A stretch of 39,610 nucleotides of DNA from Anaerolineae bacterium (lineage in GTDB: Bacteria; Chloroflexota; Anaerolineae; Epilineales; Epilineaceae). Where the stretch lies: the NCBI GenBank assembly GCA_029262755.1, contig JAJCYU010000275.1, positions 1 to 39,610 of the forward strand. The letters run 5' to 3'. The notes beneath the pieces are model-generated. The model was not told the DNA's origin. It saw only the letters and a list, made by a program, of their open reading frames with translations, and made no database searches. The stretch's first letter is position 1. Each line of letters opens with the position of its first letter. Below, one piece after another: positions 1 to 39,610 of this stretch. Made by a program: the position numbers and the translations under genes.

Positions 1-309
1 GCGCTCATCGGCTGCTTTGCGCACGGACTTGACCACGTCGAAGCTCGTCCGCCCGGCCGGCTTGTCGACCACGATGATTCCGCTGCGTGGCGGCTCCGCG
101 ACATCGGCCCGCCGCGCCAATTCCTCGGCAGGCGATTTGGCCAACGAAAGGGGGATGATCTGCGAGTGGTCCTTATCGATGCGCGCGGCCCAGGGCGGCA
201 CGATGAGTTCCTCCGGATCAATGGAATCTTGGTCGGCGCTCTGGGGAGTCGCGTCCTGGTCCGCCGGGAGCTCGGATGCGTCGGGAGGGTCCACCATCTG
301 ATCGCTCAT
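1..309 (-). CDS. truB: tRNA pseudouridine(55) synthase TruB, N-terminal part (cut by window edge)
   Basis: TruB converts U55 to pseudouridine in the T-loop of tRNAs. Only the first 103 codons lie in the window. Residues 1-80 are an acidic, poorly conserved leader; from about residue 81 the typical TruB opening appears (GIIVVDKPAGRTSFDVV), matching the family KP-x-G-x-TS motif. The catalytic Asp would lie beyond the edge. The start ATG at 309 overlaps the stop of the upstream DHH gene as ATGA (306-309), so it is the last visible gene of the nusA operon and probably translationally coupled. The 80-residue leader before the KPxG motif is longer than in most TruB proteins, which usually begin close to it; a start inside the leader cannot be excluded. 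Confidence 0.85.
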   Translation of the reverse strand, partial: MSDQMVDPPDASELPADQDATPQSADQDSIDPEELIVPPWAARIDKDHSQIIPLSLAKSPAEELARRADVAEPPRSGIIVVDKPAGRTSFDVVKSVRKAADER

Positions 310-1442
310 GAAGACGTCCCAGCGTGTGGGGCGGTCGCGGAAGACGGTTCCGCCTCCCCGCCTACGTCGGCGTTTTGTCCTGCGATGCGCACGTGCGTGT
401 GAAGCGCGCGTTGTACGACCTCAATCGCGTCGTTCAGCGGACCCGCGATGCGCGCGCCCGCGGCCAGGGCATGACCACCGCCACCCATTGCCTCCGCGGC
501 GGGCACGAGGTCCGTTCCCGGCTTTGCGCGCAGCGAGACATCGACGTTGCCGTCGCGGCGTTCGCGCAGCACCGCGATCGCGCGAGGCTCCGCGGCGGTC
601 GCGAGCACGGCGGAGATACCACGGGCTTCTGCCGCACCAACTCCCGCGCGCGCTAAATCATCCAATGTCAGCGCCGTCAGGGCGAAGGGGCCGTCGACGA
701 TCACGCCGTCGAGGGCGTGCCCGAGCAACTTGAGGCCGCCGAGCGGGCGCGTGTAGAACACATGCTGGGTGATGGCGGCTAGCGGCGCGCCAAGCGCCAT
801 CAGACGCCGCGCCGCGTCCATGGTGCCCACGGTCACATTCGGTGTGCGAAATCCGATCGTGTCGGTGACGATGCCGGTCAACAGGCTGGTCGCAGCGGCC
901 ACGTCCAACGGCAGGCGGCCGATGTCGATGAGCGCAACGAGCATCTCCGCCGTCGATGCCGCGGAAGAATCGATAAAGTTGGTGTCGCCGAAACCGTCGT
1001 TGGACACATGATGATCGATCACCAACGTCGGCAGGGATGACCACGTTTCGGGTCGGTAGAGATTTCCGAGCCGCGACGCATCGCCCGCATCGACGGCAAC
1101 CGCAAGATCATGGCGCGTCGGATCGGGCCCTTCGTCCACGATTCGCCCAACGCCCGACAGGAAGGCTACCTCTTGCGGCGCCGCGTCCGCGCATGCGAAC
1201 GTGACGCTCTTGCCTGCGGCTTCGAGCACGGCACCCAAGCCAAGCAAGCTACCGATGGCATCGCCGTCCGGATCAAAATGGGTACCGATCCAGACGCGCT
1301 GGGCCGCTTGCAGCGGTGCGATCGCGACGCGCGGATCCGCGGAAGGCGTGCCGACCTCGGGGCTGCTAGGAGGCGACGGGGTTGGGGGTGGGGATGCGGC
1401 TACCCGCGCGTCCCCGGCTTCATTCGGGTCCGAGGACGGCAT
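306..1442 (-). CDS. nrnA: DHH/DHHA1 family phosphoesterase, NrnA-type nanoRNase/pAp phosphatase
   Basis: Members degrade short oligoribonucleotides and often dephosphorylate pAp, using Mn-type metal ions in the cytosol. The DHH domain shows HFDPDGDAIGS, then AVDAGDASR, then the name-giving VIDHHVSN motif. The C-terminal DHHA1 domain has the substrate-binding GGGGHALAAG loop near the end. The open frame extends upstream to 1607, but that part is out-of-frame reading of rbfA; I chose the ATG at 1442, giving 378 aa and a 23-nt overlap with rbfA. An ATG at 1475 is also possible, and neither has a strong ribosome site. About 45 Pro/Ala/Ser-rich residues precede the domain. Position between rbfA and truB is typical for this gene in Gram-positive-like and Chloroflexota operons. 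Confidence 0.9.
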   Translation of the reverse strand: MPSSDPNEAGDARVAASPPPTPSPPSSPEVGTPSADPRVAIAPLQAAQRVWIGTHFDPDGDAIGSLLGLGAVLEAAGKSVTFACADAAPQEVAFLSGVGRIVDEGPDPTRHDLAVAVDAGDASRLGNLYRPETWSSLPTLVIDHHVSNDGFGDTNFIDSSAASTAEMLVALIDIGRLPLDVAAATSLLTGIVTDTIGFRTPNVTVGTMDAARRLMALGAPLAAITQHVFYTRPLGGLKLLGHALDGVIVDGPFALTALTLDDLARAGVGAAEARGISAVLATAAEPRAIAVLRERRDGNVDVSLRAKPGTDLVPAAEAMGGGGHALAAGARIAGPLNDAIEVVQRALHTHVRIAGQNADVGGEAEPSSATAPHAGTSS

Positions 1443-1992
1443 CGGTTGGTCCGTCTGCGCCGTCGGCGACGGCATCGTGCTCGTCGTCGCTGCGAAGATC
1501 GTCTTCGAGGCCGTTGTGGGGCTGATTCGAGGGTGACGGATCCGCCCCCGCATGCTCGCCCGCATCATCCTGGGAGGCATCGGTGTGCGGCTCGGCCGCC
1601 GAGACAACGTCGCTGCTCACCTCGTCTTGGTCCGCGGGTTCACCGCGCTCCTCGGACAACTTCTCGAGAAGATCCAATACGCGGTGACCGCTTTCGAAAT
1701 CGCGATCGCGCGCGAACACCAGCTTGGGAATCCGCCGCAGTCCCAAGTGCGCAAGCTGGCCGCGCAGGAAGCCACGGGCCTGCTCGAGCGCCTCGTGAAT
1801 GACCGCAAGCTCCTCTTCGCTGGCGGCGGCCGAGGTCGTGAAGTAGGTCTTGGCCGTCGCGAGATCCTGCGTGCTCTCGACTCGCGTGACCACGATCGTT
1901 ACAAGGCGCGGATCGTCGACCCGGCCCGGCAACAAGGTGGATAACTCCTGCATCAACAGTTCGTTGATGCGTCGTTGACGACGTGTCGCCAT
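1420..1992 (-). CDS. rbfA: 30S ribosome-binding factor RbfA with acidic C-terminal tail
   Basis: RbfA binds the immature 30S subunit and helps 16S rRNA 5'-end maturation. Residues 1-120 form the usual single KH-like domain ([18 protein letters not shown] at the start, then a DPRL-type strand and the helix around SEEELAVIHEALEQARGFLR, then LRRIPKLVF). The family is usually about 120 aa; here 190 aa, the extra 70 residues being Asp/Glu/Ser-rich and probably disordered. The start ATG at 1992 shares one base with the infB stop (TGATG). The frame is open further upstream to 2073 but only over infB, so that extension is rejected. Confidence 0.93.
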   Translation of the reverse strand: MATRRQRRINELLMQELSTLLPGRVDDPRLVTIVVTRVESTQDLATAKTYFTTSAAASEEELAVIHEALEQARGFLRGQLAHLGLRRIPKLVFARDRDFESGHRVLDLLEKLSEERGEPADQDEVSSDVVSAAEPHTDASQDDAGEHAGADPSPSNQPHNGLEDDLRSDDEHDAVADGADGPTDAVLGPE

Positions 1993-3833
1993 CAGCGAAC
2001 GCGTTCCCGAACCGTGGCCTCGATGATGTCGCCTTGGACAATCTTGCGGAAGCCGTCCACGGAAACTCCGCACTCGAAGCCTTCACGAACCTCGCGTGCA
2101 TCGTCTTTGAAGCGCTTGAGGGAATCGATGGAAGATCGGTGGATGACCTCGCCGTCGCGCACGACGCGCGCCGCGGCGTTGCGCTTGATGACGCCTTCGA
2201 TCACGTGGCAGCCCGCGATGCGGCCCGCGCCCTTGATCTGGAACGTCGCCCGAACCTCGGCGCGACCGATGACCTTGTCCTCGTACTCGGGCGTGATCAT
2301 GCCCTCGACGATGTCCTGGACATCTTCGGCCAGCTTGTAGATGACGTCGTATTCGCGCACCTCGACCTGCTTGGCCGTAGCCATGCGACGCGCGGGCGGA
2401 TCCGGGCTCGTACGGAATCCGATCACGACCGCGTCCGAAGCCGCGGCCAGATCGATATCGGACTCCGAGATGTCGCCTGCTGCGGCCCGTAGGATCTCCA
2501 CCCGGACGTCGACGAGGCTCAGGCCCTCAAGCGACTCGACAACCGGCTGCAATGTCCCTTGGACATCCGTCTTCACAATCAAGTTCAAGGACTTGACCTC
2601 GCCGGCTTGCGCACGGGCGAAGAGTTCCTCCAACGTCAGAGGCGCGATCTCCTCCTCCACGTTGGCACGACGGACGCGATCCTCGTTGTCCGAGGCCAGG
2701 CGCTTAGCATCGCGCAGCTTCTTCACGGCTACGAAGCGCAGGCCGGCCTCCGGTACATCCGACAAGCCCATGACCTCGACGGGCGTCGACGGCGGCGCCG
2801 TCTGAACCTGAGCGCCCGTGTGGTCGAACATGGCGCGCACCTTACTGTATTGCCCGCCGACCACGATCATGTCGCCGCGGTTCAGCGTTCCGCTCTGCAC
2901 CAGGATCGTTGCCATCACACCGCGTGCCGTGTCGATCTTGCCTTCGAGGATGGTTCCGCGCGCCAGCCGCTTGGGGTTGCCGAGCGGCTTGTGCTCTTCG
3001 GCTGTGAGCAGGATGGCGTCGAGCAACTCGTCGAGACCCTGACCCGATTCGGCCGATGTGCGCACGACAAAGGTGTCGCCGCCCCATTCTTCGGGCATGA
3101 CCCCCAGCTCGCTGAGCTGGTTGAGCACCCGGTCGGTGTTGGAGTCGGGCAGATCGATCTTGTTGAGTGCGACGACCATCTGCACGCCTGCGGCTCGGAT
3201 GTGGTCGATCGCCTCGCGGGTGGTCGGCATGACGCCGTCATCCGCAGCAACGACGAGAATGGCGATGTCGGTTGCCTGCGCACCGCGGGCTCGCATCGCC
3301 GTGAACGCCTCGTGACCGGGCGTGTCGATAAACGTGACCGTGCCGTTGTCACGCTTCACGGTGTAGGCACCCGTGTGCTGCGTGATTCCGCCGGACTCGC
3401 TCGCGGTGACCTTCGTCTCGCGAATCGCGTCGAGCAGGCTTGTCTTACCGTGATCAACGTGGCCCATCATGGTCACGACGGGGGGGCGCGCCTCAAGCTT
3501 GGACTCGTCCTCGTCGACCAAGTACCACGCGATGCCCGGCTCTTCCGGCTCCGCTTCCTCGGCCGCGGCTAGCGCTTCGTGCTCGGCCAGCTCAGCCGCG
3601 ACAGCCGCCTCTTGCTCCAAGGCGCCTTCGAGCAGCAGCTCGTAGCCGAGATCCTCGGCGACGATGGCAGCGGTCTCGTAGTCGATCGACTCCGTGATGC
3701 TGGCCATGATGCCGTTGGCGATCAACGCCTTCAGCAGCTCGACCGGGCTGAGCGAAAGCCTCTCCGCCAGCTCCCCGACCGCGATTGTCTGTGGTATCTC
3801 CACCACCGTGCGTTGCTTCACTTCATCCGCCAT
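1992..3833 (-). CDS. infB: Translation initiation factor IF-2
   Basis: IF-2 is the GTPase that brings fMet-tRNA to the 30S subunit and promotes subunit joining. Residues 8-65 are the IF2-N/helical domain. The G domain shows G1 GHVDHGKT (124-131), switch II DTPGHE (170-175) and G4 NKID (224-227). Domains II, III and the fMet-tRNA-binding domain IV follow to residue 613. At 613 aa it is a short form lacking the long N-terminal extension of enterobacterial IF-2; an acidic Glu/Ala linker (71-100) stands in its place. The ATG at 3833 follows GGAG by seven bases and overlaps the end of ylxR by 11 nt; the stop overlaps rbfA. Confidence 0.98.
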
Positions 3834-4128
3834 CTAGGTTCTCCGTGCGCTGCCGCGCCCATGCGACCAGCTGCGTTGTGTCGATCGTCTCGCCCGACGC
3901 GCCGAGCGCGGCGGCGAGGCGAGGGGAAAGGCCTTTCACCCGTCCCTCGTCCATCGCTACGCAGTCGCACACATAGGCGCCGCGTCCTTGACCCTTCCCT
4001 GTTTGATCGTGTTGCAGCCGCGTGCCTGAATCATCCGCAACGAGATGTACCCGCAACAACTCCGCCTTGGGCTTGCGCCTTCGGCACATCACGCACATGC
4101 GTTCCGGTGGGGGGCGTCGTCCGGCCAA
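3823..4128 (-). CDS. ylxR: YlxR (RnpM-type, DUF448) RNA-binding protein
   Basis: YlxR-family proteins bind RNA; one member has been reported to modulate RNase P, hence the name RnpM. The family pattern is visible: an Arg-rich opening with RMCVMCRRRKPKAELLR, then a D-x-x-G-K stretch leading to GRGAYVCDC, and a C-terminal helix. The start is uncertain. The frame is open to 4233 but would overlap nusA by 71 nt. TTG at 4128 (101 aa) keeps the conserved Arg residues before the first Cys pair; ATG at 4098 (91 aa) would trim them. I prefer 4128. All options overlap nusA (stop 4163-4165) little or not at all. The usual partner gene ylxQ (L7Ae family) is absent before infB. Confidence 0.85.
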   Translation of the reverse strand: MAGRRPPPERMCVMCRRRKPKAELLRVHLVADDSGTRLQHDQTGKGQGRGAYVCDCVAMDEGRVKGLSPRLAAALGASGETIDTTQLVAWARQRTENLDGG

Positions 4129-4162
4129 TGCGTTCGGGGCGTGCTGCGTTGCCGCGGCCGGC

Positions 4163-5974
4163 CTACTCTTCTTCGTCGTTTTCTTCGCCCCCTGCAAGAA
4201 AGTCTTCCTCTTTGAAGTCCATCTCGTCCTCATCGAAGTCGAAGTCTTCCTCGCCGGTCCACTTGTCTACGTCGTCGCGCCAGTCGCGGCGGGAGCGCTT
4301 GCGTCGAACCTCGGCGACAAGCTCGCCCGTCTTCGGATCGCGCACGAGGCGACGTGTTTGGCGTTGCGGCTTGCCGCTATCGCCGACCAACAATTCTTCC
4401 TCCGCGTCCCTGGGCTTCGTCCATGCCGGTTTGGACGGTGCCGGTGCGGGCCGCGGCGTCTCCGCGGCCTTGGCCGCCGGCTTCACCGTCGCAGGGGCAG
4501 GAGTCTTCGCCGTAGCCGGTGCTGCCTCCACCGGTTTCGCAACGGCCGCCGGCTCGAGCTCCTCAGCCGAATCTTCCTCATCGGCCGCCGACGTGTCGCT
4601 GGCAACCGCAGCGCCGATCGTGGCCGGAGCGTCTTCGCTCGCAGTCTCCGGTTGTTCGGCTACTTCAAGATCCGTCGCTGCCCCGTCATGGGCGGCAGGC
4701 GCTTGCGGCTCGTCCTCCGCCGGCGCCGGCATCGCCGCCGCCACGTCTTGGACGTCTGCCTGCTCGCCGGCGCTCTCGTCTTCGCCTTCCGGCTTGAGCG
4801 ATAGATCCTCCGCCAGACGCTTGCGCTCTGCCTCTGCCCGGCGCGATTGCTCGGCCTTGCGAATCTCTTCCTCTGCGCGCAGGTTCTCGAGCAGATCGGC
4901 CGACTCGCTCTCGGCACGAATGTCGATACGCCAGCCGGTCAGCTTGGCGGCGAGACGCGCGTTCTGGCCCTCGCGCCCAATCGCAAGCGAGAGCTGATCG
5001 TCAGGCACGATTACCGCCGCCGTGCCGCGCACGTGCGTGATCTCTTCGTCCGCCGCTTCCAGTGCGACAAACATCACGCGCGCCGGAGACAGCGCGTGCT
5101 TGATAAACATTCTGGGATCCGGATCCCACTCGACGATGTCGATCTTTTCGCCGCCGAGTTCCCGCACAAGGGATTGGATTCGGACGCCGCGCATTCCGAC
5201 ACATGCCCCGACCGGATCGACGCCTTCTTGATGCGACCAGACCGCCACCTTGGAGCGGTTGCCCGCTTCACGCGCGATGGCCTTGACCTCGACTGCGCCC
5301 TGGAACACTTCGGGAATCTCTAGTTCCATGAGACGAAGCAGCATGTTCTTGTGGCTGCGGCTGACGATGATCTGCGGACCCTTCATGGCCCGCTTCACCT
5401 CGGCGACATAGACCCGAACCCGCTGGTTGGGCATGTAGCGTTCGCCGGGAATCTGGTGGCTCTTGGGCATGATCGCTTCGACGCGGTCGAGCGCCACCGT
5501 GATCAGGTCGCGATTTGTCGTCTGGACGGTGCCGTAGACGATCTCGCCTTCGCGATCCGCATAGGTCAGATAGGTTTGCTCGCGCTCGGCCTCGCGGATG
5601 CGCTGCAAGATGACCTGCTTGGCCGTCTGCGCAGCGATCCGTCCGAAGTCCACCGGCGTCACGTCGAGCGAGATCAAATCACCCACGGCCGCGCCCGGCT
5701 TGTGCGTTTCCGCCTGTTCGGGCGTCATCTGGCTGAGCGGATCCTCGATGAATTCCTCTTCCGTGACCGCGAAATGACCGTATACATGTGCCGCGCCGGA
5801 AGATTCGCTGATCTCCACCGTGACTTCGCTGGCCTCTCGGTCGGGAATCTTGTCATACGCCGACTTCAGCGCGGCCTTCAGCGCGTCGAGGATCACTTCG
5901 GGAGGAAGCTCACGCGCCGCACTGAGACCACGGATGGCGGCCATCAGTTCGGTACTGGAGCTAGTCACGGCCAT
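4163..5974 (-). CDS. nusA: Transcription termination/antitermination factor NusA with long acidic tail
   Basis: NusA binds RNA polymerase and nascent RNA and tunes pausing, termination and antitermination. From the ATG at 5974: NusA-N domain 1-125, S1 domain about 140-210 ([11 protein letters not shown] onward), KH1 about 220-290 ([19 protein letters not shown]) and KH2 about 310-355 ([21 protein letters not shown]). About 240 further residues are low-complexity Ala/Pro/Glu, ending in an almost purely acidic segment (Asp, Glu, Phe). Total 603 aa, against roughly 350-400 for NusA without repeats. The ATG at 5974 has AGAGG four bases upstream; the frame is open to 6049 but without a better start. 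It heads the operon; rimP, the usual upstream neighbour, is not present. Confidence 0.97.
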
Positions 5975-5995
5975 GTCGCCTCTCATCAGCTTCGT

Positions 5996-6024
5996 CCCCC
6001 GGACTGGGGGTACGACCTCCGTAC
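5996..6024 (-). other. Two abutting small hairpins in the nusA 5' leader
   Basis: Two perfect inverted repeats sit side by side in the transcribed leader, 22-50 nt before the nusA start: CCCCC-5 nt-GGGGG (5996-6010) and GTACG-5 nt-CGTAC (6010-6024). In the RNA sense the order is GTACG...CGTAC, then CCCCC...GGGGG. They could form leader stem-loops. The function is unknown; nusA operons are autoregulated in other bacteria, but no known NusA-leader motif is recognised here. Confidence 0.4.
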
Positions 6025-6086
6025 GCAAAGAAAAGCGGGGCAAGCCCACTTTCCAGGATGCATAGGAATTGTGGTTTTCGGCGCGG

Positions 6087-6115
6087 ATTATACCACGCAG
6101 CCGACTTCCTCACAA
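6087..6115 (-). promoter_or_regulatory. Sigma70-type promoter of the nusA operon
   Basis: Reading the minus strand, TTGTGA (6115-6110; 4 of 6 match to TTGACA) is followed by a 17-base spacer and a perfect TATAAT (6092-6087). Predicted transcription start is near 6080, giving a leader of about 105 nt before nusA. Confidence 0.75.
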
Positions 6116-6151
6116 GTGTTTTGGCCGGTCGCGGCCATGCTTCCGCGGGGC

Positions 6152-6157
6152 TATAAT
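6152..6157 (+). promoter_or_regulatory. Probable -10 box of the acs promoter
   Basis: A perfect TATAAT lies 40 bases before the acs start codon, predicting transcription from about 6164. No acceptable -35 hexamer is found at 16-18 bases upstream (the region reads TCGCGG), so the promoter may need an activator, as acs promoters do in several bacteria. Confidence 0.5.
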
Positions 6158-6196
6158 CCGCGCCGCAATGCGCCCGAACACGCCAAGGAGCCTGCC

Positions 6197-8134
6197 ATGA
6201 TCCCGGTCAAACCCGCGCTCTCCGGCAGCGCCGCCATCGGCTCGCTGGACGCCTACCGGGGGCTCGCCGAAGAGGCTCTACGCGAGCCCGATGCCTTCTG
6301 GCTCCGCCAAGCCGAGAGCCTGACGTGGTTCCGCGCGCCCGAAGCGGCCGGCGGCGGTGACTTCACCGCCGTGGATATCGCCTGGTACCCCGGCGGACGT
6401 CTGAACGCTGCGTACAACTGCATCGATCGCCATATGACCGAGCGTGCGGACAAGACCGCCATCATCTGGGCGGCGGACGAAACCGGCACGTACCGCCACA
6501 TCAGCTACCGCGAGCTGCAACGCGAGGTCTGCCGCGTGGCCAACGTGCTGCGGGCAAACGGTGTGCGGCGCGGGGACCGGGTTTGTATCTACCTGCCGAT
6601 GATTCCGGAACTGGCGTTCACGATGCTCGCCTGCGCGCGCATCGGCGCGATCCACTCGATCGTGTTCGCCGGCTTCTCGGCTGAAGCCCTGCGCGACCGC
6701 ATCCTCGACGCCTCCTGCCGCGTGGTCGTCACCGCCGACGAGGGGTTGCGCGGCGGCCGCGCGATCCCGCTCAAGGCCATGACCGATGAAGCGGTCGAGG
6801 GGCTGGACGTGGTCGAGCATGTGCTCGTCGCGCGCAGAACGGGGGCCGAGGTTCCGATGCGCGCCGGCCGCGATCTGTGGCTGGACGAGGAGATGGATCG
6901 CCAGCGCCCGACGTGCCCCGTGGAATGGATGGACGCGGAGGATCCCCTGTTCATCCTCTATACCTCCGGCTCCACCGGCAAGCCCAAGGGCCTATTGCAC
7001 ACCACTGGCGGCTACCTGACATACGCCTCGCTCACCCACCGGTTGGTCTTTGACCTGCGCGAGGACGACGTCTACTGCTGCGCGGCCGACATCGGCTGGA
7101 TCACCGGCCACAGCTACATCATCTATGGCCCGCTCGCCAATGGTGCGACCACCGTGATGTTCGAGTCGACCCCGCTCCACCCTGACGCCGGCCGCTACTG
7201 GCAGCTGGTCGAAGACCTCGGCGTGAGCATTTTCTATACGGCCCCCACGGCCATCCGCGCCCTCATGCGCGAAGGCGACGAAGCCGTGCAGAGCTATGAT
7301 CGCTCGAGCCTGCGCGTGCTCGGCACGGTCGGCGAGCCGATCAATCCAGAGGCCTGGCGGTGGTATCACGATGTCGTGGGCGAGGGCCGCTGCGCCGTCG
7401 TCGACACCTGGTGGCAGACGGAGACCGGAGGCATTCTGATCACGCCGCTTCCAGGCGCAACCCCAACGAAGCCGGGCTCGGCCACCCTGCCCTTCCTTGG
7501 TATCGAGCCGGTGCTGGTCGATGAACTCGGCGTGGTGATCGAGGGCAACGGCGTCGAGGGCAACCTCTGCATGGCGCGCAGCTGGCCGGGCCAGGCTCGC
7601 ACGATCTGGGGCGACCACGCGCGCTTCCGCGAGACGTATTTCGTCCAATATCCGGGCCTCTATTTCACCGGAGACGGTTGCCGGCGCGACGAAGACGGGT
7701 ACTACTGGATCACGGGCCGCGTGGACGACGTCCTCAACGTCTCCGGTCACCGCCTCGGCACCGCGGAGGTCGAGAGCGCCCTCGTCGCGCATCCGGACGT
7801 GGCCGAAGCCGCGGTCGTCGGGTTCCCGCACGAGATCAAGGGCCAAGGCGTGCATTGCTACGTCATCGTCAACAAGGACGCGGCCGCAACGCCGATCGCG
7901 GAGCTTGAGGCGGCGCTCAAAGCCCAAGTACGGAGCGCAATCGGTGCCATCGCGACACCGGACCGCATCCAGATTGCGCCCGGCCTGCCCAAAACCCGCT
8001 CCGGCAAGATCATGCGCCGCATCCTGCGCAAGATCGCCGCAAGCACCTACGATGACCTGGGCGATATCTCGACGTTGGCCGACCCGAGCGTGGTGGCGAC
8101 GTTGATCGAGGATCACCGGGAGGCGCGAAGGTAG
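6197..8134 (+). CDS. acs: Acetyl-CoA synthetase (AMP-forming)
   Basis: Acs converts acetate, ATP and CoA to acetyl-CoA, AMP and PPi, allowing growth on or scavenging of acetate. The 645 aa length is typical (about 650). Motifs in order: P-loop-like [11 protein letters not shown] from residue 255, [10 protein letters not shown] (the Trp-containing acetate pocket and adenine-binding region), [19 protein letters not shown] (ribose and hinge motif), and [11 protein letters not shown] with the catalytic Lys604, the residue acetylated by Pat-type enzymes in relatives. The ATG at 6197 has AAGGAG six bases upstream; the open frame continues far upstream, but that part is antisense to nusA and is rejected. 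Transcribed divergently from nusA and convergent with the next gene (26-bp gap). Confidence 0.97.
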
Positions 8135-8160
8135 GCGCGATTCATGCGGCGACTCGTCGA

Positions 8161-9111
8161 CTACCGCCCTGAACTGTTAAACGCAGCGCAACCCGACTTC
8201 GCCAGCGCCCGCGCGCCCGCAACGACCTCGCGTGGCTCGAAGTACCAGTCGATTTCCAGCGTGCGTGCCGCGGATTCCGGCAACCACGCACCGAGCGCCG
8301 CGAAGTCTAGCTCGCCGATCCCCGGTTGGAGGTGGTCGCGCAGGCCGACGACGTCGTGAAAGTGGGCGCCGATCCAGCGGCCGTCCACCGCGTCACGCCA
8401 ATCGCGCCAGCGCTCGAGCCCTACTCGTACTCGTGCGGCGGTGTGGCCCGTGTCCAGCCAAGCGCCTAGTACGGTACTCGCTGGATCCAACGCGTCGAGC
8501 AGCTGCAACATCCCACCTGCTGTCGGCGCCTCCCACGCATGGTATCCGGTCTCCAACCCGACCCGGACGCCCGCCGCTGCTGCCGCCGCGATGACCGGCT
8601 CCAACGCAACGCGTGCGCCGTCGAGGCGCTCCTCTTGCAGCGCGACCAGCCGATCGATCACATGGGCGCGAACGACCCTCGCGCGGCTCGCGGCTTCCAA
8701 CGGCCTCTGACCCGCCCGCACCCGGCTCGTCAGCTCGAACGCGGATCGCCGGAGCGCCTCGTCGTCCAGCGCGCCCGCGTGAACCACGACGGTCGTAGCG
8801 CCGATGGTGCGCGCCGTTGTGATCGTGGCGAGCATGCCCGCTGTCCACCGTGCGCGGCGCGCCGGGTCTGGGCTGAAGGCGTGATCGCGCGGGTCGTACT
8901 CGGCCGGCCGGGGGCAGGGGTGGTGGATCGTCGTGATCGTCGCGCCCGAGGCCTTCACCGTAGCTAGACCCGCCGGCGGTACGTCGTGGCTTAGCTCGAA
9001 GCGCGCGAAGCCCATTGCGCGGCCGGCCTCGAAGAACGCACAGAGGTCGTTGGGCGACGCGAAACGTTGGTGCCACATCGAAGACAGCGCCAGCTGCGGC
9101 AGGCCGCTCAC
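8161..9111 (-). CDS. Sugar phosphate isomerase/epimerase-like TIM-barrel protein
   Basis: A 316-aa member of the xylose isomerase-like/AP endonuclease 2 superfamily, which includes sugar epimerases, inosose dehydratases and endonuclease IV. The visible metal-site candidates match the fold: VVVHAGA (His), GLETGYH (Glu), AWLDTGH (Asp, His), IGAHFHD (His) and LEIDWYF (Glu). The substrate cannot be named. The GTG at 9111 overlaps the uppP stop as GTGA (9108-9111), so the two genes are probably co-translated; an upstream ATG at 9153 would overlap uppP by 46 nt and is less likely. Whether the protein acts with UppP is unknown. No ABC transporter or sugar kinase is adjacent. Confidence 0.85.
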   Translation of the reverse strand: MSGLPQLALSSMWHQRFASPNDLCAFFEAGRAMGFARFELSHDVPPAGLATVKASGATITTIHHPCPRPAEYDPRDHAFSPDPARRARWTAGMLATITTARTIGATTVVVHAGALDDEALRRSAFELTSRVRAGQRPLEAASRARVVRAHVIDRLVALQEERLDGARVALEPVIAAAAAAGVRVGLETGYHAWEAPTAGGMLQLLDALDPASTVLGAWLDTGHTAARVRVGLERWRDWRDAVDGRWIGAHFHDVVGLRDHLQPGIGELDFAALGAWLPESAARTLEIDWYFEPREVVAGARALAKSGCAAFNSSGR

Positions 9112-9923
9112 GGCAGGCGCCACAGCCCGACGAGGCCGAGGATCCAGGCCCACGCGACGAAGACGTGCAGCGGTCGGCTGCGCACCCAGGCCAGCAGGCC
9201 GCCGATCGCGGCGAGGCCCACGAGGAAGGCGACGACGAATCCGACAGCCAGGGGAAGGAGTTCATCCGCAACGGGTCCCGTCGCGAAGAAATCGAGTAGC
9301 TGAACGGCCGCCGCTCCGACGATGATCGGCGCCGCCATCAAGAAGCTGAATCGCGCGGCCGCTTCCCGGTTCAGGCCGAGCCCCAGGCCGGCGGCGATCG
9401 TCGCTCCCGAGCGCGAGACGCCCGGAACGATCGCCAGCGCTTGGGCCAGCCCGACGAGGAGTGCATCGCGCGGCGTGAGGTCCTCGGCCTCGCGTTTCCG
9501 GCGGCCGATCAGTTCCGCGACGAGCAGCACGGCACCCGTCAAGAGCAGCATCGCGGCCGCGATGCGTGGCGCAGCAAAGAGCCGCTCGAACTCGTCCTTG
9601 AGCGCAAGCCCGGCCACGATCGCGGGCACGCTGGCCAGCAGAATCAAGCAAAGGAAGCGGCCGTTCGGGTCGCGCCACGGTGCACCCGAGCTACGCGTAC
9701 CGTGCCACGCACCGCGCAACAGGCGTAGCCAGTCGGCACGGAAGTAGAGCAGCACGGCCATCGCCGTTGCCAGATGAACGATCACGTCGAAGGTGAGGCT
9801 CTGGTCCGGCCATCCGAGCAAGGCGGGTACGATGACGAGATGACCGCTGGAGGACACGGGCAGGAACTCCGTGGCTCCTTGGAGGGCTCCCAGGAGCGCA
9901 GCGCGCAGCAGCTCGGGGTTCAT
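9108..9923 (-). CDS. uppP: Undecaprenyl-diphosphatase UppP (BacA)
   Basis: UppP dephosphorylates undecaprenyl pyrophosphate at the membrane, recycling the lipid carrier for peptidoglycan and other envelope polymers; overexpression gives bacitracin resistance in other bacteria. The 271-aa polytopic protein shows both family signatures: QGATEFLPVSSSGHL (residues 15-29) and GVSRSGATIAAGL in the second half. About seven or eight hydrophobic segments are visible, including a final segment ending in VGLWRLP. The length is standard. The ATG at 9923 has only a weak purine stretch upstream. The stop overlaps the TIM-barrel gene. Genes for this lipid cycle (murG, ftsW) lie elsewhere in the window. Confidence 0.97.
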   Translation of the reverse strand: MNPELLRAALLGALQGATEFLPVSSSGHLVIVPALLGWPDQSLTFDVIVHLATAMAVLLYFRADWLRLLRGAWHGTRSSGAPWRDPNGRFLCLILLASVPAIVAGLALKDEFERLFAAPRIAAAMLLLTGAVLLVAELIGRRKREAEDLTPRDALLVGLAQALAIVPGVSRSGATIAAGLGLGLNREAAARFSFLMAAPIIVGAAAVQLLDFFATGPVADELLPLAVGFVVAFLVGLAAIGGLLAWVRSRPLHVFVAWAWILGLVGLWRLP

Positions 9924-10053
9924 GCGGCGTTGCTCTCGCCAGGCTCGCAGGCCTTAGCTATGCCAGGGACAAGCTGCGACAGATACGACATAGCCCGCCA
10001 CGCGCCCATTCCGATCCTCGACATTCGCGATTCCCGACAAGCCCCGCGGCCGA

Positions 10054-11313
10054 TCACGCGCGTTCGAAGGGGTCGAAGAGCCGCTTGTACTCATCCAGCG
10101 CGTAGCGATCGGTCATACCGGCCAGGTAGTCGCAGATGACGCGGTAGGATTCCAGCGAAAGCGGGGCATCCGCGCGCGCATCCGGTTGGACCTGCTTCAC
10201 CCGCGCCCGTGTCACCTCCGGCAGCTGTCGAAAGTCCTGCTCGAAGGCTTCGAACAAGCGCGTGAGCACGTGCTCGGCCTTGCGGAACATGCGGATCACC
10301 CGCCATTGCCGGTACAGGTTGGCGTACAAGAAGTCCTTCAACTCGCGCTGCATGGCGATGACCTCGTCCGACAGTCCCATGAGCGGCTGCGGCGCGCGCC
10401 GAACGTCGTCCGCGGAGCGGGGATCGGCGGCCGCGATGTTCTCGGCGCTGGTGTAGATCAGATCGCTGATGAGCAGGTCGATGACCTTGCGGATGGCACG
10501 GTGGCGCCGCAGCTCGGGATCCGCATCCTCGATGCCCGCGCTCGCCCGGCGCCAGATCTCGAGCTCGTTCAATTCGGGCATGTCTAGCGCGAGCATCCCG
10601 CTGCGCAGTCCGTCATCCAGATCGTGCGCGCTGTAGGTTAGCTCGTCGGCGTGGTTGACGATCTGCGCCTCGAGGCTGGGCCGCAGCGAGGGCTCGTAGG
10701 GCGCGATCCAGCGTGCGTGCACGGCGTCGTATTCCGTCGCGTGCTTTACGATGCCTTCGCGCGTCTCCCACGTGAGGTTCATGCCGTCGAACTCCGGCCA
10801 GCGCTTCTCGAGCGTCTCCAAGACACGCAGGCTCTGTAGCGTATGGTTGAAGCCGAGGCCGGTGTTGGCATCGTCGTCCGGGTCGAGGCCCATGCGTTCC
10901 AACATCAGGCGGTCGAGCGTCACCTCGCCGGAATGGCCGAAGGGCGAGTGCCCCAGGTCGTGGGCCAGCGTGATCGCCTCCGCCAAATGCTCGTTGACCC
11001 GCAGGGCGCTCGCGATCGTGCGGGCAATTTGCGCGGCTTCTCCCGTGTGGGTCAAGCGGGTGCGATAGTAGTCGCCCTCGTAGTTGACGAAGACCTGCGT
11101 CTTGTACTGCAATCGTCGAAATGCCGTCGTATGAACGATCCGGTCGCGGTCTTTCTGAAACTCCGTGCGGTAGGGATGCGGCGGCGTCGGGACGACGCGG
11201 CCACGACTATCGGCCGATTTCTCTGCGAAGGGAGCAAGGTGCTCGCGTTCGTGGCGCTCCCTCTCCTCGCGCGTTGCCACGATGGCGCTTCCTGCGGGGC
11301 TCGGCGCGTGCAT
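10054..11313 (-). CDS. dgt: Deoxyguanosinetriphosphate triphosphohydrolase-like protein (HD superfamily)
   Basis: Dgt-type enzymes hydrolyse dNTPs to deoxynucleosides and triphosphate, lowering dNTP pools. The HD signature is clear: TRLTHTGE (His89), ITLAHDLGHSPFGHSGE (His118-Asp119) and the later GFNHTLQSLRVLE segment; the N-terminal PHPYRTEFQKDRDRIVH with AFRRLQYKTQVF is characteristic of the type-2 dGTPase-like family. At 419 aa it is slightly longer than the usual 380-400. The ATG at 11313 follows GGAG by seven bases. Substrate preference cannot be read from sequence. It is the first gene of a minus-strand group with uppP, separated from it by 130 bp in which I see no terminator or convincing promoter. 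Confidence 0.9.
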   Translation of the reverse strand: MHAPSPAGSAIVATREERERHEREHLAPFAEKSADSRGRVVPTPPHPYRTEFQKDRDRIVHTTAFRRLQYKTQVFVNYEGDYYRTRLTHTGEAAQIARTIASALRVNEHLAEAITLAHDLGHSPFGHSGEVTLDRLMLERMGLDPDDDANTGLGFNHTLQSLRVLETLEKRWPEFDGMNLTWETREGIVKHATEYDAVHARWIAPYEPSLRPSLEAQIVNHADELTYSAHDLDDGLRSGMLALDMPELNELEIWRRASAGIEDADPELRRHRAIRKVIDLLISDLIYTSAENIAAADPRSADDVRRAPQPLMGLSDEVIAMQRELKDFLYANLYRQWRVIRMFRKAEHVLTRLFEAFEQDFRQLPEVTRARVKQVQPDARADAPLSLESYRVICDYLAGMTDRYALDEYKRLFDPFERA

Positions 11314-11613
11314 GGGGCGACTCCAAGACGGGGGCTGGTGCTAGCTCGGGCACGGGACTTTCGTCGCAGCGGGACGGCGAAAGGCGGTCCGTAGTATAGG
11401 AGGATTCGCGTCAAACCGCAGGGCACACGCGTCGGAAACGGCGTTTAACCGCCACGGGCGTATCCCGGCCGCGCCGGATTCCGTTGATAGAGATGAGTGT
11501 GCGCTGAGCACACGACCCATGACTCGATGCGCGCGTGGCGGACCCTGCCCACGGTCCCATGAGGCTGACGCGCAGTAGTCACAAGCAATCCGCAAGCTTC
11601 CTGGAGGAACGCC
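11314..11613. other. Divergent intergenic region between dgt and the giant surface protein
   Basis: No gene is visible here. It must carry the promoters for dgt (minus) and the surface protein (plus). A TATACT on the minus strand (11398-11393) could be a -10 for dgt, but the only TTGACG near it is 10 bases away, too close. A perfect inverted repeat GTGTGC-GCTGA-GCACAC lies at 11497-11513. The plus-strand gene has a strong GGAGG at 11603-11607, six bases before its ATG. Confidence 0.5.
11497..11513. repeat. 6-bp perfect inverted repeat (possible operator or leader hairpin)
   Basis: GTGTGC and GCACAC flank a five-base centre, about 100 bp upstream of the giant surface protein gene. It could be a regulator site or an RNA stem. 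No family is recognised. Confidence 0.35.
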
Positions 11614-14600
11614 ATGCTACGCCCCAGCCGCCTGACGACGGCGGTCGTCGTCACCCTGCTCGCGGCCGTCCTGTTGGTCGGCACCCGCACCGCGGACGCG
11701 CAACGACTGCCGATCGAGACGTTTGCGCCGTCGGTTGCCTTCGACCAAATGGCCTTCGTTGAAAACGTAGGCCAATGGGATGAGGAAGCCCATTTCATGG
11801 CGCGTGCGCGCGGTGCCAACCTCTGGTTTACCCAGAATCGAATCCTGTTCGATAGCTTCGACAAGGACGATGTCGACGGCGCGGCCGACGGCGAGGCTGC
11901 GGTCGAGCCTTCCGGCGAGGGCTTCGTCACGGCGCTCAAGTTCTTCGGGGCGCGAGGTGACGCCCGTGCTGTGGCCCAAGGCGCAGATCTGGGTGTGCGC
12001 TACAACTGGCTGCGCGGCGAAGGCGGCCGCAGCGCCACGGGCGCCCGCGCGTTCGAAGAGATCGTGTACCGCGATCTCTTTGACGGCATCGATCTGCGAG
12101 TAGAGCCGGCGGCCGGCCGCCAGGGCGGTGTACTGAAGACGACGTGGGTCGTTCATCCGGGAGCCGACCCGTCCCAGATCCTGTACGAATACGAAGGCGC
12201 GCAGTCGGTGCGCGCGATCGGTCGCGCCGTCGAGGGGGAGGACTGGAAGGCAACGGTCGTCGTCGAGACGCCGCTCGGAGACTTCAAAGAGACCCTGCCT
12301 TCGATCTACCAGCGTGATGGCGAGAATGGGCCCTGGGTTACCGTCAAAGGCGGTTTCGTGGTCGAAGAAGGACTGATCGGCGTCGGCCTTGCCGAGTACG
12401 ATCGAACGCAGACGCTCTACATCGACCCCATCATCGTTTACTCGCGCCCGATCGGCGGTGGTTCGGACGATTGGGTCGTGCAGATCCGCGAAGACGCCAC
12501 GGGCCTCTACGCGGCCGGCGCCACCGAATCGGCCGATTTCCCGGCCACGATGGGCGCGTACCAGGATTCCCACGGCGGGACGCCGGGCTCGGACAACGAT
12601 GGCTTCGCCGCCAAGTTTGATTCGCTCACGGGTGACGCGCTTTGGATCACCTACGTGGGCGGTGACGACTTCGAACGCTTCACCGACTTCCGCCTCGACG
12701 ACGGCATGATGGTCCTGACCGGGTTCGCGGATGCCGATGGCGCCGTGCCGTACCCGACCACCCCGGGCACGTATCAGCCCGCCACCGTCAAGGGCAACTT
12801 CCACCCCGTGCTGACGCGCTTGAATGCGTCAGGCACCGACCTGGTGTACAGCACCTACGTGGCCGCCGACGGCGAATTCTCCGACGACGACTACGGCCTC
12901 GGCATCGCGCTGGCGGATGACGGGAGCCACTACATCGTCGGTACGACCGAATCGGACGACGGGTATCCGACCGGCACGGGTCTGTATGACACCGATCCCG
13001 ACGGGAGCACTTCCGGCTCCAACAACGACAACGCGTTCATCGTGCACGTGAGTGCGGATGCGTCCACGATCCTGGACTTCTCCTACATCGGCGGCGACAA
13101 CGACGACGCCGCCTTCGACGTCGAGTTGGACAGCGCCGGCAACCCGGTCGTGGTCAACGTGACCGAGTCGACGGATTGGCCGGTAAGCCCAGGAGCATTC
13201 CAGGCCACCCGTGACGGCACGCAAAGCAGTTCGGCGGACGATATCGCGTTGATCAAATTCGACGCCGGCCTCGATACCCGCATGTGGGCCACGTACCTCG
13301 GCGGCAACAACGACGACCAGGGCACGATCACGGTCAGCTACTCCGGCTTCACCGACGATCGCTGGGTGTGGCATGGCCTCGCGCTGGACGGCGCAAACCG
13401 ACCGATCGTGGCGGGCACCACGGAGTCGACGGACTTTCCAACGACTCCCGGCGCGTTTCAAGAGACGGACCAAAACGGCAGCACGGACGACACCTTCGTC
13501 TCCATTCTGAGTGCGGATGTCACTTCGTTGGTCGCAAGCACGTACCTGGGCGGCCCCAACGGTCTCGAGACCTTCGGCAGTCCGGTCGAGGTCGACGACA
13601 TGGGCAACGTCTACGTCGGCGGCACCACGGAGGACGACACGGACTTCCCCATTGTCGCAGCCGTACAGCCCACGTATGGCGGCAGCGCCTTCGGTGATGC
13701 CTTCGCGACGATCTTCACCCCGGACCTGACCGGCCTGGTGTGCAGCAGCTACTTCGGCGGCAATGATTCCGAGCGCATCCTGGCCATCATCGCCGGGCCC
13801 GGCCCGCGTGATGGGCGTTGGGGTGGCTACACCAACTCGCCCGACTTCCCGGCGACCGCGGGTGGGACGATCGGCACGCCGACCGGCGGCTTCCCGGATT
13901 CCAACGGCTTCATCGCCGCCACGAATTGCTCGGGCGCCAACCTGGCGCTCGTGGAGGACAGTGAGGGCGCCGAGACGCTGCCGGGCCGAACATGCTTCGA
14001 GTCCGGTGAGCACTTCACCTACAGCTTCTCCATCATCAACGACAGCGACTCGGTGCAGGGCGACAACCCCGGACCCGAGGTCGAGGCGCAATCCTCCAAC
14101 ACCGGCATCTTGACTGCCTGTCAGGCCAGCTCCGGAACGTGCTCCATCGTGAACGGCCGCGTTGAATGGAATGGCACGGTCGGCGTTGACGAGGTCATTG
14201 ACTTCGACGTTACCGCGCGCTTCCTGGGCGGGCTATTGGCGGGCGTCGAGAACTGCTTGACCGTCACGATGAACTTCGACGCCGAGGCGATCGGTGACAA
14301 CTCGGTGTCGGCGCGGTTCCAGGTCTGCACCGTTACCGACTGCGCGGCAACGGTCGATCCGAACCGTCAGCTCGGCGGCCAGGTGCATATCCCGATCTTG
14401 GACTATCAAGGCCAAGACGACGTCTGCGAGACGTGGCTCGAGGTGCAGAACATCGGCTGCGAGACGAGCAAAGCGGCGTTGGTCACCTGGGGCGAGCCGG
14501 GCTTCTGTCCGCCGCAGGCGGCGGGTCCGCTCAAGGTCGAGTGCACGGGCCTGCTCAAGCCGGGCAGCACATGGAATCTGATCGGCGCGCAGATCCCCTC

Positions 14601-16665
14601 CGGCTCCAAGAGCGGCATCTTGTTCCAGTTCACCGCGCGCCAGCTCTCGGAGCTCGGTCTGGACCTCGGCTTCGACGACATCACGGCCGACTTCCTGTGC
14701 GAGACGCTGTTCTTCGGCGTTGTCGGCGACGCAGATGACTACCGTCGCTTCAAGAAGGCCTACAACGAGGGTCTCGAGTTCGCCGGCGTGCCGTTGGACG
14801 ATGCGCGCGGCGACGGCTTCCTGGCCGCGGACGTGCACCGTACGTGTCCGGGTGACCGGACACCCGCGTCCGAGGTCACGTCCAAGTACAACGGCATCGC
14901 GGGCACCCACCTGGGCACCTTCGACGAGATATTCGGCGGCTACGGCTACTACGTACCGCTGATCTATGCCGGCTCCGCGGACTTCGACACCGTGATGTAC
15001 ATCCAGAACGGCGGCCTGAGCTGCTCGTCGATCGAGATCTGGTTCAAGGCAAAGGACGACTGCATCCGCAACGAGATCTGCGAGATCCTCACCCTCGCCC
15101 CGGGCGAGACCTACCAATTCGGCGCGAGTGACTGCGTCGGCCCGGACTTCCAGGGCAACGCGTGGCTGCGCTCGACGCAGCCGCTCGGCGTCGCGGTGGA
15201 CATCATCGGCCGCGACGTGCTCATGACCTACGTCGCGGAGCCGGCCGAGATCAACTACACCTTCGATCCTAGTCGCTCCATCACCCGCGACGGGCAGCAG
15301 GTGGCTTTCGGCCCGCTCGTCTACAGCGAGTACCAGGGATGGGACTCCGGTATCCAGGTTCAGAACCTCTCCGGCACGGTGGCCGCCAAGGTGAAGGTCT
15401 ATTTCCTCGACCGCTCCGGCGATATCGTGACCACGCTCGTCGATTGGATCTGCCCGCGCGGCAGCCAGACACTGTTCCTGCCCGTCATCGCAGGTATGCC
15501 CGGTAGCTGGGTGGGCTCGGTGCGGGTCGAGAGCCAGGAGTGGACCTCGCCGGGCAGCCCGCTCATCCGCTCGCCCAACATCGCCGCCATCGCGATGCTT
15601 CTCAAGTACGTGGATGCGGCGCGCACGGACACCACGCAGGCGATCGCATACAACATGCTGCCGGAGCACAAGATCTTTGACTGGCAGATCGGCTTCAGCG
15701 GCGGCGGCTTGGACACGGGCATCGGCCTGATCGCCATCCCCTCGTTGCTGCGCGATCTGAAGCACACGGGCATGACCAGCGAGATCGCGATTGCCAACGT
15801 GGTGCCGAAGCCGGGCTTCACGGACTTCGCGATCTTCCTCTACGACCAGAACGGCTTGATCGACTACATCTGCCAGAAGCTCAACGAGAAGCAGGTGGAG
15901 TACATCGATCTGCAGACGTGGGGCTACCTGGACGAGGGTTTCAAGGGTTCGGCCATCATCAGCGCGGTCTTCTGGGAACACGATGTTTTCGACAGCACGG
16001 GCTTCTTCCTGCGCAACCTCGTCGGGCTCGGCGCCGTGGCGGTGGAGCGCAAGGGCACGCGTTTGGGCGAAGACATTCCGGGCGACGAGTCGGCCGGTTC
16101 ACGCGGCATTCCCTTCCGCCGACAAGACATCGAGGGCCGCGAACTGGACTTCTGCTTCATGGGATTCCTGCCCACATGTCCCGGCTTGCCGGACCTGCGG
16201 CCCGATCCCTTCGCCTGTCCCGAGGTACTTGAGATCTCCTGCGCCAATTGTCCGCTGCCGATAACGGGTAACTCCACGACGATCGACGCGGTGGATGCGA
16301 AGATCCTCAACCCCGAATGCATCGTCGTGGACGTGGACGTGGAGTTGGACATCACGCACACCTGGTACGGTGACTTGTTCGTGGATCTTTCGGGTCCGGA
16401 ATTGGCCAACTCCGAGCTCTTCGGCGACATCTGCGGCAACTTCGACGACATGATGGTCACGGTCGACGATGACTCCCTGACGCCGATCGGGAGTGTGTGC
16501 GCGGCACCGTTGTTGGGAACATTCGCCTCGCAGATGGGCGGTCTCGACGCATTCGACGGTACGCGAGCAGGCGGCCGCTGGCGGTTGGACATCTTCGATG
16601 ACTTCCCAACCGACGACGGCATGCTCAACGACTGGACCCTGCGGCTGCGCACCGAGCAGCGCTAG
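11614..16665 (+). CDS. Giant secreted protein: SBBP beta-propeller, repeated surface modules and C-terminal P domain
   Basis: 1683 aa. Residues 1-29 form a Sec signal peptide (basic start, hydrophobic core TAVVVTLLAAVLLVG, cleavage after ADA). Residues 40-265 match the ENVGQ-type domain that often precedes SBBP repeats. Residues 275-770 hold seven propeller-like repeats marked by IGGG, YVGG, YVAA, YIGG, YLGG, YLGG and YFGG, each with a (A/G)xTESxDFP-like strand between. Residues 778-905 resemble a beta-sandwich (DUF11-like). Residues 915-1520 carry four related modules beginning near 925, 1113, 1232 and 1374 (pattern (V/I)P(L/I)-x(8-12)-(D/T)-x-(I/M/L)-x-(V/I)(Q/A)N), rich in Cys. Residues 1537-1683 are a proprotein-convertase P domain with LSGP, GTRAGGRWRL and LNDWTLRL. 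No protease catalytic domain and no membrane anchor or sorting signal is seen. Probably an extracellular adhesive or scaffold protein. GGAGG lies six bases before the ATG. Confidence 0.85.
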   Translation: MLRPSRLTTAVVVTLLAAVLLVGTRTADAQRLPIETFAPSVAFDQMAFVENVGQWDEEAHFMARARGANLWFTQNRILFDSFDKDDVDGAADGEAAVEPSGEGFVTALKFFGARGDARAVAQGADLGVRYNWLRGEGGRSATGARAFEEIVYRDLFDGIDLRVEPAAGRQGGVLKTTWVVHPGADPSQILYEYEGAQSVRAIGRAVEGEDWKATVVVETPLGDFKETLPSIYQRDGENGPWVTVKGGFVVEEGLIGVGLAEYDRTQTLYIDPIIVYSRPIGGGSDDWVVQIREDATGLYAAGATESADFPATMGAYQDSHGGTPGSDNDGFAAKFDSLTGDALWITYVGGDDFERFTDFRLDDGMMVLTGFADADGAVPYPTTPGTYQPATVKGNFHPVLTRLNASGTDLVYSTYVAADGEFSDDDYGLGIALADDGSHYIVGTTESDDGYPTGTGLYDTDPDGSTSGSNNDNAFIVHVSADASTILDFSYIGGDNDDAAFDVELDSAGNPVVVNVTESTDWPVSPGAFQATRDGTQSSSADDIALIKFDAGLDTRMWATYLGGNNDDQGTITVSYSGFTDDRWVWHGLALDGANRPIVAGTTESTDFPTTPGAFQETDQNGSTDDTFVSILSADVTSLVASTYLGGPNGLETFGSPVEVDDMGNVYVGGTTEDDTDFPIVAAVQPTYGGSAFGDAFATIFTPDLTGLVCSSYFGGNDSERILAIIAGPGPRDGRWGGYTNSPDFPATAGGTIGTPTGGFPDSNGFIAATNCSGANLALVEDSEGAETLPGRTCFESGEHFTYSFSIINDSDSVQGDNPGPEVEAQSSNTGILTACQASSGTCSIVNGRVEWNGTVGVDEVIDFDVTARFLGGLLAGVENCLTVTMNFDAEAIGDNSVSARFQVCTVTDCAATVDPNRQLGGQVHIPILDYQGQDDVCETWLEVQNIGCETSKAALVTWGEPGFCPPQAAGPLKVECTGLLKPGSTWNLIGAQIPSGSKSGILFQFTARQLSELGLDLGFDDITADFLCETLFFGVVGDADDYRRFKKAYNEGLEFAGVPLDDARGDGFLAADVHRTCPGDRTPASEVTSKYNGIAGTHLGTFDEIFGGYGYYVPLIYAGSADFDTVMYIQNGGLSCSSIEIWFKAKDDCIRNEICEILTLAPGETYQFGASDCVGPDFQGNAWLRSTQPLGVAVDIIGRDVLMTYVAEPAEINYTFDPSRSITRDGQQVAFGPLVYSEYQGWDSGIQVQNLSGTVAAKVKVYFLDRSGDIVTTLVDWICPRGSQTLFLPVIAGMPGSWVGSVRVESQEWTSPGSPLIRSPNIAAIAMLLKYVDAARTDTTQAIAYNMLPEHKIFDWQIGFSGGGLDTGIGLIAIPSLLRDLKHTGMTSEIAIANVVPKPGFTDFAIFLYDQNGLIDYICQKLNEKQVEYIDLQTWGYLDEGFKGSAIISAVFWEHDVFDSTGFFLRNLVGLGAVAVERKGTRLGEDIPGDESAGSRGIPFRRQDIEGRELDFCFMGFLPTCPGLPDLRPDPFACPEVLEISCANCPLPITGNSTTIDAVDAKILNPECIVVDVDVELDITHTWYGDLFVDLSGPELANSELFGDICGNFDDMMVTVDDDSLTPIGSVCAAPLLGTFASQMGGLDAFDGTRAGGRWRLDIFDDFPTDDGMLNDWTLRLRTEQR

Positions 16666-16674
16666 CCCGGAGGA

Positions 16675-16703
16675 GGCGCCGATCGATTCCTCGATCGGTC
16701 GCC
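16675..16703. terminator. Strong hairpin just downstream of the surface protein gene
   Basis: Eight perfect pairs (16679-16686 with 16691-16698) close a TTCC loop; after one bulged T, four more GC pairs (16675-16678 with 16700-16703) extend the stem to 12 bp. It begins nine bases after the TAG stop. There is no following T run, so classical intrinsic termination is uncertain; it may act with Rho or as an mRNA 3'-end stabiliser. Confidence 0.55.
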
Positions 16704-16718
16704 CGTAAACGCTGCACG

Positions 16719-16754
16719 CGACGGCCCGACGGCAGCAATGCCGCCGGGTCGTCG
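16719..16754. other. Second strong hairpin with GCAA tetraloop upstream of ppk
   Basis: The stem pairs 16719-16723 with 16750-16754, a G-U pair, 16725-16728 with 16745-16748, one A-C mismatch, and 16730-16734 with 16739-16743, capped by GCAA (16735-16738), a stable GNRA-type tetraloop. It lies 16 bases after the first hairpin and 118 bases before the ppk start. It could be a second terminator or part of a ppk leader; no T run follows. Confidence 0.5.
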
Positions 16755-16872
16755 TGCGTCTTCTGATATCCTTCACGCTCCGGATGCGGTGGTGAACGAC
16801 GACGATAGCGCCCGGAACGTGATGCATCCGATACGCAATCAAGGCGCGATGCAGCGCCATAGGGGATCGGCA

Positions 16873-19092
16873 ATGTCCGATATCGACGCACGCACGGGCG
16901 CGCTTCCGTCCGACGCGCGCACCAAAGGCTCTGGCGGCGGTGCGCCTGAGGCTTCGGCGCGGATCGAGGCGACCGGCAAGGAAGCGACCAGTTCGATCGA
17001 CCTCCATGATCCGGCACTCTACGTCAACCGCGAGCTGGGAATGCTCGCCTTCCAGCGCCGCGTGCTCGAGGAAGCGCAAGACCTGCTGAATCCCTTGCTC
17101 GAGCGCGCGAAGTTCTTGGCGATTCTCGGCTCCAACCTGGACGAGTTCTTCATGGTGCGCGTCGCTGGGCTGCGGCAGCAGGTGGCCGCGGGCGTCGTGA
17201 AGCTGGCTGCAGACGGCATGCTGCCGGCCGAGCAGCTGGCGGCGGTGCGCAAGGAAGGCTTGGCCTTGATGCGCGATGCCTACGTCGCGCTCGACGAGGT
17301 GAGCGGGCAGCTCGCCGGCGAAGGCATCCACGTGCTCTGCTACGACGAGCTGAACGAGAAGCAGCGCAGCCAGGCCGCCCGTTACTTCGACGAGATCATC
17401 TTCCCTGTCTTGACCCCTCTGGCCTTCGACCCAGGGCGGCCATTCCCGTTCATTTCCAATCTGAGCCTCAACCTCGCAGTCTACGTGCGCGATGAGGACG
17501 GAGAGCGCCACTTTGCGCGCGTCAAGGTGCCGGGCACGCTACCCATGTTGGTGCCCATCAAGCGCTCCTCCGGTGGCGTTCGTAGGGACGGGACGCCGCC
17601 CCGCAGCCACTTTTTCGTGTGGATCGAGGAAGTGATCGCCGCGCACCTCGATCGACTCTTTCCCGGCCTGACGGTGGAAGAGGCCTACCCGTTCCGGGTC
17701 ACACGCGACGCGGACAACGAGATCCAGGAGCTGGAGGCAGCCGACCTGCTGCAAACCATCGCCTCCAGCGTGCGCCAGCGGCAGTTCGGCGGGGTCGTGC
17801 GTCTGTCGATGAATCCGGATATGCCGGCCCCGATTCGGCGTCTGCTCGTCGACGAGCTCGCGGTCGATCCCAACGACGTGTACCTCTTCGACGGACCGCT
17901 CAGCATGGCCGGGCTGTCGCAGTTGCAATCGGTCGAGCGCCACGATCTGCGCAACCCGCATTTCGTGCCCGCCATGCCGGCTGCGGTCGACATGCGTGAT
18001 CATCCGGGCCGCATATTCGAGCAGATTCGCAGCGAAGACGCGTTGCTCTATCACCCCTACGACAGCTTCCTGCCCGTCGTGAAGTTTCTCGAGGCGGCAG
18101 CCGCGGATCCCGACGTGTTGGCCATCAAGATGACCCTCTACCGGGTGGGGCGCGATTCGCCGGTGGTGGATGCGTTGCTGGAGGCGCGAGAGAACGGCAA
18201 GCAGGTCGCCGTGCTGGTGGAGCTGAAGGCTCGCTTCGACGAGGAGAGCAACATCGTCTGGGCGCGCAAGCTTGAAAAGCAGGGCGTGCACGTGGTCTAC
18301 GGCCTGCTCGGGCTCAAGACCCACTCGAAGCTTGCCCTCGTGGTGCGCAGGGAAGGCTCCGGAATCCGGCGTTACGTGCATATGGCCACCGGCAACTACA
18401 ACCACGTCACCGCGCACCTCTATACCGACGTCGGCCTGTTCACAGACGATGCCGACCTCGGTGCCGACGTCAGCGACGTGTTCAACTACCTGACCGGCTA
18501 CTCGCACAAGAAGGACTATCGCAAGCTCTTGGTGGCGCCGGTCAACCTGCGCCGTCGATTCGTGGAGTTGATCGAGCGTGAGGTCGCCGTGCAAAAGGCG
18601 GGCGGCGAGGGCAAGCTCGTGTTCCAGATGAATTCGCTGGTCGACGCACCCATCATTCGGGCCCTGTACCGTGCGTCCCAGGCCGGCGTTGCGATCGATC
18701 TCATCGTGCGCGGCATCTGCTGTCTTCGGCCGGGCATCCCCGGCGTCAGCGAGACGATTCGCGTCACGAGCATCGTCGGGCGCTTCTTGGAGCACAGCCG
18801 GATCTACTACTTCCGCAACGGTGGCGCGGAGCAGGTCTACGTCGGCAGCGCCGACCTCATGCCGCGCAACATCGATCGCCGTGTCGAGGTCGTGTTTCCG
18901 ATCGAAGATCCGCGCCTCGTCATGCAGCTGCGCGATGAGGCCCTGGCCGTCTTGCTCTCCGATACCGTCAAGGCGAGGCGCATGACCGCGGCAGGCACAT
19001 ACGAACGCGTGCGGCCGGGCCGGGGCGAGGCATCGCTCGACGGCCAGGCATGGTTGATCGCGCAGCATCGGCGCCGGGGCACGTCAGGATAG
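16873..19092 (+). CDS. ppk1: Polyphosphate kinase 1
   Basis: PPK1 reversibly transfers the terminal phosphate of ATP to inorganic polyphosphate. The 739-aa protein opens with about 45 variable residues, then the N domain from NRELGMLAFQRRVLEEA (about residue 51) through LGSNLDEFFMVRVAGLR. The catalytic half shows THSKLALV with His484 and YVHMATGNYN with His503; the 19-residue spacing equals that of the two active-site histidines (435 and 454) of the E. coli enzyme, the first being the phosphorylated one. The ATG at 16873 was chosen because AGGGG lies seven bases upstream; in-frame ATGs at 16738, 16822 and 16849 are alternatives, the first inside the hairpin. It faces ppx and CYTH-CHAD, making a polyphosphate locus. 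Confidence 0.97.
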   Translation: MSDIDARTGALPSDARTKGSGGGAPEASARIEATGKEATSSIDLHDPALYVNRELGMLAFQRRVLEEAQDLLNPLLERAKFLAILGSNLDEFFMVRVAGLRQQVAAGVVKLAADGMLPAEQLAAVRKEGLALMRDAYVALDEVSGQLAGEGIHVLCYDELNEKQRSQAARYFDEIIFPVLTPLAFDPGRPFPFISNLSLNLAVYVRDEDGERHFARVKVPGTLPMLVPIKRSSGGVRRDGTPPRSHFFVWIEEVIAAHLDRLFPGLTVEEAYPFRVTRDADNEIQELEAADLLQTIASSVRQRQFGGVVRLSMNPDMPAPIRRLLVDELAVDPNDVYLFDGPLSMAGLSQLQSVERHDLRNPHFVPAMPAAVDMRDHPGRIFEQIRSEDALLYHPYDSFLPVVKFLEAAAADPDVLAIKMTLYRVGRDSPVVDALLEARENGKQVAVLVELKARFDEESNIVWARKLEKQGVHVVYGLLGLKTHSKLALVVRREGSGIRRYVHMATGNYNHVTAHLYTDVGLFTDDADLGADVSDVFNYLTGYSHKKDYRKLLVAPVNLRRRFVELIEREVAVQKAGGEGKLVFQMNSLVDAPIIRALYRASQAGVAIDLIVRGICCLRPGIPGVSETIRVTSIVGRFLEHSRIYYFRNGGAEQVYVGSADLMPRNIDRRVEVVFPIEDPRLVMQLRDEALAVLLSDTVKARRMTAAGTYERVRPGRGEASLDGQAWLIAQHRRRGTSG

Positions 19093-19241
19093 AGCCTCTT
19101 ATGACTCGACGAGCCCTTGGGGCCGCGCCGGCAATCGCGGAACAGGGCGAACCCGTGACGTATTCGCCGGCCGCCGCCGTGCGCTGGGAATCTCCGGCAG
19201 CGTAGCGTAGGACGGTACATACGGACGGCCGTGTCCCATGG

Positions 19242-20954
19242 CTAGCCGGCCGGATTGTCCGCGGTGGTTGCGCCCCCGTCGGCTGCGTCAGCCCCCTTCG
19301 CGGCGGACCGCGTTGGCTGCGCGTCCACGTGGCCCACCCTCCGTGCGACCAGTCGGCGCTCGAAGGTGCGCTCGAAGGCGCTGCGATGGCTCTCGGCGCC
19401 CCACAGTTCGAGCCGGCAGTCCGATTCCGATCGGACTTCCAGCACGACCTCGTCCCCGTCGACGGCGCGCAGCTTCGCCTCATCCACGAGCCCAGCGTGG
19501 CTGCGGTCGAGCGCCTCCGCAAGGCGGATAAACACGGCCATGGTGCGCACGGCGCCCCGAGCCGGCTTCGGTAAGGCGCGATACTCCGGATGCTTCTTGC
19601 GCGGGAGACCTTTGCGGTGAAAGCGAGCAAGCGCCGCGACGATCGTCGCTTCGGTATGATCGAAGCCGAGAAGGTCGGCGTGCTCGATCAAGTAGTAGCT
19701 GTGCCGGTGATGGTCGTCGTAGGACAGGAATGTGCCGACGTCGTGCAGCATGGCGGCATGTTGGAGCAGCTCCCGTTCCCAGCTTCCGAACGCGTGCAAG
19801 CCTGCCTCCCGCGCGCTGTCGAAGAGCTGGCCCGACAGGTGGGCAACGTGGCGTCCGTGTGCCTCGTCGAATTGGCAGCGCCGCCCCAGCCGCAGCACGC
19901 TGCGCTCACGGACGGTCTGCCCGACGTCCATCTCCGGATGACGCCGCGCGACGTAGTCCGCGATCAGGCCCTCGCGCAGACCGCGGTCTGTGGCCTCGAT
20001 CGCCTCCAGACCGAGCGCATCCATGATCGTTTCCAAGATCGCGGCGCCCGCGATGATGAGGTCGGCGCGGGCGGCATTGATGCCCGGAACCATCCGGCGT
20101 TCTTCCAACGTCAGGCTGCACAGGTGCTTGCGCAGGGCGCGTAGCTCGTCGAGGCTCATGGGGGCGAGCGGATCTTCGTCTTCTTCCCGCGCGCGTCGGG
20201 CCATCTCGACGAGATTCTGAATGGTGCCCGAGCTGCCGATCACCCGCGTCGCGGTATGCTCGGAGAGGCGTTGGAATGCGCGCACGGCGCTGTTTCGGAC
20301 GTAGCGTTGGATCAACGCGTAGCGATCGTCGCGCACCGCTGCGGTCTCGTCGGGCATGAAGAACAACGAGCTGAGCCGGATCGCGCCAAGCTTGAGCGAT
20401 TCGAGGTGGTGGTAGGCATGCTGGTCGCCCACGATCAGCTCGGTCGAACCCCCACCGATGTCGATGAAGAGCGCCTGCTCCTCGCCGAGATCGAGGCCGT
20501 ACACGACACCCAAGTAGATCAGCCGTGCCTCTTCGCGGCCGGAGATGGTCCGCACCTCGACGCCGGCCTCCTGACGTAGCATGCGCAGAAAGTCGCTTTG
20601 GTTGCGTGCTTCGCGCGTTGCGCTCGTCGCGATCGCGATGATCTCATCGGCCTGATAGGTCTCGGCCATCTGCCGAAACGTTCCCACGACCAGAACGGCG
20701 CGGCGCATCGCGGCCGGCCGGAGCAGACCGTCGGCGAATTCGTTTTCGCCGAGACGGACGACTTCCTTCTGTTCGCTCAAGACCCGGTGGGAACCGTTGG
20801 CCATGATCCGCACGAGGAGCAAGCGAACGGAGTTCGTGCCGATGTCCAGAAACGCACACGTTCGATCGACCGCGGGCGGGCGCAAGGGGAGCCCGGTGAC
20901 GTCCGGGTTCGCGAAGGGATCGACATTCCGTTCCACGTCTTCCGGGCTGCTCAT
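19242..20954 (-). CDS. ppx: Exopolyphosphatase / guanosine pentaphosphate phosphatase (Ppx/GppA) with HD domain
   Basis: Ppx/GppA enzymes remove terminal phosphates from polyphosphate and, in some members, convert pppGpp to ppGpp. From the ATG at 20954 (570 aa): the actin-like fold shows FLDIGTNSVRLLL (36-48), a Glu in SGREEARLIY (139-147) and FIDIGGGSTELIVGD (163-177). The C-terminal half carries an HD-type domain with HAAMLHDVGTF and a later HTEATIVAALARFHRKG helix. The last 40 residues are Ala/Asp-rich. The start ATG overlaps the CYTH-CHAD stop as ATGA (20951-20954); a longer frame to 21014 runs through that gene and is rejected. It is convergent with ppk (149-bp gap without a clear terminator). 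Confidence 0.95.
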   Translation of the reverse strand: MSSPEDVERNVDPFANPDVTGLPLRPPAVDRTCAFLDIGTNSVRLLLVRIMANGSHRVLSEQKEVVRLGENEFADGLLRPAAMRRAVLVVGTFRQMAETYQADEIIAIATSATREARNQSDFLRMLRQEAGVEVRTISGREEARLIYLGVVYGLDLGEEQALFIDIGGGSTELIVGDQHAYHHLESLKLGAIRLSSLFFMPDETAAVRDDRYALIQRYVRNSAVRAFQRLSEHTATRVIGSSGTIQNLVEMARRAREEDEDPLAPMSLDELRALRKHLCSLTLEERRMVPGINAARADLIIAGAAILETIMDALGLEAIEATDRGLREGLIADYVARRHPEMDVGQTVRERSVLRLGRRCQFDEAHGRHVAHLSGQLFDSAREAGLHAFGSWERELLQHAAMLHDVGTFLSYDDHHRHSYYLIEHADLLGFDHTEATIVAALARFHRKGLPRKKHPEYRALPKPARGAVRTMAVFIRLAEALDRSHAGLVDEAKLRAVDGDEVVLEVRSESDCRLELWGAESHRSAFERTFERRLVARRVGHVDAQPTRSAAKGADAADGGATTADNPAG

Positions 20955-23071
20955 ATGCGCGCAAGCGCGCGACCGAGCCGCGCGCGGCTTGCTTCCGCCA
21001 CAAAGGGAAGCCAAGCGGTGTTGAATGCCTCACGCACCCGGGCCTCCTCGGCATCTTGCACCGCCCCGTAGCGCTCGATCGCATCGGCATCCACACCGGC
21101 GCTACGCGCTCGCTCCAGGTCCGCACGGGCGACATCCACGTCGTTCAGATCGCCGAGGTGATCTTGCAAAGCCTTCAGTTGCTTGATCAGGGCCTTGCCT
21201 TCGTTGTCGAGCAGTTCGACCACCGGCTCGATGGCGTAGCGCAGGCGCTTGCAGTCGATGCGCAGCCGGTGGAGCAGCGCAATCTCGACCGTAGCCGGAT
21301 CGGCGAGCAAGGTCTCATAGGCGCGCACTCGCGCATAGCGACCCCAGATTTTCTGGGGCAAGACGTGCCGCACTTGGACGGGTCTCGGTGAGGGAATCGT
21401 CCGCGCCCCCATGCCCGAGCTCGCGCAATAGCGCTGCATCGACTCGATGAACCGACGATGGCGCTTGCCGTCCAACCAGGGCAGCAATTGGTCGTACGCG
21501 CGCACCCGTTGCGCGCGCCAATGGGTGGCCAGCGCATCCAGATCGCCTCCGTCTTTTCGGCTCCCCGAATCCTGATGCTCGCCAAGCTTGTGCAGCGCTA
21601 CGTCCGCGTCGCGAACCGCGCCGAGCAGGGAGGCGGTCGCCTTCATATGCTTGAGGAGGGGCTTCACAGTGCCCCGATGTACGAACGCCCCGAACAACCG
21701 ATCGGCGGCACGCGCTCGGCGCAATGCCACGCGGTAATCGTGCACGTATTCAATATCATCGCCACGCCGGGCGCCTGCCTCTTGCAACAACAGGGCGGCC
21801 AGCTGGCGACGCCAGATCAAGCGGCCGGCCTCGGCCATCTCCATCGTCGGGTCGATGCCGGTCGCAGGATCCATGCGGCTCGGATCGCGCAAACTCGCAT
21901 CGCCGGCTTGCGGCGGGTCGAGAACCTGCTCGGCAACGGCGAGAAGTGCACGATCGAACTTGCCGCCGTCCGACACTTGCGGCGCGCGTTTGCGCAAGAC
22001 GGACATGGCCCGGTCTTGCTCCGCGGCGCGCGCCGCATCGACGGCAAGCAGCTCGAGCTCGATCTCGTGCCAACGCTCGGCCACGCTGCCGCTGGGGCCA
22101 AGCGCTTCCACGGTGTCCAAGCTGAGCGTTGCAAGGGGTTCCCCTGCGGCCCCGCGCAGCGTTCGCTCGCCGCGTCGCTGTCGGATGGCAACGACCGTCT
22201 CCAGCCGCTGCAATCTGCGACCCGCAATCACCATCGCCAAGTCCACGACCGCACCGGGCCACGTGGATTGGTCACCGGTCGTTGCGCTGCCGCGCAGCGG
22301 CCCCTCGACCTCCAGCCGGCGATGCACGCCGCCGGAGGCCTCTTCGCGGCGCGCCAGCCCCTTTAGCGTGAGCTGCATCGCGACCGTGTCATCGCGCCGG
22401 CTAGTCCGCTCGCGCAGCACGAAACCGGCACGCAGAAAGGCGCGATCCGGCGTGTCTAGATACCGGTCCTCGACCTCGCTGAAGCGGGTGGCGTCCAGAC
22501 GTAAGCGCGGACCGAGGTCTGGAACCCGCCCAAGCTGGGCCAATGACTCGGCGTCCGCCTCCAGCTTGAGCTCGCGCTCTTCGCCGGTGTGGCTTCGGCC
22601 GCTATCCGCGGGGGTTGGTCGCGCGGTTGACACGGCTGGGGACACCTGCGCGCGGGGGGAGTGCGCCGGGCCTGGCGACGGCGGCGCAACCGTCGGCGCA
22701 TCCGGCGGCGCATCCTGCGGCGTTGGCAGGGAATGAAACGCCGGCGAACCGGGAGACGAGGTTGCGCCCCGTGTGGATGACGACGTTGCCGACCCCGGTG
22801 AATCCGGGGGCGACGGCTTGGATTCCGCTGGAGGCGTGACGGGCGTGACGGGCGGGGCCTGCGACTCCGGCGTCGATTCCACGTGTACCGGAATCGGCCC
22901 GTCGTGTACCGGAATCGGCCCGTCTGGAAGGTCGGCCGGCGGGGACGGCGGGTTGGGTTCCGGCGTGCGGCCTGCCTGGCCGGCCTCTTCGGCCGCATCG
23001 GGCGCAGCGGCCGCATCGGGCGCATCGGGCGCATTGGGCGCAGCGCTCCCAGAGCGAGTTTCGGGGCTCAC
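20951..23071 (-). CDS. CYTH-CHAD fusion protein (triphosphatase fold plus polyphosphate-binding domain)
   Basis: 706 aa. Residues 1-160 are Pro/Ala/Ser-rich and probably disordered. The CYTH domain starts at ERELK (about 165), the ExExK signature of the triphosphate tunnel family, and keeps YLDTPDRAFLRAGFVLRER, LTLKG, RRLEVEG, IRQRR, LSLDTVEAL and WHEIELEL, so catalysis on PPPi-like substrates is plausible. The CHAD domain (about 400-706) shows VHDYRVALRRARAADRLF and LHRLRIDCKRLRYAIEPV, its conserved basic helices; CHAD domains are known to bind polyphosphate and locate to granules. GTG at 23071 has GAGGAG six bases upstream; a GTG at 23134 would add 21 residues but has poor spacing. The stop overlaps ppx, strongly linking it to polyphosphate turnover. 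Confidence 0.9.
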   Translation of the reverse strand: MSPETRSGSAAPNAPDAPDAAAAPDAAEEAGQAGRTPEPNPPSPPADLPDGPIPVHDGPIPVHVESTPESQAPPVTPVTPPAESKPSPPDSPGSATSSSTRGATSSPGSPAFHSLPTPQDAPPDAPTVAPPSPGPAHSPRAQVSPAVSTARPTPADSGRSHTGEERELKLEADAESLAQLGRVPDLGPRLRLDATRFSEVEDRYLDTPDRAFLRAGFVLRERTSRRDDTVAMQLTLKGLARREEASGGVHRRLEVEGPLRGSATTGDQSTWPGAVVDLAMVIAGRRLQRLETVVAIRQRRGERTLRGAAGEPLATLSLDTVEALGPSGSVAERWHEIELELLAVDAARAAEQDRAMSVLRKRAPQVSDGGKFDRALLAVAEQVLDPPQAGDASLRDPSRMDPATGIDPTMEMAEAGRLIWRRQLAALLLQEAGARRGDDIEYVHDYRVALRRARAADRLFGAFVHRGTVKPLLKHMKATASLLGAVRDADVALHKLGEHQDSGSRKDGGDLDALATHWRAQRVRAYDQLLPWLDGKRHRRFIESMQRYCASSGMGARTIPSPRPVQVRHVLPQKIWGRYARVRAYETLLADPATVEIALLHRLRIDCKRLRYAIEPVVELLDNEGKALIKQLKALQDHLGDLNDVDVARADLERARSAGVDADAIERYGAVQDAEEARVREAFNTAWLPFVAEASRARLGRALARI
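22883..22924. repeat. 21-bp perfect tandem duplication inside the CYTH-CHAD gene
   Basis: Two identical 21-bp units (22883-22903 and 22904-22924) encode DGPIPVH twice in the disordered N-terminal region. Nearby, 9-bp units (GCATCGGGC type around 22990-23040, GTGACGGGC type around 22837-22854) encode APD and VTP repeats. They keep the reading frame and look like replication-slippage expansions. Confidence 0.8.
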
Positions 23072-23164
23072 GGGCGGCTCCTCGGGCGCCGGATTCGGCG
23101 CGGTGGGTCCGGGCCGAAGCGCTCTAAACAGCACCGCTCCGGCGAATTCTCATTGTAGCCGACG

Positions 23165-23173
23165 TGCTATGAT
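23165..23173 (+). promoter_or_regulatory. Extended -10 promoter candidate for proC
   Basis: TGCTATGAT fits an extended -10 element (TGnTATAAT with one change) 24 bases before the proC ATG, predicting a start near 23180. No good -35 is seen. A TACAAT on the opposite strand (23157-23152) could serve the divergent CYTH-CHAD gene. Confidence 0.45.
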
Positions 23174-23197
23174 CCCGCAGCGATTCCGGGAGGCTTC

Positions 23198-24013
23198 ATG
23201 TTCACAGATCAGACCATTGCGTTTGTCGGAAGCGGTACCATGGCGGAGGCCATGATCCGCGGCTTGCTCAGCGGCGGAATCGTCGCTCCGGAGCAGATCA
23301 TCGCGGCAGGTCCACGCTTGGACCGCGGCGAGGAGTTGGTGGCGCGCCACGGCGTCCGCGTGACGTGTGACAATGCCGAAGCGGCGGAGGCCGGGCAGAT
23401 TGTCGTGCTCGCCGTCAAGCCGCAACGCATCCCCGACGTACTGCCGGATCTGCGCGGCCGATTACGCAACACGGACGTGCTGGTATCGATCGTGGCGGGC
23501 ATGCCTATCCAGCGCCTTGCGGACGGCGCCGCCCACGCGGCGGTGGTACGCGCCATGCCCAACACGCCGGGTCAGATCGCGCAGGGAATCAGCGTGTGGA
23601 CCGCCACCCCGGAAGTTGAACCGGACCAGCGGGAGCGAGCGCGGCATATCTTGGCGGCCTTGGGCGAAGAGATCCTCGTCGATGACGAACGCGAGCTCGA
23701 CATGGCGACGGCGCTCAGCGGTTCGGGCCCGGCCTACGTCTTCATGATGATGGAGGCGATGATCGACGCCGGCGTCCATCTTGGCTTTTCGCGCCGCGTC
23801 TCACGCCAGCTCGTGTTTCGTACCATGGCCGGTTCCGTCGCCTACGCAGAGCAATCGGGCCGCCACGTCGCCGCCCTTCGCAATCAAGTCACGTCCCCAG
23901 GCGGCACGACGGCTGCCGCGCTGTACCACCTCGAGAAAGGCGGTCTGCGCACGGTAATCTCGCGCGGCCTTTGGGCCGCGTACGAGCGCTCGCGGTCGTT
24001 GGGGTCCGACTAG
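23198..24013 (+). CDS. proC: Pyrroline-5-carboxylate reductase
   Basis: ProC reduces 1-pyrroline-5-carboxylate to proline with NAD(P)H, the last step of proline synthesis. 271 aa, normal length. The Rossmann motif reads IAFVGSGTMAEAM (residues 7-19), followed by LAVKPQRIPDVL, VRAMPNTPGQI and the family signature GSGPAYVFMMMEAM, with SPGGTTAAALYHLEKGG near the C terminus. The ATG at 23198 has GGGAGG five bases upstream. Divergent from CYTH-CHAD; its TAG stop overlaps the stop of the convergent regulator gene. No other proline genes are adjacent. Confidence 0.97.
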   Translation: MFTDQTIAFVGSGTMAEAMIRGLLSGGIVAPEQIIAAGPRLDRGEELVARHGVRVTCDNAEAAEAGQIVVLAVKPQRIPDVLPDLRGRLRNTDVLVSIVAGMPIQRLADGAAHAAVVRAMPNTPGQIAQGISVWTATPEVEPDQRERARHILAALGEEILVDDERELDMATALSGSGPAYVFMMMEAMIDAGVHLGFSRRVSRQLVFRTMAGSVAYAEQSGRHVAALRNQVTSPGGTTAAALYHLEKGGLRTVISRGLWAAYERSRSLGSD

Positions 24014-25563
24014 CTCGCCGCGTCGCCGGCCTCCGCGCGCCCCAGCATCGCGGCCAGCGCCGCCCGCTGCGCGTCCCGTCGATCGGCGCGCGCCGCGATG
24101 CGTGGCTCGGCAGCGCGGTCGCGGCAGGCGGCACCGTCCAGGCGGCAGCGTTCGCACGTGACGCCGACGACGTCCTCTTCCAATGCGGGATCGGAAGCGA
24201 ACGCGATGCGCTTCGCTGCGTCGCCGTCGATCCGGAGGCCGAGCGTCAGACCGGAGTGGAGTCCCGGCCGTAGCGCGAGCGGACGCGCCATGGCGATCTC
24301 CAAGAATCGTGCGCCTGGTTTCCCCGAGGCATGTTGGCTAATCACACGCTGCGCGCCCGCTACAACGTAGCGCGCATCGACGGGCTCAGCGTTCGCCTTG
24401 TCGGCGGATCGTTCGCGTTCCAAGCGTCGCAACAAGCGGATGCCGGCGATTCGCCGGCAATAGTGCTCGGCGCCGCCGATGCCGAAGGGCACATCCACGC
24501 TCGAAAGGTTGAGCACTTTGGCGATGTCAAAGACCCCGCTGCCGACACGGTGGTGCACGCGCAGAAAATAGAGCTCGCCCAAACCCAGTGCGGATGGCAA
24601 GAGTTGGCACCATCGGTGCAACAGGGTTTCCGGCGTAACCGCAGTGCGTGCAACCAGAGCTAGCAGTTGCTCGGGACGCCAACGATCCGCGCCAAGCAGG
24701 GCACGCGCCTCTGCGATCATCCAGTCGCGATCGAGCAGCAACGCGCCGGCGTAGTAGCTGGCACGGTGCCCGTTCAGCACATGATCGAAGGTCGTAGCCT
24801 CGATCCACGAGGACGTAGCGGCGCGCTCCTGGATGCCGAGCGCCTGGAATCCGAGTTCGCGCGCCATGAGGAAGGCGCGTTGGGAGGGCAGGAGTCGCCC
24901 ATTGACATAAAGAGTAGGCTGCGAGCCGTCCAGGTCGGTCACCGAGCGAAAGTCGCCCAAGACCGGGTCCGCACCGAGTCGCTCCGCGTCGACGCGATAC
25001 CCGTGCTCGGTCACCAGGATCCGACGAAGCTCCGACTCGTCCGGAATCGTTTGGGCGGACCAGCCCCTGGCACGGCGATGCTGCGCGGCAAGCGACTCGA
25101 GTTCGGGGACGTGATTGCCGCTCGTCGCTTGCCAGGAGCGTAGCGCGGCGAAAAGAAAACTCTCGATGCGCACATCGTGCGCACGCACGACATCACGGAC
25201 GGTGCGCACGAGCGCCGCCACGCGGTCCGGAGCGTCGGTCACCAGGCTGAACAAGGCTTCCGGATCGATACCGAAGTGGTCGAGCGGGAAATCGCGCGTC
25301 AGCGTTGAGCCTAATACATCCTGCAGCGGGACCAAGTCATCCTCGACGCGCAACGACACGAGCTCATCGTATGGAAACTCCAGAACCTCGGCCAGCACGA
25401 GCAGTCGCTCCGGCTTCGGGTACTTCTTGCCGTGCTCGATCTCGCTCAGGTAGGAGATCGACATGGCGGCGCGTTGGGCGGTTTCCTTCAGCGACAGCCC
25501 GAGCGTTTGGCGACGCTTCTTGAGCTTGAGTCCGAGGATAAAGCGCGGGTTGGAAGCGTTCAC
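24010..25563 (-). CDS. XRE-family ScfR/RamB-type transcriptional regulator
   Basis: 517 aa. Residues 8-65 are an XRE helix-turn-helix (LKKRRQTLGLSLKETAQRA, then SISYLSEIEHGKKYPKPERL). The middle is the IrrE/peptidase-M78-like domain, in which the HExxH site is degenerate (MARELGF), as is usual in ScfR proteins. The C-terminal domain (DUF2083 type) ends with the cysteine cluster CERCRLDGAACRDRA. Characterised relatives (RamB, PrpR) sense short-chain acyl-CoA and control acetate, glyoxylate or propionate genes; that function is inferred here. The GTG start at 25563 has AGGA seven bases upstream. Overlaps proC by four bases at the stop codons (CTAG). Divergent from a small unknown gene across a region rich in GCGAAC words. 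Confidence 0.85.
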   Translation of the reverse strand: MNASNPRFILGLKLKKRRQTLGLSLKETAQRAAMSISYLSEIEHGKKYPKPERLLVLAEVLEFPYDELVSLRVEDDLVPLQDVLGSTLTRDFPLDHFGIDPEALFSLVTDAPDRVAALVRTVRDVVRAHDVRIESFLFAALRSWQATSGNHVPELESLAAQHRRARGWSAQTIPDESELRRILVTEHGYRVDAERLGADPVLGDFRSVTDLDGSQPTLYVNGRLLPSQRAFLMARELGFQALGIQERAATSSWIEATTFDHVLNGHRASYYAGALLLDRDWMIAEARALLGADRWRPEQLLALVARTAVTPETLLHRWCQLLPSALGLGELYFLRVHHRVGSGVFDIAKVLNLSSVDVPFGIGGAEHYCRRIAGIRLLRRLERERSADKANAEPVDARYVVAGAQRVISQHASGKPGARFLEIAMARPLALRPGLHSGLTLGLRIDGDAAKRIAFASDPALEEDVVGVTCERCRLDGAACRDRAAEPRIAARADRRDAQRAALAAMLGRAEAGDAAS

Positions 25564-25617
25564 GGGCGGGTCCTGAGCAGTTGCGCTGAAGGCACGTCTT
25601 TCGTTCGCTGCGGGCGA

Positions 25618-25645
25618 ACCATAGCAAGGCCACGGGGCGTCCCAA
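25618..25645 (-). promoter_or_regulatory. Candidate promoter of the ScfR-type regulator
   Basis: On the minus strand TTGGGA (25645-25640, 4 of 6) is followed after 16 bases by TATGGT (25623-25618, 4 of 6). The predicted start falls inside a perfect palindrome at 25603-25619, a plausible autorepression site. Confidence 0.45.
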
Positions 25646-25722
25646 AAGGGCTGCTCCTCCGTACGCGCTCGACCGCGTTCTTCAACAACGACCGGATCGT
25701 TACCCGACTAGCGAACTTTCGC

Positions 25723-25751
25723 TTGACTCGCGGTTTCGCCAATACTAGACT
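25723..25751 (+). promoter_or_regulatory. Sigma70-type promoter of the small unknown gene
   Basis: TTGACT (25723-25728, 5 of 6) and TAGACT (25746-25751, 4 of 6) are separated by exactly 17 bases. Transcription would start near 25758, just 18 bases before the ATG. Confidence 0.65.
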
Positions 25752-25775
25752 CGGCGAACCAAGGAGGCGCACCCG

Positions 25776-26219
25776 ATGAAGACGAACGGATTGGCTGCCG
25801 CACCCGATCTCTCCTCCTCCGCACTGCGAGGCATTGTCACGCCCGAGGTAGCGACTCGATTGCACAGTCCGCGCGACGCGGCAGGAATCGCGTCCGAGGA
25901 TGCGGAACGCGATGACCGACGGGTTCCGATCGACCTACAGGCGATACGACCCTTGGTGCGGGCGAGCCTCGAGGGATGGGTGGGCGGGGAGCCGGCGACC
26001 CGGGCGATGGAACCTGTGCTCGCTCAGGTCTTGGATGAAGACCCCGCAAAGGGACAAATCGACCTGCCACCCCGGCTCCTGCGTCGACTGTTCGTCGAAG
26101 AGACCGGGCGGTTGATTGCGGAAGCGACGATGATCCTCGCCGACCGGCCGTCCGCGGAGCGTGCTGCACGCACGCGCGCCTACCAGGCGGCATGCCGGGC
26201 GTTGGTCCGCACGCTGTAG
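25776..26219 (+). CDS. Small protein of unknown function, mostly helical
   Basis: 147 aa; not recognised. The gene is supported by a good promoter, AGGAGG eight bases before the ATG at 25776, and codon-position GC bias like its neighbours. Residues 1-45 are Ala/Ser/Asp-rich; residues 50-147 look alpha-helical and amphipathic (IDLQAIRPLVRASLEGWV, LPPRLLRRLFVEETGRLI, then a Glu/Arg/Ala-rich C-terminal helix). No signal peptide, membrane segment or cysteine. It is divergent from the ScfR-type regulator, sharing its control region, and convergent with nrdJ, 48 bp away. A role connected with the regulator is possible but unproven. Confidence 0.7.
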   Translation: MKTNGLAAAPDLSSSALRGIVTPEVATRLHSPRDAAGIASEDAERDDRRVPIDLQAIRPLVRASLEGWVGGEPATRAMEPVLAQVLDEDPAKGQIDLPPRLLRRLFVEETGRLIAEATMILADRPSAERAARTRAYQAACRALVRTL

Positions 26220-26267
26220 GTTGACGAGCCGGAGGTCGGATCGCGGATGTTCCTGCTCAGACCACCG

Positions 26268-28931
26268 CTAGCATTCCGAGTGGCCGCACGCGTAGCACTT
26301 CATGCAGCCCTCGACGCGGGCGAAGGTAGCTTGGTGGCACATCGGGCATAGATCCGCGCCCGGGACCGCCGGCGTTGCGCCGCCGACATCGGAGGCCTTC
26401 GCCTCCGGGGTCACCTGCTCGATGGTGTGCACGACCTCGTCGAAGAGGGCGGGCTGTGCGGCGGCGGCGGCCTTCACGTCCAGGTCCTCTTGCAAGGCCT
26501 GTCCGATCGCGTCGGGAATGGAGCGTACGCGGTCCGGACCGAAACCGACCTGGCGGCTGCCACCGATTCCGGCCAGCTCGCTGACCACCAACTTGAGGCG
26601 TTCCGCCGGCGGCAGAGGGCTGGGCATGCGCAGCAGCAAGCTGATGAGACGCCCGATTGCTTCCGCATCGGCTGCCAGATCGCTACCTGCCTTGCCGATG
26701 TTCACAAAGACCTCGAAGGGCTCCGTGCCTTCTACATGGTTGACCGTGACATAGGCCTTGCCCATCGGCGTATTGATGCGGTACGTGTCGCCGCTGGTCT
26801 GCGCCGGCCTCTGTCGTATCTCGCGGCTGAGCGCGGCGACATCCGCGGCTGCGGAGGCGACATCCGCAGCACTCTCGGCGGGGGAGTCGGCCACGTCTTC
26901 CGACGAGCGATCCAGGTGGAGCACCTGCTCGTCGCGGGATCCGTCGCGGTACACGGTGCCGCCCTTGCAGCCCATCTTGTACATATGCTCGTAGAGCTCG
27001 CGGGTTTCATCCAACGTGTACTCGTTGGGCACGTTGCAGGTTTTCGAGATGGCGGAGTCGATCCAGCGTTGGATCGCGGCCTGTGCACCGACGTGCTCGT
27101 GGGGCGTGAGCTCCATCGCGGTGACGAACTCGTTCGGGAGCTCTTCTTGGCCGGGGTTGGCCTCGTGCCACTCGCGCACGACGTCTACGCGTTCTTCGTG
27201 CCATCCGAGGCGGCTCTTGCGGAAGAACGACCAGGAGAAGAAGGGTTCGATGCCGGTCGAGGTACTGACCATCGTGCCCGTGGTACCGGTCGGGGCCTGC
27301 GTGAGCAGGGTGACGTTGCGCACTCCCTTGGCCCGGACGGACTCGCGAACGGCTTCGGGCATACCCTGCATGAAGCCGCTGGCAAGGAATGGCTCCGCTT
27401 CGAAGGCGGGGAAGGGTCCCTTTTCAGCCGCGATGTCGCTTGAGGTCATATAGGCCTGCGTCGCGATGAAGGCGTAGAGGCGCTCGCAGAATTGGTTGCC
27501 TTCCGGGCTCCCGTAGCGCACGCCGCAGCGGACCATCAGCTCGGCAAGGCCCATCGTGCCCATGCCGACCCGGCGCTCTGAGAGCTGTTGGTCCCGGTTC
27601 TCGTCGAAGAAATAGGGGGTCGTGTCGATCACGTTGTCTAGGAAGCGCACGGCGGCGCGTACGCCGCGGCCGAGCCCGTCCCAATCGACGTCGCCGTCCT
27701 GCGCAAAGCGGCCCAAGTTGAGCGCGCCGAGATTGCAAACGCCCCATGCGGGCAGCGGCTGCTCACCGCAAGGGTTTGTGCAGATCAGCGGCGAGAAGTA
27801 GTGCGAGTTGGCCATCTTGTTCGCGCGCTCGATAAACCACAGCCCCGGCTCGGCGCTGGCCCACGCGCTTTCGATAATCGTGTCCCACAGATCGCGTGCA
27901 CGGACCGTGTCGTGCGTGATCACGGGGCGACCGGCTTCGCGCCATGCACCGAGGTCGCCGTCCCATTCCGTGTCGTAATCCGGGTGCTGCGTGTCGGGGA
28001 ACACAAGGTCCCAGTCAGCGTCGGCTTCCACGGCCGCCATGAAATCGTCCGTGACACCGACGGAGATGTTGGCATTGGTGATGCGGCCCATCGTGCGCTT
28101 GGCGCTGATGAACTCCGCGATGTCGGGGTGCCAGATGTTGAGGATGAGCATCAACGCGCCACGCCGGCTGCCACCTTGCTCGATCAGCCCTGTCACGAAG
28201 CTGTACAGCGAGCCCCACGACACAGAACCGCTTGAACGGCCGTTGACACCGCGCACGTAGGCGTAGCGGGGACGCAGTGAAGCCAGGTTGATGCCGACGC
28301 CGCCACCGCGCGACATGATCTCGGTCATCTGGCTGAGCGTCTCGACAATGCCATCCCGCGAGTCCGTGGGGCTGGGAATGACATAACAGTTGTAGTAGGT
28401 CAGATCCTGCTCGGTTCCGGCGGCGGTCAGGATGCGACCGCCAGGCACGAACTTCCAACCTTCCAGCAGCCAGCGGAACTCGGCTTCCCAATGCTCCCTG
28501 AGCTCCGGTTTCTCGATGGCTGCGATGCCCGCGGCGACCCGTGCCTGCATCTGGTCGGGATGGGTCTCCAACGGGCGATCGACATGTTCGAGAGCCCGCT
28601 TCACGACCCGGCCATCGCCGAGCTCCACCTCGGCTTCGCCGTTCTCGATCCGCAGCACGGACCCGATCTCCCGTTGGCCCGTGTCGGCGTCGACACAGAC
28701 GACGACGATGTCGCCGGCACCAAGGTGTTCTTTCTCCATGTCCTTGAGCGCATAGCGGTCGAGAAAGATCTTCTCGCCGAGGTCGTTCAAGAAATTGGTG
28801 TCGCCTTCCGCAACGCGGCTACCGCTTTGCGGTGGAACGCTAGGCTGCATGCCGGCCCGGCCATTGGTCAGAGGCAACCCGCTGGGCAGTGAAGCCTTTG
28901 GGGTCGTGGGGTTGATGTGGAGATCGCTCAC
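26268..28931 (-). CDS. nrdJ: Adenosylcobalamin-dependent (class II) ribonucleoside-diphosphate reductase
   Basis: NrdJ makes deoxynucleotides with a B12-derived radical, independent of oxygen. 887 aa. Redox Cys182 (YYNCYVIPSP) and Cys399 (VCNLGALNL) flank the active site NPCGE with Asn386, thiyl-radical Cys388 and Glu390. Residues 70-120 form a small beta-rich insertion (GDIVVVCVDADTGQREIGSV). QAPTGTTGTMV is the phosphate loop. A TSCPD-type domain follows (about 710-790), and the C terminus has the Cys pairs CPMC and CMKCYACGHSEC, which shuttle reducing equivalents or bind zinc. No N-terminal ATP-cone is seen. The GTG at 28931 has GGAGG five bases upstream. It lies 99 bp downstream of nrdR, probably co-transcribed. 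No cobalamin riboswitch is recognisable in that gap. Confidence 0.97.
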   Translation of the reverse strand: MSDLHINPTTPKASLPSGLPLTNGRAGMQPSVPPQSGSRVAEGDTNFLNDLGEKIFLDRYALKDMEKEHLGAGDIVVVCVDADTGQREIGSVLRIENGEAEVELGDGRVVKRALEHVDRPLETHPDQMQARVAAGIAAIEKPELREHWEAEFRWLLEGWKFVPGGRILTAAGTEQDLTYYNCYVIPSPTDSRDGIVETLSQMTEIMSRGGGVGINLASLRPRYAYVRGVNGRSSGSVSWGSLYSFVTGLIEQGGSRRGALMLILNIWHPDIAEFISAKRTMGRITNANISVGVTDDFMAAVEADADWDLVFPDTQHPDYDTEWDGDLGAWREAGRPVITHDTVRARDLWDTIIESAWASAEPGLWFIERANKMANSHYFSPLICTNPCGEQPLPAWGVCNLGALNLGRFAQDGDVDWDGLGRGVRAAVRFLDNVIDTTPYFFDENRDQQLSERRVGMGTMGLAELMVRCGVRYGSPEGNQFCERLYAFIATQAYMTSSDIAAEKGPFPAFEAEPFLASGFMQGMPEAVRESVRAKGVRNVTLLTQAPTGTTGTMVSTSTGIEPFFSWSFFRKSRLGWHEERVDVVREWHEANPGQEELPNEFVTAMELTPHEHVGAQAAIQRWIDSAISKTCNVPNEYTLDETRELYEHMYKMGCKGGTVYRDGSRDEQVLHLDRSSEDVADSPAESAADVASAAADVAALSREIRQRPAQTSGDTYRINTPMGKAYVTVNHVEGTEPFEVFVNIGKAGSDLAADAEAIGRLISLLLRMPSPLPPAERLKLVVSELAGIGGSRQVGFGPDRVRSIPDAIGQALQEDLDVKAAAAAQPALFDEVVHTIEQVTPEAKASDVGGATPAVPGADLCPMCHQATFARVEGCMKCYACGHSEC

Positions 28932-29030
28932 GAATGCCTCCTGATAGACCGACCAGGCGGGGTGCGCCGCGGTCGCGGGGGAAAGACGGACACCGCCGCG
29001 CGCAGCGCGACGGCAGTAGGTTGCTTGGCG

Positions 29031-29519
29031 CTAGAAGCCCAGCGGCATCTGCCGCTTCTGCTCCTCATCGCGCATTTTCTGATCTCGGAGTCGTTCGATC
29101 TCGCTGACGAGCACCTCGAGATCGGTGAAGCGGCGGTACACGCTGGCGAAACGTACGTAGGCGACGTCGTCGAGCTTGCGAAGGTGGTTCATCACGAGCT
29201 CGCCGATGATCGGTCCGGCGACCTCGCTCTTGCCCATGCGATAGAGCTGAATCTCCACCGCGGATGCGACCTCTTCGATCGTATCGGCGGATATCGGCCG
29301 CTTGACGCACGCGAGACGTAGACCACGGGTCAACTTTTCGCGGTCAAAGTCTTCCCTCCGGTTGTCGCTCTTGACGACCTGGAGGTTGGCCGAAGCCACC
29401 CGCTCGTAGGTTGTGAAGCGCTCGCGACACCCGTCGCACTCGCGCCGCCTGCGAATGGCGCTCGACACCTCGCGCGTGTCCACGACGTGACTCGGCCCTT
29501 GGCAGTAGGGGCACTTCAT
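29031..29519 (-). CDS. nrdR: Transcriptional repressor NrdR
   Basis: NrdR represses ribonucleotide reductase genes when dATP is high. 162 aa: an N-terminal zinc ribbon with CPYC (3-6) and CDGC (28-31), then an ATP-cone domain (about 49-139; VVKSDNRREDFDREKLTRGL onward, YVRFASVYRRF at its end). The length is typical (150-170). The ATG at 29519 has GGAG six bases upstream. It is the first gene of the nrdR-nrdJ pair. An NrdR-box-like palindrome sits 160 bp upstream, so autoregulation of the pair is likely. Confidence 0.97.
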   Translation of the reverse strand: MKCPYCQGPSHVVDTREVSSAIRRRRECDGCRERFTTYERVASANLQVVKSDNRREDFDREKLTRGLRLACVKRPISADTIEEVASAVEIQLYRMGKSEVAGPIIGELVMNHLRKLDDVAYVRFASVYRRFTDLEVLVSEIERLRDQKMRDEEQKRQMPLGF

Positions 29520-29587
29520 GCGACGCTCCTGGGAACGAGCGAACCAGGACCGAAATTGGGCGGCCTGGCGGGTGGTTGGGGATATCG

Positions 29588-29641
29588 TGTGGACAACAAT
29601 GGGTCAGACGGTGGATGATCCTGTGGACAAGCCGTGGACGA
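29588..29641. promoter_or_regulatory. DnaA-box-like cluster in the nrdR-nrdJ leader
   Basis: TGTGGACAA, the complement of the DnaA box TTGTCCACA typical of GC-rich bacteria, occurs exactly at 29588-29596 and 29622-29630. A 7-of-9 match (CGTGGACGA) follows at 29633-29641. All have the same orientation. They lie downstream of the predicted start site, within the leader. Confidence 0.5.
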
Positions 29642-29678
29642 CCGAGACCCCGCATGTAGGGGGGCTGGACGAAGGACT

Positions 29679-29694
29679 CCACCATATGTTGTGG
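29679..29694. promoter_or_regulatory. NrdR-box-like palindrome
   Basis: CCACCATATGTTGTGG matches the published NrdR consensus (acaCwAtATaTwGtgt) at 12 of 16 positions and is itself nearly palindromic. It covers roughly +6 to +21 of the predicted nrdR transcript. NrdR usually binds two boxes; a second good one at 31 bp centre-to-centre spacing is not seen. Confidence 0.6.
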
Positions 29695-29706
29695 CCCGAC
29701 CCGGCG

Positions 29707-29715
29707 ATTCTATCA
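29707..29715 (-). promoter_or_regulatory. Extended -10 element of the nrdR-nrdJ promoter
   Basis: On the minus strand TGATAGAAT matches TGnTATAAT at all but one position. Transcription would begin near 29700, about 180 bases before nrdR. No good -35 at 17 bases, as is common for extended -10 promoters. Confidence 0.55.
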
Positions 29716-29776
29716 CAGGCACCCGACGCACCGCAACCGCATTTCTTGGCCGAACGTCACGACCGCGTCACAGGAA

Positions 29777-29833
29777 AGCGAACGCGAGCACGGCCACGGG
29801 AAACACATCCCCATGGCCGTGCAAGCGTTCGCT
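29777..29833 (-). terminator. Intrinsic terminator downstream of ftsZ
   Basis: A long hairpin: 29777-29785 pairs with 29825-29833 (nine perfect pairs), two mismatches, then 29788-29796 with 29814-29822 (nine pairs), one mismatch, and GGG with CCC around a nine-base loop. On the minus strand, the direction of ftsZ, it is followed by a short T-rich stretch (TTTCCT). It starts about 32 bases after the ftsZ stop and probably ends the dcw transcript and insulates nrdR. Confidence 0.75.
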
Positions 29834-29864
29834 ACGCAGCGCAAAATTCGCGCCCCAAGGCCCG

Positions 29865-30992
29865 CTAGCTGCGGTTGCGCAGGAAGGCGGGCACCTCCAG
29901 ATCGGTCTCGAAACCGGGTCGGCGAGGAGTGCGCGGAGCCGGCGCCGGCGCGCTCGTGCCGGTGCCCGTTCGCGTCTCCGGACGCCGCCGCCGCGGCATG
30001 TCGATGACGTTGGCCAAACCGGGACGGCCCTCGGCCCGTGCCTCAGCGCGGAAACCGGTGGCGATCACGGTGATGCGCAACTCTTCCGTCATATCCGGGT
30101 CCAGCACGGCGCCGAAGATGATGTTCGCGTCCCGATCGACGTGCTGCCCGATGACCTCGGCCGCATCATTGACCTCCTGAAGCGTCATGTCCATGCCGCC
30201 GGTGACGTTGAAGAGCACGCCCGTAGCGCCGTCGATGGTCACGTCGAGCAACGGGCTCGCGATCGCGCGCTCCGCGGCCTCCAGCGCACGGTTCTCACCA
30301 TTCGCGCGCCCGACCGACATCAACGCGGCGCCGCCGTCCGACATGATCGTCCGCACGTCCGCGAAGTCCAGATTGATCAGGCCGGGAACCGTGATCAGCT
30401 CCGAGATTCCCTGAATACCTTGGTGGAGCACCTCGTCCGCGGCGCGGAACGCGTCCTGGAAGGTAATCCGATGATCGCCCAACGTCATCAAGCGATCATT
30501 CGGGATCACGATCAAGGTGTCGACATTTTCGGCCAGCCGCTCGATGCCTTCCGTCGCGGAATTGAGCCGCGGCGAGCCCTCGAACGAGAAGGGCTTGGTG
30601 ACGACACCGATGGTCAGCGCGCCCGCAGCGCGCGCGATCTCGGCCACCACCGGTGCAGCGCCCGTGCCGGTGCCGCCGCCCATGCCCGCGGTGACGAAGA
30701 CCATGTCCGCGCCGCTAAGGCTGGCTTCGAGATCCTCGCGGCTCTCCTCGGCGGCCTTCTCACCGACCTCGCCGCGGCCACCCGCGCCGAGACCCTTCGT
30801 CAGCTTTGTGCCGATCTGCAATCGCTGGCCCGCCTGTGAGAGCTGCAGCGCTTGCGCGTCCGTGTTGACGGCGACGAATTCGACGCCGGCCAGACCCTCA
30901 GCGATCATGCGGTTCACGGCGTTGCTGCCACCGCCGCCGACACCGATGACCTTGATTGTTGCCAGACTGTCCGACTCAAACGGGCGGTTCAT
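29865..30992 (-). CDS. ftsZ: Cell division protein FtsZ
   Basis: FtsZ is the tubulin-like GTPase that forms the division ring. From the ATG at 30992 (AGGAGG just upstream) it is 375 aa. Visible motifs: [16 protein letters not shown] near the N terminus, the tubulin signature [10 protein letters not shown] (105-114), and [15 protein letters not shown] (T7 loop). After residue 315 comes a short Arg/Pro/Thr-rich linker, then the C-terminal peptide [11 protein letters not shown], which binds FtsA and other partners. The frame is open upstream to a TTG at 31172 but that 60-residue extension lies in the ftsA-ftsZ spacer and looks non-coding. It is the last gene of the dcw cluster. Confidence 0.98.
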
Positions 30993-31052
30993 GACTGCCT
31001 CCTGGTTCTTGCGAGTCCCGGGAATCGTGCCGGGCCCATTGTGTGCGAGTTT

Positions 31053-31071
31053 CGCGGGCGTGTCACCCGCG
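31053..31071. other. GC-rich hairpin in the ftsA-ftsZ spacer
   Basis: CGCGGG pairs perfectly with CCCGCG around a seven-base loop, 60 bases before ftsZ. The 187-bp spacer is the only sizeable gap in the dcw cluster. It also has an orphan AGGAGG near its start (minus strand) with no ATG or GTG at a suitable distance. The hairpin may be an RNA processing or pausing element that raises ftsZ level relative to ftsA; no clear ftsZ promoter is seen. Confidence 0.35.
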
Positions 31072-31179
31072 GTGGATCCGAATGCCGACGAAGAAGAATT
31101 TCCAATCGCGTTTTGGTGGTGCCGAGTCTCGATGGGGCAACCTCCTGTCTCCAAGTGGTTCGGGTGGTACAAGTGTCGG

Positions 31180-32424
31180 CTAGTGAATGCCGTTGCGGCC
31201 GTCGCGGCGAGGCAGAAGCGCCTGCCGCATCCAGTCCAACATCGATGCCGATGTGCCCCCTGCGCCGCGGCGCGGCAGCGGGTCGTGGGCCTGTTTTGCG
31301 CTCCAGCGGAGCAAGCCGACCGCGGCCGCGTGGCCCGGACCTCCTGCCGCGTCCGTCAGCCCTACAACATCTCGCGGGCGGCCGATGCGTACCGGCAAGT
31401 GCAGGGTCTCGTGCAACCGTCGTGCGAGGCCGCTCAGCTCCGTGCCGCCGCCCACCAACACCACACCGGCCGGCGGACCGTCGACGTACTCCGCACTCTG
31501 GATCTCCTCCATGACCATGGATGCGATCTCGTCGATGCGCGCAGCGAGCACCTCGCTCACATCGCGGCGTCCGACGCGTCGTCGTGACTCCTCGCCGAAG
31601 GGGGTGATCTCGATTTCCGTGCGTTCGTCGTCATGCTCCGGCAGGACATGGCCGTGTGTCTGCTTCAACCGCTCCGCCTGTTCGAACGGGGTCTGGAACA
31701 TGACGGCCAGGTCGTTGGTCAAATGCCGACCGCCCAACCCGACGGTTGCAGAGTGAACGAGCGCTCCCTCGCGGTAGCAGGCGACGCCCGTAACGGCATG
31801 TCCCATATCCATCACCACGACACCGAGCTCACGCTCGTCCGGTGTCAGGGTCGCTTCCGCGGCGGCCAGGGTGGAGAGGACGAAACGGGCCGGCGCAATC
31901 TCCGCCATGCCGACGCAACGTCGCAGGTTGTTGAACGCAGCTTGACTGCCCGTGACCACATGCACCGACGAATGCAGTCGGAAGCCCTCCATGCCGCTCG
32001 GATCGGCGAGCACCGGGCCCTCGTCGACCTGAAAGTGCCGGGGCACGACGTGCAGGACTTCGCGTTCGGGGCCGATCGGCACGGTGCCGGCCGCCTCCAG
32101 CGCACGAGCGACATCCTGCGCGTCCACGGGTCGGGGCCTGCGGCCGCAGGGTACGTCCGCGCCGTTGTTACGGCTGTGAATATGCAGGCCCGTGATGCCG
32201 ATGACCGCGGAATCGAAGCTGTCACCGGCCAGGCGCTCCGCCCGGTCGACGCTGGCGGCGATGGCGCCTGCCGCATCCTCGACGTTCACAACCTCGCCTG
32301 CCCGGATTCCTTCCGCCGGCGCGTGGCCGACGCCTAGGATCCGAACGCCTCCCCCTGGGCCGGGGAGCAGCTCGCCGATGAGTGCGGCGATCTTGTGCGA
32401 GCCCACATCGATGCCGATGATCAT
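31180..32424 (-). CDS. ftsA: Cell division protein FtsA
   Basis: FtsA is the actin-like protein that tethers FtsZ filaments to the membrane. From the ATG at 32424 it has 414 aa. The N terminus [19 protein letters not shown] is phosphate-binding loop 1 of the actin fold; the SHS2/1C domain follows ([12 protein letters not shown] onward); loop 2 reads [19 protein letters not shown]; the adenosine motif is [13 protein letters not shown]. The C terminus ([17 protein letters not shown]) is an amphipathic helix of the membrane-targeting type. The start overlaps the ftsQ stop as ATGA (32421-32424), with GAGGAG upstream. An upstream ATG at 32589 lies inside ftsQ and is rejected. Confidence 0.95.
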
Positions 32425-33287
32425 GAGCCGTTCTCCTCGCCGCGAATGCGGTAATAGGGTCGTGTGGGATAGCGCAGGTCCACCATCTCTACCGCATCGG
32501 ACCAGGGCGCAAGGCGTTGGCTCAAGGCATCCAGCACCGCCAGTTGGCGTGAGACGAGAGCCGGATCTTGGCCTAGCCGTAGCTCCCATCCGTCCTCGGT
32601 GGCGGCTACGTAGCCGTGCTCGTCATCCCAGACCAGGCGCTCGAAGCGCTTGGACAAGGCAAGAGCTGCCGCGACGCGCTCCGGCCCGATGGACGACCCG
32701 ACTGCTGGCGGCTCCCCGGAAGCCAGCCGGACAGGGATAAGCGCGGCGAGCCGCGCTGGGTCCGCCGGCGGCGGCATCACCGTGCCGACCTCGTCGACGG
32801 CCATCGCGCCTGAGATGCCGGAAATCAGGAGTAGCGGCTGTGTCTCCTCGACCCGGATCTCTGCGCGTGCCGGTACGGCAAGCGATACCCAGGCACGTCG
32901 TACTTCGGGCAAGGCCTCGACAGCCGCCTCGGCAACGCGGGGATCGACCGTGAGCACGTGGCGTCCTTCCAGGCCGGAAGCAGCGTACAAGGCGCCGTTG
33001 CCCAAGCGGATGTTGCCGGATATCACGGCGCCGGACACGCGCTGCGACGGCGATACGACGAGCCACACCGCGACCGCGAACAGGCCGAGACTCGCTGCGG
33101 CCGAGAGCAGGCGCGACGGATGGCGTCGCGCATGCGACCAGGCCAGCCTTGGCGTCAGAGCCGGAGCGCGGCGGCGGTTCGTGACGCGCGGCGCGACCAT
33201 CCGCCCGCCTTGGGGTGGGTTCTCCTTGCGTCGTGCTCGCCACGCCCGCAGGACCCGCTTGCGCTTTCGTCGTGCGCTAAACGTCAT
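32421..33287 (-). CDS. ftsQ: Cell division protein FtsQ/DivIB
   Basis: FtsQ is a single-pass septal protein that links early and late division proteins. From the ATG at 33287: 288 aa with a strongly basic cytoplasmic N terminus (1-55, many Arg), one membrane segment at about 58-79 (LLSAAASLGLFAVAVWLVV), a POTRA domain (VSGAVISGNIRLGNGALY through ARAEIRVEETQP), and the FtsQ beta domain ending in VDLRYPTRPYYRIRG. GGAGG lies eight bases before the ATG. It overlaps murB sequence by 11 nt and ftsA by four. A ddl gene, often found here, is absent. Confidence 0.92.
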   Translation of the reverse strand: MTFSARRKRKRVLRAWRARRKENPPQGGRMVAPRVTNRRRAPALTPRLAWSHARRHPSRLLSAAASLGLFAVAVWLVVSPSQRVSGAVISGNIRLGNGALYAASGLEGRHVLTVDPRVAEAAVEALPEVRRAWVSLAVPARAEIRVEETQPLLLISGISGAMAVDEVGTVMPPPADPARLAALIPVRLASGEPPAVGSSIGPERVAAALALSKRFERLVWDDEHGYVAATEDGWELRLGQDPALVSRQLAVLDALSQRLAPWSDAVEMVDLRYPTRPYYRIRGEENGS

Positions 33288-35727
33288 GGGAGCGGCCTCC
33301 AAGCGTTTCGATCTCAAGGTGAAGGTCGACGCCGAATCGGCTACGTACACGTCCGTGAGCCTCTTTGATGAGGCCCTGGACGTCCGCGGCGCGGGCGCCA
33401 CCGCGATTGATAAAGAAGTTTGCGTGTTTCGTCGACACCTCGGCCGCGCCGAGGCGCTGGCCCTTGAGTCCCGCCGCCTCGATCAAGCGACCGGCATAGT
33501 CGCCTTCGGGATTGCGGAACATGGATCCCACGGAGGGCGACGACGGCTGGGTCGCTCGACGGTGTGCGGTGAACGTGGCGATGCGCGCTCGGATGGCGTC
33601 GGGGTCGTCCGCGTGGAGGCGGAGTTCCGCGCGCAGGATGACCAGATCGTGCCGGCCCTTGATGGCACTGTCGCGATAGCGGAGCGCGAGGGCATCCACG
33701 GGCCACCATGAGCGCTCGCCCGTCGCGTCGCTCACCTCGACGCGCAGGATGCTGTCCTCCATCTGCCAACCGTGGGCGCCGGCATTGTTCACGATGGCGC
33801 CGGCGACGCTGCCCGGAATCCCGACCCCGGCTTCCAGCCCGGCCCAGCCTTGGCGCGCTAACGAATGCGCTAGGGCGGCGAGCGTGACACCGCCTTCCGT
33901 ATGGAGGACGGCCGAGTCACCCGCGGCCGCGGAGTGCTCCCGTACCGTCCAAGCCTCGCAGCGGTTGACCAACACGATGCCCGGCAGGCCGTCATCGTCG
34001 ATCAAGATATTCGATCCGCGCCCGATAACGTGACAGGGCGCACCGTGCTCATGCGCCAAGCGCGCCCAGCCGGCGAGCGCATCGGGATCTTCCACGACGA
34101 CCACGAGATCGGCCGGACCACCTACCCGCAACGATGTGAACGCGGACAGATCCATGGCACCCATCCGGCGGCCCGGCAACGCTTCAGCGTCCGCGGTGAG
34201 CGCCACACGGGCCACGGCGCGGGCGCCGAGCGCCCGCAGCGCGGCGCGGCTGGCGCGCGGAATGTCCCCTGCGCCGAGGAACAACGCGGTTGCCGGACCG
34301 GTGGCCTCGGCGGCGATCAATGCAGCCGAGGCGTCTATATCCGGCACGAGGCGTGAGCCTTCCAAGCGTGCCGCGAGGGCTTCACTCCGCACACCCGGAA
34401 AATCGGCCGCCCGCTCGCGTGCGCCGAAAATGGGCGTCCATACCACGTGGTCGGCGCGCCCGGCGGCGTCGGCAAACCCCTGTTCCATCACGGCCACGCG
34501 CGAGAACGTATGGGGCTGAACGACCGACCACAGCGTGTCCTGCGGCCAGCGCGCCCGGGCGGCGTCGATCGTCGCGCGGATCTCGGTCGGGTGGTGTGCG
34601 TAGTCGTCCACAACGCGCACGCCGCCGATCCGGCCCAGCACGTCCATCCGCCGCTCTGCTCCCCGGTAGGCCGCGAGTCCCTGACGCTGGTCGACGGGTT
34701 CGAGTCCAAGCGCGGCGCAGACGGCGACCACGGCAAGGGCGTTTGCCACGTTGTGTCGGCCGTGCAGGTGAATGACGAACGTGCCCAGACACGTCCCGTC
34801 GCGCGAAACATCGAAAACGGTGCGCGTCGCTTCGGTCACGATACCGTGCGCGAACCAACGCGGCCGAAGATCGTCGGCGATCGCGTCGCCCTCGACGGCG
34901 TAGACCTCCGTCGTCGCCTTGCTCGCAGCCGCAAGTGCGGACGCGTTCGGAGTGCCGCCCCATAGGATGAGCCGCCCCGCGGAGCGCACGAGGCCTGCAA
35001 ACTCCAGGAAGGCCTGCTCGACGCCTGCCGCGGTGTAGATATCCGGGTGGTCGTGCTCTACGTTCGTGATGACGGCAACGAAAGGGTGACCATGGTGGAA
35101 GGACTGGTCGTATTCGTCGGCTTCGACGAGCACGAGTCCCTCGGCCTGCGGTTCGTCCGGCGCTTCACTACGTGTGCCGGCCGCGCCGGCGCGCGCGTTG
35201 CTGCCCATGGCGTCCACCGCGCCACCGACGAAGACGGTTGGATCGAGACCGGCGGCGAGCAGCACCGTGGCCAGCCAGCCGGTCGTCGTGGTCTTTCCAT
35301 GGGTGCCGGCGATGGCAACGCCTGTGCCGTTGTCCATCAACGCGCCGAGCAATTCCGCCCGTTTGTGTACCGGAATTCCACGCTCCACGGCGCAGCGCAA
35401 CTCTACATTCTCCGGCGGAATCGCGGGCGATGGAATCAGCATTTTGGTAGTGGCGGGCACGTGATCCGCGTGGTGCGTGTCGTGGACCACGATGCCGGCG
35501 GCGCCGAGGCGCTCGAGCGCGAAGCTCGGCGAACGATCGCTGCCCGAAACGCGAAGGCCCCGCGCCGAGAGAACCAGCGCCAGCCCGCTCATCCCCGCGC
35601 CGCCGATACCGACCAGGTGAACCGCATCACCCGGGCGCAGTGCCGGGAGGTTGTCGGAGCCCGGCCAGCCGGTCCCGCGCGCTGTCGGGGCCATGGTAGT
35701 TCGCGCCGCCGCGTTGGACGAGGTCAT
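33277..35727 (-). CDS. murCB: MurC-MurB fusion: UDP-MurNAc--L-alanine ligase and UDP-MurNAc dehydrogenase (MurB reductase)
   Basis: One 816-aa chain carries two successive-pathway enzymes. MurB makes UDP-MurNAc from UDP-GlcNAc-enolpyruvate, and MurC adds L-Ala. The MurC part (about 1-500) shows VHLVGIGGAGMSGLALVL, the ATP loop AGTHGKTTTTGW, ITNVEHDHPD and DDYAHHPTEI. The MurB part (about 515-816) shows the FAD-binding TSLRVGGPADL and GRGSNILIDDDG, GIPGSVAGAIVNNAGAHG, the proton-donor serine in GSMFRNPEGDYAG, and STKHANFFIN. No stop or frameshift lies between them. The ATG at 35727 overlaps the previous gene as ATGA; the frame open to 36324 is antisense-free but overlaps that gene and is rejected. 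All key residues I can check are present, so both activities are expected. Confidence 0.95.
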   Translation of the reverse strand: MTSSNAAARTTMAPTARGTGWPGSDNLPALRPGDAVHLVGIGGAGMSGLALVLSARGLRVSGSDRSPSFALERLGAAGIVVHDTHHADHVPATTKMLIPSPAIPPENVELRCAVERGIPVHKRAELLGALMDNGTGVAIAGTHGKTTTTGWLATVLLAAGLDPTVFVGGAVDAMGSNARAGAAGTRSEAPDEPQAEGLVLVEADEYDQSFHHGHPFVAVITNVEHDHPDIYTAAGVEQAFLEFAGLVRSAGRLILWGGTPNASALAAASKATTEVYAVEGDAIADDLRPRWFAHGIVTEATRTVFDVSRDGTCLGTFVIHLHGRHNVANALAVVAVCAALGLEPVDQRQGLAAYRGAERRMDVLGRIGGVRVVDDYAHHPTEIRATIDAARARWPQDTLWSVVQPHTFSRVAVMEQGFADAAGRADHVVWTPIFGARERAADFPGVRSEALAARLEGSRLVPDIDASAALIAAEATGPATALFLGAGDIPRASRAALRALGARAVARVALTADAEALPGRRMGAMDLSAFTSLRVGGPADLVVVVEDPDALAGWARLAHEHGAPCHVIGRGSNILIDDDGLPGIVLVNRCEAWTVREHSAAAGDSAVLHTEGGVTLAALAHSLARQGWAGLEAGVGIPGSVAGAIVNNAGAHGWQMEDSILRVEVSDATGERSWWPVDALALRYRDSAIKGRHDLVILRAELRLHADDPDAIRARIATFTAHRRATQPSSPSVGSMFRNPEGDYAGRLIEAAGLKGQRLGAAEVSTKHANFFINRGGARAADVQGLIKEAHGRVRSRFGVDLHLEIETLGGRSHDV

Positions 35728-36278
35728 CGTACGACCCGCAGGAAGACGAGGAAGGCAAGGAAGCCGCCGAGCACCCACGGCTCTTGGCCGTCCGGAATCA
35801 ACTCGAGCGGTGCAAGCGCCACCCAGCGCGACGCGCGTTCGCTTAGTGGCGGCACGAACCAGCCAAGCGCCTGCTGCGGATAGCCAAGGCGGTGCGTGTA
35901 CTGCCACGCCGTCCACACGACGATCCAGCCGTTGAATAGGCCGATAAGCATGTCGAACACGAGGCCCGTGACCGCATTCGGCGGCCACTTGCCCGCGAAG
36001 CTCAATGTCTGGCCGGCGTAGACCATGACCACCCAGGCTCCGATAAACGCGAGGATCACGAACCATTGGACCAGCGCCAAGTCCGGCGCAGCTTCCGGGT
36101 TCCCTCGGTACAGCAACCCGTACACGATGCGCCCCAAGCGCTCGCCGAACACCGCCAGCGCGAAGAGCATCGCCGTGTAAGCAACGGTGGCACCCAGCTC
36201 GCGCGGAAATTTGCGCGCCATGCCGACGAAGCCGAAGACGATCATCAAGATGACGCTCATATACTCGACGGGAATCAT
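35724..36278 (-). CDS. Small polytopic membrane protein in the dcw cluster (CvpA-like?)
   Basis: 184 aa, from the ATG at 36278 (ATGA overlap with the preceding gene) to a stop overlapping murCB (ATGA). About five hydrophobic segments are visible: 5-22, 30-47, 72-92, 106-128 and 168-183. The start, with a first helix followed by a GxxxxARKFPRELG turn and a second helix, recalls CvpA-family proteins, but the match is weak and I would not name it. Its neighbours are all peptidoglycan-precursor or division genes and its translation appears coupled to murCB, so a role in envelope assembly or division is the natural inference. Confidence 0.75.
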   Translation of the reverse strand: MIPVEYMSVILMIVFGFVGMARKFPRELGATVAYTAMLFALAVFGERLGRIVYGLLYRGNPEAAPDLALVQWFVILAFIGAWVVMVYAGQTLSFAGKWPPNAVTGLVFDMLIGLFNGWIVVWTAWQYTHRLGYPQQALGWFVPPLSERASRWVALAPLELIPDGQEPWVLGGFLAFLVFLRVVR

Positions 36279-37069
36279 TGGTACATCTTCTGACGCGGCT
36301 TGCCGCCGCCGATACCGGTGACACCGAACAAGATCAGCAAGAGCACGATCCCCAAGATCGTGGTGGGAGCGTAGGGCGCGAGCCGGTCGTAGAGCGACGT
36401 TCCGGGTCCGAGCAACGCGACCTGGGCGTTGGGCACCAGCCGCGGCAGGACGAAGCGGCTGACCAAGATGCCGGTCAGCGCACCGACCATCGCGCCGACG
36501 ACGCGCTCGAGCAGCACGGAAAAGCCGCGGATACCGCGCGCCTTGGGCGGCGGGGCGGCCACGTAGCGCGTGGCGCCGTAGCCCAGGATCAACAATCCGA
36601 ACACGAAGAAGCCGATCTGCCACGCCGCCGCGTCGCCGCCGAGCGGTAGCAGCGGGGCGGAGGCCTGCGCTTCGCCCCACGCGGCCATGGGGTTTTCCGC
36701 GAGGATGCCACGCTCGATAACCGCGAAGTGAAACATGCGCCACAAGCGGTTGACCAGCGATGCGACGGCCGGCCACATCCAACCCACGATGAGGGAAGCG
36801 GCTGCCGCCACCATCAACGTGATGGCCTCGCGCCGAACGCCGCGCACAAAGCCGATTGCGGCCGCGAGGCCGACGAGCACGAGCGTCGCGGCGCTGAGGT
36901 CCGCCCCGAGCATCGGGATCGCCGTGGCCACGACCTGCCCGTCGATCCCAACGCCCGCCCCCGTCGACGCGCCCGTCGGTGGGGTAATGGCCGGATTGGG
37001 CCCACCGAGCACGGGCCGCAGCACGGCGAATGCCAGCTTGTTAAGCTCGTGTTGCAGGGAGAGGATCAT
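36275..37069 (-). CDS. Polytopic membrane protein in the dcw cluster (CvpA-like?)
   Basis: 264 aa, from the ATG at 37069 (ATGA overlap with the murG stop) to a stop overlapping the next membrane gene. The first 55 residues are non-membrane with a Pro/Thr/Gly stretch. Hydrophobic segments lie at about 58-77, 84-104, 150-170, 188-208 and 236-256. GFVRGVRREAITLMVAAAASL resembles the G-x-x-RG-x-x-RE turn between the first two helices of CvpA proteins, and the following gene has a similar turn, so the two may be diverged paralogues. The C terminus GGGKPRQKMYQ is basic and probably cytoplasmic. Function unknown. Confidence 0.75.
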   Translation of the reverse strand: MILSLQHELNKLAFAVLRPVLGGPNPAITPPTGASTGAGVGIDGQVVATAIPMLGADLSAATLVLVGLAAAIGFVRGVRREAITLMVAAAASLIVGWMWPAVASLVNRLWRMFHFAVIERGILAENPMAAWGEAQASAPLLPLGGDAAAWQIGFFVFGLLILGYGATRYVAAPPPKARGIRGFSVLLERVVGAMVGALTGILVSRFVLPRLVPNAQVALLGPGTSLYDRLAPYAPTTILGIVLLLILFGVTGIGGGKPRQKMYQ

Positions 37070-38169
37070 GCGGCCGCTCCCGCCATCGTCACGAGGTGGT
37101 CGGCCATGCGTTCCGCCGCATCGCGCACGTCGTGTTCGCGCGCAGCGTTGCGCATCGCGGGGAGCCGGCCGGGCTCGTTGAACAGCCGGCGTACCTCGCG
37201 TGCCAAGCGCGCACCGTCCAGGTCCGCGTCGCGAACGATGATCGCGGCGCCTGAATCGGCCAGACGGTCGGCGTTGGCGTCTTGGTGTCCCAGCGAAATC
37301 GGCAGCGGCACCAGAATCGAGGGCAGCGCGGCCGCGGGCAGCTCACCCAGCACGGACGCTCCAGCGCGGCAGACCGCGAGGTCGGCCGCGTGGAGTGCTG
37401 CCGCCATGTCGTCGCTCTCTAAGTAGCCGGCCACGCGCCAGTGCTCCGGGGCGACGCCGAGGCGGTCACGCTCTGCAAGGATTCGTGTCTCGTCGCGTGC
37501 GCCGGTTACATGCACGAAGCAGACCGACTCCGTCAGGCGCGGCACGGCGCCGACGACAGCATCGTTGAGGCGCTTGGCGCCTTGGCTGCCGCCGAAGACC
37601 AAGACCACTCGCGCATCGGCCGGCAAACCGAGCCGGATGCGCGCGGCCTCGCGGTCGGTCGCACGCAACTCCGTGCGAACGGGATAGCCTGTGACCGAAA
37701 CGCGCTCCGGTGCACTCGGCAGGTACGCGCCGGAGGCGGCGTGGCTGACCAGCATGCGATCGGCGAAGCGGGCAAGGAGCGCCACCGCGCGACCGGGCCG
37801 CACATCCGGCAGATAGACGGCCAATGGGATGCGGCGAACGCGCGCCGCAAGGGCCGCGGGCACGCTCACGTACCCGCCGGTCACGAAGACGACATCGGGG
37901 CGGTCGGTGCGCAGCCACCACCACGCCTGCAGGCCGCCGAACAAGAGCTGAGCGATGTTGGCCAAGCGCCGAAGACGGCCGACGCCCACCATCGGAGCGG
38001 CCGCCACCGCGCGAAACGCGATGCCCCGTGCGCGGACCAAATCGGCCTCCATGCCGGAGGCTCTGCCAAGCCAGGTCACGCGATCAACCCGCTCGCCGAG
38101 CGCGTCGAGCACGGTGAACGCGGGATAGATGTGCCCGGCGGTTCCGCCGCCCGAAATCCAAAGGTGCAT
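37066..38169 (-). CDS. murG: UDP-GlcNAc:undecaprenyl-PP-MurNAc-pentapeptide GlcNAc transferase MurG
   Basis: MurG adds GlcNAc to lipid I, making lipid II at the inner face of the membrane. 367 aa, usual length. The glycine-rich loop at the N terminus is GGGTAGHIYPAF (residues 7-18), which fixes the ATG at 38169. The second glycine loop is FGGSQGAKRLND, and the donor-binding C-domain shows CRAGASVLGELPAAALPSILVPLP with HQDANADRLADSGAA. GAGGA precedes the ATG by three bases, rather close. The ftsW frame runs 86 nt into this gene. The stop overlaps the first membrane gene as ATGA. Confidence 0.97.
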   Translation of the reverse strand: MHLWISGGGTAGHIYPAFTVLDALGERVDRVTWLGRASGMEADLVRARGIAFRAVAAAPMVGVGRLRRLANIAQLLFGGLQAWWWLRTDRPDVVFVTGGYVSVPAALAARVRRIPLAVYLPDVRPGRAVALLARFADRMLVSHAASGAYLPSAPERVSVTGYPVRTELRATDREAARIRLGLPADARVVLVFGGSQGAKRLNDAVVGAVPRLTESVCFVHVTGARDETRILAERDRLGVAPEHWRVAGYLESDDMAAALHAADLAVCRAGASVLGELPAAALPSILVPLPISLGHQDANADRLADSGAAIIVRDADLDGARLAREVRRLFNEPGRLPAMRNAAREHDVRDAAERMADHLVTMAGAAA

Positions 38170-39325
38170 AAATCCTCGCGTTCGCGGGGTCGGAGCGACG
38201 GGAAATGTTGGCCAGAAGGCCGACCGCCGCCATACAGGTGACCAGGCTCGAGCCGCCGAAGGAGACGAAGGGCATGGGAATGCCGGTGAAGGGCATCAGC
38301 CGCGCCACAACCGCCATGTTGATCAACGCCTGGAACGTCAGCCAGGCGCATATTCCGGTCGCGAGCAAACCGCTGAAGCGATCGGTTGCGCCGGCTGCAA
38401 TCTTGAGGCCCCGCCATGCAAGGAGACCGAATAGCGCGATGACGAGCAGACAGCCCAACGCGCCGGTCTCCTCTGCAATCACGGCGAATATGGCGTCCGT
38501 ATGCGCGGTGCCCATGGGCATCGCATGCTTGATCTGACCGCGGCCGAGACCGACTCCGGCCAAGCCGCCGCTCTGAAACGCGCCTAGCGCTTGCAGGATC
38601 TGATAACCGCCCGCGTACGGATCGGCTTCGGGATCGAGAAAGCTGCGAACCCGTTGCATGCGGTATTGCTCGCTGACCAGGAAGCCAAGGAGCACCATGC
38701 CCGCCACCGATCCTGCGATCAGCATTTGGTTGAGCCGTGCACCCGCGACGAAGAACATGGCCGATGCGACCATCAAGATCAGCACGGCCGTCGAGTAGTC
38801 TCGCTGCAGGATGATCAGCCCACACACGATACCCATCAGAATCGAATAGGGGATGATGCCGAACGCCCACTCGCCGATCTCTTCGCGCCGCTCCGCCAAC
38901 CAATCCGCGATGTAGATGATCACGGTAAGCTTGGCCAGCTCGCTGGGTTGTATGGAGCCCGAGGCCAGCAGCCAGCGGCTACTTCCGTTGATCGGGCCGG
39001 CGATGGCCAGAAGCGCCACGAGCAGCGCCAACGTGCCGAAGAACAACACGACCGAATAGCGCTGCCAGGTTCGAAGCTCGATGGTGGCGGCCACCATCGC
39101 CGCGCCGAGTCCAAGTGTGAGCCACACGGCGTGCCGCTTTAGGAAGTACGTCTTGTCGCCGATCTGGTCGACCGCCGTCGGGCTGCTCGATGTGAAGATC
39201 GCGAGCATGCCGATCAGCAACAGCAGGCCGACCACGACCATCAGCAGCGGATCGACCGCTCCCCGGCGCGCGGTGCGCGCCCGGGTTCCGATGGTGGCAG
39301 ATGCCGGCAAGCTGGTGGCGGTCAT
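38084..39325 (-). CDS. ftsW: Lipid II polymerase FtsW (SEDS family)
   Basis: FtsW polymerises lipid II at the septum with a class b penicillin-binding protein. 413 aa with about ten membrane segments. SEDS hallmarks: NGSSRWL and IQPSELAKL in the middle, RDYSTAV, then AHTDAIFAVIAEETGALG, and PFVSFGGSSLVTCMAAVGLLANISR near the end. The ATG at 39325 has GGAGG seven bases upstream and shares one base with the murD stop (TGATG). The frame upstream to 39439 lies in murD and is rejected. The last 25 or so residues are Arg-rich and are encoded in the overlap with murG. Confidence 0.95.
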   Translation of the reverse strand: MTATSLPASATIGTRARTARRGAVDPLLMVVVGLLLLIGMLAIFTSSSPTAVDQIGDKTYFLKRHAVWLTLGLGAAMVAATIELRTWQRYSVVLFFGTLALLVALLAIAGPINGSSRWLLASGSIQPSELAKLTVIIYIADWLAERREEIGEWAFGIIPYSILMGIVCGLIILQRDYSTAVLILMVASAMFFVAGARLNQMLIAGSVAGMVLLGFLVSEQYRMQRVRSFLDPEADPYAGGYQILQALGAFQSGGLAGVGLGRGQIKHAMPMGTAHTDAIFAVIAEETGALGCLLVIALFGLLAWRGLKIAAGATDRFSGLLATGICAWLTFQALINMAVVARLMPFTGIPMPFVSFGGSSLVTCMAAVGLLANISRRSDPANARIYAPLDFGRRNRRAHLSRVHRARRARRAG

Positions 39326-39610
39326 CAGGCGGCCTCCGCCTTCGCGAGCGCAGCGGGGAGATGATCGGGGTGAGCGGCTACAAGGCGGAATGCGGTTTCC
39401 GGATCGATGGCGCCACGCTCGGTCGGACGACCGGGGCAAAGCAAGATCAAGTCTCCGTCCGCCGCGAGGCGCGCCGCGGCGACGCTGGCGTCCGCGGCAT
39501 CGGCGCAGCGCACGACCATCGGCCGCTCCGAGCCGATCCCGATGGCCTGCGCCATCGCATCGGCGGCCGGGCCGTATAGCAATACGGCGCGGGAACGGTC
39601 GATCACGCGC
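39325..39610 (-). CDS. murD: Probable MurD (UDP-MurNAc-L-Ala--D-Glu ligase), C-terminal end only
   Basis: Only the last 95 codons are in the window; the gene continues beyond the right edge. The segment reads as the C-terminal Rossmann-like domain of a Mur ligase: a strand RAVLLYGPAADAMAQAI, a helix DAADASVAAARLAADGDLILL, and ETAFRLVAAHP at the end. Position directly before ftsW and murG is the standard murD place. The usual MurD loop (SPA-x-AS-(F/L)D-x-F and RG-x-x-F) is poorly kept: the sequence after LILL is CPGRPTERGAIDPETAF. So the assignment rests partly on context; a degenerate or divergent Mur ligase is possible. Confidence 0.6.
   Translation of the reverse strand, partial: RVIDRSRAVLLYGPAADAMAQAIGIGSERPMVVRCADAADASVAAARLAADGDLILLCPGRPTERGAIDPETAFRLVAAHPDHLPAALAKAEAA

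Follow-up and report, generated by a model that had tools for sequence, protein, structure and literature searches.

A conserved NrdR promoter and a candidate lineage-specific DnaA-box array in the nrdR-nrdJ leader of an Anaerolineae bacterium

The DNA analysed here, referred to as the window, is a stretch of 39,610 nucleotides corresponding to contig C275 of the Anaerolineae draft genome G000 (5.06 Mb, 428 contigs). The gene order on its minus strand is ftsW, murG, murC-murB, ftsA, ftsZ, a gap of 345 bp, nrdR and nrdJ (Table 1). The nrdR product is identified as NrdR, a repressor with a Zn-ribbon and an ATP-cone, by its match to TIGR00244 over residues 1-144 of 162. The motifs RRRR and VVDTR are also evident on direct reading of the protein, and its closest named relatives come from draft genomes that bear the labels 'bacterium UCB3', Anaerolineales and Dehalococcoidia, which points to the Chloroflexota as the probable phylum. 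The gene nrdJ lies downstream of nrdR after a gap of 99 bp, and the two genes probably constitute one operon. Many of the NrdJ frames found across the class are 1100-2098 aa long and show split profile matches, which suggests the presence of inteins. The hairpin between ftsZ and the nrdR promoter may serve as a terminator.

Table 1. Genes and sequence elements of the nrdR-nrdJ region (window positions)
Feature	Position	Strand	Evidence
nrdJ, class II (adenosylcobalamin-dependent) ribonucleotide reductase	26268..28931	-	TIGR02504, 568 bits, above cut-off
nrdR, transcriptional repressor NrdR, 162 aa	29031..29519	-	TIGR00244, E 1.6e-51, above cut-off
Degenerate DnaA box ATATCCCCA, 2 mismatches, 2-bp gap to the exact box at 29588..29596	29577..29585	-	sequence
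Exact DnaA-type box TTGTCCACA, second copy	29588..29596	-	sequence
Degenerate DnaA box TCATCCACC, 2 mismatches, 3-bp gap to the exact box at 29622..29630	29610..29618	-	sequence
Exact DnaA-type box TTGTCCACA	29622..29630	-	sequence
Degenerate DnaA box TCGTCCACG, 2 mismatches, 2-bp gap to the exact box at 29622..29630	29633..29641	-	sequence
NrdR box 2 CCCCTACATGCGGGGT, 32 bp from box 1, 16-bp gap	29647..29662	-	PWM, 6.3 bits; C4/G13 kept
NrdR box 1 CCACAACATATGGTGG	29679..29694	-	PWM from relatives, 20.4 bits; C4/G13 kept
Extended -10 TGATAGAAT, hexamer TAGAAT at 29707-29712	29707..29715	-	sequence; motif TGNTANNNT in relatives
Candidate -35 TTGCGG, weak, 18-bp spacer	29731..29736	-	sequence; inferred
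Hairpin past the ftsZ stop (29865), without U-run	29790..29820	-	sequence

An earlier note on this DNA had pointed to an extended -10 element, one NrdR-box-like palindrome matching at 12 of 16 positions and two copies of TTGTCCACA. All of these words are present on the minus strand at the positions given, although their distance from the nrdR start codon (29519) is up to about 196 bp and thus exceeds the 130 bp named in the note. The palindrome is confirmed as NrdR box 1, and a second box that the note had missed follows it, so that the leader carries a pair of palindromic boxes separated by a gap within 15-17 bp, each with C4 and G13. The boxes were scored with a position weight matrix made from the relatives, the genomes of the same family being left out. 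When the 345-bp intergenic region was shuffled 3000 times with its dinucleotides preserved, neither the score of box 1 nor that of the pair was ever reached. Box 2 is weak and now GC-rich, resembling box 2 of genome G005 (CCCCAATATATGGGGT); the chance of reaching its score over the three allowed spacings is about 0.0006 according to the matrix. In other phyla, a gap of 15-17 bp between NrdR boxes is functional (PMC12051234, PMC9110341) and represses in vivo (PMC12051234). A study on Streptomyces coelicolor reports that the conserved C and G of the NrdR box are essential there, and that NrdR autoregulates the class II nrdR-nrdJ operon of this organism through two boxes (PMC9110341). As described there, the boxes of the S. 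coelicolor nrdRJ promoter lie three helical turns apart with a C/G pair in each, as they do in the window; the window differs in that its box 2 has drifted to a GC-rich sequence and its pair is located downstream of the extended -10.

The same arrangement is found throughout the class. The nrdR leaders of the window and 29 relatives (n = 30) were scored for NrdR pairs, and 28 of the 30, the window included, contain a box pair with a period of 31-33 bp and a pair score of at least 18. An extended -10 is located directly upstream of the pair in 25 of these 28 leaders, and in most relatives box 1 is preceded by the motif TGNTANNNT at a distance of 16-28 bp. The extended -10 is at position -21 from box 1 both in the window and in G002, a genome of the same family with two weaker NrdR boxes 32 bp apart. 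Scoring detected no NrdR pair in the nrdR leader of G001, the other genome of this family, and no NrdR box was seen by eye at its separate nrdJ gene. The retention of the extended -10 and the tandem NrdR boxes across the class makes NrdR autoregulation of the class II ribonucleotide reductase operon well supported. NrdR control of nrdR-nrdJ, which the earlier note had proposed and for which the TIGR00244 protein also speaks, thus appears, with strong support from the compared sequences, to be class-wide and ordinary. A TTTTAAGG/C-like motif precedes the nrdR promoter in 17 of the 30 leaders (L103, L105-L110, L117-L119, L121-L122 and others) and is absent in the window.

Downstream of the NrdR boxes lies an array of five DnaA-type boxes. 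Two of these are the exact words already noticed; the other three are degenerate boxes, where the note had listed one near match. The boxes are arranged with gaps of 2-3 bp as TCGTCCACG-gc-TTGTCCACA-gga-TCATCCACC and TTGTCCACA-cg-ATATCCCCA. DnaA ChIP-seq in E. coli has shown binding mainly at double boxes with a 2-3 bp gap, including those at nrdA and nrdD (PMC11317965). Two TTRTCCACA words, a pattern picked after the fact, never appeared together in the 3000 shuffled versions of the 345-bp intergenic region (mean 0.004 per shuffle). Boxes with at most two mismatches occupy three of the eight possible partner positions at a 2-3 bp gap, 0.0022 being expected per position; the probability is about 1e-4 for two such partners and lower for the three seen. 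The exact TTRTCCACA words located inside genes have no partner boxes at this gap. A three-core phased box pattern was also considered as a signature of the array and was rejected as not distinctive, with two matches against one in the reversed control.

Whether TTGTCCACA is a plausible target of DnaA in this organism can be judged from its origin of replication. The dnaA gene is located at G000:C380:14066-15466, and the intergenic region between dnaA and the pyruvate kinase gene pyk, the probable oriC, contains TTATCCACA, TTATCCCCA-type and TTGTCCACAATCCACAG boxes and uses TTGTCCACA. G000 and G001 share both the layout and the type of box in this region, each using TTGTCCACA and TTATCCACA, and the region of G002 is similar. 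The comparison with the genome's own oriC that the earlier note had suggested therefore comes out in its favour, and TTGTCCACA is a credible DnaA box in G000. The DnaA protein aligns well to a bacterial DnaA of solved structure over the whole AAA+ and DNA-binding part, and its domain IV retains RDHTT in the alignment. The genome contains three copies of the sequence GAACAYRTGTTC; two of them (G000:C380:13953 and G000:C380:15881) flank dnaA, and one of these two lies inside oriC beside TTATCCACA. Since lexA of G000 (G000:C205:29064) has GAACACCTGTTC about 53 bp upstream, the GAACAYRTGTTC sites look like SOS boxes. No SOS-like box of this type was seen at dnaA of G001 or G002.

Box clustering in G000 was judged from pattern listings. 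The 5.06-Mb genome contains 23 exact TTRTCCACA words, from which chance alone would yield about 0.005 pairs within 50 bp. Outside oriC, pairs of exact boxes are found in two places, the nrdR leader and the ssb-mraZ intergenic region. At the latter site (G000:C359:24041-24093; G002:C39:44406) a DnaA box lies inside the conserved sequence TTTTAAGSTTTAGTTRTCCACA; it was not found in G001, G003, G004 or G005 and is common to two genera only. The mraZ leader (L014, about 1620-1655) also contains TGGGA-N5-TGGGG-N5-TGGGA, which we take to be the known MraZ autoregulatory repeat pattern. A further candidate DnaA locus outside oriC is an array of DnaA-type boxes upstream of a pentapeptide-repeat gene, again present in two genera (G000:C183:6654 and G002:C11:14391); in G000, CCACTATATCTAGGTG, which resembles an NrdR half-palindrome, lies directly downstream of it. 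Since G000 and G002 have both the box at ssb-mraZ and the array at the pentapeptide-repeat gene in common, boxes outside oriC can be conserved in this family.

The array at nrdR does not share this conservation. No exact TTRTCCACA was found in the 400 bp before nrdR in any of the 29 relatives, including both same-family genomes, which represent different genera. When one mismatch was allowed, a single weak match in reverse orientation was obtained in one of the 29 leaders, so the expectation that the words would recur in related genomes failed. Among the genomes compared, all of them from other genera, the array is confined to G000. DnaA control of nrdRJ is thus at best recent and private to the lineage. 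Exact direct TTRTCCACA pairs were found in 59 of 100 genomes of the class, the reversed-pattern control being nearly empty, and 40 of the 66 class-wide pairs are separated from dnaA by more than 3 kb or by a contig boundary, with varied genes as their neighbours. Some of these may reflect an oriC located away from dnaA, and such pairs seem to arise and move within the class. As many of them adjoin unrelated genes, nearness to nrdR alone is no proof of regulation. The only near case is a direct TTATCCACA pair between ftsA and ftsZ at G046:C39:38229, in a cluster that also contains nrdR; the gene follows about 1.5 kb further along that contig. The leaders and the positions of nrdR and nrdJ relative to the class-wide pairs led to the rejection of ancestral DnaA control of nrdRJ.

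We consider it reasonably probable that a conserved NrdR promoter has recently received, in this lineage, an array of DnaA boxes that is bound by DnaA and lowers nrdRJ transcription. The nrdR and nrdJ genes would be transcribed from their own extended -10 promoter and repressed by NrdR, as the conservation supports. If transcription is taken to start about 7 nt past the -10, the NrdR boxes extend from about +6 to +53 and the DnaA array begins at about +60. DnaA would then bind the five boxes at roughly 60 nt into the leader and beyond, where it would form an obstacle or crowd the NrdR-promoter complex, resulting in lower nrdR-nrdJ transcription, the direction of the effect being uncertain. Binding of DnaA to the array is most likely, as judged from the boxes, and a roadblock action is suggested by their position. 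A protein bound to the array would not occupy the place of a classical activator, which is upstream of the promoter, and damped elongation or aid to a repressive complex is therefore likelier. In this way the output of the class II enzyme would be tied to the level of DnaA or DnaA-ATP. The joint NrdR and DnaA control put forward earlier is thus plausible in view of the box grammar, the rarity of the pairs and the conserved ssb-mraZ box, but the 29 leaders show that it is not ancestral.

One of the closest known parallels is nrdAB of E. coli, whose promoter likewise has NrdR boxes together with a DnaA double box of 2-3 bp spacing around the start site (PMC11317965, PMC8203912, PMC12176259). There, high DnaA-ATP represses and lower levels activate (PMC8203912). 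The E. coli boxes belong to the promoter region of an operon for a class Ia enzyme, whereas the array described here occupies the leader of an operon for a class II enzyme and is confined to one lineage. The available text on the S. coelicolor nrdRJ promoter describes no DnaA boxes (PMC9110341), in contrast to the array found here. Boxes near a gene may also be without effect: three DnaA boxes upstream of ftsZ in E. coli are irrelevant to ftsZ transcription (PMC8203912).

The array could alternatively be a titration or reactivation site, comparable to datA or DARS, that lies in the roomy ftsZ-nrdR intergenic region and binds DnaA without regulating nrdRJ. Like datA and DARS of E. coli, it is a cluster of DnaA boxes outside oriC with 2-3 bp spacing; unlike them it sits in a transcribed leader. 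Similar arrays adjoin genes without an evident replication role, namely the pentapeptide-repeat gene on contig C183, where the array is conserved in G002, and one on contig C210; across the class, pairs of boxes at a distance from dnaA are frequent. The array is, however, located between promoter and start codon and not in neutral sequence, and the two non-oriC exact pairs of the genome, at nrdR and ssb-mraZ, are a biased sample. We regard this explanation as rather unlikely. It is distinctly unlikely that NrdR alone matters and that the TTGTCCACA words are neutral or arose by chance. Conservation of the array in no relative and the poor distinctiveness of the three-core phased pattern would fit such an origin; two exact boxes in one leader never appeared in the shuffles, and the partner boxes at 2-3 bp gaps are too improbable to agree with it easily. 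The location of the repeats in the predicted 5' leader of an operon for an adenosylcobalamin-dependent enzyme would also be compatible with an RNA element such as a riboswitch or an attenuator. The leader has no Rfam match at the gathering or a relaxed threshold, the two poor hits being within or downstream of nrdR, and its folding is not unusual (z -1.18). This highly improbable explanation was rejected on these results.

Control of ribonucleotide reductase by DnaA is known for the class Ia operon nrdAB of E. coli, and DnaA binding has been found upstream of the class III gene nrdD (PMC11317965). If the favoured reading of a recently added, DnaA-bound array is true, a class II NrdR operon whose DnaA boxes were gained in a single genus-level lineage would represent an independent case of coupling between DnaA and ribonucleotide reductase, and the nrdRJ leader would show how promoters gain DnaA input. 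A broader proposal, which we make only tentatively and consider doubtful, is that the lineage recently placed its class II operon under DnaA through a five-box array in the leader of an otherwise ordinary NrdR promoter, in addition to a DnaA-boxed ssb-mraZ region, and that the initiator thereby coordinates dNTP supply, single-strand binding protein and the division cluster. Together, oriC, ssb-mraZ, the pentapeptide-repeat gene and nrdRJ would form a small candidate set of DnaA-box sites in a little-studied lineage.
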